Source: Microbacterium testaceum (GTDB taxonomy: Bacteria; Actinomycetota; Actinomycetes; Actinomycetales; Microbacteriaceae). Taken from it: a stretch of DNA of 64,000 nucleotides. The position numbers and the translations under genes were made by a program. The notes below the pieces were generated by a model. That model worked only from the letters and a program-made list of their open reading frames with translations, made no database searches and was not told the DNA's origin. Shown here one piece after another: positions 1 to 64,000 of the stretch (position 1 is the stretch's first letter; each line of letters starts with the position of its first letter). The stretch covers positions 1 through 64,000 of the forward strand of contig NZ_LDRU01000037.1 in assembly GCF_001476285.1 (NCBI RefSeq), in the 5' to 3' direction.

Positions 1-69
1 GCCATGGCATCCGCCCCCTTTCGCGTTCCCGGGACCGCGCTACCGAAACGCGCACCCGAACAGAACCGT

Positions 70-127
70 CGAGTGTCCAAGACACGCCGCAATGCCCGGT
101 GGGGAAACGGCGTGTCTTGGACACTCG
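70..127. repeat. Perfect 20-bp-arm inverted repeat, copy 1
   Basis: The arms 70-89 and 108-127 are perfectly complementary around an 18-nt loop. The core is GAGTGTCCAAGACACGCCG and its reverse complement. A second copy with the same arm ends, arm length and loop length lies at 15225-15280. The centre of the stem differs between the copies, but the changes are compensated on the other arm. There is no T-run, so it is not a classical terminator for either strand. Confidence 0.85.
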
Positions 128-160
128 GCGGGCACCGCACAGAGAAGGATCGGGCCCATC

Positions 161-649
161 ATGAACGACTGGCAGAACCGAGTGGACGCTGTCTGGGCGG
201 ACGAGACCCTCACGCCCGGTGACGTGATCGAGCGGATCGACGCGCTCTCGAGCGAACGGCCGGAGGACGACGCGGTGGCCCTGTTCGAGCGAGCGGGTGC
301 ACGCGACTCGGCCGGTGTCGAGGACGAGGCGGAGGTCCTCTACCGCCGTGCCCTCGCGCTCGGTCTCGACGACGAGCGCCGCACGCGCGCGACGATCCAG
401 CTCGCCAGCACCATCCGCAACCTGGGCAAGACCGCCGAAGCCCTCGCGATGCTGCGCGCGGAGTACGAGCGCGAACCGCGCGGACCCCTGCACGACGCGG
501 CTGCGGCGTTCTACGCGCTCGCGCTGGTGTCGAGCGGCGAGCCCGAGCGGGCGGCATCCATCGCCCTTCAGGCCCTCGCCCCGCACCTTCCGCGCTATAC
601 CCGGTCGGTGACCGGATACGCGCGAGAAATCGCCGACGACCGCGTCTGA
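161..649 (+). CDS. Tetratricopeptide-repeat protein (TPR_5-like)
   Basis: A 162-residue soluble, alpha-helical protein. Residues about 55-145 read as two to three TPR-like helical pairs (DEAEVLYRRAL, TIRNLGKTAEALAML), the pattern of the TPR_5 family of small actinobacterial proteins. It has no signal peptide or membrane segment. The ATG at 161 is chosen because a purine-rich stretch (AGAAGGA) precedes it; an upstream in-frame ATG at 92 lies inside the loop of the inverted repeat and is unlikely. The partner and the exact role are not evident. A role in protein-protein contacts is inferred from the fold. Confidence 0.75.
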   Translation: MNDWQNRVDAVWADETLTPGDVIERIDALSSERPEDDAVALFERAGARDSAGVEDEAEVLYRRALALGLDDERRTRATIQLASTIRNLGKTAEALAMLRAEYEREPRGPLHDAAAAFYALALVSSGEPERAASIALQALAPHLPRYTRSVTGYAREIADDRV

Positions 650-727
650 TCCGCCCGCGGCGAACACGGCATCCCGCCCCGGAACGCGCCGGTAGATTCG
701 TTGCAGATCACCGGAAGAGGAGCACAA

Positions 728-1312
728 ATGCCCGAACCCCTTATGGCAACGAGCGTCTTCGACAGGCTGCTGAAGGACCGCATCATCTGGCTCGGTTCGG
801 AGGTGCGTGACGAGAACGCCAACGAGATCTGCGCGAAGATCCTCCTGCTCGCCGCAGAAGACCCGCAGAAGGACATCTACCTCTACATCAACTCGCCCGG
901 CGGCTCGATCACGGCCGGTATGGCGATCTACGACACGATGCAGTTCGTGCCGAACGACATCGTCACCGTCGGTATCGGCATGGCGGCCTCGATGGGGCAG
1001 CTGCTGCTGACGAGCGGCACCAAGGGCAAGCGCTACATCACGCCCAACGCCCGCGTGCTTCTCCACCAGCCCCACGGCGGATTCGGCGGAACGTCGAGCG
1101 ACATCCAGACGCAGGCTCAGCTCATCCTCGACATGAAGCGCCGCCTCGCCGAGATCACCGCCTCGCAGACCGGCAAGAGCGTCGAGCAGATCAACGCCGA
1201 CGGTGACCGCGACCGCTGGTTCACCGCTCAGGAAGCCCTCGAGTACGGCTTCGTCGACCACATGCGCGAACACGCCACCGACGTCACCGGCGGCGGCGGA
1301 ACCGCGGCCTGA
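728..1312 (+). CDS. clpP1: ATP-dependent Clp protease proteolytic subunit ClpP1
   Basis: A 194-residue serine peptidase of family S14 that forms the barrel chamber degrading proteins fed by ClpX or ClpC. The catalytic serine is in GMAASMGQ and the histidine in HQPHGG; the typical [12 protein letters not shown] segment is present. GGAAGAGGAG lies just upstream of the ATG at 728, which is preferred over an in-frame ATG at 701. A TAGATT hexamer at 692-697 is a candidate -10. It is followed after 23 bp by clpP2; actinobacteria use a mixed ClpP1P2 particle, so the pair is expected to be co-expressed. Confidence 0.97.
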
Positions 1313-1335
1313 GTCGAGAGGAAAAGGACACCGAT

Positions 1336-1998
1336 ATGAACATCCCCACCTTCGGCGGCGCTGCGGCGCACATGCCTTCGAGCCGCTACGTCCTTCCTCA
1401 GTTCGAGGAGCGCACCGCCTACGGCTACAAGCGTCAGGACCCCTACAACAAGCTGTTCGAGGACCGCGTCATCTTCCTGGGCGTCCAGGTCGACGACGCC
1501 TCGGCAGACGACGTCATGGCCCAGCTGCTCGTTCTCGAGTCGCAGGACCCCGACCGCGACATCATCATGTACATCAACTCGCCCGGTGGCTCGTTCACGG
1601 CCATGACGGCGATCTACGACACGATGCAGTACGTCTCGCCGCAGATCCAGACGGTCGTGCTCGGACAGGCCGCGTCCGCGGCATCCGTCCTGCTCGCCGC
1701 CGGCGCGCCCGGCAAGCGTCTCGCCCTGCCCAACGCCCGCATCCTGATCCACCAGCCCGCGATGGGCGAGGCCGGTCACGGACAGGCGTCAGACATCGAG
1801 ATCCAGGCCGCCGAGATTCTGCGCATGCGCACCTGGCTCGAAGAGACCATGGCGCGCCACACGGGTCAGGACGCGGCGAAGGTCAACAAGGACATCGACC
1901 GCGACAAGATCCTCTCCGCCCAGGAGGCGATGGAGTACGGCATCGTCGACCAGGTGCTGACCACGCGCAAGCGTCAGCCGGCGGCACTCACCGCCTGA
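1336..1998 (+). CDS. clpP2: ATP-dependent Clp protease proteolytic subunit ClpP2
   Basis: A 220-residue second ClpP paralogue. It carries the [11 protein letters not shown] segment, the serine in [11 protein letters not shown] and the histidine in [12 protein letters not shown]. It has a longer N-terminus than ClpP1 (about 25 extra residues, including [13 protein letters not shown]), as usual for actinobacterial ClpP2. The ATG at 1336 follows GAGAGGAAAAGGACACC. It should assemble with ClpP1 into a two-ring hetero-tetradecamer. A strong hairpin terminates the unit 16 bp downstream, separating it from clpX. Confidence 0.97.
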
Positions 1999-2013
1999 TA
2001 CCCGCGCTTTCTC

Positions 2014-2057
2014 GACGACGCCCCGCAGACCCGTCTCGGTCTGCGGGGCGTCGTCTT
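2014..2057 (+). terminator. Terminator after clpP2
   Basis: Perfect 18-bp arms at 2014-2031 and 2038-2055 (GACGACGCCCCGCAGACC) surround a 6-nt loop and are followed by only a short TT. The position right after the clpP2 stop fits intrinsic termination of the clpP1P2 transcript. Confidence 0.85.
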
Positions 2058-2166
2058 GCGCGGATCACACCGGCACCGCGGGCGCAAATGCCCTCGGTTC
2101 GCTCGGGCACGGGTTAGGCTCGTGGCACACAGGCGTGAGGGCGCCGAGTGACGAGGAGGAACAGGC

Positions 2167-3435
2167 ATGGCACGCATCGGAGAAAGCGCCGATCTGTTCA
2201 AATGCTCCTTCTGCGGAAAGAGCCAGAAGCAGGTGCAGCAGCTGATCGCCGGTCCGGGCGTGTACATCTGCGACGAGTGCGTCGAGCTCTGCAACGAGAT
2301 CATCGAAGAGCGCATGGCCGAGTCCTCGGCCGGTGAGGTCGCCGAGTTCGACCTCCCGAAGCCGCGCGAGATCTTCTCGTTCCTCGAGGAGTACGTCGTC
2401 GGACAGGAGCCCGCGAAGCGCGCTCTCGCCGTCGCCGTCTACAACCACTACAAGCGCGTCCGTGCGCACGGCACCCTGCAGCCCGCCGAGGCGCGTGCCG
2501 AAGAGATCGACATCGCCAAGAGCAACATCCTGCTCCTCGGTCCGACCGGTTGCGGCAAGACCTACCTCGCGCAGACTCTCGCGAAGCGGTTGAACGTGCC
2601 CTTCGCGGTCGCGGATGCCACGGCTCTCACCGAGGCCGGCTACGTCGGCGAAGACGTCGAGAACATCCTCCTCAAGCTCCTGCAGGCCGCCGACTTCGAC
2701 GTGAAGCGCGCCGAGACGGGCATCATCTACATCGACGAGGTCGACAAGATCGCCCGCAAGGCCGAGAACCCCTCGATCACGCGCGACGTGTCGGGCGAGG
2801 GCGTGCAGCAGGCGCTGTTGAAGATCCTCGAGGGCACGGTCGCCTCGGTGCCGCCGCAGGGCGGCCGGAAGCACCCGCACCAGGAGTTCATCCAGATCGA
2901 CACGACGAACGTCCTGTTCATCGTGGCCGGGGCCTTCGCGGGTCTCGAAGAGATCATCTCGGCGCGCGTCGGCAAGCACGGCGTGGGCTTCGGCGCTCCG
3001 CTGCACCGCAAGGAGGACGCACCCGACCTCTTCAGCGAAGCGCTGCCCGAAGACCTCCACAAGTTCGGTCTCATCCCCGAGTTCATCGGTCGTCTCCCGG
3101 TCGTGGCATCCGTCTCGCCCCTTGACCAGGACGCGCTCATGGAGATCCTCACCGCTCCGCGCAACGCGCTCGTCAAGCAGTACCAGCGCATGTTCGAGCT
3201 CGACGGTGTGCAACTCGAGTTCGACGAGGACGCGTTGCGCGCGATCGCCGACCTCGCCGTCGCCCGCAAGACGGGCGCGCGCGGACTGCGCGCAATCCTC
3301 GAGGACGTGCTCGGGCCGATCATGTTCGACGTGCCGTCGTCCGACGACATCGCGAAGGTCGTCATCACGCGCGCGGCGGTCGAGGACGGTGCCCAGCCGA
3401 CGATCGTCCTGGCGCAGAAGCGTCGCAGCGCCTGA
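2167..3435 (+). CDS. clpX: ATP-dependent Clp protease ATP-binding subunit ClpX
   Basis: A 422-residue AAA+ unfoldase. The N-terminal zinc-binding domain has the cysteines of CSFCGK and CDECVELC (residues about 14-42). The Walker A is GPTGCGKT, the Walker B is [10 protein letters not shown], and a GAR-type pore loop and sensor-2 region follow. It unfolds substrates and passes them to ClpP1P2. The start follows a strong GAGGAGGAA. A TAGGCT hexamer at 2115-2120 is a plausible -10, so clpX is probably transcribed separately from clpP1P2, from which it is split by a hairpin. The next gene begins 5 bp downstream. Confidence 0.98.
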
Positions 3436-3440
3436 CACGC

Positions 3441-3998
3441 GTGGGCGGCTGGCGGGGACGCGGCGAATCGCTGCGCGTCCGGCCGTTCACCGTCGGCGGG
3501 ATCGCGCGCGGTGCTCGACTGGTGCTCCGCGACACGCCGGACGCCGCTCTCTCGCTCGCTCTCGACGCCCTGTGCGAGGAGCGTTTCGACCTCGGGGACG
3601 ATCGTGTGGCCCGGGCGCTGAGGGAGCGCGGCTCGGAGTGGGTCGCCCAGGACGTCCGCATCGGCCACCCGAATCCGTCGTGGAACACCGGATTCGTGGA
3701 TGCCATGCTGTCGGACACTCTTCTGACGGTGGTGCCCGGCCTCTGGCGTCACGCCACGCCGACCCTCGTCATGGCCAGTGCGCGGGCCCACCGCGAGGGC
3801 GCGGAGCTCGTCGCCTTCTCTCACGTCACCGTCCGAGGGTGGACCTCGTCGAACGACGCGGCCCCCCTGCTGAAAGCGGCTCTGGACCGGGTCGAGGCGT
3901 CGGGGAACGTCGTGTCGCGCGAGCCCCTGCACGGTGTCCCGAACGACAGAGCTCCGGCCTCCCAGGCTTTCGTGCGCGAGGTCCTGGGCTGGCGCTAG
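3441..3998 (+). CDS. Hypothetical protein downstream of clpX
   Basis: A 185-residue protein not recognised as a known family. It starts with GTG only 5 bp after clpX and has no clear ribosome-binding site, so translational coupling to clpX is likely. Third codon positions are strongly G/C throughout, supporting real coding. It has no signal peptide or membrane segment. The central part ([20 protein letters not shown], then [19 protein letters not shown]) looks like a folded alpha/beta domain. Context hints at a Clp-related role, but nothing in the sequence proves it. The start could be further downstream. Confidence 0.6.
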
Positions 3999-4056
3999 AG
4001 GGCGCATGGTGCCGGCCGCGCCGCGCTGCTGTGGCCGGCACCCGCGCGCGCAGCCG

Positions 4057-4125
4057 CCCATAAACACGATTCGCTCACAGAAACACGAGGAGAACGTGTT
4101 TCCGTGAGCGAACAGCGTTTATGGG
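4057..4125. terminator. Long inverted repeat between convergent genes
   Basis: Arms 4057-4087 and 4095-4125 pair over 31 positions with four mismatches around a 7-nt loop (ends CCCATAAAC, inner GAAACACG). It lies between the convergent hypothetical gene and the M3 peptidase gene. A bidirectional terminator role is inferred from position; there is no T-run. Confidence 0.65.
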
Positions 4126-4158
4126 AGTCGCCGCCGCCACCAGGGACGGGTTGATCGC

Positions 4159-6210
4159 TCAGCCCGTCAGGCCCCGACGCTCCAGCAGTGGCTGGATCTC
4201 GGCATCCCTGCCCCGGAAGTCGCGGTACGCGGCGAGCGGATCGGCCGACCCTCCCACACCGAGGAGCCGCTGCCGGAAGCGGTCGCCGTTGTCGCGCGTG
4301 AGACCGCCGTTGTCGCGGAACCACTCCACCGTGTCGGCATCGAGCACCTCGCTCCAGATGTACGAGTAGTAGCCCGCGCTGTAGCCGCCCGAGAACACGT
4401 GCGCGAAGTAGGTCGAGGCGTAACGGGTGGGGACAGCCGGGTTGTCGAGGCCGATGTCGGCCAGCGCTGTCGCCTCGAACTCCGCGACGTCGATGTCGGC
4501 GGTCGCCTCGTCGACCGACAGGCCGTGCCACGCCTGGTCGATCCAGGATGCCGCGAGGTACTCGCTCGTCGCGAAACCCTGGTTGAAGGCCTCTGACGCG
4601 TGCAGCCTCTCGACGACGTCCGCGGGCAGAGGCTCATCGGTGTCGATGTGACGGGCGTAGTTCGTGAGGATCTCGGGCCAGAGGATCCACATCTCGTTGA
4701 CCTGGCTCGGGAACTCGACGAAGTCGCGGTGGACCGCGGTGCCGGCGAAGTGCGGGTAGGTGACCGTGGCGAACAGCCCGTGCAGGGCGTGACCGAACTC
4801 GTGGAAGAGCGTCGTGACCTCATCGAGCGTGAGCAGAGTGGGCGTGCCCGGCGCCGGCTTGTTGACGTTCAGGTTGTTGACGACGACGGGAGCCGTCCCG
4901 CGCAGGGCCGACTGGGTGACGATCGAGTTCATCCAGGCGCCGCCGCGCTTGGAGTCGCGCGTGTACAGGTCGAGCAGGAACAGTCCGAGTTCACTGCCAT
5001 CGGCGTTGTGCACCTCGAACACGCGGACGTCGGGGTGGTAGCCCTGCAGATCGTGACGTTCGGTGATCGTCACGCCGTACAGCTGTTCGGCCGCGAAGAA
5101 GACGCCGTCGCGGAGCACGCGCTCGGCCTCGAACCAGGGGCGCAGGGCCGCGCGATCGAGGTCGTACTCGGCCGCGCGCACCTTCTCGGTGTAGAAGGCC
5201 CAGTCGTGGGCTTCGATCCGGATGCCGTCGGCGTCGGCGATGCGCTGGAGCGCGGCCTGCTCCGACCGGGCGTTCGTCGCAGCGGGCACGGCGAGGCGAC
5301 GCAGGAGGTCGTGCACGGTCTGAGGGGACCCGGCCGTCTGATCGGCCAGGATCGCGGCCGCGTGAGACGGGTACCCCAGGAGTGCCGCGCGCTCGGCGCG
5401 GAGGCGCACGATCTCGCGGAGGACCTCGCGGTTGTCGTGCTCGTTGCCACGTGCGCCACGCGCACGCGATGCCTCGAGCAGCCGGCGCCGGCTCTCGCGG
5501 TTCGCGAGGGACGCGAGGTAAGGGTGTCCGGTGTAGAGCGTGAGGGTGACGACGTACCGACCGTCGAGCCCGCGGGCGGTGGCGGCCTGTGCGGCGGCCG
5601 ACAGCTCGCCCTCGCTCAGTCCGTCGAGTTCGGCGGCATCGTCGAACACGACGGCGAGATCGTTGGTGTCCGCGAGGAGGTTCTTCTCGAACGTCGTCGT
5701 CAGGACCGAGAGACGCTGGTTGAGGTCGGTGAGCCGCTTCTTCTGCTCGTCGTCGAGACCGGCACCGGCCAACGACATCTCGCGGTGGTGACGCTCGACG
5801 AGGTGGCGGCTCTCGGCATCCAGACCCAGCTCATCGAGCTGCGCGTGAAGAGCCGAGATGCGGGCGAAAAGGGTCGCGTCCAGCTGGATGGCGTCGCTGT
5901 GGGCGGCCATGAGCGGCGCGAGCTCTTCCTCGACGGCCTGGATCTCGGCCGTGCCGTCCGCCGACGACACCGTGTAGAACGTGCGGGCGATGCGATCGAG
6001 CAGAGCCCCGCTGCGTTCGAGGGCCATCAGGGTGTTCTCGAAGGTCGGCGCGTCGGTTTGCGAGGTGATCTGCTCCACCTCGGCCCGGTGCGCGGCGAAC
6101 GCCTCGCGGAACGCGGGCAGGTAGTGCTCGGCGCGAATGCTGCCATAGGGCGGCAGATCGTAGGGGAGAGCGGGCGGTGAGAGGAGGGGATTGGTCACGG
6201 CATCCGTCAT
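4159..6210 (-). CDS. dcp: M3-family oligopeptidase / peptidyl-dipeptidase Dcp
   Basis: A 683-residue zinc metallopeptidase of family M3. The zinc site HEFGH lies in the middle to C-terminal part (TTLFHEFGHALHGLF), with the downstream Glu (FVEFPSQVNEMW) typical of the family. Length matches Dcp/oligopeptidase A (about 680). It is expected to degrade short peptides in the cytoplasm; no signal peptide is seen. The ATG at 6210 is chosen because TACGCT lies exactly 6 nt upstream (6217-6222), the leaderless pattern seen at other genes here. It is divergent from the ArsR-type gene and shares an 81-bp promoter region with it. Confidence 0.93.
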   Translation of the reverse strand: MTDAVTNPLLSPPALPYDLPPYGSIRAEHYLPAFREAFAAHRAEVEQITSQTDAPTFENTLMALERSGALLDRIARTFYTVSSADGTAEIQAVEEELAPLMAAHSDAIQLDATLFARISALHAQLDELGLDAESRHLVERHHREMSLAGAGLDDEQKKRLTDLNQRLSVLTTTFEKNLLADTNDLAVVFDDAAELDGLSEGELSAAAQAATARGLDGRYVVTLTLYTGHPYLASLANRESRRRLLEASRARGARGNEHDNREVLREIVRLRAERAALLGYPSHAAAILADQTAGSPQTVHDLLRRLAVPAATNARSEQAALQRIADADGIRIEAHDWAFYTEKVRAAEYDLDRAALRPWFEAERVLRDGVFFAAEQLYGVTITERHDLQGYHPDVRVFEVHNADGSELGLFLLDLYTRDSKRGGAWMNSIVTQSALRGTAPVVVNNLNVNKPAPGTPTLLTLDEVTTLFHEFGHALHGLFATVTYPHFAGTAVHRDFVEFPSQVNEMWILWPEILTNYARHIDTDEPLPADVVERLHASEAFNQGFATSEYLAASWIDQAWHGLSVDEATADIDVAEFEATALADIGLDNPAVPTRYASTYFAHVFSGGYSAGYYSYIWSEVLDADTVEWFRDNGGLTRDNGDRFRQRLLGVGGSADPLAAYRDFRGRDAEIQPLLERRGLTG

Positions 6211-6216
6211 CCGTCC

Positions 6217-6222
6217 AGCGTA
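6217..6222 (-). promoter_or_regulatory. -10 element of the M3 peptidase gene (leaderless type)
   Basis: TACGCT on the minus strand sits 6 nt before the ATG, which would place the transcript start at or next to the start codon. Confidence 0.55.
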
Positions 6223-6243
6223 GTCATCTGCCTCATGCCCGGA

Positions 6244-6289
6244 TGCAAAGAAGTATTTGCATAGATGCGATTGCAAAGGTATCTTTGCA
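6244..6289 (+). promoter_or_regulatory. Double palindromic operator before the ArsR-type regulator
   Basis: Two 18-bp palindromes lie 28 bp apart: TGCAAAGAAGTATTTGCA (6244-6261) and TGCAAAGGTATCTTTGCA (6272-6289, perfect 7-4-7). The second overlaps the probable -10 hexamer TATCTT (6280-6285), which is 6 nt from the ATG at 6292. A bound repressor would block its own promoter. The region is AT-rich against its GC-rich surroundings and is shared with the divergent peptidase gene. Confidence 0.8.
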
Positions 6290-6291
6290 CT

Positions 6292-6882
6292 ATGAACACG
6301 GAGTCGCCCCGCGAACGCATCCTCGACGCCGGCGCGCTGCGCGCCCTCGCCCACCCCCTCCGCGTGCGCCTGTTCGATCTGCTCAGCCAGTACGGGGCTC
6401 AGACGGCGAGCGGACTGGCCGCGCTGACGGGGGAGTCCACAGGAGCCACGAGCTACCACCTGCGTGCACTCGCGCGTCACGACCTCATCCGCGAGGTCGA
6501 AGGGCGCGGAACCGCGCGAGAGCGGTGGTGGGAGCGTCCCGCCGGCGCCGTCACGCTGTCGGACCCCGAACTCGCGAAGACCCCCGCCGGTCGAGCCGTA
6601 CAAGAGGTCGTCGCGAGCGAGACGTTGACGCTGCGACAGGAGCAGCTCATGCACTTCGTGCGCCACGGGTGGGACGAGACCGCTGAGTGGCGGGACGCCA
6701 CCCTGATCTCCACCGCCAGCGCGAGGCTGACAGCCGAACAGATGGCCGAGCTCAGCGCTCGGCTACAGACCGTGATCGACGAGACGGTCGCCCGATACCG
6801 AGACCAGACCGGAGACGCTGTGCGCGTGGTGTCGGTGCGCGCCGACGTCTTCCCCCTGCCCATTCAAGGAGCCGCATCATGA
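6292..6882 (+). CDS. ArsR-type winged-helix transcriptional regulator
   Basis: A 196-residue protein with an N-terminal winged helix-turn-helix (residues about 15-80: ALAHPLRVRLFDLL, SGLAALTGESTGATSYHLRALARHDL, with a wing rich in basic residues). The C-terminal 110 residues form helices (RLTAEQMAELSARLQTVIDETV). This layout is common for HTH_20-type ArsR proteins placed beside transporters, although none is adjacent here. Autoregulation is likely, because paired palindromes cover its promoter. It overlaps the next small gene by 4 bp (ATGA). No metal-binding cysteines are visible, so the signal is unknown. Confidence 0.88.
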   Translation: MNTESPRERILDAGALRALAHPLRVRLFDLLSQYGAQTASGLAALTGESTGATSYHLRALARHDLIREVEGRGTARERWWERPAGAVTLSDPELAKTPAGRAVQEVVASETLTLRQEQLMHFVRHGWDETAEWRDATLISTASARLTAEQMAELSARLQTVIDETVARYRDQTGDAVRVVSVRADVFPLPIQGAAS

Positions 6883-7100
6883 CCACCCTGACGACTTCCC
6901 TGCCCACCGCGCCCCGCGCGCTCGCGCCGACCGCTCTCGACCGCGCACTGATCGCTCTCTCGCGGGCGCTCGCGCGAGCCGCCGAACACCGCATGCGGGC
7001 GCGCGAGAATCGAGCCCTCACCACCCGCACGCGCGACACCGCCCGTGATCGCGGGCGGTCACTGACCGCGGAGGCGGAGTTCACGCTCCGCATCCGCTGA
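6879..7100 (+). CDS. Small arginine-rich hypothetical protein
   Basis: A 73-residue, Ala/Arg-rich protein that overlaps the preceding regulator gene by ATGA and so is translationally coupled to it. The region RALIALSRALARAAEHRMRAR predicts an amphipathic basic helix. It has no signal peptide or membrane segment. Function is unknown. Linkage to the regulator suggests it is under the same TGCAAA operators. It ends 7 bp before the convergent gene at 7108. Confidence 0.65.
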   Translation: MTTLTTSLPTAPRALAPTALDRALIALSRALARAAEHRMRARENRALTTRTRDTARDRGRSLTAEAEFTLRIR

Positions 7101-7107
7101 CGTCGAC

Positions 7108-7356
7108 TCAGGCGAACTCGTCGCCCTCGTCGTAGCGCACGACGACCTCGCCCGCGGCATCCTGCGTCACGACGACGCCGGTGTCGAGCTCAGCCACCGG
7201 ACGGCCTTCGAGGAAGGTCAGCGTCCACCGCGGCGCGGGGGCGCTGAGCCCGTCGGGGTTGAGAGCCTCCTCGACCGCGGCGATCTGCGCGTGGAGCACC
7301 TCGGGAACAGCCTTCGGCGGCTCTTCGCGGGCGGTCCAACGGGTTCCGAGCTGCAT
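7108..7356 (-). CDS. Small conserved hypothetical protein coupled to valS
   Basis: An 82-residue soluble protein starting at an ATG that overlaps the valS stop (ATGA). The sequence has an N-terminal helix (VLHAQIAAVEEAL) and a C-terminal beta-rich part (WTLTFLEGRPVAELDTG, EVVVRYDEGDEFA). It is not recognised as a named family. Co-translation with valS is evident; whether it has any role in tRNA charging is unknown. Confidence 0.7.
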   Translation of the reverse strand: MQLGTRWTAREEPPKAVPEVLHAQIAAVEEALNPDGLSAPAPRWTLTFLEGRPVAELDTGVVVTQDAAGEVVVRYDEGDEFA

Positions 7357-9923
7357 CAGTCCTCCTGGGGTGCGAACACGATGTCGGTGACGGTGGTGGT
7401 CTCGCCCTCGGCGAAGGCGATCGTCTCGATGCGTCCCACCGCGCGCAGGTCGCCCTCCGCGAGGCGCAGGGCCTCGACGTGCGGCCCGGACACGGTCAGC
7501 GAGGTGACCGGCGTCTTCTGCGAGGCCTTTGCCTCGGTCTTGGCGCGACGGATGCCGATGAGCGCCTGACTCACGGCGGTCAGCACCGCCGGGTCGCCCT
7601 CGATGCCGAGCGGCTCGGGCCAGGCGACAGTGTGCACCGAGCCCTCTTCGAACCACGACCACACCTCCTCCGACGCGAACGAAAGCACGGGCGCGAACAG
7701 GCGCACGAGCGTCGACAGGGCCGTGCGCAGCGCGAGAGCCGCGGAGGCCTGACCCACGTCGGTCTGGTCGTACGCGCGCTCCTTGACGAGCTCGAGGTAG
7801 TCGTCGCAGAACGTCCAGAAGAACGACTCCGTGATCTCGAGCGCACGCGCGTGGTCGTACGCCTCGAAGGCGGCGGTGGCGTCGCGCACGACGGCATCCA
7901 GCGTCGCGAGCATCGACGCGTCCAGCGCGTGCGTGACCTGCGCGCCCTCGGGCACCGGGAACGACAGCACGAACTTCGCCGCGTTCAGCAGCTTGATCGC
8001 CAGGCGTCGACCGATCTTTACCTGCGTCGGGTTCTGCGGGTCGAAGGCCGCGTCGGTGCCGAGGCGGCTCGACGCCGACCAGTACCGAACCGCGTCGGAG
8101 CCGTGCTGCTTCAGGATGTCGGCGGGCGTCACCACGTTGCCCTTCGACTTCGACATCTTCTTGCGGTCGGGGTCGACGATGAAGCCCGAGATCGCAGCAT
8201 CCGACCAGGGGTTCCGGTCGTCTTCGAGGGCGCTGCGCAGCATGGTCGAGAAGAGCCAGGTGCGGATGATGTCCTGACCCTGCGGGCGCAGGTCGAACGG
8301 CGCCACGAGGTTCCAGAGCTCGTCGTCGCGCTGCCAGCCGCCGGCCAGCTGCGGGGTGAGGGAGGACGTCGCCCACGTGTCGAGGATGTCGCGCTCGGCG
8401 TCGAAGCCGCCGGCCGCACCGCGCTGGTCTTCGGTGTAGCCCGGGGGCACGTCCGTGGTCGGGTCGACGGGCAGCGACGCCAGGTCGGGGGTCAGCACAC
8501 GGTCGTAGTCCCGCTCCCCGTTCTCGTCGAGGGCGTACCAGACCGGGATCGGCACGCCGAAGAAGCGCTGGCGCGACACGAGCCAGTCGCCGGTGAGCCC
8601 GTTGGTCCAGTTCTCGAAGCGCACGCGCATGAAGTCCGGATGCCACGACATCTCGCGACCGAGCGAGATCAGGCGCTCGCGCAGCTCGGCATCCCGAGCC
8701 CCGTTGCGGATGTACCACTGGCGCGTCGACACGATCTCGAGCGGCCGGTCGCCCTTCTCGAAGAACTTCACGGGGTGGGTGAAGGGCTTCGGGGCGCCCT
8801 CCATGGCGCCGGACTCCTGCAGCAGCTCCACGATGCGCTTCTTGGCGCTGAACACGGTCTTGCCCGCGAGTTCCGCGTACGCAGCCTGCGCGGCATCCGT
8901 CACGATCACGTCGGGGGCGTCGGCGACGATGCGACCGTCCTTGCCGATGATCGTGCGGTTGGGGAGGTCGAGCTCGCGCCACCAGATGATGTCGGTCACG
9001 TCGCCGAACGTGCAGATCATGGCGATGCCCGAGCCCTTGTCCTTCTGCGCGAGGGGGTGGGCGAGCACCGGCACCTCGACGTCGAAGAGGGGCGTGCGCA
9101 CGGTCGAGCCGAACAGCGGCTGGTAGCGCTCGTCGTCGGGGTTGGCCACGAGGGCCACGCACGCGGGCAGCAGCTCGGGGCGGGTGGTCTCGATGAACAC
9201 GTCGCCCGAACCGTCGGTCTTGGCGAAGCCCACGCGGTGGTACGCGGCGGGCTGGTCGCGGTCCTCGAGCTCGGCCTGGGCGATCGCGGAACGGAAGTCC
9301 ACGTCCCACAGCGTCGGCGCGAGCGCCTGGTACGCCTCGCCGCGCTCGATGTTGCGCAGGAACGCCAGCTGGCTCGTGCGGATCGAGTCGTCGGAGATCG
9401 TGCGGTACGTCTGCGTCCAGTCGACGCTCAGGCCCAGCTCGCGGAAGAGGTCCTCGAACTGCTTCTCGTCTTCGACGGTGAGCTGCTCGCACAGCTCGAT
9501 GAAGTTGCGGCGGCTGATCGGCACCTGGTCGGCGGCCTTGCTGCTCTTGTTGTCGCCTCCCGCGAACGGCGGGGTGAAGTCGGCGTCGTAGGGGAGCGAC
9601 GGGTCGCAGCGCACGCCGTAGTAGTTCTGCACGCGGCGCTCAGTGGGCAGGCCGTTGTCGTCCCAGCCCATCGGGTAGAACACGGTCTTGCCGCGCATGC
9701 GCTCGAACCGCACCTTGACGTCGGTGTGGGTGAACGAGAACACGTGTCCGATGTGCAGGCTTCCGGATGCCGTCGGCGGCGGGGTGTCGACCGAGTACAC
9801 GCCCTGACGACCGGCCTCGGCGGCGCGGATGCGGTCGAAGACGTAGGTGCCGTTCTCACGCCACACGGCGTCCCACTTCTGCTCGAGGCCTTCCAGGGCG
9901 GGCTTGTCGGGAATGGTGGCCAT
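7356..9923 (-). CDS. valS: Valine--tRNA ligase
   Basis: An 855-residue class I aminoacyl-tRNA synthetase charging tRNA-Val. The HIGH-type signature is in PPTASGSLHIGHVFS and the KMSKS loop in [11 protein letters not shown]. An editing (CP1) domain occupies roughly residues 180-340. The start MATIPDKPALEG is supported by GAGGAG about 8 nt upstream. It belongs to the shorter ValS lineage that ends without a long coiled-coil tail. The downstream small gene overlaps its stop. A search of the leader for T-box signature bases found none. Confidence 0.97.
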   Translation of the reverse strand: MATIPDKPALEGLEQKWDAVWRENGTYVFDRIRAAEAGRQGVYSVDTPPPTASGSLHIGHVFSFTHTDVKVRFERMRGKTVFYPMGWDDNGLPTERRVQNYYGVRCDPSLPYDADFTPPFAGGDNKSSKAADQVPISRRNFIELCEQLTVEDEKQFEDLFRELGLSVDWTQTYRTISDDSIRTSQLAFLRNIERGEAYQALAPTLWDVDFRSAIAQAELEDRDQPAAYHRVGFAKTDGSGDVFIETTRPELLPACVALVANPDDERYQPLFGSTVRTPLFDVEVPVLAHPLAQKDKGSGIAMICTFGDVTDIIWWRELDLPNRTIIGKDGRIVADAPDVIVTDAAQAAYAELAGKTVFSAKKRIVELLQESGAMEGAPKPFTHPVKFFEKGDRPLEIVSTRQWYIRNGARDAELRERLISLGREMSWHPDFMRVRFENWTNGLTGDWLVSRQRFFGVPIPVWYALDENGERDYDRVLTPDLASLPVDPTTDVPPGYTEDQRGAAGGFDAERDILDTWATSSLTPQLAGGWQRDDELWNLVAPFDLRPQGQDIIRTWLFSTMLRSALEDDRNPWSDAAISGFIVDPDRKKMSKSKGNVVTPADILKQHGSDAVRYWSASSRLGTDAAFDPQNPTQVKIGRRLAIKLLNAAKFVLSFPVPEGAQVTHALDASMLATLDAVVRDATAAFEAYDHARALEITESFFWTFCDDYLELVKERAYDQTDVGQASAALALRTALSTLVRLFAPVLSFASEEVWSWFEEGSVHTVAWPEPLGIEGDPAVLTAVSQALIGIRRAKTEAKASQKTPVTSLTVSGPHVEALRLAEGDLRAVGRIETIAFAEGETTTVTDIVFAPQED

Positions 9924-10021
9924 GGGGGTACTCCTCGAGCGATATGGGCGGCACTGTGTGAGCGTGCCTGATGGGTGTGGCTTCCAGGATACCGGGGGAG
10001 TCGCGCGCGAGAGCGCGGCGC

Positions 10022-10098
10022 GCAGATCCGGAGATCGCGGCCGGACCCGGATGCATTCGCGCGCTGCGTCAGGATGCAGCGCCCTTCTCCGGATCTGC
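10022..10098. repeat. Inverted repeat between valS and the ABC importer genes
   Basis: Perfect 13-bp arms GCAGATCCGGAGA (10022-10034) and TCTCCGGATCTGC (10086-10098) enclose 51 nt that contain a nested GCGCTGCG/TGCAGCGC hairpin. It lies between the two divergent promoter regions. A candidate -10 for the plus-strand genes is TAGTCT near 10150. The function is unknown; an operator or a structured leader are both possible. Confidence 0.6.
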
Positions 10099-10188
10099 GG
10101 GCCACCCCTCCGCGCCCCAACTTTCCGCACTGGGTCCAGGAACACCGGTAGTCTGAAGGTTCCCCATCGAAAACTCCGAGGTTGCTCC

Positions 10189-11817
10189 ATGCCTTCTGTG
10201 CCTTCCCGCGGGCGGCTCGCCCGCCGCGTGCTCTCGACGGTGGCCGTCGCCGCGGTCGCCGCTCTGACCCTCGCTTCGTGCGCCGGTTCCGACCCCGCGG
10301 CCGAGGGAGACGGCGAGCTCGTCTGGGCGATCGAGGGAGCCAACCTCTCGGCCGGTCACATGGACCCGCAGACCAGCCAGCTCGACGTGTCGGCGATGGT
10401 CCAGCGCGCGGTCCTCGACTCGCTCGTCTTCCAGGAGGCCGACGGTTCGTTCTCGCCGTGGCTTGCGACCTCGTGGGAGGTCGAGGACGGCGGCGCGACC
10501 TACGTCTTCCAACTCCGTGACGACGTGACCTTCCACGACGGCACGCCCTTCGACGCGGCGGCCGTGAAGGCGAACTTCGATCGCATCGTCGACCCGGCGA
10601 CCGCGTCGGCCCAGGCCGCCTCGATGCTGGGCGGCGACCTCTACGCGGGCACCGACGTCGTCGACGAGCACACCGTCCGCGTGCGCTTCTCGCAGCCCTA
10701 CTCACCCTTCCTGCAGGCCGCGAGCACGGCTCTGCTCGGGTTCTACTCGCCCGCCGTGCTCTCGGCGAAGGCCGACCAGCTCAAGGCCGGCGGTCCCGGG
10801 GTGAACGTCGGCACCGGCCCCTTCGAGCTGACCGAGTACACGCCCGATCAGGACATCGTGTACACCCGCAACGACGACTACACGTGGGGACCCGACGGCG
10901 GCGGAAAGCCGGCGTTCAAGACGCTTCGCGTCGACATCCTCCCCGAGGCCTCGGTGCGCCTCGGCGCGCTGTCGAGCGGCCAGGCCGACGTCGTCACGAA
11001 CCTCCCGCCGAACCTCGTCTCGCAGGTTCCGGGCGATGACACCGTCGAGTCGATCGCGTACCCGGGCCTGCCCTACTCGCTGTACCTGAACGAGAAGTAC
11101 GGGGTGTTCGCCGACCAGAACGTGCGGCAGGCCTTCAGTCGCGCGATCGACGTCGACACGGCCGTGCAGGAGATCTTCTTCGGGCAGTACCCGCGCGCCT
11201 GGAGCATCCTCGGCGCCACGACGCCCGGTTACGACGCGAGCCTGGAGAACTCCTGGCCGTTCGACCCCGCCGAGGCGAACGCGCTGCTGGACGCCTCCGG
11301 ATGGACGGGACGGGATGCCGACGGCATTCGCACCAAGAACGGTCAGCGTCTCACCGCCCGGTGGATCGCATGGACCCCGGTCCCGGACGACCGCGCGGCG
11401 CTCGCGAACGCGATCCAGAGCGACCTCAAGGCTGTCGGTTTCGACCTGCAGCGCGAGGTGCTGGAACCCGGCGCGTACAACGAGCAGTACGGTCCCAAGA
11501 CGTTCGATCTGACCGACTGGGGCTTCTCGGGCGTCGACCCCGACCTGCTGCGGAGCCACCTCGCCAGCGACGGTTTCCAGAACGCCTCGCAGGTCAGCGA
11601 TCCCGCGCTCGACGCCCTGCTTCAGGAGGGCGCCTCGACGACCGATCAGGCCGCGCGGAACGCCATCTACGCGCAGGTGCAGCAGTGGAACGCGCAGCAC
11701 GCCGCGATCGTCCCGCTGTACAGCCCCGCCCTGATCAGCGCCATCACTCCGAGAGTGTCCGGCCTGACCTTCGACCTCTACGGTCGCCCGTTGTTCGCGA
11801 CCGCCTCGGTCGGCTGA
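10189..11817 (+). CDS. ABC transporter substrate-binding lipoprotein (SBP_bac_5, peptide/nickel family)
   Basis: A 542-residue extracytoplasmic binding protein. The N-terminus has basic residues, a hydrophobic stretch and a lipobox ending LASC (Cys about 28), so it is a membrane-anchored lipoprotein. The mature part has family-5 features (ATSWEVEDGGATYVFQLRDDVTFHDGTPFDA, written here in separate runs: WEVEDGGATYVFQLR and DDVTFHDGTPFDA). It opens a five-domain importer operon with two permeases and a fused double ATPase. The substrate could be oligopeptides, nickel-chelates or another small solute; the sequence does not decide. Confidence 0.92.
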   Translation: MPSVPSRGRLARRVLSTVAVAAVAALTLASCAGSDPAAEGDGELVWAIEGANLSAGHMDPQTSQLDVSAMVQRAVLDSLVFQEADGSFSPWLATSWEVEDGGATYVFQLRDDVTFHDGTPFDAAAVKANFDRIVDPATASAQAASMLGGDLYAGTDVVDEHTVRVRFSQPYSPFLQAASTALLGFYSPAVLSAKADQLKAGGPGVNVGTGPFELTEYTPDQDIVYTRNDDYTWGPDGGGKPAFKTLRVDILPEASVRLGALSSGQADVVTNLPPNLVSQVPGDDTVESIAYPGLPYSLYLNEKYGVFADQNVRQAFSRAIDVDTAVQEIFFGQYPRAWSILGATTPGYDASLENSWPFDPAEANALLDASGWTGRDADGIRTKNGQRLTARWIAWTPVPDDRAALANAIQSDLKAVGFDLQREVLEPGAYNEQYGPKTFDLTDWGFSGVDPDLLRSHLASDGFQNASQVSDPALDALLQEGASTTDQAARNAIYAQVQQWNAQHAAIVPLYSPALISAITPRVSGLTFDLYGRPLFATASVG

Positions 11818-11841
11818 TCGCCCGCACACCACAGACCACGG

Positions 11842-12819
11842 ATGCCACGCCCTCGCTCGCGCGCGATCCTCTCGCGCCTCGGCGGGATCGTGGCATCCGT
11901 CGTCCTGGTGTTGTGGGGAGCGGCCACCGTCGCGTTCGTCGCGTTCCGGATCATCCCCGGCGATCCGGTCGAGGTCATGCTCGGCCCGCAGGCGCAGGTC
12001 AGCGACGCGGTCAAGGACGGAATCCGCACGGAGCTCGGACTCGACCGCCCGGTGCTCGAGCAGTACGGCGCGTTCCTCGGTCGACTCGCGCGCGGTGACC
12101 TGGGGGAGTCGTACCAGTTGCGACTGCCCGTGAGCGAGGTCATCGGGCGCCAGCTCGGCCCCACCCTGCAGCTCTCGGCCCTCGCGTTGGGGATCGCGCT
12201 CGTCCTGGCCCTGGCATCCGCTCTTCTCGTCCGCGGACGGACGGGCCGGGTCGTGGCGTCCGGGATCGAACTCGTCGTGCTCTCGTCGCCGGTGTTCTGG
12301 ACGGGGCTCGTGCTGCTGAGCGTGTTCTCGTTCCAGCTCGGCTGGTTCCCGGTGTCGGGGGCGCGCGACCCGTCGGCGATCGTCCTGCCGGCCGTGACGC
12401 TGGCCCTGCCGGTCGCGGCTCTGCTCGCGCAGGTTCTGCGCGACGGGGTGCAGGCGGCGGAACGCGAACCGTTCCTCGTCACCGTGCGAGCACGCGGTGC
12501 CTCGCCGTTCCGCGAGAGCGTGCACCACACTCTGCGTCACGCGAGCGTGGGCGCCGTGACGCTCGCGGCCTACCTCGTCGGCTCGCTCCTCGGGGGCGCC
12601 GTGCTCGTCGAGACGGTGTTCGCCCGCCCCGGCATCGGGCGAGTGACGCTCACGGCGATCACCGACCGCGACCTGCCCGTCATCACGGGTGTGATCCTGC
12701 TGAGCGCGCTCGTCTTCGTCATCGTGAACACGATCGTCGACCTCGTCGTGCCGCTGCTCGACCCGCGGCTCCGGGGCGCGTCCGCGGCGATCCGGGTGCG
12801 GGCGGGGGTGCCCGCATGA
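11842..12819 (+). CDS. ABC transporter permease (DppB/OppB type)
   Basis: A 325-residue inner-membrane permease with about six transmembrane helices. The first helix is followed by the usual extracytoplasmic FRIIPGDPVEVMLGPQA motif of DppB/NikB proteins. The cytoplasmic EAA-like loop is near residues 205-235 (AEREPFLVTVRARGASPF). It starts 24 bp after the binding-protein gene and overlaps the next permease by 4 bp. Confidence 0.92.
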   Translation: MPRPRSRAILSRLGGIVASVVLVLWGAATVAFVAFRIIPGDPVEVMLGPQAQVSDAVKDGIRTELGLDRPVLEQYGAFLGRLARGDLGESYQLRLPVSEVIGRQLGPTLQLSALALGIALVLALASALLVRGRTGRVVASGIELVVLSSPVFWTGLVLLSVFSFQLGWFPVSGARDPSAIVLPAVTLALPVAALLAQVLRDGVQAAEREPFLVTVRARGASPFRESVHHTLRHASVGAVTLAAYLVGSLLGGAVLVETVFARPGIGRVTLTAITDRDLPVITGVILLSALVFVIVNTIVDLVVPLLDPRLRGASAAIRVRAGVPA

Positions 12820-13658
12820 CGGTGGTGGATGCGCCGAAGCGCACGCGTTCCGGCGGGCGGACCCTCGCGCTCGGCATCGCCGGCGGGGTGCTCGCCGTCA
12901 TCGCCCTCGCGGCTGTCGCCCCCGGCCTGCTCGCGACGCACGACCCGCTCGTGACTGACGTGCGTGCTGCCCTGCAGCCCCCGAGCGCGGCGCACTGGTT
13001 CGGCACGGACCAGAGCGGGCGCGATGTGTACTCGCGCGTCGTCTACGGGACGGGCCGTTCGGTCGGTACGGGGCTCCTCGCCACCGCCCTCGCTTTCGTC
13101 GTCGGGATCGTGGCCGGGTCTCTCGCCGCTGTCTCGCCAAGGGTCGTGGATGCCGCCGCCATGCGCGTCGTCGACGTGCTGCTCGCGTTCCCCGAGTTCC
13201 TCGTCGCGCTCCTCGTCGTCGCGGTGCTGGGACCGGGCCCGGTCAATGTCGCGGTGGCCGTGACGATCGCCGCCATCCCGGTCTACATCCGCCTCGCTCG
13301 CGCGCAGACGCGCACACTCGCGGCCGCCGAGCACGTCGAGGCCGCGCGGATCGTCGGCGTCCCCGCCGTCGTCGTGCACATCCGCCACGTGCTGCCGGGC
13401 GTCCTGGGCGCCGTGAGCGTGCTGGCCACGATCGGCATCGGGACGAGCATCCTCGCCGCGGCGGGGTTGAGCTTCCTCGGTCTGGGGCCGACCGAACCCA
13501 CGCCGGAATGGGGGTTGATGCTCTCGGCTGGACGCAATCTGCTGCTGCAGGCGCCCTGGGTCGCCGTGTTCCCCGGGCTGGCGATCACCACGACCGTCAT
13601 CAGCGTCAGCGTGATCGGGCGCATCCTGCGGGCCGGGACCGAGGAGCGGGGCGCATGA
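12816..13658 (+). CDS. ABC transporter permease (DppC/OppC type)
   Basis: A 280-residue permease with about six transmembrane helices. The signature HWFGTDQSGRDVYSRVVYG of DppC/NikC proteins is at residues about 62-80. The EAA-like loop (VEAARIVGVPAVVVHIRHVLP) lies near residues 172-192. It overlaps both the preceding permease and the following ATPase genes by ATGA, indicating tight coupling. Confidence 0.92.
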   Translation: MTVVDAPKRTRSGGRTLALGIAGGVLAVIALAAVAPGLLATHDPLVTDVRAALQPPSAAHWFGTDQSGRDVYSRVVYGTGRSVGTGLLATALAFVVGIVAGSLAAVSPRVVDAAAMRVVDVLLAFPEFLVALLVVAVLGPGPVNVAVAVTIAAIPVYIRLARAQTRTLAAAEHVEAARIVGVPAVVVHIRHVLPGVLGAVSVLATIGIGTSILAAAGLSFLGLGPTEPTPEWGLMLSAGRNLLLQAPWVAVFPGLAITTTVISVSVIGRILRAGTEERGA

Positions 13659-15226
13659 GCGGGCTCAGGGTGCGAGACCTCCGGGTCGCCGCGGGGCGAA
13701 CGCCGCTCGTCCGCGGTCTCGACCTCGACGTGGCGCCGGGGGAGTGCGTGGCGATCGTCGGCGAATCGGGCACCGGAAAGTCGCTGACGGCCGCGGCGCT
13801 GCTCGGTCTGCTGCCGCGGACCCTGTCGTGGAGCGCCGCCGCCCTCGAGGTCGACGGCGTCGACGGGCGCGGCCTCGACGAGCGGCGGTGGCGCGGGCTC
13901 CGCGGGCGCCGGATCGCCCTGGTGTCGCAGGACGCCCTCGTCTCGCTGGACCCGCTGCGGCGCGTCGGAGCCGAAGTGGCCGAGCCCGTGCGCATCCATG
14001 AACCCGCCGTCCGCGGGGAGGCGCTCCGCGCGCGCGTCCGCGGGGTGCTGGACCGCGTGGCGCTGCCCGAGCCCGACCGGCGGGCTCGCCAGTATCCCCA
14101 CGAGCTCTCGGGCGGACTTCGCCAGCGCGCGCTCCTCGCCTCGGCTCTCGCCGCCGATCCCGCGATCCTCATCGCCGACGAACCGACGACGGCCCTGGAT
14201 GCCACGGTCCAGGCGCGCGTGCTCGACCAGTTGCGGCGTATTGCCGACGCCGGTGTCGCGGTGGTGTTCATCAGTCACGACCTCGCGGCCGTCCGCCGCG
14301 TGGCCGATCGCGTGATCGTCCTGCACGACGGTCGCGTGGTCGAGACCGGCGAGACCGCCCGGGTGCTCTCCGCCCCGCGCGATCCGCAGACCCGCGCGCT
14401 CGTCGAGGCGACGCATCACGAGCTCCTGCACCGCGCCCCGCGATTCGACGCACCGCTGATGGCCGGCAAGCGACTGCGCAAGAGCTTCGGCGACCGCGTC
14501 GCGGTCGACGACGTCAGCTTCACGCTGCACCGTGGACGGACCCTCGCGATCGTCGGCGAATCGGGATCGGGCAAGACGACGCTCGCCCGACTCATCGTCG
14601 GAGTGGGCGCCCCGGATGAAGGGAGCCTCACGTTCGACGGACGCCCCTGGTCTCCCCACGCGGCGCGCGGTGCCTCTCGGCGCCGCGTACAGCTTGTGCA
14701 GCAGAACCCCTGGGGCGCGCTCGATCCGCGCTGGAGCGTCGCCCGCACGGTGGGGGAGGCGGTCGCTGCGGCCGGGGTTCCCCGTCCGCGCCGCCGCGCC
14801 GAGGTCGATGCGCTGCTTCACGAGGTCGGTCTGGGTGCCGGCTTCGGGCGACGACTGCCGGCGCAGCTCTCGGGCGGACAACGGCAGCGGGTCGCGATCG
14901 CTCGCGCGCTGGCGACGGATCCCGACCTCCTCGTTCTCGACGAGCCGGTCTCGGCGCTCGACGCGACCGTCCGCGCGCGTATCCTCGACCGCCTTCGGGC
15001 TCTCCAGCGTGAGCGGGATCTCGCGATGGTGTTCATCACGCACGATCTCGAGGTGGTCGCGGGCATCGCCGACGACGTGCTCGTGATGAAGGACGGCCGC
15101 GTCGTCGAGTCCGGCCCCGTGCCGTGCGTGTTCGCCGAGCCCCGGCATCCCTTCACGCAAGAGCTCCTCGCCGCCTCCGCTTCCCCTTCCTCCTCTGCCC
15201 TCACCGCCCCGCCGACCGAGCGTTGA
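13655..15226 (+). CDS. Fused double ABC ATPase (DppD-DppF type)
   Basis: A 523-residue protein with two complete nucleotide-binding domains. Domain 1 has Walker A GESGTGKS, signature LSGGLRQR and Walker B ILIADEPTTALD. Domain 2 (from about residue 270) has GESGSGKT, LSGGQRQR and LLVLDEPVSALD. It energises the two permeases encoded upstream; the fusion replaces the separate D and F subunits. Start chosen at the ATG overlapping the dppC-type stop. A long inverted repeat follows directly. Confidence 0.92.
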   Translation: MSGLRVRDLRVAAGRTPLVRGLDLDVAPGECVAIVGESGTGKSLTAAALLGLLPRTLSWSAAALEVDGVDGRGLDERRWRGLRGRRIALVSQDALVSLDPLRRVGAEVAEPVRIHEPAVRGEALRARVRGVLDRVALPEPDRRARQYPHELSGGLRQRALLASALAADPAILIADEPTTALDATVQARVLDQLRRIADAGVAVVFISHDLAAVRRVADRVIVLHDGRVVETGETARVLSAPRDPQTRALVEATHHELLHRAPRFDAPLMAGKRLRKSFGDRVAVDDVSFTLHRGRTLAIVGESGSGKTTLARLIVGVGAPDEGSLTFDGRPWSPHAARGASRRRVQLVQQNPWGALDPRWSVARTVGEAVAAAGVPRPRRRAEVDALLHEVGLGAGFGRRLPAQLSGGQRQRVAIARALATDPDLLVLDEPVSALDATVRARILDRLRALQRERDLAMVFITHDLEVVAGIADDVLVMKDGRVVESGPVPCVFAEPRHPFTQELLAASASPSSSALTAPPTER

Positions 15227-15280
15227 GTGTCCAGGAAACGCCGCAACTCGCTCCGGCATAACGGCGTTTCCTGGACACTC
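15225..15280. repeat. Perfect 19-bp-arm inverted repeat, copy 2
   Basis: Arms GAGTGTCCAGGAAACGCCG (15225-15243) and its complement (15262-15280) enclose an 18-nt loop. Outer ends and loop length match the copy at 70-127, and stem differences are compensated. It begins at the end of the double-ATPase gene and may also serve as a transcription stop. Confidence 0.85.
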
Positions 15281-15323
15281 GACGGGGGAGCGAAGGGGCG
15301 CAGCGGGGAGCGGGACGAGCGCG

Positions 15324-15329
15324 TAGACT
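15324..15329 (+). promoter_or_regulatory. -10 element of ileS
   Basis: TAGACT sits about 200 nt before ileS and just ahead of the T-box, which would place the transcript start near 15336. Confidence 0.55.
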
Positions 15330-15335
15330 AGATCG

Positions 15336-15524
15336 ATCAGCACCGATCCGGCCATCACCGGGGAGCTCGCGGAAGAAACGGGTCACGGCCCGGACTAGAA
15401 CCGCGCGGGGCAGGCCCGTCACAGCCGCAGTGAGAGCGGCGTTCCCGGGAGGGCGCGCAACGCAGGGTGGTACCGCGGTCCCGACGGATCGTCCCGGCGA
15501 GGAGACCTCGACCCGCGGAGAGAC
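15336..15524 (+). ncRNA. T-box riboswitch, isoleucine type (translational, ultrashort stem I)
   Basis: The conserved T-box bulge sequence AGGGTGGTACCGCG is at 15464-15477. A probable specifier codon ATC (Ile) is at 15354-15356 in GGCCATCACCGGGG. The T-box CCGCGG (15473-15478) can pair with a second CCGCGG at 15513-15518 that overlaps the ribosome-binding site GGAGAG (15517-15522). Uncharged tRNA-Ile should therefore free the ribosome-binding site. This matches the known actinobacterial ileS T-boxes that act on translation. There is no poly-T terminator. Confidence 0.93.
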
Positions 15525-18500
15525 ATGACCTACCCTCGCCCCTCATCCTTCGGCCCCGCAGCTGACGCCAGCGCCGCGGGCACGGCATCCGTTGTTCCCA
15601 GCCCGCGCTTCCCGGACATCGAGCGTGACACCCTCGCGTTCTGGGCCGAGGACGACACATTCCGCGCCTCGATCGCGAACCGTGAGGGCGCCGAGGAGTG
15701 GGTCTTCTACGACGGCCCGCCCTTCGCCAACGGTCTCCCGCACTACGGGCACCTGCTCACCGGGTACGCCAAGGACGTCTTCCCGCGCTTCCAGACGATG
15801 CGCGGCAAGAAGGTCGACCGCGTCTTCGGCTGGGACACCCACGGTCTCCCGGCCGAGCTCGAGGCCATGAAGCAGCTCGGGATCACCGAGAAGGACGAGA
15901 TCGAGCGCATGGGCGTCGCGACCTTCAACGCGAAGGCCCGCGAGTCGGTGCTCGAGTACACGCGCGAGTGGCAGGACTACGTCACCCGTCAGGCCCGATG
16001 GGTCGACTTCGAGCGCGGCTACAAGACGCTCGACACGACCTACATGGAGAGCGTCCTGTGGGCCTTCAAGACCCTGCACGACAAGGGCCTCGCGTACGAG
16101 GGGTACCGCGTGCTGCCGTACTGCTGGCGCGACGAGACGCCGCTGTCGACGCACGAGCTGCGCATGGACGACGACGTCTACAAGATGCGTCAGGACCCCT
16201 CGGTCACCGTGACCTTCCCTCTCGTCGGCGCGAAGGCCGAGGCGCTGGGTCTCACCGGCGTCCGTGCCCTCGCGTGGACGACGACCCCGTGGACCCTCCC
16301 GACGAACCTTGCCCTCGCGGTGGGTCCCGGCATCCGTTATGCAGTTATCGAGGGCGGCCCGAACGGCGCGGCCGACGTGCACACGACCCCCGACGGCACC
16401 CCCGACGAGGCGTTCGAGGCCGTCGCGCACCGCTACCTGCTCGCCGAGGATCTGCTGCCGAACTACGCGAAGGATCTCGGGTACGAGAGTGCGGATGCCG
16501 CCCGCGCGGCCGTTCAGACGACGGTCCTGGGCGCCGAGCTCGAGGGCGTCTCGTACGACCGCCTCTTCGACTACTACGCCGACGCGTCGGTGTGGGGCAC
16601 GCAGGACGCCTGGAGAATCCTCGTCGACGACTACGTCACGGTGAGCGACGGCACGGGCATCGTGCACCAGGCCCCGGCCTACGGTGAGGACGACAAGCGT
16701 CTCGCGGATGCCGCGGGCCTGCCGACGATCATCTCGCTCGACGACGGCGGCCGGTTCCTGTCGGCAGTGACCGACGTCGCCGGGGAGCTGTGGATGGAGG
16801 CCAATCGGCCGCTCATCCGTCTGCTGAAGCAGGGCGGACGCCTGCTGCGCGAGGCGTCGTACGAGCACTCGTACCCGCACTGCTGGCGCTGCCGGAACCC
16901 CCTCATCTACAAGGCCGTGTCGAGCTGGTTCGTGCGTGTGACCGACATCAAGGACGACCTGCTCGCGAACAACCAGCGGATCACCTGGGTGCCCGAGAAC
17001 GTCAAGGAGGGCCAGTTCGGCAAGTGGCTCGAGGGCGCTCGCGACTGGTCCATCAGCCGCAACCGCTACTGGGGCTCGCCGATCCCGGTCTGGAGGAGCG
17101 ACGACCCGAACTACCCGCGCGTCGACGTGTACGGCTCGCTCGCCGAGATGGAGGCCGACTTCGGGAGGCTGCCGCGCAACGCCGACGGCGAGGTCGACCT
17201 GCACCGCCCCTACATCGACGACCTCACGCGCCCGAACCCCGACGACCCGACCGGGCAGTCCACGATGCGCCGCATCGAGGACGTGCTCGACGTGTGGTTC
17301 GACTCGGGCTCGATGCCGTTCGCGCAGGTGCACTACCCGTTCGAGAACCACGAGTGGTTCGACGAGCACGCCCCCGCCGACTTCATCGTCGAGTACATCG
17401 GACAGACCCGCGGCTGGTTCTACGTCATGCACGTGCTCTCGACCGCGCTGTTCGACCGCCCGGCCTACACGGGCGTCTCGTGCCATGGCATCGTGCTCGG
17501 CAACGACGGGCAGAAGATGTCGAAGTCGCTGCGCAACTACCCCGACGTGCGCGAGGTCTTCGATCGCGACGGCTCGGATGCCATGCGCTGGTTCCTCATG
17601 TCGTCGAGCGTGCTGCGCGGCGGCAACCTCGTCGTGACCGAGGAGGGCATCCGCTCGGGCGTACGCGAGTTCCTGCTGCCGTTGTGGAACGCGTGGTACT
17701 TCTTCGCGACGTACAGCAACGCCTCGGGACCCGACGGCTACACCGCCGAGTGGCGCACCGACTCCACCGACGTGCTCGATCGGTACATCCTTGCGCTGAC
17801 GGGCGACCTCGTGAAGGACGTCGCCGCCGACCTCGAAGGCTTGGACTCCACGACCGCGGCCGAGCGCCTGCGCGACTTCGCCGAGGTGCTGACCAACTGG
17901 TACATCCGGCGCTCGCGCGACCGTTTCTGGGTCGGCGTGACCGACGACCCGCGCTCCCGCGAGGCGTTCGACACGTTGTACACCGTGCTCGAGACGCTCA
18001 CCCGCGTCGCGGCCCCGCTGCTTCCGCTCGTCACCGAGCGCGTGTGGCAGGGCCTCACCGGCGGACGCAGCGTGCATCTGACGGACTGGCCCGACGCGTC
18101 GGCCTACGCGGCCGCGGAAGACATCCGCACCGCGATGGACACCGTGCGCGACGTCTCGAGCGTCGCCAACGCGCTGCGCAAGCGCGAGGGCAAGCGTGTG
18201 CGCCTGCCGCTGCCGCGTCTGACGGTGGTGACCCCGGATGCCGCGGGCCTGGCGCAGTTCGAAGACCTCGTGCGCGAGGAACTCAACGTCAAGGACGTGC
18301 AACTGGTCGAGCTGACGCCCCAGTCGTTCGACGAGTTCGGACTCGCGCAGCGCCTCGTCATCAACGCTCGCGCCGCCGGCCCGCGTCTGGGAAAGCGCGT
18401 GCAGCAGGTCATCCAGGCGGCCAAGGCCGGCGACTGGGCGGAGACCGACCGCGGCATCGTCGTGCAGACCCCGGAGGGCGAGGTCGTGCTGGGGCTCGGC

Positions 18501-18935
18501 GAGGGAACCCTCGAGACCGACGCCTCTCGCCTCGCCGAGGGCGAAGCGGTTGCGCTGCTCGTCGCCGCCGAGGGCTTCCTCCTGCTCGACACCTCGACGA
18601 CGCCCGAGCTCGAGGCCGAGGGCCTGGCGCGTGACATGATCCGGGGCATCCAGGACACGCGAAAGGCGGCGGGCTTCGACGTGAGCGACCGCATCGCCCT
18701 TTCCCTCACGTTCGACGACGCCGGCGATGCGGCCGCCGTGGCCCAGGCGTTCGACGTCGCGGGCGTGGCATCCGAGACCCTCGCCGAAGGCGTCGTGCTG
18801 GCCAGCCGCACGGAGCGGCTCATCGAGCGCGGGAACGTGGGCGAGCCCGAGTTCGAGAACGTGCTCGCCGCGAAGACCTACGCGAACGTCGGAGCCGTCA
18901 CGGTGGCCGTCGCCCGGATCGGAGCCCCCGCATGA
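15525..18935 (+). CDS. ileS: Isoleucine--tRNA ligase
   Basis: A 1136-residue class I synthetase charging tRNA-Ile. The HIGH-type motif is [14 protein letters not shown] and the KMSKS loop is [12 protein letters not shown]. The length and the C-terminal extension place it with the long, eukaryote-like IleRS type found in many actinobacteria; members of this type are often mupirocin-tolerant, which is family knowledge and not shown here. The start is fixed by the T-box-regulated GGAGAG site. It overlaps folC by ATGA. Confidence 0.97.
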
Positions 18936-20284
18936 GCGATCGCACCAGAGCTGACGCCGTCTACGCGGCGCTCCTCGAGCGCCAGGGCGAGCAGTGGGTG
19001 CAGCCGCGCGTCGAGCGCACGCGTCGTGTGCTCGAGCTGCTCGACGACCCGCAGCGCACGTACCGCGTGATCCACGTCACCGGCACGAACGGCAAGACCT
19101 CGACGAGCCGCATGATCGAGAGCCTGCTGCGTGCGATGGGGCTTCGGACGGGCCTGTTCACCAGCCCGCACCTCGAGCGGTTCACCGAGCGCATCCTCAT
19201 CGACGGCGAGCCGGTGTCGGATGCCGCGATCGCGGACGCGTGGGACGAGATCCAGCCGTTCGTCGACATGGTGGATGCCGAGTTGGCCGGCGCGGGCGAC
19301 GCTCCGCTGACCTTCTTCGAGCTGCTCACGGTGCTCGCGTTCGTCGTCGCCGCCGACGCGCCGATCGACGTGCTCGTGCTCGAGGTCGGCATGGGCGGCG
19401 AGTGGGACTCGACCAACACCGCGGACGGCGACGTCGCGGTGTTCACGCCGATCGACATCGACCACGTCGACCGACTCGGCTCGACCGTCGCGGAGATCGC
19501 CACGGTGAAGGCGGGCATCATCAAGCCTGGCGCGGCCGTCGTCTCGGCTCCGCAGCCTCCCGACGCGCTGCGCGCCATCCGCCAACGCGCCGAGAAGGAG
19601 GGCGCGACGGTATCGATCGCGGGTGACGGGTTCGCCCTCGAGGGGCAGACCCTCGCCGTCGGGGGACAGCAGCTCGACATCCGCGGCGTCGCGGGAACCT
19701 ACCGCGAGGTCTACCTGCCGCTGTACGGCGCTCACCAGGGCGCCAACGCGGCCCTGGCGGTCGCGGCGGTCGAGTCGCTCATCGGCGGCGGGACCCAGGC
19801 CCTCGCCGCCGACGTGATCGCCGACGGTCTCGGCACCGCGACCTCGCCCGGCCGCCTGCAGCTCATCGGCACGGCGCCCACGGTCTTCGTCGACGCCGCA
19901 CACAACCCGCACGGCGCCCGCGCCCTGGTCGCCGCCCTCGACGAGTCGTTCGACATCGACGAGTGGGGGGCGGTCATCGGCATCCTGGATGGAAAGGATG
20001 CCGTCGGCATCATGTCCGCACTCGTGCCGGCCGTCGCGCGTGTGTTCGCCACCGCTCCCGACAGCGACCGCGCCACCGATCCCGACACGATCGCCGACGT
20101 GGCCGAAGCGGCCGACCTGCCGGTCACCGTGCACCCGACGCTCGAGGACGCCGCCGACGCGGCACGGGCGTGGGCGGCCGAGTCCGACCGTCGCGCCGTC
20201 GTCATCGCGGGCTCCGTCGTCCTCGCGGGCGAAGCGCTGCGTTTGTCGGAGCTCGAGGACTGGAAGTCGGGGTGGCAGGCGTGA
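18932..20284 (+). CDS. folC: Folylpolyglutamate synthase / dihydrofolate synthase
   Basis: A 450-residue Mur-ligase-fold enzyme that adds glutamate to dihydropteroate and to reduced folates. The ATP-binding loop is [13 protein letters not shown], followed by [11 protein letters not shown]. The conserved [14 protein letters not shown] is near residue 315. It overlaps ileS upstream and the DUF4233 gene downstream, so ileS-folC-DUF4233-ndk form one transcription unit under the T-box transcript. Confidence 0.95.
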
Positions 20285-20685
20285 GTCCCCGGGAGCCGCG
20301 CGCGCGTCGCCAGCGCGGTGCCCTCGAATCGCTCGGCGCCGTCGTGCTCGGCTTCGAGTCGATCATCGTCTTCCTCGGTGGTCTCGTCGTCTACGGGCTG
20401 AAGGTGCTGCCGTTCGGCATCGAACCGTGGTGGGGGATCGTCGGCGGCGTCGTGATGGCCGTCGCCATGGTCGCCGTCGCCGGCCTCCTTCGCCACCGGA
20501 AGGCCGTGTGGGTCGGCTGGGCTCTCCAGGTGCTCCTGCTCCTCGGCGGATTCCTCGTTCCGGCCCTCGCCGTCGTCGCGCTCATTTTCGGCGGCATGTG
20601 GGCGTATGCGACGATCAAGGGAGCGGCCCTCGACCGGCAGAACGCCCGGCGGGCCGCTTCCCCCGACCTCTCGAACGGAGAATGA
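20281..20685 (+). CDS. DUF4233 membrane protein
   Basis: A 134-residue protein with about four hydrophobic segments (SIIVFLGGLVVYGLKVLPF, WGIVGGVVMAVAMVAVAGLL, then two more). Position between folC and ndk is the usual place of DUF4233 genes in actinobacteria. The GTG start overlaps the folC stop. The function is unknown. Confidence 0.85.
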   Translation: MSPREPRARRQRGALESLGAVVLGFESIIVFLGGLVVYGLKVLPFGIEPWWGIVGGVVMAVAMVAVAGLLRHRKAVWVGWALQVLLLLGGFLVPALAVVALIFGGMWAYATIKGAALDRQNARRAASPDLSNGE

Positions 20686-20688
20686 CCC

Positions 20689-21105
20689 ATGGCCACCGAA
20701 GAGACCCTCGTCCTGGTCAAGCCCGACGGCGTCGCCCGCGGCCTGACCGGCGCGATCCTCGCCCGTATCGAGGCGAAGGGCTACGCCCTCGTCGACATCC
20801 GCCTGGTCGAGCCCGACCGTGAGCGCCTCGCCCAGCACTACGCCGAGCACGAGGGCAAGCCGTTCTACGAGCCGCTCCTCGAGTTCATGCTCTCCGGCCC
20901 CTCGGTCGCCATCCGTCTCGCGGGCAACCGCGTGATCGAGGGCTTCCGTTCGCTCGCCGGAACGACCGACCCCACCACCGCCGCGCCCGGCACGATCCGC
21001 GGCGACTTCGGCCGCGACTGGGGCCTGAAGGTGCAGCAGAACCTCGTCCACGGCTCCGACAGCGTCGAGTCCGCCGAGCGCGAGCTCGCGATCTGGTTCG
21101 CCTGA
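20689..21105 (+). CDS. ndk: Nucleoside-diphosphate kinase
   Basis: A 138-residue enzyme that balances nucleoside triphosphate pools. The active-site histidine lies in NLVHGSDS, and ETLVLVKPDGVARGL at the N-terminus is typical. It starts 3 bp after the DUF4233 stop with GAACGGAGAATGACCC upstream as a ribosome-binding region. A hairpin follows 13 bp after the stop and closes the ileS-ndk unit. Confidence 0.97.
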   Translation: MATEETLVLVKPDGVARGLTGAILARIEAKGYALVDIRLVEPDRERLAQHYAEHEGKPFYEPLLEFMLSGPSVAIRLAGNRVIEGFRSLAGTTDPTTAAPGTIRGDFGRDWGLKVQQNLVHGSDSVESAERELAIWFA

Positions 21106-21118
21106 TCCCGGATGCCGA

Positions 21119-21150
21119 GATGGCCGCCGCCCCGAGGGGTGGCGGCCATC
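21119..21150 (+). terminator. Terminator after ndk
   Basis: GATGGCCGCCGCCCC (21119-21133) pairs with 21136-21150 across a 2-base gap with one G-T pair. No T-run follows. Position fits the end of the ileS-folC-ndk operon. Confidence 0.75.
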
Positions 21151-21159
21151 ACTGCGTCC

Positions 21160-21263
21160 CGATCCCTTCGACGAGCTCAGGAACCTGCGCCGGCGCCCGG
21201 TGAGATGACTGCTACCGGCCCGCGCCCTCGACCGAGGAGGTGGCTGAGCCTGTGGAAGCCACC
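21160..21263. repeat. Remnants of an intergenic CTTCGACGAGCTCAGG-type repeat
   Basis: CCCTTCGACGAGCTCAGGAACC (in two runs: CCCTTCGACGAG, CTCAGGAACC) near 21167-21188 and GGTGGCTGAGCCTGTGGAAG near 21238-21257 resemble the short dispersed repeats of the CTGAGCNTGTCGAAG type common between genes in Microbacteriaceae. The resemblance is from memory of such repeats; function is unknown. Confidence 0.5.
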
Positions 21264-21281
21264 GGCCCGCGCGCGACGCCC

Positions 21282-21512
21282 TCAGGTTCGCGACAAGCCC
21301 GCCCGGTGCCCCGCCGCCAGCCACGACACCGGGCCGAGCACGGGAACGGCGAGGATCACGATCGCCCACACCAGCACCGACGTCGACGACAGCCGTCCCG
21401 CGCTGCGGCACAGGCTGACGATGGCCCAGACGGCAAGACCGAGCACCACCACGGCCAGCCCCGACCACACCAGGTCGTACGCGGCAGGCATCAGCGGGTT
21501 CGTGGCATCCAT
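21282..21512 (-). CDS. Small membrane protein with PLDc_N-like domain
   Basis: A 76-residue protein with two hydrophobic helices (LVWSGLAVVVLGLAVWAIV and VLVWAIVILAVPVLGPVSWL). The second helix with a G-P-x-x-W-L ending resembles the phospholipase D nuclease N-terminal (PLDc_N) domain found alone in many short actinobacterial proteins. TAGGTT lies exactly 6 nt before the ATG (21519-21524), a leaderless promoter pattern. The role is unknown. Confidence 0.75.
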   Translation of the reverse strand: MDATNPLMPAAYDLVWSGLAVVVLGLAVWAIVSLCRSAGRLSSTSVLVWAIVILAVPVLGPVSWLAAGHRAGLSRT

Positions 21513-21597
21513 TCCTCGAACCTAGGGCACAAGTCCTTTGCGCGCGAGAAACCGCGGGTACGAGAACCCGAGGGCACGAGAACGACCCGCGATGAGG

Positions 21598-22194
21598 TCA
21601 GAACTGCGCCAGGACGTTGAGTCGAGCCTGCGCGATGACGGCGATGACGACGAACGCCGCGAGCGTCATCAGCGGGACCCAGGGCATGAGCCGTTCGGCG
21701 ACGTGCCGCACACGCGGCGCGGGAATGACTCCCTCGCGGAGCACGTGCAGCGTGACCACGAAGAACGAGGGGATCACGACCGACCACGTCACCATGCACC
21801 ACGGGCAGAGGGTCGCGAGCACGAAGATGCTCTGCGAGATCAACCAGATGACGAACGTGATCGCGAAGGCGAACCCGAGCCAGAACAGCGCCCAGAACCA
21901 GCGCGCGAACCGTGCACCGGCCAGCAGCGCCATGCCCACGACGACCGGCGCCATCCACGCCGTGAGGCCGATGATCGGGTTCGGGAATCCGAACACGCTG
22001 CCCTGGGGCGACTGGAGGTTCGCCGAGCACTGGACCAGGACGCTGAAGTCGCAGGATGCCGCTTCCCCGGGGTTCTTCAACTGGGCGAAGCGCTCCATCG
22101 TCAGCGAGAACGCCGCCCACCACCCGACGATGCCGGCTAAGACGAGCCAGATCGCGACCACGACGGGGCGGCGAGGGGTGACGGTGTCGCTCAT
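21598..22194 (-). CDS. Vitamin K epoxide reductase (VKOR) family protein
   Basis: A 198-residue membrane protein with about five transmembrane helices. It has the loop cysteine pair (CDFSVLVQC, residues about 48-56) and the active-site CPWC near residue 130, the pattern of bacterial VKOR. It should use quinones to reoxidise DsbA-like proteins and so support disulfide formation outside the membrane. CAGAAT lies 6 nt before the ATG, a weak leaderless -10. No DsbA gene is seen in the window. Confidence 0.92.
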   Translation of the reverse strand: MSDTVTPRRPVVVAIWLVLAGIVGWWAAFSLTMERFAQLKNPGEAASCDFSVLVQCSANLQSPQGSVFGFPNPIIGLTAWMAPVVVGMALLAGARFARWFWALFWLGFAFAITFVIWLISQSIFVLATLCPWCMVTWSVVIPSFFVVTLHVLREGVIPAPRVRHVAERLMPWVPLMTLAAFVVIAVIAQARLNVLAQF

Positions 22195-22285
22195 GGCTCG
22201 ATTCTGTCACCGCGCACTTCGCTGTCCGCTGAAGATCGCTCGGTGTCGAAGAGCCCCCGTGCGGTGGTTTCCGGACGGACCGTGC

Positions 22286-22478
22286 GATAATGATGTTTCG
22301 ATGTACCGCGGCCGCGCCGCAGGAGCATCACCAGAAGACTTCGGGCGATGACCGCCCTTCGCAGCACGAGCCGCCGGCCTGCTGCAGACCGAGTGAGTTC
22401 GCGGCCCCGCCGGGTGCGGCGCCGCACGAGATTTCGCCGGGCGACGCGCGGTGTCGCCCCGCCAGGGAGTACGCCACA
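22286..22478 (+). promoter_or_regulatory. rne promoter and 5' leader
   Basis: GATAAT at 22286-22291 is a good -10 match and leaves a leader of about 180 nt before the rne ATG. The leader is GC-rich with several possible short hairpins (for example GCGGCCGCGCCGC). RNase E leaders elsewhere take part in feedback control; that is only an analogy here. Confidence 0.45.
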
Positions 22479-25112
22479 ATGGCAGACGCAAGCGACGAAC
22501 AGACCCCCACCGAGCAGATCGCGCCCGACGCCGCAGTCGAGCAGGACGCTTCCTCCGACGCCACCGCTTCCCCCGAGGCGCCGACGGTCGACGAGGAAGA
22601 GGGCGCGGTTCAGGATGCCGAGAGCGCCGCGGCGCTCGACACGGCTCCTCCCGCGGTGCTCGACGAGACGCCCGCCGAAGAAGCGCCCGCCGACGCGGTG
22701 TCCGCCGAGAGCGAGCAGGACGCTGAGCCCGCTGTCGCCGACGCCGCGACGGACAGCGCGACGGAAGACGCCGCCGACGCTGACGCTCCCGCGCCGGTGG
22801 ACGAGACGCCCGCCGAGGCCGCCCCCGGGCCGGACACCGCTGACGAGACGTCCACCGCCGAGACGCGCACCGCCGAGGCGCCCGAAACGGAGAAGACGGC
22901 CGAGGTCGCGGCATCCGAAGCGCCCGCGGAAGAGACGTCCGCACCGCAGAAGCCGGAACGCCCGACCGCCGTGTCGCTGGGCCTTCTGCCCGAGGTGTTC
23001 GTGTCCGCGGTGTCGACCCAACTGCACTTCTACGCGCCCGAGCCGCTTCCGGCGGCCCTGCGCGACGACTCCGACGACCGCGGCTTCCGCGACGAGCGCG
23101 ACGACGAGGCTCCGGCGGAGCGCACCTCCGCGAACGCTCGACGACGCAACCGCCGTCGCGGTGGCGCCGCCGCCGCCAGCGCAGACGACCAGGACGACGC
23201 CCCCGCGGCCCCGCCGCGCCAGCGCGCCGTCGAGGTCGTCACCGAGCCGCAGCGCATCAAGGGCTCCACGCGCCTCGAGGCCAAGAAGCAGCGGCGCCGC
23301 GATGGTCGCGAGGCCGGCCGTCGCCGCCCCGTCGTGACCGAGGCCGAGTTCCTCGCGCGCCGCGAGGCCGTCGACCGCGTGATGGTCGTGCGGTCGAAGG
23401 CCGGCCGCATCCAGATCGCCGTCCTCGAGGACAACGTGCTGGTCGAGCACTACGTCGCCCGCAACCAGGATGCGTCGCTCATCGGCAACGTCTACCTCGG
23501 CCGCGTGCAGAACGTGCTCCCGAGCATGGAGGCCGCGTTCGTCGACATCGGTCGCGGGCGCAACGCCGTGCTGTACTCCGGCGAGGTCGACTGGGACGGC
23601 ATCGACACCGGCAACCAGCCCCGCCGCATCGAGCTCGCGCTCAAGTCGGGCGACCGCGTCTTGGTTCAGGTGACCAAGGACCCGGTGGGCCACAAGGGTG
23701 CGCGCCTCACGAGCCAGATCTCGCTCCCGGGGCGCTATCTCGTCTACGTGCCCAACGGCACCATGAACGGGATCTCGCGCAAGCTGCCCGACACCGAGCG
23801 CGCCCGCCTCAAGAAGATCCTCAAGGAGGTCCTGCCCGAGTCGTCGGGCGTGATCGTCCGCACCGCGGCCGAGGGGGCCACCGAGGAGCAGCTGACGCGT
23901 GACGTCCAGCGCCTGACCTCGCAGTGGGAGCACGTCAGCAACCAGCTGCAGACGATCCAGGCGCCCGCGCTGCTGCACTCCGAGCCCGATCTCCTCGTCA
24001 AGATCGTCCGCGACGTCTTCAACGAGGACTTCACGCGCATGCTGATCCAGGGCGACGAGGCGCTGCAGACGATCTCCAACTACCTCGCGGGCGTCGCCCC
24101 CGACCTGCTCGAGCGCGTCGAGAAGTACGAGGGCGAGCAGGACCCCTTTGACGCCTTCCGCGTGACGGAGCAGATCGAGAAGGCCCTCGACCGCAAGGTC
24201 TGGCTGCCCTCCGGCGGTTCGCTCGTGATCGACCGCACCGAGGCCATGACCGTGGTCGACGTCAACACCGGCAAGTTCGTCGGTTCGGGCGGGAACCTCG
24301 AAGAGACGGTCACGAAGAACAACCTCGAAGCGGCCGAAGAGATCGTGCGTCAGCTGCGTCTGCGCGACATCGGCGGCATCATCGTCGTCGACTTCATCGA
24401 CATGGTGCTCGAGTCCAACCGCGATCTCGTGCTCCGTCGTCTCATCGAGTGCTTGAGCCGCGACCGCACGAAGCACCAGGTCGCCGAGGTCACCTCGCTC
24501 GGCCTCGTGCAGATGACGCGCAAGAAGCTCGGCCTCGGCCTTCTCGAGACCTTCAGCGAGGCCTGCGAGGTCTGCGCCGGACGTGGCGTCGTCGTGCATC
24601 ACGACCCCGTCGTCCGCCACCGCACCGGAACGAACGGCAACGGGAACGGCAACGGCGGCTCGAACAACCGTCGGACACGCGGCGGAAACGGCAACGGCAA
24701 CGCCTCCGCGAACGGCTCGAACAACGGAAACGGCGCTCCGGCCGGCAACGGGGGAGCAGCGGCCGCCGCCGGCGGCACGCACGTGATCACCGAGGGCGTG
24801 AAGTCGGCGCTCGCGCAGATCGCGGCATCCACGATCCACCCCACCGTCGAAGACCCCGCGATCGTCGAAGCGGCCGTGGTCGCGTCGGTCGAAGCGGTCC
24901 TGGATGCCAAGGTCGAGGCGCCCGTGCGCGAGAAGCGTCCGCGCAAGAAGCGTGAGCCGAAGACCCCGCGCACCGAGAAGGACGCGCTGCTCGAGTCCGT
25001 GCTCGAGGCGCTCCCGGAGCCGAAGGCGCCCGGTCAGGGACGCTCGCGCCGCCGCGTCACGACAGCCGCCCTCACCGGGACCCCGGTCGACGCCCAGCCG
25101 TCGTCGGACTGA
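22479..25112 (+). CDS. rne: Ribonuclease E/G family protein
   Basis: An 877-residue endoribonuclease for mRNA decay and rRNA processing. An acidic, Ala/Glu-rich N-terminal extension (about residues 1-160) precedes a basic patch and the S1 RNA-binding domain (IGNVYLGRVQNVLPSMEAAF, near residue 330). The catalytic metal site follows in VVDVNTGKFVG and GGIIVVDFIDM. A zinc-link-like CEVCAGRG is near residue 690. The C-terminus has an Asn/Gly-rich spacer and a Lys/Arg-rich tail. This scaffold on both sides of the core is typical for actinobacterial RNase E. Confidence 0.95.
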   Translation: MADASDEQTPTEQIAPDAAVEQDASSDATASPEAPTVDEEEGAVQDAESAAALDTAPPAVLDETPAEEAPADAVSAESEQDAEPAVADAATDSATEDAADADAPAPVDETPAEAAPGPDTADETSTAETRTAEAPETEKTAEVAASEAPAEETSAPQKPERPTAVSLGLLPEVFVSAVSTQLHFYAPEPLPAALRDDSDDRGFRDERDDEAPAERTSANARRRNRRRGGAAAASADDQDDAPAAPPRQRAVEVVTEPQRIKGSTRLEAKKQRRRDGREAGRRRPVVTEAEFLARREAVDRVMVVRSKAGRIQIAVLEDNVLVEHYVARNQDASLIGNVYLGRVQNVLPSMEAAFVDIGRGRNAVLYSGEVDWDGIDTGNQPRRIELALKSGDRVLVQVTKDPVGHKGARLTSQISLPGRYLVYVPNGTMNGISRKLPDTERARLKKILKEVLPESSGVIVRTAAEGATEEQLTRDVQRLTSQWEHVSNQLQTIQAPALLHSEPDLLVKIVRDVFNEDFTRMLIQGDEALQTISNYLAGVAPDLLERVEKYEGEQDPFDAFRVTEQIEKALDRKVWLPSGGSLVIDRTEAMTVVDVNTGKFVGSGGNLEETVTKNNLEAAEEIVRQLRLRDIGGIIVVDFIDMVLESNRDLVLRRLIECLSRDRTKHQVAEVTSLGLVQMTRKKLGLGLLETFSEACEVCAGRGVVVHHDPVVRHRTGTNGNGNGNGGSNNRRTRGGNGNGNASANGSNNGNGAPAGNGGAAAAAGGTHVITEGVKSALAQIAASTIHPTVEDPAIVEAAVVASVEAVLDAKVEAPVREKRPRKKREPKTPRTEKDALLESVLEALPEPKAPGQGRSRRRVTTAALTGTPVDAQPSSD

Positions 25113-25123
25113 TCGTTCTCACC

Positions 25124-25172
25124 CGTGAGGGGTCATGCCCTGTCGTCCGCGACGTGGGCATGACCCCTCACG
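25124..25172. terminator. Bidirectional terminator between rne and the DUF4031 gene
   Basis: Perfect 17-bp arms CGTGAGGGGTCATGCCC (25124-25140) and its complement (25156-25172) enclose a 15-nt loop. It lies between convergent genes and overlaps the last codons of the DUF4031 gene. Confidence 0.8.
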
Positions 25173-25443
25173 CGCGTCCGCGGCGTTCGCGGGCGGTGAT
25201 GCGCAGGCCCGAAGCGCGGAGACGACGGACGAGCTCGCGCCCGCCGACGTGTTCCGCGCCGGCGGCGACGAGATCGGCGTGGCGCTCGTCGGGAACGTCG
25301 TAGTGGTCGAGATCGAACGCACGGGCGGGAATCCCGGCGGCCGCGGCGAAGGCGTGCAGCTCGTCGAGATCGCTGTCGCTGACGAGGTGCGCCCACAGTC
25401 GTCCGTGCGCGGGCCACTGCGGGTCGTCGATCAGGATCGCCAT
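25168..25443 (-). CDS. DUF4031 domain protein
   Basis: A 91-residue protein with the DUF4031 start MAILIDDPQWPAHGRLWAHL (Trp, His and the paired Asp residues conserved) and a DLDHYDVP segment. These proteins are widespread in actinobacteria; function is unknown. TAGGAT lies exactly 6 nt before the ATG (25450-25455), indicating a leaderless transcript. Confidence 0.88.
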   Translation of the reverse strand: MAILIDDPQWPAHGRLWAHLVSDSDLDELHAFAAAAGIPARAFDLDHYDVPDERHADLVAAGAEHVGGRELVRRLRASGLRITARERRGRA

Positions 25444-25449
25444 TCCGTG

Positions 25450-25455
25450 ATCCTA
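25450..25455 (-). promoter_or_regulatory. -10 element of the DUF4031 gene (leaderless type)
   Basis: TAGGAT on the minus strand, 6 nt from the ATG at 25443. Confidence 0.6.
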
Positions 25456-25480
25456 CGGTCGACACGCGGGTCGGATGCTT

Positions 25481-25509
25481 TTGCCGGATGCCGTCCCGTG
25501 AGCTAAACT
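25481..25509 (+). promoter_or_regulatory. Promoter of rplU-rpmA
   Basis: TTGCCG (25481-25486) and TAAACT (25504-25509) are spaced by 17 bp, a good sigma-70-type match. A leader of about 140 nt follows before rplU, long enough for feedback control by L21, but no known motif is recognised. Confidence 0.7.
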
Positions 25510-25656
25510 TGACCCTTGGTGCGTCGTGTCCGCCCCTACCAGCGCGTGACACCCGCGAGCCGAGCTCGCCGGATCGTACCGAGATTTGGGTCGAGAGACC
25601 CTCTCGACGTCATCAGACAACCGGAGCCGTGCGCTCCCGAATGAAACAGGTGTGAA

Positions 25657-25965
25657 GTGGTCTACGCAGTTGTGCGCGCCGGCGGCCGGCAGGAAAAGGT
25701 GGAGGTCGGCACGATCGTCGTGCTCGACCGCCAGGCGGCGAAGATCGGCGAGAGCATCCAGCTGCCCGCCGTCCTGTTCGTCGACGGCGACGCCGTCACG
25801 ACCGACGCCGACAAGCTCGCGAAGGTCTCGGTCACGGCCGAGGTCCTCGGTGAGGAGCGCGGTCCGAAGATCGTGATCCAGAAGTTCAAGAACAAGACCG
25901 GCTACAAGAAGCGCCAGGGCCACCGTCAGGACCTCACGCGCGTCAAGATCACCGGCATCAAGTAA
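25657..25965 (+). CDS. rplU: 50S ribosomal protein L21
   Basis: A 102-residue large-subunit protein ([17 protein letters not shown] at the N-terminus, [17 protein letters not shown] at the C-terminus). The start is GTG at 25657, preceded by AACAGGTGTGAA. Gene order rplU-rpmA-obg is the standard one. Confidence 0.97.
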
Positions 25966-25983
25966 GAGCCAGGAGACGCAGAG

Positions 25984-27879
<1,896 letters not shown>

Positions 27880-27880
<1 letters not shown>

Positions 27881-28713
27881 TGGCCTCGACCCGCGCCGAC
27901 ATCCCACGCGCGTCGCGCGTCGTCGTCAAGGTCGGCTCGTCGTCGATCAGCGGTGACGGCGCGCACCGCATCGACACGATCGTCGAGGCCCTGTCTCGCG
28001 CTCACGCGGGTGGCGTCGAGGTCGTGCTGGTGTCGTCCGGCGCCATCGCCACCGCCCTGCCGCTCCTCGACCTCGGCGGCCGACCGAACGACCTCGCCAC
28101 GCAGCAGGCGGCCGCCGCCGTGGGGCAGAACGTCCTGATGTGGCGCTACCAGACATCTCTCGACCGCTTCGGGCTGCTGGCCGGCCAGGTGCTGCTCACG
28201 GCCGGCGACCTCGAGAACGCCACTCCGCGTTCCAACGCGCGTCGTGCCATGGAACGGCTTCTGGGGCTCGGCATCCTGCCTATCGTCAACGAGAACGACA
28301 CCGTCGCCACGCACGAGATCCGCTTCGGCGACAACGACCGGCTCGCCGCCCTCGTGGCACAGCTGATCGGGGCCGACGCGCTCGTGCTGCTCAGCGATAT
28401 CGCGTGCCTGTACACCGCCCCGCCGAACGAACCCGGCGCTCGCCCGATCACCGACGTGGCCTGGGGTGACGACCTGTCCGACTTCGAGTTCGGTGCGGGC
28501 GTCGTCAACGGCGTCGGCACCGGGGGAGCGGCGACCAAGGTCTCGGCCGCGAAGCTCGCGTCGACGGCCGGTGTCGGCGTTCTGGTGACCAGCGCGGATC
28601 TCGTCGCCGATGCCCTCGCCGGCGAGTCGGTGGGGACCTGGTTCGCTCCGAATCCGGATGCCGTCACCCTGTCGACCGGTCCGATCGGCGCCGTCGCCGC
28701 GACGGTAGACTGA
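27880..28713 (+). CDS. proB: Glutamate 5-kinase
   Basis: A 277-residue kinase for the first step of proline synthesis, phosphorylating glutamate. The amino-acid kinase fold has VVKVGSSSI, LVSSGAIATAL and NENDTVAT. The protein ends after the kinase domain and lacks the C-terminal PUA domain of E. coli ProB, as in many shorter homologues. The ATG at 27880 overlaps the obg stop (TGATG); a GTG at 27877 is the alternative. Feeds its product to ProA encoded next. Confidence 0.95.
28706..28711 (+). promoter_or_regulatory. -10 element of proA (leaderless type)
   Basis: TAGACT overlaps the last codons of proB and sits 6 nt before the proA ATG, so proA can be transcribed separately as a leaderless message. 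Confidence 0.55.
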
Positions 28714-28717
28714 CGCG

Positions 28718-29977
28718 ATGACCACGATCGCTGTCTCCGTCCAGGAGCGTCTGCGTCTGGCGAAGGACGCGGCGCGACAGATCGGCCTGCTCGACGCCGA
28801 CGCGAAGACGTCTCTCCTGAACGCGATCGCCGACGCTCTCGACGCCGCGACCGACGACATCGTGCTCGCGAACGCCGACGATCTCGAGCGCGGTCGGACG
28901 AACGCGATCGGCGACGCCCTTCTCGACCGGCTGCGCCTCGACGCCGGCCGTGTCGCGGCGCTCGCGGCAGCCGTCCGCGACGTCGCCGTCCTGCCCGACC
29001 CGGTCGGGCGGGTCCTCGATCGCCGTACCCTTCCCAACGGGCTCGCACTCGAGAAGGTCGCCGTGCCGTTCGGTGTCGTCGGTTCGATCTACGAGGCACG
29101 CCCCAACGTCACGGTCGACATCGCCGCTCTCGCCCTGCGATCGGGCAACGCGGTGGTGCTCCGGGGCGGCTCCGCCGCGCAGAGCTCCAACGCGGCACTC
29201 GTGACGGTCATGCGCGGGGCACTTGCCTCGCAAGGTGTCTCGCCCGAGGCGGTGCAGACCGTCGACGACTTCGGCCGTGACGGTGCCCGCGCTCTCATGA
29301 ATGCCCGCGGTCTCGTCGACGTCCTCGTCCCGCGGGGGAGCGCGTCGCTCATCGAGACGGTCGTCACCGAGTCGACCGTCCCCGTCATCGAGACGGGCGC
29401 GGGCGTCGTCCACGTCTACCTCGATGAGACGGCGCGCGCGGACTGGGCGCGCGAGATCGTCCTGAACGCCAAGACCCAGCGACCGAGCGTCTGCAACGCC
29501 GTCGAGACGGTCCTGGTGCACCGCGCGGCGGCCGACCGTCTGCTGCCCGAACTGCTGGTCTCGCTCGCCGAGGCGGGCGTCAGCGTGCACGGCGACCCGA
29601 CCGTCGCGGGGTACGACCCGCGCGTCGTCGCGGCCACCGACGCCGACTGGGCGGCCGAGTACCTCAGCCTCGATCTGGCTGTGCGGGTGGTCGACGACCT
29701 CGACGCCGCCCTCGACCACATCCGGCGTTACTCGACGCACCACACCGAGTCGATCATCACCGACGACGACACCGCGGCGCAGCGCTTCCTGGCCGAGGTC
29801 GACTCGGCGGTCGTGCTCGTCAACGCGTCGACCCGCTTCACCGACGGCGGCGAGTTCGGTTTCGGCGCCGAGGTCGGCATCTCCACTCAGAAACTTCACG
29901 CGCGCGGCCCGATGGGTCTCGCCGAGCTCACGAGCACGAAGTGGCTCGGGCGCGGCGACGGACAGGTCCGCGTCTAA
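28718..29977 (+). CDS. proA: Glutamate-5-semialdehyde dehydrogenase
   Basis: A 419-residue NADPH-dependent reductase that converts glutamyl phosphate to glutamate semialdehyde in proline synthesis. The segment VCNAVETVLVH carries the catalytic cysteine (near residue 259), and VPVIETGAGVVHVY and EFGFGAEVGISTQKLHARGPMG are conserved. It starts 4 bp after proB. Confidence 0.96.
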   Translation: MTTIAVSVQERLRLAKDAARQIGLLDADAKTSLLNAIADALDAATDDIVLANADDLERGRTNAIGDALLDRLRLDAGRVAALAAAVRDVAVLPDPVGRVLDRRTLPNGLALEKVAVPFGVVGSIYEARPNVTVDIAALALRSGNAVVLRGGSAAQSSNAALVTVMRGALASQGVSPEAVQTVDDFGRDGARALMNARGLVDVLVPRGSASLIETVVTESTVPVIETGAGVVHVYLDETARADWAREIVLNAKTQRPSVCNAVETVLVHRAAADRLLPELLVSLAEAGVSVHGDPTVAGYDPRVVAATDADWAAEYLSLDLAVRVVDDLDAALDHIRRYSTHHTESIITDDDTAAQRFLAEVDSAVVLVNASTRFTDGGEFGFGAEVGISTQKLHARGPMGLAELTSTKWLGRGDGQVRV

Positions 29978-30027
29978 CCGCCTAAAATGGCACTGCGCGC
30001 CGCGCAGACACCCGAAACGGAGCACTG

Positions 30028-30252
30028 ATGACTTTCGCCTCACTTCTCGCCCACGCCGCCGAAGAGGCCGGTCACCACGGCGGCAACGTGCAGGCCCAGA
30101 CCTTCTGGATCGGCGCCCTCGCCTTCGTGGTGTTCGTGTCGCTCAGCCTCGTCACGCTGTCGTACCGCAACGTCTCGAACCGTCACGCGCACAAGGCCGA
30201 GGCCTACACGAAGAAGCACGGGACGCCGACGCCCGAGGCGCACGGCCACTGA
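30028..30252 (+). CDS. Small single-pass membrane protein
   Basis: A 74-residue protein with one hydrophobic helix ([17 protein letters not shown]) flanked by His-rich ends ([16 protein letters not shown]). TAAAAT at 29983-29988 may be its -10, and GAAACGGAGCACTG precedes the ATG. Similar short proteins sit between proA and nadD in related genomes, by recollection. The function is unknown. Confidence 0.75.
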
Positions 30253-30262
30253 GGCCCACCGT

Positions 30263-30859
30263 ATGTCGGTGACGCGAGCCCCTCGCATCGGGGTCATGGG
30301 TGGGACGTTCGATCCCATCCATCACGGTCACCTGGTGGCGGCGAGCGAGGTCGCGCAGTCCTTCGACCTCGACGAGGTCGTCTTCGTGCCCACGGGCCGC
30401 CCGTGGCAGAAGGACGAGGTCACGGCGAGCGAACACCGTTACCTCATGACGGTGATCGCGACCGCCTCGAACCCGCAGTTCACCGTGAGCCGGGTCGACA
30501 TCGATCGCGACGGCCCGACGTACACCATCGACACGCTGCGTGATCTGAAGAGCCAACGCCCCGGCGCCGACCTGTTCTTCATCACCGGAGCCGACGCGGT
30601 CGCGCAGATCCTCAGCTGGCGCAATCACCAGGAACTGTGGGACCTCGCGCACTTCGTCGCCGTCTCCCGCCCGGGGCACGTTCTGACGACCGAGGGACTC
30701 CCGACCGAAGATGTGAGTCAGCTCGAGATCCCGGCCCTGTCGATCTCATCCACAGACTGCCGCGCCCGTGTGCGCCGAGGACACCCGGTGTGGTACCTCG
30801 TGCCCGACGGTGTCGTGCAGTACATCGCGAAGCACCACCTCTACCGGAGTAACGCATGA
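30263..30859 (+). CDS. nadD: Nicotinate-nucleotide adenylyltransferase
   Basis: A 198-residue enzyme of NAD synthesis with the nucleotidyl-transferase motif [18 protein letters not shown] near the N-terminus and [10 protein letters not shown] near the C-terminus. Starts 10 bp after the small membrane gene and overlaps the next gene by ATGA. The order nadD-(membrane protein)-rsfS is usual for actinobacteria. Confidence 0.95.
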
Positions 30860-31974
30860 GCACTTCCGAGAACAATGGAACCCCGCCGCTGACGCGGCGC
30901 CAGCTGCGCGAGATCCGCAACACCGGCGCGACGCCGATCATCCCGACGCCGCCGGTCGAGCCCGCCGTCGAGGCGGCGCCCGAGCCCGCGGTCGCGAACG
31001 AGCCCGCGGTCGCGAACGAGCCCGCGGTCGCGAACGAGCCCGCGATCGCCGACGACTCGCCGGTCGCGCACGACGAGCGCACCGCAGATGGACATCCCGC
31101 GACGCCCGACGAGCCCACGTCGCACGACGACAGCGCGACGCCGGAGTCGCCGGTGGAGCCCGACGCTCCCGTCTCCTCGACGCAGCCCGCGCAGCCCGCG
31201 CAGCCCGTGACGACGCCGGAACCTGCCGTGATCGGCCTTCCGTCGTCGGCGGTCGACGACAATTCGGCGTACGCACCGACCGGACTCACCCGGCGTCAGG
31301 TGCGCGCGCAGGAGAAGATCCGAACGGCGTCGGTGCCGGTCATCTCGCCCGACCTCACCCCGGCCGTCCCCGGCCAGAGCGCGCCCACCGGAGACCTTCC
31401 GGCGATCTTCCGCCCGGCCGTCGCCGAGGAGCCGGAGACCACCGAGCCCGTCCCCGCTCCGCCGGTCTCGTCGACGGTGAACCCCGAGCTCGGATCCGAT
31501 CTCCTCAACGGTGCGACGCCGGACATCTCGTTGCCGCCCTCTTTCGATCAGCTGATCGCGCGTAGCGGTGCCGCGACGGGGTCGGTCTCGACCCCGAACG
31601 CGCTGATCCTCTCGGACGCCCCCGTCGGCGGGCCGCTGGTCGCTCCGGTGACGGCGACGGGCGAGGTCATGATCACGGGAACGTTCGAACTTCCCCAGGG
31701 CTTGGGGTCCGTCGGCCACGCCCCCGGCACCACCGACGGCCGCGAAGCAGACGCCGTCCTCCTCGACGGAGAGCTGCCGGCCGCGTCGTCGCCCACACCG
31801 ATCGCCGCCAGCGCGGCGATCAGCACCGTCAAGCAGCCGGGCGACATCATCCGCCCACCCGCGCCGGAGAAGGGCAGCAAGCTCGTCATCGGCCTCATCA
31901 TCACCACAGGCGCTCTGGCGATCGCCGTGGCGGTGGCTCTCGCCATCGCCGTCACGACAGGAGTATTCGGATGA
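30856..31974 (+). CDS. Pro/Ala-rich membrane-anchored protein between nadD and rsfS
   Basis: A 372-residue protein of low complexity. Two basic motifs repeat, [16 protein letters not shown] near the start and [19 protein letters not shown] near residue 145. Long Pro/Ala/Glu linkers lie between, including a tandem EPAVAN repeat. One transmembrane helix lies at the C-terminus ([20 protein letters not shown]). The bulk is predicted to be disordered. The gene overlaps both neighbours. The function is unknown. Confidence 0.8.
30982..31050 (+). repeat. 18-bp in-frame tandem repeat
   Basis: GAGCCCGCGGTCGCGAAC occurs three times in a row (30982-30999, 31000-31017, 31018-31035), followed by a degenerate fourth unit. 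Each unit encodes EPAVAN in the linker of the membrane-anchored protein. Copy number may vary between strains. Confidence 0.9.
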
Positions 31975-32348
31975 CCGCGACCCAGAACGGCCGCGAGATG
32001 GCACAGATCGCCGCTCTCGCCGCCGACAGCAAGTCGGGCGAAGACCTCGTCGCCCTGGACGTTTCGGAGCCCCTGCCGCTCGTCGACATCTTCCTGCTCG
32101 TGACGGGCCGCAACGAGCGCAACGTCGCGGCGATCGCCGACGAGATCGAAGAGAAGCTCCTCGAGGCGGGTCACAAGCGTCTTCGGCGCGAGGGTCGCCA
32201 GGAGTCACGCTGGGTGCTGCTCGATTTCGGCGACCTCGTCGTGCATGTCTTCCACGAGGAGGAGCGCGTGTACTACGGCCTCGAGCGCCTCTGGAAGGAC
32301 TGCCCGGTCATTCCGCTCGAGCTCCCGAGCCCGGCCACGGCGGACTGA
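31971..32348 (+). CDS. rsfS: Ribosomal silencing factor RsfS
   Basis: A 125-residue protein that binds L14 and blocks subunit joining in starvation. Conserved features: DVSEPLPLVDIFLLVTG, ASG-equivalent NERNVAAIADEIEEKL, and WVLLDFGDLVVHVFHEEER. Starts with ATG overlapping the upstream gene. A strong terminator follows. Confidence 0.95.
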   Translation: MTATQNGREMAQIAALAADSKSGEDLVALDVSEPLPLVDIFLLVTGRNERNVAAIADEIEEKLLEAGHKRLRREGRQESRWVLLDFGDLVVHVFHEEERVYYGLERLWKDCPVIPLELPSPATAD

Positions 32349-32360
32349 CCCGCGCCCACA

Positions 32361-32403
32361 CGGCGATGCCCCCGCGCTTCTCGGCGCGGGGGCATCGCCG
32401 TTT
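32361..32403. terminator. Terminator after rsfS
   Basis: Perfect 17-bp arms CGGCGATGCCCCCGCGC (32361-32377) and its complement (32384-32400), loop 6 nt, then TTT. It lies between convergent units and may serve both. Confidence 0.88.
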
Positions 32404-32445
32404 CATCGTCAGGATCGCCCCTCGCATTCGTGGGCGATCGCGACG

Positions 32446-33375
32446 TCATCCGTATCGCTGGCGGTACCGGCGCTCGGCTGCCGGGTGCAGAGCGAGGGGG
32501 AGGGTGTCGATGAGACTCGCCGGGGTCAGGTACTGGATGCCGAGGGCGCCAGGAGGCACGAGAGCGGCGGCGTCGTCGATCAGCACGTCGACGAGCCGCT
32601 CGACCACGAGGTCATCGAGATCCGCACGAGCGACGAGAAGATTCGCCACCCCGATCGCCGGGACGGGTGCCGACGCACCGTAGACTCCCGCCGGGATCAT
32701 CGTCGAGACGTAGGCATCGGGGGAGCGGCGACGCAGCTCGGGCAGCACCGCGGTGATGTCGAGGACGGCGATCGGCGTTCGCTCCGCCAGGTCGGCGATC
32801 TGGGGCGTCGGGATTCCCCCCGACCAGAAGAGGGCGTCGATGCGACCCTGTTCGAGGTCGGCCACGGCATCCCGGAAAGATCTCTCGACGGTGACAGGCC
32901 CCCGATCACCCGGGCCGAGGCCCGCGGCATCCAGAACCCGACGCGCCGTCGCGGCGGCTCCTGATCCGGGGGCGCCGAGCGAGACGACGCGTCCGGCGAG
33001 CTCCGGGAGCGAGCGGGGGCCGTCGTCTGCGCGGACCACGCACTGGAGGTAGTTCTGGTAGACGCGTCCGATCGCGACGAAGGCATCATGTCCGGGAGCC
33101 TCCGCGGCGGCATCCGCCAGCGCCAGCGCGAGGTCGATCTCCTGATCGCCGAGCAGGGCGAGGTTCTCGACGCTCCCCTGCGTGGCGAGCGCGGTGATCC
33201 CCACCTCGGCCCCGGCTGCCTCCCTCAGCAGCTCCCCGAACTGGAGGTAACTACCGCCCGCTTCACCGCAGCCGAGCCTGACGACCGGGATACCCGTCGG
33301 GGCGCAGCCGGCGAGAGCGATCGCGCCGAGTGCGGCGCCGGCCCAGAGGAAGCCGCGCCGGCTGACCTCCGTCAC
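32446..33375 (-). CDS. TAXI-family solute-binding lipoprotein
   Basis: A 309-residue extracytoplasmic binding protein of the TRAP-associated TAXI family (GCGEAGGSYLQFGELL, GAEVGITALATQGSVENL, GRVYQNYLQCVVR, VSLGAPGSG). The N-terminus combines a twin-arginine-like SRRGFLW with a lipobox LAGC (Cys about 24). No TRAP permease is encoded nearby. Its ATG overlaps the histidine-kinase stop, so it is the third gene of a two-component operon and may act as the sensing partner. Confidence 0.88.
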   Translation of the reverse strand: MTEVSRRGFLWAGAALGAIALAGCAPTGIPVVRLGCGEAGGSYLQFGELLREAAGAEVGITALATQGSVENLALLGDQEIDLALALADAAAEAPGHDAFVAIGRVYQNYLQCVVRADDGPRSLPELAGRVVSLGAPGSGAAATARRVLDAAGLGPGDRGPVTVERSFRDAVADLEQGRIDALFWSGGIPTPQIADLAERTPIAVLDITAVLPELRRRSPDAYVSTMIPAGVYGASAPVPAIGVANLLVARADLDDLVVERLVDVLIDDAAALVPPGALGIQYLTPASLIDTLPLALHPAAERRYRQRYG

Positions 33376-34760
33376 GTCCGCCTCCAGACCAGGCGCACCG
33401 ACAGACCGCCGAGCGGGGAACGCGCGAGTTCCATCCGCCCGCCGGCGGCTCGCAGAAGCTGCACCACGATCGCGAGGCCCAGCCCGGTACCGGTGCGCGA
33501 AGAGTCCCGTCCTGCACGCCAGAACCGCGTGCCCATGCGGGACAGATCGTCATCGTCGAGATGCTCGCCGGAGTCTTCGACCGTCAGCACGGGACCTTCG
33601 GTCTCGGCGACGAGCGCCACGCGCACGTGCGACCCCGGTCCCGCGTACTTCGAGGCGTTGTCGAGGAGGACGTCGAGCATCTCGTCGAGGTCGGCACGCC
33701 CGCAGGGCACCGTCACCTCGGCGCCGGACACGACCTCGAGTCGCACGCCCGCCTTCCGCAGAAGCTCGCGGTGCCGCTCGACCAGGTCCGCGGCCGTGAC
33801 GACGCACTCGCGCTCCGCACCCTCAGCACGGCCCACGTCGTGGCCCTGCGTCTGCGCCGATGCACGGTGCTCCGCGTTCGCGAGGGTAAGCATTCGCTCG
33901 ACCGTGTGCTCGAGACGGTCGAGGTCCTCGTCGACGGCGACAAGGTCGTCACCTGCCTCCCCGTCGCGGGGGAGACCGTCGACGCGGAGACGGATCGCCG
34001 CGAGGGGCGTCCGCAGTTGGTGGGAGGCATCGGCCACGAACCCCCGCTGCTGCTCGAGGCTGTTCTCGACCTCGTGCGCCATGGCCGCGAACGCGCGGCT
34101 GAGTCTGCGGAGCTCGGGCGGACCCGAGGGGCGAAGCGGCGCGGGATCGCGATGAGCGGTGACGTCGGCGACCGCGGTGTCGAGAGCGCGGACGGGGCGG
34201 AGGATCCAGCGCGTCCAGAGCAGCGAGGCCACCATCAGGGTGCCGAGCAGGACGACCCCGATGACCGCGACGATCGCCCACGCCTGCGCGACATCGCGTT
34301 GGGCGCCGCGGAGATCGACCGAGAGCACCACCACCCCCGTCGAGAGGTCGCCCGCGGCGATGACAGGCACGGCGACGAGAGCGGATGAGGGTCCCCACGG
34401 AGTGACGCGCGGCAGGGTCAGCTGCGGGATCGCGCGTGACGCGGCCGTCGCGACAGCGTCGACCTGATCGTCGCGCGTGAGCGATCCCGCCGAGGCGACG
34501 ACCTCTCCGCTCTCGTCGAGGACGAGCACGGATTCGGTGTACACGGCGTGAAAGCGCTGCAGGTACGTTTCGAGGCTCTCGGCGTCGCCCTGCACGAGGG
34601 CGGTGCGGGCGCGCTGCACGACCTGGTCGAGCGCGGCGGTGCGCTGCAACGCGAGCTGCTGCGTCCGCGAGTCGGCGATGGACTGGGCCGTCGGGATCAA
34701 CACCGCGATCACGGCGATGAGCCCGAAGACGAGCAAGGGGAGGAGGACGCGCAGCTTCAC
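33372..34760 (-). CDS. Sensor histidine kinase (OmpR-type system)
   Basis: A 462-residue membrane kinase. TM1 (LLPLLVFGLIAVIAVLI) and TM2 (WAIVAVIGVVLLGTLMVASLL) enclose a periplasmic sensor of about 130 residues. A HAMP linker, the HisKA box (ASHQLRTPLAAIRLRVDGL, phospho-His in SHQLR) and an ATPase domain (NASKYAGPG, GTGLGLAIV) follow. The GTG start overlaps the regulator stop by 4 bp. The operon order is regulator, kinase, TAXI lipoprotein. Confidence 0.93.
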   Translation of the reverse strand: MKLRVLLPLLVFGLIAVIAVLIPTAQSIADSRTQQLALQRTAALDQVVQRARTALVQGDAESLETYLQRFHAVYTESVLVLDESGEVVASAGSLTRDDQVDAVATAASRAIPQLTLPRVTPWGPSSALVAVPVIAAGDLSTGVVVLSVDLRGAQRDVAQAWAIVAVIGVVLLGTLMVASLLWTRWILRPVRALDTAVADVTAHRDPAPLRPSGPPELRRLSRAFAAMAHEVENSLEQQRGFVADASHQLRTPLAAIRLRVDGLPRDGEAGDDLVAVDEDLDRLEHTVERMLTLANAEHRASAQTQGHDVGRAEGAERECVVTAADLVERHRELLRKAGVRLEVVSGAEVTVPCGRADLDEMLDVLLDNASKYAGPGSHVRVALVAETEGPVLTVEDSGEHLDDDDLSRMGTRFWRAGRDSSRTGTGLGLAIVVQLLRAAGGRMELARSPLGGLSVRLVWRRT

Positions 34761-35413
34761 CCGGCATCCTCGAGTCGGTAGCCGACCCCGCGGATGGTCG
34801 TGATCGTGACCTCGGGAACCTTCTGTCGAACCTGACCGAGGTGCACGTCGAACGATCGCGACGACGTCGAGTACCCGTCGCCCCACACCTCATCGAGGAT
34901 CTGCGGGCGTGTCACCACCTGCCCCGCCCGCCGGGCGAGCGCGAACAGGATGCCGAACTCGTTCGGTGTGAGAGCGACGTCGCGGTCTCCCGCGCGGACC
35001 GTACGGGCGTCGACATCGATGTCGATCGACCCCGCTCGCACGCGGGTGGGTTCCTCCGCGGGCCTGTAGCGCCGAGTGACCGCGAGCAGACGCGCGAGCA
35101 GCTCGTGCAGGCGAACGGGCTTCACGAGGTAGTCGTCGGCGCCGAGAGCGAGAGCCCGCACCGTGGAACGCTCGTCGCCGCGTGCCGTGACGACGATGAC
35201 GGGGACCTCGCTCACGGCGCGCAACGCGCGGAGGACGTCGAGCCCGTCCATGTCCTCGAGCCCCAGGTCGAGGAGCACGACCTGTGCGTCGCGGTGCCGA
35301 AGCAGCACGTCGCTGCCACGCGCGACCCGGGTGCACGTGTGCCCCGCTCGTTGCAGCGCGGCGACGAGAGCGGCGGCGACGGAGCCGTCATCCTCGGCGA
35401 CGAGTATGTGCAT
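34757..35413 (-). CDS. OmpR-family response regulator
   Basis: A 218-residue regulator with an N-terminal receiver (VAEDDG, phospho-Asp in LLDLGLED, Lys in YLVKPVRLHELL) and a C-terminal winged helix (VALTPNEFGILFALARRAGQVVTRPQILDEVW). The ATG at 35413 gives the usual MHILVAEDD start and has TACGAT 7 nt upstream; in-frame ATGs at 35422 and 35431 are alternatives. Divergent from the MFS carrier gene, a likely target. Confidence 0.92.
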   Translation of the reverse strand: MHILVAEDDGSVAAALVAALQRAGHTCTRVARGSDVLLRHRDAQVVLLDLGLEDMDGLDVLRALRAVSEVPVIVVTARGDERSTVRALALGADDYLVKPVRLHELLARLLAVTRRYRPAEEPTRVRAGSIDIDVDARTVRAGDRDVALTPNEFGILFALARRAGQVVTRPQILDEVWGDGYSTSSRSFDVHLGQVRQKVPEVTITTIRGVGYRLEDAG

Positions 35414-35608
35414 GGGGTTCATCGTAGGCATCGCCGGCGCGAGAGGAACGCAGGGCGGACACCGAATGTAAGGCCGGTGTAAGGATCTCGATCACGCTGG
35501 GCGCGAGCGACCACGATGTCGGATACGCCTCGTCGTCGCCGCCGAGCACCGGACCCTCGGCCGACGGCCCACGAGGCGGCGTTCCGTCCCTCGACCGATC
35601 GGATTCCC

Positions 35609-36997
35609 ATGTCAACGACGACATCCGCCCCCGCGGCGACCACCACGACGATCCCCACGAGTCTTCGACGCTCGATCTCGAACACGCTGAAGGGCTCAGC
35701 CGGGAACCTCGTGGAGTGGTACGACGTCTACGTCTACTCCGTCTTCGCGGTGTATTTCGAATCGCAGTTCTTCAGCGCCGACGACAAGAACTCCACGATC
35801 TACGTGTGGGCGATCTTCGCCGTCACGTTCCTCATGCGGCCGATCGGCTCGTGGTTCTTCGGTCGATTCGCCGACCGCTACGGACGGCGGCTGTCGCTCA
35901 CGGTCTCCGTCTCGCTGATGGCGTTCTGCTCCCTGGTGATCGCGTTCGCGCCGACGGCGGAGATGATCGGCGTGGGCGCCGTGGTGATCCTCGTCTTCGC
36001 GCGTCTCGTGCAGGGTTTCGCCACGGGCGGCGAGTACGGGACCAGCGCCACGTACATGTCCGAGGCGGCGATGCCCGGCCGTCGTGGCTTCCTGTCGTCG
36101 TTCCACTACGTCACCCTCGTCGGCGGTCACGTGCTGGCGCAGACGACGCTCCTCATCATGGTGCTCACCCTCGACGAGGATGCGATCTCGGCGTGGGGCT
36201 GGCGCGTCGCCTTCGCCATCGGCGGCGTCGCCGCGGTCGCGGTCTTCTGGATGCGGCGCACGATGGACGAGTCGCTCGAGAAGAGCGTGATCGAGAACAC
36301 CAAGTCGGGCAAGACCAAGGAGTCGGGTTCGCTCCGCGACCTCTTCGTGAACAACTGGCGCCCGCTGCTGCTCTGCTTCGCGGTGACCGCCGGCGGCACC
36401 GTCGCGTTCTACACGTACTCGGTGACGGGACCGAACATCGTCAAGACGGCGTTCTCGGGCGGCGACGTCATCGCCGGGACCATCATCAACCTCGTCGCCC
36501 TCACCGCGCTCATGCTCATGCAGCCTCTCGGCGGCTGGCTCAGCGACAAGGTGGGACGCAAGACGCTGCTGGTCTTCTTCGGCGTCGGGGGAGTGCTGTA
36601 CACGTGGTTCCTCATCACGATGCTGCCGCAGCAGACGAACGAGTTCACGGCCTTCGCGATCCTCTTCGGCGGCTTCGTGATCCTCACCGGCTACACCTCG
36701 ATCAACGCCCTCGTGAAGGCTCAGCTCTTCCCGACGCACGTGCGCGCCCTCGGCGTCGGTCTCGGTTACGCCCTCGCCAACTCGTTGTTCGGCGGTACGG
36801 CGCCGCTGCTCTACGCGGGCGCCCAGAGCACCGCGCAGGTGCCGCTGTTCATCGTGTACGTGACGGTCATCATCGCTGCCTCGCTGGCGGTGTACATCTT
36901 CGCGCTGCGCAACAAGGCACCGAACTGGCTCGACGACGAGGTGCTGATGCGGGACGCGCGAGAGGCGCGGAGCCGGGAATCGGTCGCATCGCGCTGA
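35609..36997 (+). CDS. MFS transporter, metabolite:H+ symporter (KgtP-like)
   Basis: A 462-residue carrier with 12 predicted transmembrane helices. The MHS-family start LKGSAGNLVEWYDVYVYSVF and the loop motif GRFADRYGRRLSL are present, as is the second loop GGWLSDKVGRKTLL. Homologues such as KgtP move dicarboxylates or alpha-ketoglutarate with protons. Divergent from the TAXI-associated two-component system, which suggests that the system controls uptake of the same class of organic acid. Substrate is not shown. Confidence 0.88.
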   Translation: MSTTTSAPAATTTTIPTSLRRSISNTLKGSAGNLVEWYDVYVYSVFAVYFESQFFSADDKNSTIYVWAIFAVTFLMRPIGSWFFGRFADRYGRRLSLTVSVSLMAFCSLVIAFAPTAEMIGVGAVVILVFARLVQGFATGGEYGTSATYMSEAAMPGRRGFLSSFHYVTLVGGHVLAQTTLLIMVLTLDEDAISAWGWRVAFAIGGVAAVAVFWMRRTMDESLEKSVIENTKSGKTKESGSLRDLFVNNWRPLLLCFAVTAGGTVAFYTYSVTGPNIVKTAFSGGDVIAGTIINLVALTALMLMQPLGGWLSDKVGRKTLLVFFGVGGVLYTWFLITMLPQQTNEFTAFAILFGGFVILTGYTSINALVKAQLFPTHVRALGVGLGYALANSLFGGTAPLLYAGAQSTAQVPLFIVYVTVIIAASLAVYIFALRNKAPNWLDDEVLMRDAREARSRESVASR

Positions 36998-37004
36998 CCC
37001 GAAC

Positions 37005-37039
37005 GGATCCGGATGCCGAGGCTCACGGCATCCGGATCC
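37005..37039 (+). terminator. Hairpin after the MFS gene
   Basis: Perfect 14-bp arms GGATCCGGATGCCG (37005-37018) and its complement (37026-37039), loop 7 nt, no T-run. It lies 7 bp after the MFS stop. Confidence 0.7.
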
Positions 37040-37172
37040 CCATCTGCCCCGTCACGGCGGTGCCCCGGGTGCTCGTGCCCGACGCGTCGAGAAGGAGCCC
37101 CACGGTGCGAGCGGGCCACCGACGCGCGACGGCGATCCGATCGAACACCGCGATCCCACAGTCCGACGGAAC

Positions 37173-37200
37173 GAAAAAAGCCCCCGCCGAGGCGGAGGCT
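37173..37200 (-). terminator. Intrinsic terminator of the tRNA-Ala transcript
   Basis: On the minus strand AGCCTCCGCC (37191-37200) pairs with GGCGGGGGCT (37179-37188) and is followed by TTTTTT. It lies 10 nt after the mature tRNA end. Confidence 0.92.
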
Positions 37201-37209
37201 TTCTCTGGG

Positions 37210-37282
37210 TGGACCTGAGGGGACTCGAACCCCTGACCCCCTGCATGCCATGCAGGTGCGCTACCAGCTGCGCCACAGGCCC
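37210..37282 (-). tRNA. tRNA-Ala (GGC anticodon)
   Basis: A 73-nt cloverleaf on the minus strand. The acceptor starts GGGCCTG, the anticodon arm is CCTGC-ATGGCAT-GCAGG giving anticodon GGC, and the T-arm holds GGTTCGAGTCC. The 3' CCA is not clearly encoded beyond discriminator A (CCA follows by chance in CCACCC). A T-rich terminator follows directly. Confidence 0.96.
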
Positions 37283-37325
37283 GTTTTTTGTTTTCTGCCC
37301 CGTTTGAGGCAACTCCATGAGCTTA

Positions 37326-38231
37326 CTACACGCGATCGAGTGGCAAGAAATCGGCGCCGCCGGGCGTGTCGTCGGTGGCTCCGACGGACGTCAGCACAGC
37401 GCGTCGCAGACCCTGCGCACGGTCGCTCAGGGCGCGCTGACGGGCAACGTACTGCGCCTTACCCTCCGCCGTCTCGATGGCGACGGGGGAGTACCCCCAG
37501 TCGCGGAGGTCGTACGGGGATGCCTCCATGTCGAGCGTCCGGATGTCGCGCGCCAGTTCGAAAGCGTCGAGGAGGAGGCGACCGGGAACGAGGGGGCCGA
37601 GCTTCACGGCCCACTTGTACACGTCCATTCCCGCGTGCAGACAGCCGGGCTGTTCGCGATCCGTCTGGGTCTCGCGCGACAGTGGCTCGCGGTTGCGCGG
37701 CACGGCGTCGGGCGTGAAGAAGCGGAAGGCGTCGAAGTGGCTGCAGCGGAGGTCGTGCGCGTCGACGACGGCATCCGTCCCGTCCCTCCCCAGTCGCAAC
37801 GGGACGTCGTGGCGCACCTCGTCGACGCGGTACGCCATCGCCCACTCGTGAAGGCCGAAGCAGCCGAACTGCGCGGGCCGGTGCAGCGTCGCGCGGAGGA
37901 GGTTCACGATGCCGCGGTACAGCGATCCGCGCTCGGTCCGGAAGGCCTCGGCATCCACCCGCACCCCGCTGCCCTCGCGGCGGTACCAGCGCCAGCCGGC
38001 GCGCTCGTCGGCGTCGTCGAGCACCACCCCAGGGCCCGGGTGCCACCGCCGGAGGATCGCCGGCTTGTACGAGTAGTAGGTGAAGAGGAAGTCCTCGACG
38101 GGATGCTTCTGCGCGCGGCTCGCCCGCGCGCGGTGCTCCGCCGTCAGGGCATCGGCGCGAGCCGCGTGCGCCTCGGCCTCCGCCGTCCATTCGTCACGAC
38201 CGAGGACCGTGTCGACGAGCAGCGCGGTCAT
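37326..38231 (-). CDS. 3-methyladenine DNA glycosylase-like protein
   Basis: A 301-residue protein of a family commonly annotated as 3-methyladenine DNA glycosylase in actinobacteria (HPVEDFLFTYYSYKPAILRRWHPG near the N-terminus, given here as HPVEDFLFTYYSYKP and RRWHPGPG; HAGMDVYKWAVKLGPLVP near residue 205). The enzyme activity is not proven by any motif I can verify. Its ATG overlaps the stop of the SRAP gene, so the two are co-translated; a joint role with base damage or abasic sites is an inference. Confidence 0.75.
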   Translation of the reverse strand: MTALLVDTVLGRDEWTAEAEAHAARADALTAEHRARASRAQKHPVEDFLFTYYSYKPAILRRWHPGPGVVLDDADERAGWRWYRREGSGVRVDAEAFRTERGSLYRGIVNLLRATLHRPAQFGCFGLHEWAMAYRVDEVRHDVPLRLGRDGTDAVVDAHDLRCSHFDAFRFFTPDAVPRNREPLSRETQTDREQPGCLHAGMDVYKWAVKLGPLVPGRLLLDAFELARDIRTLDMEASPYDLRDWGYSPVAIETAEGKAQYVARQRALSDRAQGLRRAVLTSVGATDDTPGGADFLPLDRV

Positions 38232-38938
38232 TCGACCGGCTCGATGAGGGCGGCGGAGTCGTTGCGAACGTTGCCCACGGCCGGCGACACGACATGGTCG
38301 TCGAGCGTCTCGGCGACGTCGGGGGCCGCGTCGATCGCCGCGTCGAGGATGTCGCCCACGTTCTCGGTCGTCGGGTCGAGCCACGCGTCGGCGAAGTCGG
38401 GGTCCATGAACAGGGGCATCCGGTCGTGGATCGAGCCCAGTCGGCCGATCGAGTCGCGGGTGAGGATCGTGCAGCTGAGCACCCACCGAGCCGGATCGTC
38501 GTCGGCACGCGCGGGGTCTTTCCACCACTCGTAGAGGCCCGCGAAGAAGAGGGGCGAACCGTCGGCGGGGTGGATGTAGTGCGGCGTCTTGCCCTCGTCG
38601 GTCGTCTTCCACTCGTAGTACCCGGATGCCGGGATCACTGCGCGCCTCTTGATGAGGGCGTTGCGGAACATCGGCTTGTCTTCGATCTCTTCGGATCGCG
38701 CGTTGAAAGCGCGGGCGCCGATCTTGACGTCTTTTGCCCACCCGGGGACGAGTCCCCACCGCGCGACCTCCAGCCGACGTACCGGGGGCTCGGTCTTCAC
38801 CGAGTCGAGCACGATCGCCACCGACGACGTCGGCGCGATGTTGTAGGAGGGCGGAGGCAGTTCATCGCCCTCGACATCTACGCGCAGGACACCCACCAGC
38901 TCCGACGCCACATTGGCCACGACGAATCGACCGCACAT
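38228..38938 (-). CDS. SOS response-associated peptidase (SRAP, YedK/HMCES family)
   Basis: A 236-residue protein that forms a covalent bond with abasic sites in single-stranded DNA through Cys2. It begins MCGRF, so the Cys is exposed after Met removal. The conserved NARSEE segment, IPASGYYEWK and the His in HDRMPLF are present. TACGGT lies exactly 6 nt before the ATG (38945-38950), a leaderless start that also fixes Cys2. Operon partner is the glycosylase-like gene. Confidence 0.95.
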   Translation of the reverse strand: MCGRFVVANVASELVGVLRVDVEGDELPPPSYNIAPTSSVAIVLDSVKTEPPVRRLEVARWGLVPGWAKDVKIGARAFNARSEEIEDKPMFRNALIKRRAVIPASGYYEWKTTDEGKTPHYIHPADGSPLFFAGLYEWWKDPARADDDPARWVLSCTILTRDSIGRLGSIHDRMPLFMDPDFADAWLDPTTENVGDILDAAIDAAPDVAETLDDHVVSPAVGNVRNDSAALIEPVE

Positions 38939-38944
38939 GCTTCC

Positions 38945-38950
38945 ACCGTA
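38945..38950 (-). promoter_or_regulatory. -10 element of the SRAP gene (leaderless type)
   Basis: TACGGT on the minus strand, 6 nt from the ATG at 38938. Confidence 0.55.
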
Positions 38951-39020
38951 CGCGCCCCCTCCGACATCGGGCCGGGCGCATGGCATCCGCGATCAGCCAT
39001 CCGCCGTCAGGCGTCCGCCG

Positions 39021-40052
39021 TCACGCGTCCGACGCGATGACTCCGGTGCTCTCGAGCCGGTCGAGCAGGGCAGCCCCGTCCGACCCCGTGACCCAGGGCA
39101 CTTCGGATGCCGAGTGGTCGTCGACGACCGTCCGTCCACCGGCGAGCACGGCTTCAGCGGGAAGGAGCCGACGGATCGCCACGGCGGCGACGTTCTGCGG
39201 ATGGTCGATCGCGAACTGCGTGTAGATCGCGTCGTCGTGCTGACCGTCGTCACCCACCAGCAGCCACTTGACGCGGGGAAACTCGCTCGCGAGTCGGCGG
39301 AGGTTCTGCTCTTTGTGATCGCGGCCGCTGCGGAACCAGCGGTCGTGCGTCGGCCCCCAATCGGTCAGCAGGAACGACCCCGCGGGGAACAGGTGTCGGC
39401 GCATGAAGCGCGTGAGCGTCGGGGCGACGTTCCAGGCTCCGGTGGAGAGATAGATCACGGGGGTGCCGGGGTGCTCGCGCGTGAGCCGCTCCAGCATCAC
39501 GGCCATGCCCGGTACGGGCTGGCGCGCGTGCTCGTCGAGCACGAACGAGTTCCAGGCGGCGAGGAGCGGGCGGGGGAGCGCCGTGACCATGACCGTGTCG
39601 TCGATGTCGCTCACGACGCCGAACCGCACGTCGGAGCCGACGATGAAGACGCGGGTCTCGGCGGGCTGGCTCCCCTCCACCGACATCGTGATGGTCTGCC
39701 ATCCCGGCGCGAGCGTCGCGGGCAGCCGCGCGTCGATGACCCCGCCGCGGTCGGCCGACACCTCGTGCGTGACGCCGTCGATGACGACGCTGACTCTCGC
39801 CATGCCCACCGGGACGGCCGCGAAGCTACGCCAGCCCCGGAGGCTCGCGAACTCGCCCGTCGACGTGCGCTTGAGGGGAGGAGCGATGAGCACGCGGCCC
39901 AGGACGCGGATCCATTCCTCGGTGCCGTACCCCGGAAAGCCGGTGACGGCGGGACGCAGTCCGCGCGCGCGGGCGCGCTTCTCGCGCCACCGATGGAAGC
40001 GGCGCTCCAGTCGGGCGAACCAGAGCACTTTGGCGCGGGGGGAACGAGGCAT
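39021..40052 (-). CDS. APP1-family phosphatase (DUF2183)
   Basis: A 343-residue protein. The HAD-like motif VVSDIDDTVMVT (DxDDT, near residue 170) and FRSGRDHKEQNLRRL with WLLVGDDGQHDDAIY downstream match the APP1/DUF2183 family, named after yeast phosphatidate phosphatase App1. The N-terminal 165 residues form a beta-rich extension. No membrane helix. It starts 5 bp after the DedA gene, so both may act on membrane lipids; the bacterial substrate is unknown. Confidence 0.88.
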   Translation of the reverse strand: MPRSPRAKVLWFARLERRFHRWREKRARARGLRPAVTGFPGYGTEEWIRVLGRVLIAPPLKRTSTGEFASLRGWRSFAAVPVGMARVSVVIDGVTHEVSADRGGVIDARLPATLAPGWQTITMSVEGSQPAETRVFIVGSDVRFGVVSDIDDTVMVTALPRPLLAAWNSFVLDEHARQPVPGMAVMLERLTREHPGTPVIYLSTGAWNVAPTLTRFMRRHLFPAGSFLLTDWGPTHDRWFRSGRDHKEQNLRRLASEFPRVKWLLVGDDGQHDDAIYTQFAIDHPQNVAAVAIRRLLPAEAVLAGGRTVVDDHSASEVPWVTGSDGAALLDRLESTGVIASDA

Positions 40053-40057
40053 CCGCC

Positions 40058-40738
40058 TCAGTCTTTCACGTCACCGTCCACCGGTTCGAGGGGGTGCACA
40101 TCGTCGGCGAGATGACGACGCTCGATCCGCTCGATGACCTTCTTGCCCACGAACACCAGCACGAGGAACACGACGAGGATGCCGACGAAGACATAGCCGG
40201 CGTAATGGATGCGGTCCGCGAGCTCGCGATACGTGCCCGCCGCCGTCGCCGCGACAGAGATGTAGAGAGCCGACCAGATCGCACACGCCGGGGCCGTCCA
40301 CGCGAGGAAACGTCGGTAGCTGTACCCGCTCATCCCGACGGTCAGGGGGACGAGGGAGTGCAGCACCGGGAGGAACCGCGAGAGGAAGATCGCCGGCCCG
40401 CCCCGCCGCCGCAGGTAGCGATCCGCGCGCTCCCAGTTGCGTTCACCGAGCTTCTGGCCGAGCTTCGACGCGCGGATGCGCGGGCCGAAATAACGGCCGA
40501 GCCAGAACCCGCCGCTCTCGCCGAGCAGAGCGCCGACGACCACGGCCGAGGCGAGGATGACGCCCTCGAGAGGTGAGGCGATCGCCGTCCCGGCGACGAT
40601 GACCATCGTGTCTCCGGGCACGATCAAACCGACCAGCACGCTCGTCTCGAGCATGACCGCGACACCGGCGAGAATCGTGCGCAGCACGGGGTCGACGTTC
40701 TGCACGACGTCGAGCAACCACGTGAGGATCTCGTTCAC
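40058..40738 (-). CDS. DedA-family membrane protein
   Basis: A 226-residue protein with about five hydrophobic segments and the DedA/SNARE-associated motifs: ETSVLVGLIVPGDTMVIVAG near residue 30, then ESGGFWLGRYFG, and the conserved FLSRFLPVLHSLVPLTVGMS. Relatives recycle undecaprenyl phosphate or phospholipids across the membrane. The GTG start at 40738 has TAAGCT 7 nt upstream. It is divergent from pabB across only 42 bp. Confidence 0.92.
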   Translation of the reverse strand: MNEILTWLLDVVQNVDPVLRTILAGVAVMLETSVLVGLIVPGDTMVIVAGTAIASPLEGVILASAVVVGALLGESGGFWLGRYFGPRIRASKLGQKLGERNWERADRYLRRRGGPAIFLSRFLPVLHSLVPLTVGMSGYSYRRFLAWTAPACAIWSALYISVAATAAGTYRELADRIHYAGYVFVGILVVFLVLVFVGKKVIERIERRHLADDVHPLEPVDGDVKD

Positions 40739-40768
40739 CTCCGTCAGCTTAGAGGCGACGCCGAGGCC

Positions 40769-40774
40769 TAGCCT
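40769..40774 (+). promoter_or_regulatory. -10 element of pabB (leaderless type)
   Basis: TAGCCT, 6 nt before the GTG at 40781, inside a 42-bp divergent intergenic region shared with the DedA gene. Confidence 0.6.
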
Positions 40775-40780
40775 GGGAGC

Positions 40781-42019
40781 GTGCCGCGTTCCGCCCCTCC
40801 GCTCGCCCTCCCGTGCTGGATGGACCCGGAGACGGTCTTCACGAGCCTCTGGGCCGCCGAACCCGCGGCGTTCTGGCTCGACGGCGGTGTGGATGCCGAG
40901 ACCGGCTGGAGCTGGATGGGGGCGGGGCACCGGGAGAGCGCGAACGACCCCCTTCACGTCATCGCGTCGAACGATTCCCGCGGCGCATTTCACGGCGGAT
41001 GGGTCGGCTGGATCCCGTACGACGGCGACCCCGCGTGGATCCGCGTCGACGCCGCGCTCGCGTTCGATCACGAGAAGCGGCGCGTGTGGGCGGTCGGGAC
41101 GGATGCCAAGGCCCTGGCCGACCTCGCCGAGCGGGCGCTCGCCGTCGGGCCGGTCGCTGCCGTGGCTCCCGCGGAACCGCGAGGGGTGGCATCCGGTCGC
41201 CATGAAGCCGACGAGTACGCCGGACTCATCGGGGTGTGCCGCGAGCACATCCGCGAGGGGGACGCCTATCAGCTGTGTCTCACGACCCGATTCACCGTTC
41301 CGGGCCGATTTCTCGCCCTCGATGTGTTCCGGCGCCTCCGCGCGACGTCGTCGTCGCACCACGGCGGCTTCGTGCGGATCGGCGACACCGCCCTCGTGAG
41401 CGCGTCACCCGAGCGCTTCCTCGAGGTGCGCGGAGGGGCCGTGCACACGCACCCCATCAAGGGCACGCGCCCGCGCGCCACCGATCCCGTCGTCGACGAA
41501 GCGCTCGCTGCGGAGCTGCGGACGGATGCCAAAGAGCAGGCCGAGAACGTCATGATCGTCGATCTGATGCGCAACGACCTCTCGCGCGTCTGCGTGCCGT
41601 CGAGCGTCGGGGTCGACCGGCTGCTCGAGGTCGAGTCGTATCCGCACGTGCATCAGCTCGTCAGCGAGGTCTCGGGGCGGCTGCGTCCCGGAACGACGCT
41701 CGGTGCGCTCCTCGATGCCGCCTTCCCCGCCGGCAGCATGACCGGTGCACCGAAGGCCTCGGCGATGACGATCCTCGAGCGCCTCGAGGGCGCGCCCCGG
41801 GGCATCTACTCCGGGACGTTCGGATGGATCGGAGACGACGGGTCCGCGGATCTCGCGATGGTCATCCGCAGCATCGTCGTCGAGGCGGATGCCGCCCACG
41901 TCGGCGCCGGCGGAGGCATCACGTGGCGCTCGGTCGCGGCATCCGAAGTGGCCGAGGTGGGAATCAAGGCGCGCGCCCCGCTCGCCGCGCTCGGCGCCCA
42001 GGTGCCGCCGGGATGGTGA
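40781..42019 (+). CDS. pabB: Aminodeoxychorismate synthase component I (PabB-like)
   Basis: A 412-residue chorismate-binding enzyme. The C-terminal domain has THPIKGTRPR (the PIKGT Lys typical of PabB rather than TrpE), AENVMIVDLMRNDLSRVC, GSMTGAPKASAM and GGGITWRS. It should form 4-amino-4-deoxychorismate for folate. The N-terminal domain is short. No pabA or pabC is adjacent; leuS follows. A related anthranilate synthase role is less likely because of the Lys. Confidence 0.88.
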   Translation: MPRSAPPLALPCWMDPETVFTSLWAAEPAAFWLDGGVDAETGWSWMGAGHRESANDPLHVIASNDSRGAFHGGWVGWIPYDGDPAWIRVDAALAFDHEKRRVWAVGTDAKALADLAERALAVGPVAAVAPAEPRGVASGRHEADEYAGLIGVCREHIREGDAYQLCLTTRFTVPGRFLALDVFRRLRATSSSHHGGFVRIGDTALVSASPERFLEVRGGAVHTHPIKGTRPRATDPVVDEALAAELRTDAKEQAENVMIVDLMRNDLSRVCVPSSVGVDRLLEVESYPHVHQLVSEVSGRLRPGTTLGALLDAAFPAGSMTGAPKASAMTILERLEGAPRGIYSGTFGWIGDDGSADLAMVIRSIVVEADAAHVGAGGGITWRSVAASEVAEVGIKARAPLAALGAQVPPGW

Positions 42020-42084
42020 CGGGCCGGGTCCGATAACCTGGACGCTGGCCCTCGGGCCTCCCGACCTCACGATTGGCTTCACCC

Positions 42085-44658
42085 GTGTCTGAGAACACCA
42101 CACCCGTGCCCGGCGAGGGCGCCTTCGACGCCCACGCGATCCAGGCGAAGTGGCAGCGCGCGTGGGCGGACAAGGATCCGTTCCGCGCCGGTGGCGACGA
42201 CGACAAGCGCCCACGCAAGTACGTGCTCGCGATGTTCCCGTACCCCTCCGGCGACCTCCACATGGGGCACGCCGAGAACTACCTCTACTCCGACATCGTG
42301 GCGCGATTCTGGCGCCACCGCGGCTACAACGTGCTCAACCCCATCGGCTGGGACTCGTTCGGCCTGCCCGCCGAGAACGCCGCCATCAAACGCGGGGCCG
42401 ACCCCGTCGAGTGGACGTACGCGAACATCGCGCAGCAGAAGGAGAGCCTGAAGGACTACGGCGTCTCGTTCGACTGGAGCCGCGTGCTGCACACGAGCGA
42501 CCCCGAGTACTACCGCTGGAACCAGTGGCTGTTCCAGAAGCTGTACGAGAAGGGCCTCGCGTACCGCAAGGACGCGCTGGTCAACTGGGACCCGGTGGAT
42601 CAGACCGTGCTCGCGAACGAGCAGGTGCTGCCCGACGGCACCTCCGAGCGCAGCGGCGCCGTCGTGGTGAAGAAGAAGCTGACGCAGTGGTTCCTGCGCA
42701 TCACCGACTACGCCGACCGCCTGCTCGACGACCTGAACCAGCTCGAGGGCTTCTGGCCGAGCAAGGTGATCCAGATGCAGCGCAACTGGATCGGCCGCTC
42801 CGTCGGTGCCGACATCACCTTCGAGATCGAGGGTCGTGACGAGAAGATCACTGTCTTCTCGACCCGCCCCGACACGCTGCACGGCGCGACCTTCTTCGTC
42901 GTGGCGCCCGAGTCCGACCTCGCGGCCGAACTCGCGGCATCCGCGGATCAGGGCGTGCGCGAGACGTTCGAGGCGTACCTCACCCAGGTGCAGCGCGCGA
43001 CCGACATCGAGCGTCAGGCGACCGACCGTCCGAAGACCGGCGTCTTCCTCGGTCACTACGCGATCAACCCGATCAACGGCGAGAAGCTGCCGATCTGGGC
43101 CGCCGACTACGTGCTGGCCGACTACGGTCACGGCGCGGTCATGGCCGTACCCGCGCACGACCAGCGCGACCTCGACTTCGCCCGCGCCTTCGATCTGCCC
43201 GTCAAGGTCGTCGTGGACACGAATGCCCCGGTCACCGGCGCGATCCCCGTGATCGAACTCGACGACGAGGGGGTGCCGATCGACCCGCTCGGCGACATCG
43301 AAGAGACCGATCCCGTCAAGACCGGGATCGCGCTCACCGGTGACGGCCGCATGATCAACTCCGGTTCTCTGAACGGGCTGTCGAAGCGCAACGCGATCGC
43401 CCGCGTCATCGAGGAGCTCGAGGCCAAGGGCGTCGGCCGCGCCGCCAAGACCTATCGCCTGCGTGACTGGCTGATCTCACGTCAGCGCTACTGGGGCACG
43501 CCCATCCCGATGCTGCACGGAGAGGACGGTTCGATCACGCCCGTGCCCGCCGATCAGCTGCCGGTCGTCCTGCCGTCGGTGGAGGGGCTCGACCTCAAGC
43601 CCAAGGGCACCTCGCCGCTGGGCGCTGCCACCGAGTGGGTGCAGGTGACCGACCCCGAGACGGGCCAGACGCTGCTGCGCGACCCCGACACGATGGACAC
43701 GTTCGTCGACAGCTCCTGGTACTACCTGCGGTTCCTGTCGCCGGGCGACGAGACGCAGCCCTTCTCGGGTCGCGAGGCGTCGAAGTGGGGCCCGGTCGAT
43801 TTCTACATCGGCGGTGTCGAGCACGCGATCCTGCACCTGCTGTACGCGCGATTCATCACCAAGGCGCTGTTCGACATGGGCCTGGTGGAGTTCACCGAGC
43901 CGTTCTCGAGCCTCATCAACCAGGGCATGGTCATCCTCGACGGCGCCAAGATGTCGAAGAGCAAGGGCAACCTGGTGCTCTTCCAGGAGGAGCTCGACGC
44001 CCACGGCGCCGACGCCCTGCGCGTGGCGCTGGCCTTCGCCGGTCCCGTGGAGGACGACAAGGACTGGAATGACGTCTCGACCACGGGAGCAGCGAAGTTC
44101 CTCGCCCGCGCGCTGCGCATCGCGCACGACGTCGACAGCGAGAAGGACGTCGTGTGGGCCGAGGGCGACCAGGCCCTGCGCCGCGTGACGCACCGCCTGC
44201 TGGCGGAAGCGCCCAACCTCATCGAGCAGACGAAGTTCAACGTCGTCGTCGCGCGCCTGATGGAACTGGTCAACGCGACCCGCAAGGCGATCGACGGCTC
44301 CGCCGGCACGAGCGACCCCGCCGTGCGAGAGGCCGCCGAGGTCATCGCGATGACCCTCGACCTCTTCGCCCCGCACACCGCGGAAGAGATGTGGCAGACG
44401 CTCGGCTACGACGGCTTCGTTGGCCTGGTCACCTGGCGCCAGGCCGACCCGACGCTGCTCGTCGAAGACAGCGTCACCGCCGTGGTGCAGATCGACGGCA
44501 AGGTGCGCGGCACCCTTGAGGTCTCAGCCAAGATCGGCGCCGACGAGCTGGAGAAGCTCGCGCGAGCGGACGAGAAGGTCCGCCGCGCCCTCGGTGAGCG
44601 CGAGATCGTGCGCGCGGTCGTGCGGCCGCCGAAGGTGGTCAGCTTCTCGACGAAGTAG
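42085..44658 (+). CDS. leuS: Leucine--tRNA ligase
   Basis: An 857-residue class I synthetase. The HIGH-type motif is [17 protein letters not shown], the KMSKS loop is [11 protein letters not shown], and the editing domain includes [13 protein letters not shown] with VPAHDQRD. The GTG at 42085 is preferred (VSENTTPV...); a TTG at 42073 is possible. TAACCT near 42034 is a candidate -10. In relatives comEA normally follows leuS; here a 10-kb island intervenes. Confidence 0.97.
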
Positions 44659-44663
44659 GACCC

Positions 44664-44713
44664 GCGGATGCCGCGTCCCGAGCGCTCAGCAGAGCGGGAG
44701 GGGCGGGGCATCC
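44664..44713. terminator. Imperfect hairpin between leuS and the convergent DUF2087 gene
   Basis: GGATGCC (44666-44672) and GGCATCC (44707-44713) are the outer pairs, with GC-rich imperfect pairing inside around a CAGC loop. It lies between convergent genes. Pairing is weaker than at the other junctions. Confidence 0.45.
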
Positions 44714-44719
44714 GGCGTA

Positions 44720-45215
44720 TCAGGCGCGGGAATAGACCGAGCCGTCGGCCGTACGCACGAGAAGACCGTGGTCGACGAAAGCGCGGCGAAGGCCGGCGAC
44801 GTCGTCCGTCACCCCGGCGAGCCGCGCGTTGATCTCGGCCTCGGAGACGGTGTCGCCGGGCGCGAGCACGCGGGTCGCGAGATGCTCCAGGAGCGCTTGC
44901 CGGTCGGTCGCTCGCGCGGGCATGCCGACGACGCGGCCGTCCTCCAAGAAGCGATCCACGCCCTCGCGCCGAGCGGGGGCCACTCGCGGATGCCAGGGCC
45001 CGGGCGAACACGTCCGGGACGGCGACGAGCCCCTCTGCGGTGGCGGAGACGAGCCCCGCCGCCGTGAGCGACTCGGTGATGCGCTGCGCCTTCTTCGGGG
45101 GGATCGTGGCGAGGGCCTCGTCGATCGGCTGAGCGAGGACGATGCGGGCATAGATCTCGCGCGCGCGGTCATCGGCGAGAGCGGCGAGGATCGCGCGCCA
45201 GGCGTTCTGATGCAT
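44720..45215 (-). pseudogene. DUF2087 domain protein, frameshifted
   Basis: The N-terminal part (MHQNAWRAILAALADDRARE..., start at 45215) and the C-terminal DUF2087 part (DRFLEDGRVVGMPARATDRQ, ...LLVRTADGSVYSRA, end at 44720) are both clearly coding but in different frames. The total of 496 bp is one base more than a multiple of three. The switch lies between 44970 and 44994; dropping one G of the GGGGG run at 44975-44979 restores one frame of 164 residues. The intact protein would have an N-terminal helical part and the C-terminal DUF2087 domain. Either a true inactivating indel or an assembly error; the reading cannot decide. Confidence 0.82.
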
Positions 45216-45352
45216 GGGATCGAGTCTCCTCGTGGAACGACGACCCGTGAAATCCCTGCGCCGTATTCCACCCCCGGTTGGTAGAGCGCCCCTCCACCCG
45301 AAACGTAGCGTCGGGACCAAGCTGCACAACCGACGGAAAGGCGGCGGGCGTC

Positions 45353-46276
45353 ATGACCCTTTCGGTGAAGAACCTCAGCAAGCGATACGGGAAGACCTTC
45401 GCGGTGAAGAACGTCTCGTTCGAGATCGCGCCCGGAAAGGTCACCGGATTCCTCGGGCCCAACGGCGCGGGGAAGTCGACGACCCTGCGCTCGATCGTCG
45501 GTCTGGACTTCCCGACGTCCGGGGAGGCGTTGATCGACGGCCGGAGGTACGCGGAGCTGAAGGCGCCTTTGCACGAGGTCGGCACTCTGCTCGATGCGAA
45601 GGCCGCGCACCGCTCACGGCGCGCCGTCGACCACCTTCGATGGATCGCGGCCACCCACGGCATCCGGCGGGCACGGATCGACGAAGTGCTCGACATCGCG
45701 GGGCTCACGACGGTCGCGCGCAAGCGGGTCGGGGGGTTCTCGCTGGGAATGGCCCAGCGGCTCGGTATCGCCGCCGCGCTCCTCGGCGACCCCCACACGC
45801 TGATCCTCGACGAGCCGGTCAACGGTCTCGATCCGGACGGCGTGACATGGATCCGCGAGCTGCTTCGTGGTTTCGCCGCGGAGGGACGCACGGTCTTCCT
45901 CTCCTCGCACCTCCTGGGGGAGCTCTCGCTCATCGCGGAACACATCGTCGTCATCGGGCAGGGCCGGATCATCGCCGACGCCCCCTTGACCGCGCTCATC
46001 CAGACATCTCCCACCGTCCGCGTCCGCACGGCGGAGGCGGCACGGCTCGCGGAGCTCGTGGCGGGACCCGGCGTCGCAGCGACGATGCCCGCGCCGGACC
46101 GGCTCGAGATCGACGGGCTCCCCGTCGAGCAGATCGCCGAGATCGCCGCGCGCGAACGGATCGTGGTCTACGAGATGGGACAGCTCACGAGGACGCTGGA
46201 GGATGCATACAACGACCTCACCCGCGGAGCCGTCGAGTACGCGCCGCAGCAGGCGGGGGAGCCGCACCGTGTCTGA
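45353..46276 (+). CDS. ABC transporter ATP-binding protein (ABC-2 exporter type)
   Basis: A 307-residue ATPase. Walker A GPNGAGKST, Q-loop region, signature FSLGMAQRLGIAAALL (a divergent LSGGQ) and Walker B LILDEPVNGLDPDG are present; the C-terminal 80 residues are the extension seen in peptide-immunity exporters such as LanF/BcrA types. It starts the accessory island and is followed by two permease genes and a two-component system, a common layout for exporting or resisting antimicrobial peptides. GGAAAGGCGG precedes the ATG. Confidence 0.92.
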   Translation: MTLSVKNLSKRYGKTFAVKNVSFEIAPGKVTGFLGPNGAGKSTTLRSIVGLDFPTSGEALIDGRRYAELKAPLHEVGTLLDAKAAHRSRRAVDHLRWIAATHGIRRARIDEVLDIAGLTTVARKRVGGFSLGMAQRLGIAAALLGDPHTLILDEPVNGLDPDGVTWIRELLRGFAAEGRTVFLSSHLLGELSLIAEHIVVIGQGRIIADAPLTALIQTSPTVRVRTAEAARLAELVAGPGVAATMPAPDRLEIDGLPVEQIAEIAARERIVVYEMGQLTRTLEDAYNDLTRGAVEYAPQQAGEPHRV

Positions 46277-47087
46277 GACGGCGACCATGACCAGCGCGAA
46301 GCGCGCGACCTGGGTAGCCCCGGTCACGTTCCCTCGCGTCCTCCGCGCGGAGGCGATCAAGCTGGCCACGCTGCCGAGCTTCGTCTGGGCCTTCGTGATG
46401 GCCTACGCGGTCCTGGGCGGGTTCGGCATCCTCACGGCTCTCGCGCGGATCCTGCAGCGGGACGCCGCGACGCCGACCATTTCGGCGGGAGCGGGAACAG
46501 CGCTGACCGGTATTCAGGGCGCGCAACTGGTCATCGTCCTCGTCGCCGCGGTCTTCGCGACCACCGAATTCGCGCACCAGACCGTGCAGCCCAGCTACCT
46601 GGCGGAACCTCGCCGGCTGCGTGTCCTGGCGAGCAAGGCCGTCCTCGTGGGCGCCCTCTCACTCGTGGTCGGCTCAGCGGGGGCGACGACGGCATTGCTC
46701 GCGGCAGCAGCGGTGGCGCGCAGCGCGGGGCTTCCCTTCGAGATCACGGGCACCTACGCGGCCCAGCTGATCGCGGGGGCGGCGATCTATCTGGCCGCGA
46801 TCGGTGTGACGGGACTCGCGATCGGTGCGCTGCTGCGCAGCACCGTGGGGGCGATCATCGCCGGCCTCGTCCTGCTCAACGTCTTGCCGCTGCTGGTCGG
46901 TGCGGCGCCGGTCGAGAGCATCCGGGATGCCGCGGGATACCTGCCGTCCACCGCCGGCCTGATGATCCTGCAGGAGCACGTGCCCGCCGGGTTCATCGCG
47001 CCGTGGTTCGGAGTCCTCATCGCCTGCGCGTGGGCCGGCGTGCTCCTCGGCGCCGCCGCTCTCGTGACCAGGAGGACCGACGCATGA
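46269..47087 (+). CDS. ABC-2 type permease
   Basis: A 272-residue membrane protein with about six hydrophobic segments (FVWAFVMAYAVLGGFGILTAL, LVIVLVAAVFATTEF, and others). The GTG at 46269 overlaps the ATPase gene by 8 bp and has GGGGGAG at good spacing; an ATG at 46287 is an alternative. The cytoplasmic start VLRAEAIKLATLPSF is typical of ABC-2 subunits in bacitracin- and lantibiotic-type exporters. Confidence 0.88.
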   Translation: MSETATMTSAKRATWVAPVTFPRVLRAEAIKLATLPSFVWAFVMAYAVLGGFGILTALARILQRDAATPTISAGAGTALTGIQGAQLVIVLVAAVFATTEFAHQTVQPSYLAEPRRLRVLASKAVLVGALSLVVGSAGATTALLAAAAVARSAGLPFEITGTYAAQLIAGAAIYLAAIGVTGLAIGALLRSTVGAIIAGLVLLNVLPLLVGAAPVESIRDAAGYLPSTAGLMILQEHVPAGFIAPWFGVLIACAWAGVLLGAAALVTRRTDA

Positions 47088-47899
47088 CGACGGCGGCCCC
47101 CTCTCGCCCGACTGTGCATCGGAGGACCAGACCGTTCGGATCGAGCATCCGCGCCGAGAGCATCAAGTTCTGGTCGCTCCGATCGAACCGGATCCTCGTG
47201 ACTCTGGCGATCCTGTTCGTCCCCCTCAACGCCGTGCTCCTGTCGGTCTCCCTGGGGCAGCGGGCGGAGAGCCCCGATCCGCGGATGCGCATCTCGTCCG
47301 TGGACGCCGTCGCCTACCTCGACAGCGTCCTCTGGCTGCAACTGCTCATCGCGGTGATCGCGGTGCTGGCCGCCACCGGCGAGAGCGGCGGCAGGATCGG
47401 AGCCTCCTTCCTGGCCGTTCCGACCCGGCTGCCCGTTCTCGGAGCGAAGGTGATCGTCGTGGGGCTCGTGTCCTTCGGCATCGGGGTCGTGGGGGCGACG
47501 GCCGGTCAGCTGCTGCCTCATCTGCTGCTGTCGGGGACGGGTGTGGCTTACGCGGCGGACCCGGCCGACGTCTTCCGGGGGGCGATCTCGTCGGGGGCGT
47601 ATCTGGGTCTCATCGCCGCGATAAGTCTCGCCATCGCGGTCGTCGCCGGCAACCTCATCGTCGCTCTCCTCGTGCCGCTCGCGCTCTTCACGATCGTCCC
47701 CTCGGTGATCGCCTCGTTCGGGGGAGAGCTCGGGAGTCGGATCTCCGGGTACTTCCCCACGATCGCCGGACGTACGGCCCTCTCCGCGGCGGAGAACCCC
47801 GGCGGGCTCGACAGCACGACGGGCTTCCTCGTGATGCTCGCGTGGGCCGTCCTCGCGGTCGTCGGTGCGGGTCTGCGGTATCGATTCGCCGATGCGTGA
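47084..47899 (+). CDS. ABC-2 type permease, second subunit
   Basis: A 271-residue paralogous permease (SIRAESIKFWSLRSNRILV resembles the RAEAIKLATLPSF start of its neighbour). About six hydrophobic segments. It overlaps the preceding permease by ATGA, so the pair and the ATPase probably make one exporter with two different membrane subunits. Confidence 0.88.
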   Translation: MTTAAPSRPTVHRRTRPFGSSIRAESIKFWSLRSNRILVTLAILFVPLNAVLLSVSLGQRAESPDPRMRISSVDAVAYLDSVLWLQLLIAVIAVLAATGESGGRIGASFLAVPTRLPVLGAKVIVVGLVSFGIGVVGATAGQLLPHLLLSGTGVAYAADPADVFRGAISSGAYLGLIAAISLAIAVVAGNLIVALLVPLALFTIVPSVIASFGGELGSRISGYFPTIAGRTALSAAENPGGLDSTTGFLVMLAWAVLAVVGAGLRYRFADA

Positions 47900-47924
47900 C
47901 CCGCTGCCCGAGGGGGCCGCTGAG

Positions 47925-47930
47925 TAGACT
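47925..47930 (+). promoter_or_regulatory. -10 element before the NarL-type system
   Basis: TAGACT, 29 nt before the kinase start, which has GAGAGGGG as ribosome-binding site. The two-component genes may have their own promoter. Confidence 0.45.
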
Positions 47931-47959
47931 GCCCAGACACCTGAAGAGAGGGGCTCGCG

Positions 47960-49132
47960 ATGATCGACGTCGACGCGAGCGTCCCCGGGCCTCACCGGCT
48001 CCGCGGCCTCGTGGACGTCGTCCTCGCGGTCGTGGCCATCCTCCCGGGACTCATCAGCATCCTCGTGGAAGGCTCCTCGCCCGCCCTCACGGTCGGCCTT
48101 CTCCTCCTCGCCGCCGTGACGCTCTGCGCACGACAGCGGGTGCCGTGGACGGTTCTCGCCGTCGTGGCCGTGCTCGCGGCGATCGGTGAGGGGCAATCCT
48201 TCACGTTGGCCCTCTGCCTGGCGGTTTACACCGTCGCACGGCGGTCGACGACCGGACGCGCGGCGCTCGGCTACCTGCTGGCCGTCGGAGTGCCGCTGCT
48301 GGGGACGACGGTCAAGATCATGCTGGGTGTCGCGGTCACCGCGACCGACGACATCATTCCCGCGATCGGGGTGGGCACGAGCGTCGTCGATCCGTACGTC
48401 GTCCTCGCTTGCGCGGCGGGGATCGTGGTGCAGAACACCCTGCAACGCCGCCGCGCGCAGGAAGCCCTCCTGCAGCAGAAGATCGACAGCGCTCGGGCGA
48501 CGGAACGCACGAGGATCACGGCCGAGATGCATGACGTGGTCGGACACGCCCTGACGGTGATGATCTCTCTGGCGAACGGGGCGCGTTTGGCGTGGGACAC
48601 GGACCCCGAACGCTCGCGTCAGGCACTCGCCCACCTGGGCGAGGTCGGGGCGACGGCGCTCGACGACATGCAGCGGACTCTCCGCGTACTGCGCGACTCC
48701 GACGACCAGCTCGACGATGCGCTCCATCACTCCGGATACGACCTCCCCGACATCGGCAGCATGGTCGAGGTCTTCCACGCCGCGGGGATGCCCGTGCACC
48801 TGCGACAGCGCGGCGATGCCCTTCCGGAGAGCACGATGCTCAGGGCCGCGGTCCACCGCATCGTGCAGGAATGCCTCACGAACGTGCTCCGCTACGCGCA
48901 GGGGGCGACGTTCGTGCTCGTCACGATCGAGTGCTCCGCTCGGACGGGTATCGTCGCGATCGATGTCGAAGACGACGGCCGTTCGACCGGCGCCGGAAGC
49001 ATCGGCACGGGGCGCGGTCTCATCGGTGTCTCGGAGCGAGCGGCGTCGTTCGGCGGCACCTGCGTCTATGGCCCGCGGACCCCCGGCGGATGGGCGGTGC
49101 GCACGACCCTGCGAACGGAGAAGTCCCGATGA
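47960..49132 (+). CDS. NarL-type sensor histidine kinase
   Basis: A 390-residue kinase with about five to six N-terminal transmembrane helices and almost no extracytoplasmic domain, then a HisKA_3 box (ERTRITAEMHDVVGHALTVM, phospho-His in MHDVV) and an ATPase domain (HRIVQECLTNVLRYA, GTGRGLIGVSERA). Such intramembrane kinases next to ABC-2 exporters often sense peptide stress or the exporter itself. The stop overlaps the regulator gene by ATGA. Confidence 0.93.
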   Translation: MIDVDASVPGPHRLRGLVDVVLAVVAILPGLISILVEGSSPALTVGLLLLAAVTLCARQRVPWTVLAVVAVLAAIGEGQSFTLALCLAVYTVARRSTTGRAALGYLLAVGVPLLGTTVKIMLGVAVTATDDIIPAIGVGTSVVDPYVVLACAAGIVVQNTLQRRRAQEALLQQKIDSARATERTRITAEMHDVVGHALTVMISLANGARLAWDTDPERSRQALAHLGEVGATALDDMQRTLRVLRDSDDQLDDALHHSGYDLPDIGSMVEVFHAAGMPVHLRQRGDALPESTMLRAAVHRIVQECLTNVLRYAQGATFVLVTIECSARTGIVAIDVEDDGRSTGAGSIGTGRGLIGVSERAASFGGTCVYGPRTPGGWAVRTTLRTEKSR

Positions 49133-49794
49133 TCGACGTGCTCATCGTCGATGACCAGGCACTCGCACGACTCGGCAACTCGCTCGTCGTCGAGAGCGCG
49201 GCGGACCTTCACGTGATCGGAGAGGCCGCGACCGGGGAGCAGGGGGTCGCCCTCGCCCAGACCCTGCGCCCCGATGTCGTCCTGATGGACGTCCGGATGC
49301 CGGGAATGGGCGGCATCAGCGCCACCCACGCCATCACCTCGGCCAGCCCGACGACGCGAATCGTCGTCCTGACCTCGTTCGACCTGGATCAGTACGCGTT
49401 CGGAGCCCTCGAGTCCGGCGCGAGCGCCTTCCTCCTCAAGAGTGCTGCCCCTGAACGCCTGATCGATGCCATCCGGACCGTGCATCGCGGCGATGCGGTG
49501 GTCGAACCTCACATCACCCAGAAGTTGATCCATCGTGCCCTGAGATCGGATGACGGACAGGCGGCATCTCGTCCGATCGGCATGCCCGCCGAGCTCTCGG
49601 TCCTCAGCCCGCGCGAACAGGATGTGTTCCTGGCGATGGCGACGGGGATGACGAACGCGGAGATCAGCGAACGGCTGTTCTTGTCACCGGCCACAGTGAA
49701 GAGCCACATCAACAAGATCTTCAGCAAGCTCAAGCTTCGCGACCGTGTCCATGCCGTCATCCTCGCGCACCGTCTGAAGATCACGGGGGAGTGA
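49129..49794 (+). CDS. NarL/LuxR-type response regulator
   Basis: A 221-residue regulator. The receiver has IVDDQ, phospho-Asp in VVLMDVRMPGMGG and LLKSAAPERL. The C-terminal LuxR helix-turn-helix reads LSPREQDVFLAMATGMTNAE with ATVKSHINKIFSKL. It pairs with the kinase upstream. Its likely targets are the exporter genes and the peptide genes that follow, which is an inference from position. Confidence 0.94.
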   Translation: MIDVLIVDDQALARLGNSLVVESAADLHVIGEAATGEQGVALAQTLRPDVVLMDVRMPGMGGISATHAITSASPTTRIVVLTSFDLDQYAFGALESGASAFLLKSAAPERLIDAIRTVHRGDAVVEPHITQKLIHRALRSDDGQAASRPIGMPAELSVLSPREQDVFLAMATGMTNAEISERLFLSPATVKSHINKIFSKLKLRDRVHAVILAHRLKITGE

Positions 49795-49902
49795 CCCCCC
49801 GCGTTGGCGGCTGAGATTCAACTCGTGGTTGGTGGTTGCCCGGCCCCGTCCGGCAATACGTTCCTCACAGAAGAGTCGCCGCCGGCCGTAAGGGATGTGA
49901 AG

Positions 49903-50274
49903 ATGATCGGGATCGTTGTCGCGTCCCTACTGGTGCTGGTCGCAGGACTGCTGTCGCTCTGGTGGGCTCGTGCTTCCTGGCGAGGCACGCTGCCGCAGAA
50001 CTGGCTCTTCGGGTATCGGACGCCGCTGACGCTGTCCGACAAGGATGCGTGGACGACGGTCAATCGCGCTCCCGCTCCTTTCGCCGCGGTCGGCGGCATC
50101 GGGGCGAGCGCCGCCGCCGTCATGGCTCTTGTGCTCACGCTTCTCGGCCTCAGCAGCATCGCGCCGGCGTTCTTCGGGGCGGGGCTGGGGTGGCTGCTGC
50201 TGTGGACGGTTCTGGGGATCGTTCCCGCGCATCGAGCGGGGAGGAACTACAAGCGGACGCGCAGCTCGGCCTGA
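49903..50274 (+). CDS. SdpI-family membrane protein (putative immunity protein)
   Basis: A 123-residue protein with about three transmembrane helices (IVVASLLVLVAGLLSLWW, AAVMALVLTLLGL, LGWLLLWTVLGIVP). The loop NWLFGYRTPLTLSDKDAW with VNR matches the SdpI-family signature. SdpI of Bacillus subtilis protects the producer from the SDP toxin. Here sdpC-, sdpA- and sdpB-like genes follow, supporting an immunity role. AGGG is 8 nt before the ATG at 49903; a GTG at 49897 is the alternative. Confidence 0.85.
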   Translation: MIGIVVASLLVLVAGLLSLWWARASWRGTLPQNWLFGYRTPLTLSDKDAWTTVNRAPAPFAAVGGIGASAAAVMALVLTLLGLSSIAPAFFGAGLGWLLLWTVLGIVPAHRAGRNYKRTRSSA

Positions 50275-50296
50275 GATCGACGTCTCATCCGCTTCT

Positions 50297-50317
50297 GACC
50301 GCGGCGGCTCCGCGGTC
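50297..50317 (+). terminator. Hairpin after the sdpI-like gene
   Basis: GACCGCGG (50297-50304) and CCGCGGTC (50310-50317) with a CGGCT loop, 22 bp after the stop. No T-run. Confidence 0.5.
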
Positions 50318-50489
50318 TCATCATCTCGAGAACCCGCGCGCGTGATCGCTCGCCGCGGACCACGCTTCGTGACGGGGGATCACCGAGCGTGATCGCGGTG
50401 CCGCGCGCGCTCGTGACGAGCGACGACGCAGCCTTGCAACGGTCTCGAGTTCTGACCATCGACGCATCACCTGGGGGAGGTGATTATCC

Positions 50490-50600
50490 ATGGACGACAT
50501 CTACGAGGCGCCTTGTGCAGTGCTCGTCGCCGACTTCCGCCGCGACACGGCGTTGACCAGTCGCGGCGGCTGGCCCGACCTCCTGGGCTGGTGGTTCTGA
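50490..50600 (+). CDS. Lasso peptide precursor A1
   Basis: A 36-residue peptide below usual gene-finder size. The 21-residue leader has Y5, P8 and DF15-16, the positions that RiPP recognition elements bind in actinobacterial lasso leaders (YxxP pattern), and Thr20 at position -2. The predicted 15-residue core LTSRGGWPDLLGWWF has Asp at position 9, suitable for a Leu1-Asp9 macrolactam with a six-residue tail and Trp13/Trp14 as plugs. GGGGGAGG is 9 nt upstream. It is 20/36 identical to precursor A2 at 52984, without gaps. Confidence 0.9.
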   Translation: MDDIYEAPCAVLVADFRRDTALTSRGGWPDLLGWWF

Positions 50601-50664
50601 CGCCACGCCCGCCGGCCGGCGTACGACACGAGACACAGATCATTCGCAAGGAAAGTGAGCATTC

Positions 50665-51291
50665 ATGAAGAACAGAGGCAAACCACTGCTGGTCGCGATC
50701 ACCGCCGGAGCCCTTGTCCTGGCCGGGACGACGGCCGCTTCGGCGGACAGCTCGAGCCGAGACGGGTCGGTGTCAGCGGCCGCGAACGTCGCCACCGGTG
50801 ACTACACCGATCGCGAGGTCGTCGAATTCCTGGCCTTCGGCGCCGGCACCATCGATGCCGAGCACCCGGGTCTGATCGCCGAGCTCGGCTATGACGGCGT
50901 CGCCGCCGAGGCACCGCCCGCGGAACTGGTGGACGAGATCGTCGCCGGGGTGACGCAGATCAATCCGGCGTTTCACGCTCAGGTGACGGAGCCGCTGCAG
51001 AGCGGCGACCCGGTCGCTGTGGAAGCTGCGCTCACCGTCTACAACGACTCGATGATCGAGTACGTCAAGAGCTCGGACGACTGGACGGTCGGATCGGGCG
51101 ACGACGGCTCGGCTACCGCCTACTGCCTGGTCTGGCCTCTCGCCCTCGCCGTGGCTCTCGTCGTCGCCGTGGTGTCGACACGCATCGTGGCCTACGTCGG
51201 GCCGAGCACGCCGTCGGCGACGCTCGCCTCGGACGACCGGCTCACCCGCCAAGAGGCATCAGCGGCGATCGCGTCGACCATCGCGCCGTGA
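50665..51291 (+). CDS. sdpC: SdpC-like secreted toxin precursor
   Basis: A 208-residue secreted protein. The signal peptide (residues 1-27, ending TAASA) is followed by a helical domain (YTDREVVEFLAFGAGTID, ELVDEIVAGVTQINPAF) that aligns with the pro-region of SdpC, and a hydrophobic segment AYCLVWPLALAVALVVAVV (about 152-170) at the place of the mature SDP toxin. Bacillus SDP has two cysteines in CGLYAVC forming a disulfide; this protein has a single Cys (154). The family call is from pattern and context. AAGGAAAG precedes the ATG. Confidence 0.8.
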   Translation: MKNRGKPLLVAITAGALVLAGTTAASADSSSRDGSVSAAANVATGDYTDREVVEFLAFGAGTIDAEHPGLIAELGYDGVAAEAPPAELVDEIVAGVTQINPAFHAQVTEPLQSGDPVAVEAALTVYNDSMIEYVKSSDDWTVGSGDDGSATAYCLVWPLALAVALVVAVVSTRIVAYVGPSTPSATLASDDRLTRQEASAAIASTIAP

Positions 51292-51298
51292 CCCCGAC

Positions 51299-51334
51299 GG
51301 TGCCCGCCCACGCCGCCGTGCGCGGGCGGGCACC
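51299..51334 (+). terminator. Hairpin between sdpC and sdpA
   Basis: GGTGCCCGCCC (51299-51309) and GGGCGGGCACC (51324-51334) with a 14-nt loop. It lies 8 bp after the sdpC stop, and may reduce expression of sdpAB relative to sdpC. Confidence 0.7.
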
Positions 51335-51358
51335 CCTCCCCTGAAAGGAGGCATGCCC

Positions 51359-51953
51359 ATGGACGACTCTGTCGACGACATCGTCGCCGGTCGCGGTTCC
51401 ATCGTGGCGTTCGTCCTCACGCTTGCCGTGATGCTCCCCGTCCTGTTCGTGTCGGTGCTGGTCGCGGTCCCGCCGACCACGATCTCGCTCGGTATGGGAC
51501 AGGACTTCCGCAACAACTACAGCGCGTTCGTCTCGCAGGGGTGGAACTTCTTCACGAAGGACCTCCAGGGGACTCAGTTCGGCGCGTACACGACGGTGTC
51601 GGGCTCCGCGCCGGTCAGTCTGTTGACGACTCCGCAGACGCGCATCGAGAATGCGTGGGGTCTCACCCGGAACCAGCGGGCACAGGGACCGGAGCTCGCG
51701 AACCTGGCCAACGCCGTGACGCAGTGGCGGGAATGCTCGACCTTGCGAATCTCCTGCGCCATGGATCTCGATGCCGAGCCGATCGAGCTCGTCAACACGA
51801 GCCCCCCTGCCGACGCTCTGCGGGTCGGTGATCCTCACGCAGGAACGGCAGAGTCCCTGGAGCTACCGCACCTTCCCCTCGGCCGACGAGCAGATCGTCG
51901 ACAAGGTCGCGCCGGTCGATGTCGTCTGCCCCGCGAACGGAGGAGGATCATGA
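51359..51953 (+). pseudogene. sdpA: SdpA-family protein, frameshifted at a C6 run
   Basis: The N-terminal helix (GSIVAFVLTLAVMLPVLFVSV) and QGWNFFTKDLQGTQFGAY are typical of SdpA, which with SdpB turns pro-SdpC into toxin. The expected end (LCGSVILTQERQSPWSYRTF, ...VDVVCPANGGGS) is in another frame. Reading five instead of six C at 51802-51807 joins both into a 197-residue protein whose stop overlaps the sdpB ATG (ATGA). As written, the first frame runs into sdpB without a stop. The ATG at 51359 is 7 nt from AGGAGG; one at 51353 is too close. Confidence 0.85.
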
Positions 51954-52978
51954 GCCTGCTCTCCACGCTGTCGACGTTCGATCACCGTCGCCTCTGGTTC
52001 GGCGCCGCGCGCACCGTTCTCGCCTCGGGCCAGATCGTGCTCCTGGCCTTCACCGACCCGCGTGCGCTTCTCGTGCCCGTGGGGGATCAGCCCGCCGCTC
52101 CGTACTGCGATGGCGTGAAGGCGATCAGCGCGTACTGCCTCGAAGGCGATGTCCTCGCCCCTTCGACGAGACACGCGATCATGCTGATCCTCCTGGTCGT
52201 CGTGGCATCCGGGTTCCTTCCCCGCGCGACCGGAATCCTGCACGCCTGGGTGACCTTCTCGATCGCCGGCAGCATCGCCCTGCCTGACGGGGGAGAACTG
52301 GCCGCCAAGGTCGTCACGCTGCTGCTCGTTCCGATGTGCCTGACCGACGACCGTTGGTGGCATTGGACGCGGCCGAGATCGTCCCTCAGCCCGTCGGCGC
52401 GCGGTGTCGCGTATGCGGCGCTGTGGGCCGTGCGCCTCCAGGTCGCGGGCATATACCTGCACTCCGGTGTGGGCAAGTTCGCCAGTTCCGACTGGCTCTC
52501 GGGCACCGCGGAGTACTACGTCCTCCGCGACAACATGTTCGGCGCCGCCGGCTGGGTGCGCGATCTCGGGGTCGCCGTGATGTCGGTGCCGTCTTTCGCG
52601 TTCGCTGTGGCCTGGGGGTCGATCGCGCTCGAGATCGCCGTCGGTGTGATCATCCTGTGCGGAACAGACAGGCTCCGTCGCGTGGCGCTGGCCGCCGTGA
52701 TCGTCTTCCATGTCGGGATCATCGTCACCATCGGACTCTGGACGTTCGCTCTCGTGATGATCGGCGCCGTCGCCGTCGCCTGTCTGCCCGCGACACCGCG
52801 TGGCAGCGGTCCCCACCACGTCCCCGCTGTCCTGTCGGCGCTGAGGCGCAGGCTCAGGCCCGACGGCGGTTCGCCCTCGCTCTCCGGCATCCCCGCCACC
52901 GTCCCGGTCGCCGACGAGGGCGCCGACGGCATCCCCTCCCCGCAACGCGCGGTGGTTCCCGAGCAGGGGAGGAGGTGA
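51950..52978 (+). CDS. sdpB: SdpB-family membrane protein (HTTM-like)
   Basis: A 342-residue protein with about eight transmembrane helices related to vitamin K-dependent gamma-carboxylase-like (HTTM) proteins. Typical SdpB segments are seen: RLQVAGIYLHSGVGKFASSD with W, and LRDNMFGAAGW. With SdpA it is needed for SDP toxin maturation in Bacillus. GGAGGA is 5 nt before the ATG. The hydrophilic tail (about residues 290-342) is Pro/Arg-rich. The lasso precursor A2 starts 5 nt after its stop. Confidence 0.88.
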   Translation: MSLLSTLSTFDHRRLWFGAARTVLASGQIVLLAFTDPRALLVPVGDQPAAPYCDGVKAISAYCLEGDVLAPSTRHAIMLILLVVVASGFLPRATGILHAWVTFSIAGSIALPDGGELAAKVVTLLLVPMCLTDDRWWHWTRPRSSLSPSARGVAYAALWAVRLQVAGIYLHSGVGKFASSDWLSGTAEYYVLRDNMFGAAGWVRDLGVAVMSVPSFAFAVAWGSIALEIAVGVIILCGTDRLRRVALAAVIVFHVGIIVTIGLWTFALVMIGAVAVACLPATPRGSGPHHVPAVLSALRRRLRPDGGSPSLSGIPATVPVADEGADGIPSPQRAVVPEQGRR

Positions 52979-52983
52979 GACAG

Positions 52984-53094
52984 ATGACCGAAACCTACGA
53001 GAAGCCTCAGGTGCTCGTCGTGGGCGACTTCCGCAAGGACACCGCCTTCACGTCCCAGGGCTACTGGACCGACGTCCTCGGCTGGTGGCTCTGA
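52984..53094 (+). CDS. Lasso peptide precursor A2
   Basis: A 36-residue peptide. The leader has Y5, P8, GDF14-16 and Thr20 at -2; the predicted core is FTSQGYWTDVLGWWL with Asp at position 9 (Phe1-Asp9 ring, six-residue tail). GGAGGAGGTGA lies about 7 nt upstream. It matches precursor A1 (50490) at 20 of 36 positions, with W7, D9, L11, G12, W13 and W14 of the core conserved. The cyclase and the B1 and B2 genes follow after a hairpin. Confidence 0.93.
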   Translation: MTETYEKPQVLVVGDFRKDTAFTSQGYWTDVLGWWL

Positions 53095-53109
53095 CCCGCC
53101 GCTGATCCC

Positions 53110-53144
53110 GGGTGGGAGCGGTCGCCTCGTGGCCGCTCCCACCC
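53110..53144 (+). terminator. Attenuator hairpin after lasso precursor A2
   Basis: GGGTGGGAGCGG (53110-53121) and CCGCTCCCACCC (53133-53144), perfect 12-bp arms, 11-nt loop, no T-run. Such hairpins between a RiPP precursor and its enzymes usually allow more precursor than enzyme mRNA. Confidence 0.75.
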
Positions 53145-53171
53145 TCCCTTCCACAGATCTGAGTCGACACC

Positions 53172-54968
53172 ATGCGCTTCCTGCTCTATCCCGACCGAGA
53201 GGTCATCGCGCCCGCCCCCTCCGCGGCGTTGCCGAAGTATGTTCCGCATATCTCCGGACGCCCGTGGATCGTCGGCGACTGGGACGACGCAGAGATCGTC
53301 CAGGCCTCGAACAAGGATTACCGAGTCGTTCTTCTCGGCACCGTTGGTAGCAGCGATGAGGAGCTCCGCTCGTGGCTCGACGCCGGCGGCCGAGAGCCGG
53401 ACTTCACGACGATTCACCGCAGCATCGCCGGGGCGTTCTTCACCCTCGTCTCCACGTCCGCCGGAACCACGCGGGCTTTCGGGACGCTGTCGAGTTTCCG
53501 GCGCCTGTCCTTCTCCACCGACCCGGACGCCCCGCTCGCCTCCAATTCCCTCGCGCTGCTGATTGAGATGTTCCGCCCGCGTCTCCGCGAGGAGCGCGTG
53601 CCGCTCGCCCTCATCGCTCCGCGCGCACCCTGGCCCCTCGGCGACGCGAGCTACTGGCAGGGAATCGAGAACGTGCTGCCGACCCATCAACTGTGTGCGG
53701 ATACGACGGGTCCCCTTCACGTGAGCGAACGGTGGGCTCTCCCTCGACGCCACGTGCCACAGGACGAGGTCACGCCGGCTCTGGCCGCGGCGCTTCACGC
53801 CGCCATCGAGGCGCGGGCTCGACACGCCAGATCCACCCTGAGCACGGACCTCTCCGGAGGGATGGATTCGACCTCCCTCGCGTTCTTCGCGCGAGAACAC
53901 GCGAGCGAGCTGACGACCATGCACCTCGGCATCAGCGTCGAGATGAACGACGACGCCGAGTGGGCGGATGCCGCGGCCCGGGCGCTTCGCAGCCGGCACA
54001 TCCGCGTGTCGCACGACGAGTTCCCGCGCTGGTTCGCCGGATGGCACGTCACGAACGAGCGGTTCGCGGCGGAGCCCGAACCGTCCATCCGCACGGAGGG
54101 AATGCACCGCGCGATGGCCGAGCGTCTCAGCGAGCACGGCTGCACGATCCACCTCGCCGGCTCCGGAGGAGACGAGCTCTTCTACCCGGACGAATCCGTC
54201 CTCCCCGGCCTGCGACGCGAGGCACCCGCGGCGCTCTACGGGGCGATCCGGGGGATGGCGACGCTTCACCGCTGGCCCCTGGCGAAGACGGTTCGCGCCG
54301 CGCTCAACAGGGACGATCCACGTTCGTGGCTCGTGCGGGAGACCGCTTCGTTGGGCATGACGGAGTTCGAGCGGCCCTCACCCGCGTGGGACGTCGTGTT
54401 CTCGCTGTCCCCGTGGGCCACGGACACCGCGCTGTCGGCGGTCCAGGATCTGATCCTCGAGAACACCGCGGATGCACAACTCGATGCCGCATTCGCCAGC
54501 GACGCCGTCGCGTACGGAATGATCACACGCAACGGTCAGATCCACCGCGCCCTCGATGAACAGACGCGTGAGGTCGGCGTCCGCTACGAAGCGCCTTTCC
54601 TCGATGACGCGGTCATCGAACTCGCGCTCCAGGTGCGCCTGGTCGATCGTCTGAACACCCGTCGCTTCAAGCCCGGCCTCGCCGCGGCCGCCGCGGGCGT
54701 CGTCCCCGATCTCTTTCTCGACCGACGGTCGAAAGGCGATTACATCTCGTTGATCTACACCGCGTTCAACGAGCACCGCAGATCCATCGCGGCCCAGGCC
54801 GACGACTTCCGCCTCGGCCGACGCGGACTGGTCGACGTCGAGCGCCTGAAAACGTATCTGCAGAGCATGCAACCCCAAGCGCAACACTTCTTCCCGTTCG
54901 AATTCCTCCTGGCCGCGGAGCGTTGGCTTCAGGCCGCGGATCGGATGACACTCGTGAACGAAAGGTGA
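53172..54968 (+). CDS. Lasso peptide macrolactam synthetase (C protein)
   Basis: A 598-residue asparagine-synthetase-like enzyme that adenylates the core Asp and closes the ring. The ATP-binding PP-loop is LSGGMDST (residues 228-234). The N-terminal 200 residues resemble the glutaminase domain of AsnB but begin MRFLL, without the Cys2 needed for glutamine hydrolysis, as in lasso cyclases. The segment GSGGDELFYPDE follows near residue 331. B1 and B2 genes follow directly. Confidence 0.93.
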   Translation: MRFLLYPDREVIAPAPSAALPKYVPHISGRPWIVGDWDDAEIVQASNKDYRVVLLGTVGSSDEELRSWLDAGGREPDFTTIHRSIAGAFFTLVSTSAGTTRAFGTLSSFRRLSFSTDPDAPLASNSLALLIEMFRPRLREERVPLALIAPRAPWPLGDASYWQGIENVLPTHQLCADTTGPLHVSERWALPRRHVPQDEVTPALAAALHAAIEARARHARSTLSTDLSGGMDSTSLAFFAREHASELTTMHLGISVEMNDDAEWADAAARALRSRHIRVSHDEFPRWFAGWHVTNERFAAEPEPSIRTEGMHRAMAERLSEHGCTIHLAGSGGDELFYPDESVLPGLRREAPAALYGAIRGMATLHRWPLAKTVRAALNRDDPRSWLVRETASLGMTEFERPSPAWDVVFSLSPWATDTALSAVQDLILENTADAQLDAAFASDAVAYGMITRNGQIHRALDEQTREVGVRYEAPFLDDAVIELALQVRLVDRLNTRRFKPGLAAAAAGVVPDLFLDRRSKGDYISLIYTAFNEHRRSIAAQADDFRLGRRGLVDVERLKTYLQSMQPQAQHFFPFEFLLAAERWLQAADRMTLVNER

Positions 54969-54973
54969 GCACG

Positions 54974-55243
54974 ATGCCACACACCTACCACCTCGCCGAC
55001 GACGTCCGCTTCACGGAAGTGACCCACGGGGGCGTTCTGCTCAGCCGACGCTCCGGGCAGTACCGCCAGGTGAATCCCTCCGGAACGCGCATCCTCCGCC
55101 TCCTGGTCGACGGGGAGCCCGTGGACGGCATCGTCGAGCACCTCCAGAAGCGGTACCCGGATGTCGACGCCGCCCAGATCACGCGCGATCTCCACCAACT
55201 TCTCGATGACCTCGCCGCCGAAGGATTACTCGTCCGTGTCTGA
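54974..55243 (+). CDS. Lasso peptide RiPP recognition element (B1, PqqD-like)
   Basis: An 89-residue PqqD-fold protein that binds the precursor leader and delivers it to the peptidase. The beta-hairpin GGVLLSRRSGQYRQVNPSG and the following helices (ILRLLVDGEPVDGIVEHL) are typical. AAAGGTGA gives good spacing to the ATG at 54974; a GTG at 54965 overlapping the cyclase stop is an alternative. It overlaps the B2 gene by 8 bp. Confidence 0.93.
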   Translation: MPHTYHLADDVRFTEVTHGGVLLSRRSGQYRQVNPSGTRILRLLVDGEPVDGIVEHLQKRYPDVDAAQITRDLHQLLDDLAAEGLLVRV

Positions 55244-55679
55244 CATCGTCGTTCCCCTCGAAGCCCGGCAACGTCTTTCGGCGAACGATCGGCTCCGCGC
55301 GTTCCTCGTGCTTCCCCTCGTCTTCTTCCTGGTGCGGCAACAGCCCGATCGACTCGAACGCCTGCTCACGACACTCGCGCGCGGGAGGCGAGCCGCCGAT
55401 CGATCGCTGGTCGAGCGCGGTCTCGATGCCGTCGTCTCCGTCAGCCGGAGATGCGCGGGACGCTATTGTCTCGATCGCGCGACGGCGACCGCGCTGTTCT
55501 GCTGGACCTATGGCAGATGGCCCGAATGGCACGCCGGCGCCGCGATCGATCCCTTCCGTGCTCACGCCTGGATCTGCGTCGAGGGCGCACCCGTTCGCGA
55601 ACCCACGTCCCTGATGAAGTACTTCGTGCCGCTGATCAGCGTGGGTCCGTCGACGAATCCCGATGCGCCCGCGACCTGA
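55236..55679 (+). CDS. Lasso peptide leader peptidase (B2, transglutaminase-like)
   Basis: A 147-residue cysteine peptidase that removes the leader. Catalytic Cys78 (GRYCLDRATA) and His110 (FRAHAWICVEG) are visible. The acidic residue after the HAW motif is Glu116, where lasso peptidases usually have Asp. GTG start at 55236 inside the end of the B1 gene. It ends the cluster; comEA starts 166 bp later. Confidence 0.93.
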   Translation: MSDIVVPLEARQRLSANDRLRAFLVLPLVFFLVRQQPDRLERLLTTLARGRRAADRSLVERGLDAVVSVSRRCAGRYCLDRATATALFCWTYGRWPEWHAGAAIDPFRAHAWICVEGAPVREPTSLMKYFVPLISVGPSTNPDAPAT

Positions 55680-55833
55680 GACCGTCGCGCCTGGCCCGCT
55701 GGCGGAGTCCGGGACGCACACCCCGTCGCCACGTCTGCGCTTGCGCTCCACAGCGGATCCTCCCCAGTTCGGCCTCGCGGCGAACGATCCACGGATGACG
55801 CTCAGATGCCCGCGCACCGTTCCTTCCTCTTCC

Positions 55834-55839
55834 TAGGGT
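55834..55839 (+). promoter_or_regulatory. -10 element of comEA (leaderless type)
   Basis: TAGGGT, exactly 6 nt before the GTG at 55846. Confidence 0.6.
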
Positions 55840-55845
55840 TGCCGG

Positions 55846-56463
55846 GTGACCGAGACCCTCGAATCCCCACCGGGTGCGCTCGCCGCGCGTCGGCGGCTGG
55901 GAGTCGGGGCCGTGATCGTTCTGGTCCTGATCGCCTTCGCGGTCACGATCGGCATCGGAATGCTGCGAGGCGTGTCCGGCACGCAAGAGGTGTCCGCCGC
56001 ATCCCCACCGCTCGCGACCGCGCTCGCACCCCCGCAGGCCGGTCTGTACGTCCACGTCGCGGGTGCCGTGCGCGCCCCCGGCCTCTATCGCCTCGCCGCG
56101 GGCGACAGGGTCGCGGATGCCGTCGCCCGGGCAGGCGGCTTCACGGACGACGCGGAGCGCGCCGGGGTGAACCTTGCACGACCCGTCGCGGACGGGGAGC
56201 AGATCGTGGTGCCCGTTGTCGGAGCGTCACCCGACGACGGCACCGGTGCGGCCCACGGCACCGCCGCAGGAGGCCTCGTCGACCTGAACACGGCCACGCG
56301 CGAAGAGCTCGACGCACTGCCGCGGGTGGGACCGGCGATCGCCGACCGCATCATCGCGTGGCGGAAGGAGAACGGCCGCTTCACCAGCGTCGACGATCTC
56401 GGCTCCGTGCCGGGCATCGGCGACAAGATGCTCGACGGCCTCCGAGACCTGGTGCGGGTATGA
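55846..56463 (+). CDS. comEA: ComEA-family DNA-binding protein
   Basis: A 205-residue membrane-anchored protein. One N-terminal helix (VGAVIVLVLIAFAVTIGIGM) is followed by a SLBB domain (YVHVAGAVRAPGLYRLAAG) and a C-terminal helix-hairpin-helix pair (LNTATREELDALPRVGPAIA, SVPGIGDKML). It would bind incoming DNA at the cell surface for ComEC. It overlaps comEC by 4 bp. The pair is conserved in actinobacteria, many of which are not known to be competent. Confidence 0.95.
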   Translation: MTETLESPPGALAARRRLGVGAVIVLVLIAFAVTIGIGMLRGVSGTQEVSAASPPLATALAPPQAGLYVHVAGAVRAPGLYRLAAGDRVADAVARAGGFTDDAERAGVNLARPVADGEQIVVPVVGASPDDGTGAAHGTAAGGLVDLNTATREELDALPRVGPAIADRIIAWRKENGRFTSVDDLGSVPGIGDKMLDGLRDLVRV

Positions 56464-58757
56464 CGGCCCTGCAGCGCCGTGCGCTGCGACCCGCCGCCGT
56501 GGCGATCGCGACGTGGGCCGGTGCAGGATGGGCGACCTCGACGCCGGATCTGGCCGGGCTCATGGTCTCGATGGCGGTGGTCGCTGCCCTGTGCGCGGCG
56601 GCGTTCCTGAGGGTTCGGCATCCCGCCCTCGGTATCGCCGCGGTGGCGCTCGCGTGCGCGGCCGCGACCGGTGGCAGCGTCACGGCTGCGGCCCCGGCCC
56701 GTGCGCAGATCGCCGCCCTGCAGGTCGAAGGGGATCGTCAGCTCGATGTCGAACTGACCGTCGTCGGACACGTGGCCGGGGCGAGCGACGGCGGCGCGTG
56801 GTTCGACGCGGTCGCCTCTCGCGTCACGGCGGGAACCGTCACGGTGACCGGTGGCATCCCGACCCGTGTCGGCGTGGATACGGGCGGTCGCGCCGAGGTC
56901 GCGGCATCCGGTCTTGGCAGCGTGATCCGCCTGACCGGACGAGCGGTCCCGCCGAGACCAGGGGAGAGGGCGATTCTCGTCCTCCGCGCGCAGGAGATCA
57001 TCGAAGCGCCTCCACCCGAGGGAATCTGGGCGTGGTTCGAGGCACTGCGAGACGGCCTCGTCGCCTCGACCCGCGGCCTCCCGCAGCCCGGGGCGGGTCT
57101 CGTGCCGGGACTCGCGGTGGGCGACACGTCGAGCCTCGATCCCGCGACGGATGCGGCCATGACCGCCTCCTCCCTCTCTCACCTCACGGCCGTCTCCGGT
57201 GCGAACTGCGCGCTCGTCGTGGGCGCCGCGTTCGTCCTCCTTGCAGCGGTGGGCGCCCCGCGCGCACTCCGCGTCGTCGGAGCGTCGATTGTTCTGATCG
57301 GCTTCGTCGTGCTGGTGACACCCGAGCCGAGCGTGGTTCGCGCGGCGACCATGGCGGCAATCGCGCTGCTGGCCCTCGTCCTCGGCCGCCCCGCTGCGGG
57401 AATGGCGGTGCTCTCCGCCGCGGTGACGGTGCTGATGATCGCCGATCCGTGGCTGTCCACCTCCCTCGGCTTCGCTCTGTCCGCTGCGGCCACCGCGGCC
57501 CTGCTCGTCCTCGCCCGCCCGATAGCGCGCGGTTTGGAGCGATGGATGCCGCGCGCCCTCGCCCTCGCGTTGGCCGTGCCGACGGCCGCTCAACTCGCCT
57601 GCGGACCGCTCATCGTCCTGATCGATCCCCACGTGCCGTTGCTGGGAATCGTGGCCAACCTCGTGGCAGACCCGGCGGCGGCACCAGCGACCATCGCGGG
57701 CGTCCTCGCCTGCATCGCTCCCTTTCCCTGGCTGCGCGACGGGCTTTCCGCTCTCGCCTGGATCCCCGCGGCCTGGATCGCGGCGGTGGCACACACCACG
57801 AGCGGTATCGGGGCGCAGAACCTGCCGTGGCCCGACGGCGCGTTCGGCGCGGCGCTGCTGACGGTCGTCAGCGCGTCGATGGCCGTCGCGCTCATCCGAC
57901 CGACCCGGCTTCGACGAGCGACCGCCGTGGCGACCGCGGTCATCGCCGTCACCGTCGGTCTGATTGCGGGTCACACCACCCTGCGAACGGTCGCCGGGCC
58001 GCTCACGGTCCCGACGACGTGGGATGTGGCCATGTGCGATGTCGGACAGGGCGATGCGACGCTGTGGCGCTCAGGCAATGCCGTGGCGCTCGTCGACACC
58101 GGACCCGAACCGGAACCGCTCGCGCAATGCCTCCGAACCTTCGGTGTCGACCACCTCGACCTCGTCGTGCTCACGCACTTCGATCTCGACCACATCGGCG
58201 GATCCGCGGCCGTCGTCGGACGAGCCACACTCGTCGTCCACGGGCCCGTCGACGTCCCCGAGGATCAGCGGCTGCTCGACCGGTTCGCCGCGGCAGGCGC
58301 ACAGCTGCAGCAGGCGACGACCGGGACGACGGGAAGGGTGGGGGAGACCCGCTGGCAGGCCCTCGGCCCGGCGCCGCGCGACGAGCCCGGCAACGGTGCC
58401 AGCGTCGCGCTCGACGTCGTCGGTGCGGACTTCCCCCGCACGGTGCTTCTCGGCGACCTGGGCAAAGACGCGCAGGCCGCCCTGCTCCGGCGGGTCGAGG
58501 TGCCGAGGGTCGATGTGGTGAAGGTGTCGCACCACGGCAGCGCCGACCAGGATCCGGAGCTCTACCGGCGCCTGCATCCTCTCGTCGGACTGATCGGCGT
58601 CGGAGCGGACAACCGGTACGGGCACCCCACCGCCACACTCCTGTCGACGATGACCGCGCTCGGCGTCGTGGTCGGGCGAACGGATACCGACGGAGACCTC
58701 GCGGTCAGCATGACTGACGGGCAGCTGACGCTGTGGCGTGCACGGCCGCCGGGGTAG
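56460..58757 (+). CDS. comEC: ComEC/Rec2-family DNA uptake channel protein
   Basis: A 765-residue membrane protein. An N-terminal soluble region, a Competence domain with many helices (HLTAVSGANCALVVGAAFV, residues about 240-520) and a C-terminal metallo-beta-lactamase-like domain (DVGQGDATLW, THFDLDHIGGSA, VSHHGSADQD) are in the usual order. The last domain is the likely nuclease that degrades one strand. Full length for the family. Confidence 0.95.
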   Translation: MTALQRRALRPAAVAIATWAGAGWATSTPDLAGLMVSMAVVAALCAAAFLRVRHPALGIAAVALACAAATGGSVTAAAPARAQIAALQVEGDRQLDVELTVVGHVAGASDGGAWFDAVASRVTAGTVTVTGGIPTRVGVDTGGRAEVAASGLGSVIRLTGRAVPPRPGERAILVLRAQEIIEAPPPEGIWAWFEALRDGLVASTRGLPQPGAGLVPGLAVGDTSSLDPATDAAMTASSLSHLTAVSGANCALVVGAAFVLLAAVGAPRALRVVGASIVLIGFVVLVTPEPSVVRAATMAAIALLALVLGRPAAGMAVLSAAVTVLMIADPWLSTSLGFALSAAATAALLVLARPIARGLERWMPRALALALAVPTAAQLACGPLIVLIDPHVPLLGIVANLVADPAAAPATIAGVLACIAPFPWLRDGLSALAWIPAAWIAAVAHTTSGIGAQNLPWPDGAFGAALLTVVSASMAVALIRPTRLRRATAVATAVIAVTVGLIAGHTTLRTVAGPLTVPTTWDVAMCDVGQGDATLWRSGNAVALVDTGPEPEPLAQCLRTFGVDHLDLVVLTHFDLDHIGGSAAVVGRATLVVHGPVDVPEDQRLLDRFAAAGAQLQQATTGTTGRVGETRWQALGPAPRDEPGNGASVALDVVGADFPRTVLLGDLGKDAQAALLRRVEVPRVDVVKVSHHGSADQDPELYRRLHPLVGLIGVGADNRYGHPTATLLSTMTALGVVVGRTDTDGDLAVSMTDGQLTLWRARPPG

Positions 58758-58875
58758 CCAAGTGCTCGCTTCTCCGGCACGGAGGCCGGCGCGTCACCGC
58801 GTCGAAGCGCTCGAAGCCACCGTTGAGGCGGGGAGGTCAGACATGAGCCAGGTCCGACGAGTGAACACCTGGGCT

Positions 58876-59681
58876 TTAACTCGGCGGGACGGCGGCAAGA
58901 GCGTTGGCTCCCATTCTCCAGTCACCGTCCGTTCGGTAGCCGAACCGTTCGCAGAAGTGCTTGAAGCGTGTGCGCACATCTCGGCGGCGCCGGTCGAAGA
59001 TCCAAGGAAGAAGCGGGTCGATACGACGGAGGCTCACGCCGTCTAGGGGGCCTTCCCCTCGCTTCCACTCATCAGACACACACAACCCGTGACGAGAGAA
59101 CGCGTGATTGCGCGAGCCTGCCACGACCATCGGGGCGCCTCCAGCCGGATCTCTGCGACCGGGGACGCTGGCTCCGCATGCCAGGTGTACACGTCCGTGA
59201 GGCGAACCCGGACAAGAGGCACGCCAACGGCCGCGGCGAGCAACGACCGGTGGTTGCCGTTATCACCCACCGTCCCTACCCAGCCACCAGGTCGGTGCCA
59301 CAGCGACCAATCCGCAGCTTCCAGTTCGCCCTCGGCTTCCGACCTCGACCACGTTCTCAGGTAATCAGCCGACTCCGGAATCGAGTGGTGGTAAGGGAAG
59401 TCTGGGTGCGTAGTGACAACATGGTCGTTCCGTAACCACGCCATGGCGCCGACCGAGATTCGGGACGACCCCGCCCATTTGAAGGAGGGAGAGACCTGGG
59501 GACGTCGCTGCGCGCAAACGCGGTCAAGCCGAAGACGAGCCTGGGCGAACGTCAATGCGGCATGCCCCTGCCACCAGTGATTCCATATCGCTCGTGCCGC
59601 AAGCGCCAGAGCAGAGCCGTCATCAAGGATGAACCCGCGGGTATCCAGCGCTTGTGCGACGGGATTGCGTGTTCCTGTCAT
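58876..59681 (-). pseudogene. Hypothetical protein, frameshifted at a TG repeat
   Basis: The first frame (start ATG 59681, AGAGG upstream) runs to a stop at 59043 and includes VGDNGNHRSLLAAAVGVPLV, reminiscent of ParB/sulfiredoxin-like GNHR loops. The second frame continues from about 59090 with well-coded sequence (LRRIDPLLPWIFDRRRRDV, HFCERFGYRTDGDWRM) to 58876. Removing one TG from the TGTGTGTG run near 59080-59088 joins them into about 267 residues. It is somewhat lower in GC than its neighbours and interrupts comEC-holA. Function unknown. Confidence 0.65.
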
Positions 59682-59842
59682 GTGGCCTCTATCAATTCGA
59701 CGGGCGCCGCGGCTATACAAGCGGCCCCATTCTCCGCACACGAGGACGTCAGGTTCCGCGAGGCCTGCACACTAGCAAGCATCCTCGCGCGTCATCCCGC
59801 ACCCCCAGAAGTCATCCCGACCGCAATGTCGGACCCGGTCGG

Positions 59843-59848
59843 TAGGCT
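59843..59848 (+). promoter_or_regulatory. -10 element of holA (leaderless type)
   Basis: TAGGCT, exactly 6 nt before the GTG at 59855. Confidence 0.6.
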
Positions 59849-59854
59849 GGAGGG

Positions 59855-60892
59855 GTGACCCCGGCTCCCCGACGCTCCGCTCCGGCGAAGGCCAAAACGG
59901 CCATCCCGCAGGTGTCGTGGCGTACGCCGCAGCCCGCGCCGATCGTTCTCGTCTCGGGGCCCGAAGAGGTCTGCGCGGAGCGCGCGACCGCGGGCATCCG
60001 GGAGTTCCTGAAGAGCGAAGACCCCAGCCTCGAGGTCACCGACGTACGCGCCGACGATTACGCTGCGGGAACGCTGTTGGCCGTCACCTCGCCATCCCTG
60101 TTCGGCGAGCCGCGTCTCGTCCGCGTCGGGGGTGTCGAGAAGTGCAGCGACACGTTCCTCAGCGAGGCCGTGTCGTACCTTGCTCAGCCGCAGGACGGCG
60201 CGACGGTCGTGCTCCGCCACACGGGGGCGAGCGTGCGCGGCAAGAAGCTCCTCGACGCGATTCGCGCGGGCCAGGGGAGCGGCATCGAGATCGCGTGCCC
60301 CGCGATCAAGCGCGACTCCGATCGCTTCGACTTCGCCGTGGGCGAGTTCAAGGCCGCGGGCAAGCGCATCGCACCCGTCGCCCTGCGGGCACTCGTCTCG
60401 GCCTTCGCCGACGACCTCACCGAGCTCGCGGCCGCGTGCCAGCAGCTCATCGCCGACGTCCCGGGCGACATCGACGAACGCACCGTCGAGCGTTACTACG
60501 GCGGCCGCGTCGAGACCTCCGCGTTCACCGTCGCCGACACCGCGATCGCGGGGCAGTACGGCCCCGCGCTCCTCGCGCTGCGCCACGCTCTGGCATCCGG
60601 AGCCGATCCCGTCCCCCTTGTCGCCGCGGTCGCGATGAAACTGCGTACGATGGCCCGCGTGGCCGGTACGCGGGAGCCGTCGTCGCAGCTCGCGCAGCGT
60701 CTCGGCATGAAGGACTGGCAGGTCGACCGCGCGCGCCGCGACCTCGTGGGCTGGACCGCCGCGAGTCTCGGCCGGGCAATCCACGCGACCGCGCGCGCAG
60801 ACGCCGAGGTGAAGGGCGCGTCTCGCGACGCGGTGTTCGCGCTGGAGCGCATGATCACGATCATTGCAACGCGCGCGCCCTACGGCGACTGA
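59855..60892 (+). CDS. holA: DNA polymerase III subunit delta
   Basis: A 345-residue clamp-loader subunit. The start (IVLVSGPEEVCAERATAGI), LFGEPRLVRVGGVEK and the C-terminal collar helices (VARVAGTREPSSQLAQRLGM with DWQVDRARR) fit HolA of actinobacteria. It lies in the usual comEC-holA-rpsT order. Confidence 0.94.
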   Translation: MTPAPRRSAPAKAKTAIPQVSWRTPQPAPIVLVSGPEEVCAERATAGIREFLKSEDPSLEVTDVRADDYAAGTLLAVTSPSLFGEPRLVRVGGVEKCSDTFLSEAVSYLAQPQDGATVVLRHTGASVRGKKLLDAIRAGQGSGIEIACPAIKRDSDRFDFAVGEFKAAGKRIAPVALRALVSAFADDLTELAAACQQLIADVPGDIDERTVERYYGGRVETSAFTVADTAIAGQYGPALLALRHALASGADPVPLVAAVAMKLRTMARVAGTREPSSQLAQRLGMKDWQVDRARRDLVGWTAASLGRAIHATARADAEVKGASRDAVFALERMITIIATRAPYGD

Positions 60893-60945
60893 CCGACGCC
60901 GCGTCCTGCCTCCGCGGCCGGAGGCTCCGCGCGCACGGCCGCGCC

Positions 60946-61022
60946 ACGAAAACAGGGGATGCCACCGAAACAGGCCGCTGCGGCCCACAACCTCCTGTTC
61001 TCGTCGCATCACCTGTTCTCGT
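60946..61022. repeat. Interspersed inverted and direct repeats between holA and rpsT
   Basis: CCTGTTCTCGT occurs at 60994-61004 and 61012-61022; its near-complement ACGAAAACAGG is at 60946-60956, and CCGAAACAGG follows at 60965. Outer GGGATGCCAC and GTGGCATCCC arms are also present (about 60957 and 61038). It is at a convergent junction and could form alternative hairpins. Confidence 0.6.
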
Positions 61023-61061
61023 CGCACCTCTTCCCGTGTGGCATCCCACCCCGGAAACGAC

Positions 61062-61091
61062 AAAGCCCGCCCCGCGGATGCGGGACGGGCT
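61062..61091 (-). terminator. Intrinsic terminator of rpsT
   Basis: On the minus strand AGCCCGTCCCGC pairs with GCGGGGCGGGCT (plus-strand 61064-61075 and 61080-61091, one mismatch), followed by TTG. It lies 17 bp after the rpsT stop. Confidence 0.85.
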
Positions 61092-61107
61092 GTCGAGGTA
61101 CGGCGGC

Positions 61108-61368
61108 TCAGAGAGCGGCGACCGACTTCGCGATGGCCGACTTGCGGTTCGCGGCCTGGTTCGAGTGGATGACACCCTTGCTCACGGCCTTGTCGAGCTT
61201 CTTGGTCGCGGTGGCGAGCGCCTTCTCGGCGGCTTCCTTGTCACCGGCCAGGACGGCCTCGCGGGTGCGACGCACGTGCGTCTTCAGCTCGCTCTTGACG
61301 GCCTTGTTGCGCTCGCGCGCCTTCTCGTTGGTCTTGTTGCGCTTGATCTGCGACTTGATGTTCGCCAC
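61108..61368 (-). CDS. rpsT: 30S ribosomal protein S20
   Basis: An 86-residue basic helical protein ([20 protein letters not shown], ...[21 protein letters not shown]). It binds 16S rRNA in early assembly. Minus-strand orientation next to holA and lepA is standard. Confidence 0.98.
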
Positions 61369-61486
61369 GTCGACGGTCTTTCGTTTGAGTGAGTGTTGGA
61401 AGTGCCGGGCGAGCGGTAGAGGGACGCTGCACCGGCGGTCGTGGAGGTCGGGAAAAACCCCACACGCAAGCCAAGCGCCAAGCTTA

Positions 61487-62209
61487 TCAGGTCGACGCCT
61501 CGATCGTGGTGAGCGCCACCTCCAGCAGCGCGTTGAACACCCGCGGCCTCATCGCCGTCACGAGGTGCGTGGTCCGCGGCACCACGATCAGCTCCGCGTG
61601 CGGGGCGAGCGACACGAACAGCCTCTCGTTCACGCGCAGCTGATCCCACTGCCCGTTGATGAACCACAGCGGAACCCGGATCCGACGAACGGATGCCAAC
61701 AGGTCGAGCACCGACAGAGACGCCAGGGCCGTGTCCTGCGCGTCGAACGCGTACCCGCCCGCGCCGAAGTCCGGCCGGGTCTCGGGCGGCAGCGTCCGAT
61801 CGAGCACGCGGTTGGTGAGACCGAGACCCCGGTCCGGGAGGCTGTCGAACCGTCGCGCGAGGAAGCGGTACGCCGCGAGCCCCACACCGCGGGGGATCGA
61901 GGTGCAGGATGCCGCGATGAACGCCGCGACCGGCGGAGGGTCCTCCCGCCCGACGTACTCGATGGAGAGCAGCCCTCCCATCGAATGCCCGACGAGCAGC
62001 ACGGGGCCGCGGGTCGCGGCATCCCGAACCGCCCGATCGATCGTGGCGAACGCCTCGTCGAGCGTGAACTCCTCGCCCCGCCGGGCGCCGTGCCCCGGCA
62101 AGTCGACGGCCGCCACGGGGTTGCCGCGATTCTCGAGGTATTCGACCTGCGCCCGCCACATCGTCGCCGACGTGCGGATGCCGTGCACGAGCACGACCTG
62201 GACCGTCAT
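61487..62209 (-). CDS. Alpha/beta hydrolase
   Basis: A 240-residue alpha/beta-hydrolase fold protein. The oxyanion part is [14 protein letters not shown], the nucleophile elbow is GHSMGG (Ser near residue 77), and the Asp and His follow in [10 protein letters not shown] and RTTHLVTA. The substrate is unknown; esterases, lipases and peptidases share this layout. TACAGT is 7 nt before the ATG (62217-62222), another leaderless-like start. It is transcribed toward rpsT. Confidence 0.88.
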
Positions 62210-62273
62210 GGCATCCACTGTAAAAGCGACCGCGGACGGTGATGTCGGCGCACCCCCGTAGAATCGACGGAAC

Positions 62274-64000
62274 ATGTCACCGCGCGCCCTGAAGCCCCTC
62301 GAGCCGTCTGCCACCCCGCCGGAGCAGATCCGCAACTTCTGCATCATCGCCCACATCGACCACGGCAAGTCGACGTTGGCCGACCGCATGCTGCAGATCA
62401 CCGGCGTCGTCGCCGACCGCGACATGCGCGCGCAGTACCTCGACCGCATGGACATCGAGCGTGAGCGCGGCATCACGATCAAATCGCAGGCTGTCCGGAT
62501 GCCGTGGTCCACCGCCGACGGCACCTTCGCCCTCAACATGATCGACACGCCCGGTCACGTCGACTTCACCTACGAGGTCAGTCGCTCGCTCGCCGCGTGC
62601 GAGGGCGCGATCCTGCTCGTCGACGCGGCGCAGGGCATCGAGGCACAGACGCTCGCCAACCTCTACCTGGCGCTCGAGAACGATCTGACGATCATCCCGG
62701 TGCTGAACAAGATCGACCTCCCGGCGGCCGATCCCGACAAGTACGCGGCCGAACTGGCCGGACTCATCGGAGGCAAGCCCGAAGACGTGCTGCGCGTGAG
62801 CGGCAAGACCGGCATGGGCGTCGAAGACCTGCTCGACCTCATCGTCGAGAAGATCCCGGCGCCGGTCGGCAAGGCCGACGCCCCCGCTCGCGCGATGATC
62901 TTCGACTCCGTCTACGACGCGTACCGCGGTGTCGTGACGTACGTCCGAATGGTCGACGGCGCGCTGTCGCCGCGCGAGCGCATCCAGATGATGTCGACCA
63001 CCGCGACGCACGAACTCCTCGAGATCGGCGTCTCGAGCCCCGAGCCGATCCCGACCAAGGGTCTGGGCGTGGGCGAGGTCGGCTACCTCATCACGGGTGT
63101 GAAGGACGTCCGTCAGTCGAAGGTCGGCGACACGATCACCAACCAGCGCAAGCCCGCCACCGAAGCCCTGGCCGGCTACACCGATCCGAAGCCCATGGTG
63201 TTCTCGGGCATCTACCCGATCGACGGCAGCGACTACGCGGAGCTGCGCGAAGCGCTCGACAAGCTGAAGCTCTCGGACGCCTCGCTCCAGTACGAGCCCG
63301 AGACCTCGGTCGCCCTCGGCTTCGGGTTCCGCTGCGGCTTCCTCGGCCTGCTGCACCTCGAGATCATCACCGAGCGCCTCTCACGCGAGTTCGGCCTCGA
63401 CCTCATCACCACGGCTCCCTCGGTCACGTACGAGGTCACCACCGACACCGGCGACACGGTCTCGGTCACGAACCCCAGCGAGTACCCCGACGGGCGCGTG
63501 GCCTCGGTGTCGGAGCCGATCGTCAAGGTCGGCATCCTGCTCCCCAAGGACTACGTCGGCACGGTCATGGAGCTCTGCCAGTCGCGCCGCGGAACCCTGC
63601 TCGGCATGGAGTACCTCAGCGAAGACCGCGTCGAGCTGCGCTACCACATGCCCCTCGGCGAGATCGTGTTCGACTTCTTCGATCACCTCAAGTCGCGCAC
63701 ACAGGGCTACGCGAGCCTCGACTACGAACCGGCCGGTCAGCAGACCGCCGACCTCGTGAAGGTCGACATCCTGCTCCAGGGCGAGAAGGTCGACGCGTTC
63801 AGCTCGATCGTCCACCGCGAGAAGGCCTACGCGTACGGGACCCTCATGGCCGAGCGTCTGCGCAAGCTCATCCCGCGCCAGCAGTTCGAGGTGCCCATCC
63901 AGGCCGCGATCGGCGCGCGCATCATCGCGCGCGAGACGATCCGCGCCATCCGTAAAGACGTCCTCGCCAAGTGCTACGGCGGTGACATCACCCGAAAGCG
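62274..64000 (+). CDS. lepA: Elongation factor 4 (LepA), 3' end outside the window
   Basis: A translational GTPase that back-translocates stalled ribosomes. The first 575 residues are present without a stop; the family length is about 615, so only the end is missing. G motifs: [40 protein letters not shown]. The LepA-specific C-terminal domain begins near residue 490 ([20 protein letters not shown]). TAGAAT lies 9 nt before the ATG. Confidence 0.97.

Follow-up and report, generated by a model that had tools for sequence, protein, structure and literature searches.

In the stretch of Microbacterium testaceum DNA analysed here (64,000 nucleotides, hereafter the window), the gene of an ArsR-like winged-helix regulator is preceded by four TGCA boxes set at an exact 14-bp step, and this array is most probably the operator of an autorepressor, i.e., a row of tandem dimer sites for the regulator that is encoded directly after it. 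The grid, its linkage to the regulator gene, its covariation with the recognition helix of the protein and its register with the promoter were computed directly, and the evidence throughout is comparative.

Palindromes and the 14-bp grid

The initial annotation of this DNA had described two 18-bp palindromes whose starts lie 28 bp apart, and both are present (6244-6261 and 6272-6289), with the common pattern TGCAAA-N6-TTTGCA. They are real but not isolated, being the visible parts of a larger array of 14-bp period that is also found in relatives; in the window, direct reading places its TGCA boxes at 6244, 6258, 6272 and 6286. The features of the locus are as follows.

4159-6210, minus strand: M3-family peptidase gene, divergent; best NCBIfam model peptidyl-dipeptidase Dcp, below cut-off
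6244-6289, no strand: candidate operator array of four TGCA boxes (direct reading and comparison)
6244-6261, no strand: unit A, the distal 18-bp inverted repeat, TGCAAAGAAGTATTTGCA; 9 of 10 half-site letters
6257-6262, plus strand: putative -35 hexamer TTGCAT, within box 2 (read directly; the box position is conserved)
6258-6275, no strand: unit B, the weaker middle unit, between boxes 2 and 3; 7 of 10 half-site letters
6272-6289, no strand: unit C, the proximal 18-bp inverted repeat, TGCAAAGGTATCTTTGCA; 10 of 10 half-site letters; contains the putative -10
6280-6285, plus strand: putative -10 hexamer TATCTT, central in unit C (read directly, and from the register seen in relatives)
6292-6882, plus strand: regulator gene, 196 aa, HTH_20/ArsR-like winged helix, recognition helix with TSYHLR
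6879-7100, plus strand: 73-aa ORF starting at an ATG that overlaps the stop codon of the regulator gene (ATGA); matches nothing in Pfam or NCBIfam

The proximal palindrome does cover TATCTT and does end 2 bp before the ATG at 6292, as had been noted. It had also been called perfect, which is true of its 7-bp arms but not of the central GTAT, where only the middle TA pairs; 16 of its 18 positions are symmetric, and 14 of 18 in the distal palindrome. The palindrome pattern does not occur in 100 dinucleotide shuffles of the window, and the genome search that had been proposed for it, when run over the whole 3.9-Mb genome, returned these two sites only. A chance origin of the array was set aside on the shuffles, on this genome-wide uniqueness and on the in-gene control described below. 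A regulon elsewhere in this strain was likewise set aside, after a search of the whole genome for the two-unit pattern with up to three mismatches had returned only this locus and one other match, which has 3 mismatches, lies on C26 and is without an intact TGCA box.

Conservation of the array and its link to the recognition helix

In a set of 167 homolog promoters, from regulators with the helix TSYHLR or MSYHLR, pairs of TGCA are found 14 bp apart in 154, 28 bp apart in 131 and 42 bp apart in 91, each other distance from 5 to 45 bp occurring in at most 15 (the next commonest being 32 bp, in 15). A control stretch inside the gene has no TGCA pairs at 14, 28 or 42 bp in the 167 homologs. Within the genus, a regulator match at E 1e-20 is present in 143 of 198 Microbacterium genomes (two of them with fragments only), and the exact motif occurs in 115 of these 143 versus none of the 55 genomes without the regulator (compared across tables; Fisher test); the remaining 28 genomes with the regulator are without the exact palindrome. 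The same pattern read backwards, used as a control, matched in 11 of the 198. Among the matches listed, all 75 exact-motif sites, from 69 genomes, lie 3-92 bp before a regulator match. The initial annotation had named absence of the motif before orthologous genes as the outcome that would speak against its reading, and these counts give the opposite picture.

Ninety genus loci, comprising the 30 best-ranked regulator matches and 60 chosen by hand rather than drawn at random, were read with a box defined as at least 6 of the 8 letters of TTTGCAAA; the set excludes L001, L002 and L093-L097, which are repeats of the window and, in one case, a chance hit. All 90 have at least two boxes at 14-bp steps, versus 3 of 1,800 shuffles, none of which exceeds two, and the runs consist of 2 boxes in one locus, 3 in 25, 4 in 52, 5 in 11 and 6 in one. 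Under a stricter definition of the box, at least two were found in 24 of 25 family loci from other genera. The compared loci are related by descent and not independent, so that p-values computed on them overstate the case.

Named public genomes were also searched by DNA alone, using a three-box pattern and no protein query, which gave at least 119 stretches. Among those listed, a homolog is found no more than 250 bp away for 29 of the 46 with a GC content of at least 62%, leaving 17 without one at that distance, versus 0 of the 73 with a lower GC content, the pattern therefore being unspecific under 62% GC. The 29 homolog-linked stretches include Streptomyces, Nocardia, Micromonospora, Kribbella, Cellulomonas, Brevibacterium and Arthrobacter. 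Of the 17 unlinked ones, L128 and L190 from Streptomyces break off, by eye, directly behind an ATG with which such a protein begins, L211 lies 302 bp from a homolog, and L131 and L210 look by eye like unrelated repeats. In yet another (L217:2000-2200), the array seems by eye to be joined directly to an apparent remnant of a regulator coding sequence, as after an internal deletion.

When 200 homologs were scored for helix and array, with the DNA-scan loci left out and an array defined as at least two boxes on the grid, an array accompanied the TSYHLR helix in 153 of 162 loci (9 of the 162 being without one) versus other helices in 9 of 38, and five of these nine have MSYHLR. The 60 weak homologs taken alone give 21 of 27 versus 4 of 33. 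The box letters follow the recognition helix of the regulator, and in some relatives with other helices the pitch is unchanged while the letters differ. Of the 26 lags compared, 14 scores highest, alone or in a tie, at 18 of 30 VSYHL-type loci (untied at 14, below another lag at 12) and at 7 of 8 CSFHLR loci (untied at 2, below another lag at 1). The half-site letters are CAAAG for TSYHLR and, by eye, [T/G]AAAG for CSFHLR and CACAAG/GCGCAA for VSYHL. The ten loci of CSYHLR relatives, tested in genomes that overlap with those behind the VSYHL and CSFHLR tests, have no 14-bp peak, their best lag being 24, and the pitch is therefore not universal in the wider family. By eye, these CSYHLR relatives (L267-L269, L273, L284 and L295-L299) have a palindrome like TGTGAAACATGTCTTTCACA with the likely start codon inside it, and no 14-bp array.

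The strain's own genome has 24 HTH_20 matches, 19 of which, the regulator itself included, were examined with the lag-14 score; L327 reaches 11 and L335 reaches 10, each equal to the maximum of its own shuffles. The window's own operator scores only 9 in the same test (shuffle maximum 10), which means that this alignment-free test is insensitive for single promoters.

Promoter register, unit architecture and rival readings

The putative -35 and -10 hexamers of the window are spaced by 17 bp, and the -10 is separated by 6 nt from the ATG at 6292. A strict promoter scan listed no promoter at the locus, because each hexamer has only 4 of the 6 letters of the sigma-70 consensus; the promoter is thus proposed from its conserved position and not from that scan. 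For the leaderless, autoregulated promoter claimed in the initial annotation the support is comparative: an operator-like array stands before the gene itself in orthologs, and the promoter inside it is apparently leaderless. In 125 of 166 arrays the next ATG is preceded at 4-9 nt by a TAnnnT, which on the grid starts at +7 in 104 of these, at +8 in 14, at +6 in 6 and at +5 in one, suggesting that the -10 is in a mostly fixed register with the boxes. In type I arrays, such as that of the window, 2-8 nt separate the last box from the next ATG (115 of 166), in type II 16-21 nt (40 of 166), and 11 arrays have neither spacing; the consensus -10 of type II is found one 14-bp step further, past the last box.

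Edge boxes were scored by a criterion that treats both halves alike in 160 arrays, 6 of the 166 being excluded because it leaves them with just one box. At the upstream edge, the box retains the right half only in 123 arrays, both halves in 36 and the left only in one, and at the downstream edge the left half only in 132, both in 15 and the right only in 13. Internal boxes also lean to the right half (right only in 179 of 321, both in 108, left only in 34), so that the upstream asymmetry alone counts for little. In the 142 arrays of at least three boxes, T at -2 has a frequency of 0.35 in first, 0.91 in internal and 0.97 in last boxes, and A at +4 one of 0.99, 0.86 and 0.15, respectively. Such half-box frequencies at the array ends fit units that lie between boxes. 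The array is, in addition, polar, its promoter-proximal part being made of nearly full inverted repeats and its upstream part being closer to direct repeats. At units 3-4 of type I arrays and 2-3 of type II, an average of 1.3-1.5 of the 3 letters is present in the CTT arm and one of 2.3-2.75 in the AAG arm; the few further-reaching arrays have CTT averages of 1.67-2.15, but 0 in the single sixth unit. Symmetric dimers leave this polarity unexplained, and a head-to-tail packing is a possible alternative. Occupancy of alternate units only, also considered, found no support in the unit scores.

From these data we infer direct binding, dimers, repression and a ligand. The regulator, probably as a dimer, would bind inverted half-sites TGCAAAG/CTTTGCA centred in neighbouring boxes, and successive binding units would be centred 14 bp apart with one TGCA box common to neighbours, the promoter-proximal units being the fullest inverted repeats and the upstream units mostly direct repeats (TTGCAAAG). 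With the -35 and the -10 lying inside the array at a fixed register, bound protein would block RNA polymerase, the regulator thereby repressing its own gene and the coupled small ORF. By analogy with relatives in which an MFS gene lies behind the regulator or divergent from it, the signal is probably a small compound removed by the exporter; the family would then repress itself, and the exporter where there is one, until released by the compound.

Other readings of the boxes were weighed against these tandem units. In the picture of the initial annotation, two separate dimer palindromes 28 bp apart would be the whole operator and the middle boxes mere by-products. The outer units are indeed strong in the window (9 and 10 of 10) around a weak middle one (7), and neighbouring units that share a TGCA may exclude each other; runs of 3, 5 or 6 boxes in 25, 11 and 1 of the 90 genus loci, together with mean unit scores in which strong, weak and strong do not alternate consistently, nonetheless make this picture unlikely. 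It is quite unlikely that each 8-bp palindrome TTTGCAAA is itself the binding unit, with one dimer per box in the manner of MetJ: the symmetric TTGCAA core of internal boxes and a box number not limited to even values would agree with it, but the end boxes keep mainly their inward half, and many V-helix relatives have, by eye, one full box between half boxes.

Control of the divergent M3 peptidase gene, which the initial annotation had thought possible, found no support, and we consider it very unlikely that the array serves mainly this gene. A divergent peptidase homolog does occur in 75 of the 90 genus loci (beyond 250 bp in two of them), and in 73 loci its start is 14 to 82 bp from the array; this distance is, however, variable, the other 15 loci keep the array without a peptidase homolog within about 1500 bp upstream, and the arrays are in register with the -10 of the regulator. 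That a DNA-binding protein other than the regulator uses the boxes can hardly be entertained, given that none of the 55 genus genomes lacking a regulator match contains the exact motif and that the box letters track the recognition helix of the regulator.

The regulator, its neighbours and known systems

The regulator scores above the gathering cut-offs of Pfam HTH_20 (PF12840; 39.6 bits, cut-off 27) and HTH_5, ArsR (PF01022; 26.2 bits, cut-off 22), and below the curated NCBIfam cut-offs for ArsR/SmtB metalloregulators (NF033788; 36.5 bits, cut-off 55), Rv2640c-type ArsR (NF041413; 23.1 bits, cut-off 155) and SdpR autorepressors (NF033789; 19.7 bits, cut-off 100). Classical ArsR proteins have cysteine metal ligands, some family members using others; the 196-aa sequence contains no cysteine. 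The label of ArsR-type regulator is thus apt for the ArsR-like winged helix (HTH_20), but the protein is not a typical metal-sensing ArsR, a candidate that was rejected on the missing cysteine and the metalloregulator score. An AlphaFold model built with 29 sequences (pLDDT 92.1, pTM 0.84) consists of a winged helix and a helical C-terminal half. In helix 50-62, T53, S54, Y55, H56, L57 and R58 are invariant in the 29 proteins, which is not independent evidence, as these proteins, the window's own excepted, come from loci chosen by the array pattern. The best full-length structural match is Kfla_6221 of Kribbella flavida (PDB 4g6q), functionally unknown according to the title of the entry, with a Foldseek E of 1.3e-05 (chain B) and a VIA Z of 11.9, rmsd 4.8, 169 residues aligned and 15% identity (chain A). 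Other structures tied with it in Z cover mostly the winged helix, and 4g6q is not listed by the sequence profile of the regulator at E 0.01.

A small ORF of 64-81 aa is found at or near the regulator stop in 84 of the 90 genus loci by a permissive ORF search, often with the ATGA overlap. The small ORFs that were scanned have no Pfam or NCBIfam match, and their product may be a partner of the regulator. In the window, a convergent ORF that ends at 7108 comes after the small ORF, and the gene beyond it resembles valyl-tRNA synthetase (valS). In relatives, an MFS protein (MFS_1, 90 bits, cut-off 33.4; best NCBIfam match an H+ antiporter subfamily, below cut-off) is encoded downstream of the regulator on the same strand in 46 of 92 genus, 4 of 25 other-genus and 2 of 31 DNA-scan loci, and likewise in 11 of 23 top class loci and 1 of 60 weak homologs (generally with a flank of 600 bp only). 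Seven loci (L127, L167, L173, L211, L259, L263 and L264) have an opposite-strand MFS match of 26-33% identity from 88-495 bp upstream, which puts the array between the two genes. No MFS exporter was found in the window's genome (best match 29%, E 3e-4), where it appears to have been lost or never present. On the other side of the array, the divergent peptidase gene also looks leaderless, a minus-strand TACGCT standing 6 nt ahead of its ATG (window 6205-6225), and CAGCCTA/CAGCGTA recurs by eye at the peptidase start region in many relatives.

Cooperative binding to tandem repeated boxes is known from the met boxes of MetJ, with a pitch of 8 bp, and from the direct repeats of BldC, with one of about 9 bp; folds and pitches both differ from those of the present array. 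LugJ of Staphylococcus lugdunensis, a winged-helix repressor of export and immunity genes, is described in the available part of the source as a dimer in solution that binds a palindrome and is released by lugdunin, the compound exported (PMC11980582). The LugJ dimer was modelled with PDB 4G6Q as template, the structure that also ranks first among the fold matches to the regulator model; in contrast, its palindrome as given in the primer table has by eye no 14-bp grid, and the available text describes no array, LugJ and the regulator being likened here without sequence comparison (PMC11980582). LugJ may be seen as a measured example, on the same structural template, of the exporter-repressor logic proposed for the regulator family. 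Rv2034, an ArsR-like autorepressor, is reported in the available text to bind as a dimer to inverted repeats that are separated by 4 bp and lie near the start codon; this spacer is comparable to the N4 between the 7-bp arms in the window, although a single palindrome and no iterated array is described there, unlike at the window's locus (PMC3338718). No description of a 14-bp array was found in the parts of the open-licence literature that were searched.

As a tentative generalization, which we regard as possible rather than probable, an actinobacterial HTH_20 branch might assemble as polar cooperative arrays with a fixed 14-bp pitch, i.e., about one and a third DNA turns, and with half-site letters that change with the recognition helix. 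If so, this fixed geometry with an evolving alphabet would be a natural recognition code, in an operator architecture not found in the literature searched. With some two hundred loci compared, there would be many natural variants in which the 14-bp spacing is held while helix and half-site change together, and what governs winged-helix recognition, and cooperative packing at a pitch that departs from the 10.5-bp helical repeat, could be tested directly. In GC-rich genomes, the array would also be a DNA-only tag for such regulators and sometimes for an adjoining exporter. Its presence before many actinobacterial relatives suggests an unusual way for a repressor to pack onto DNA.
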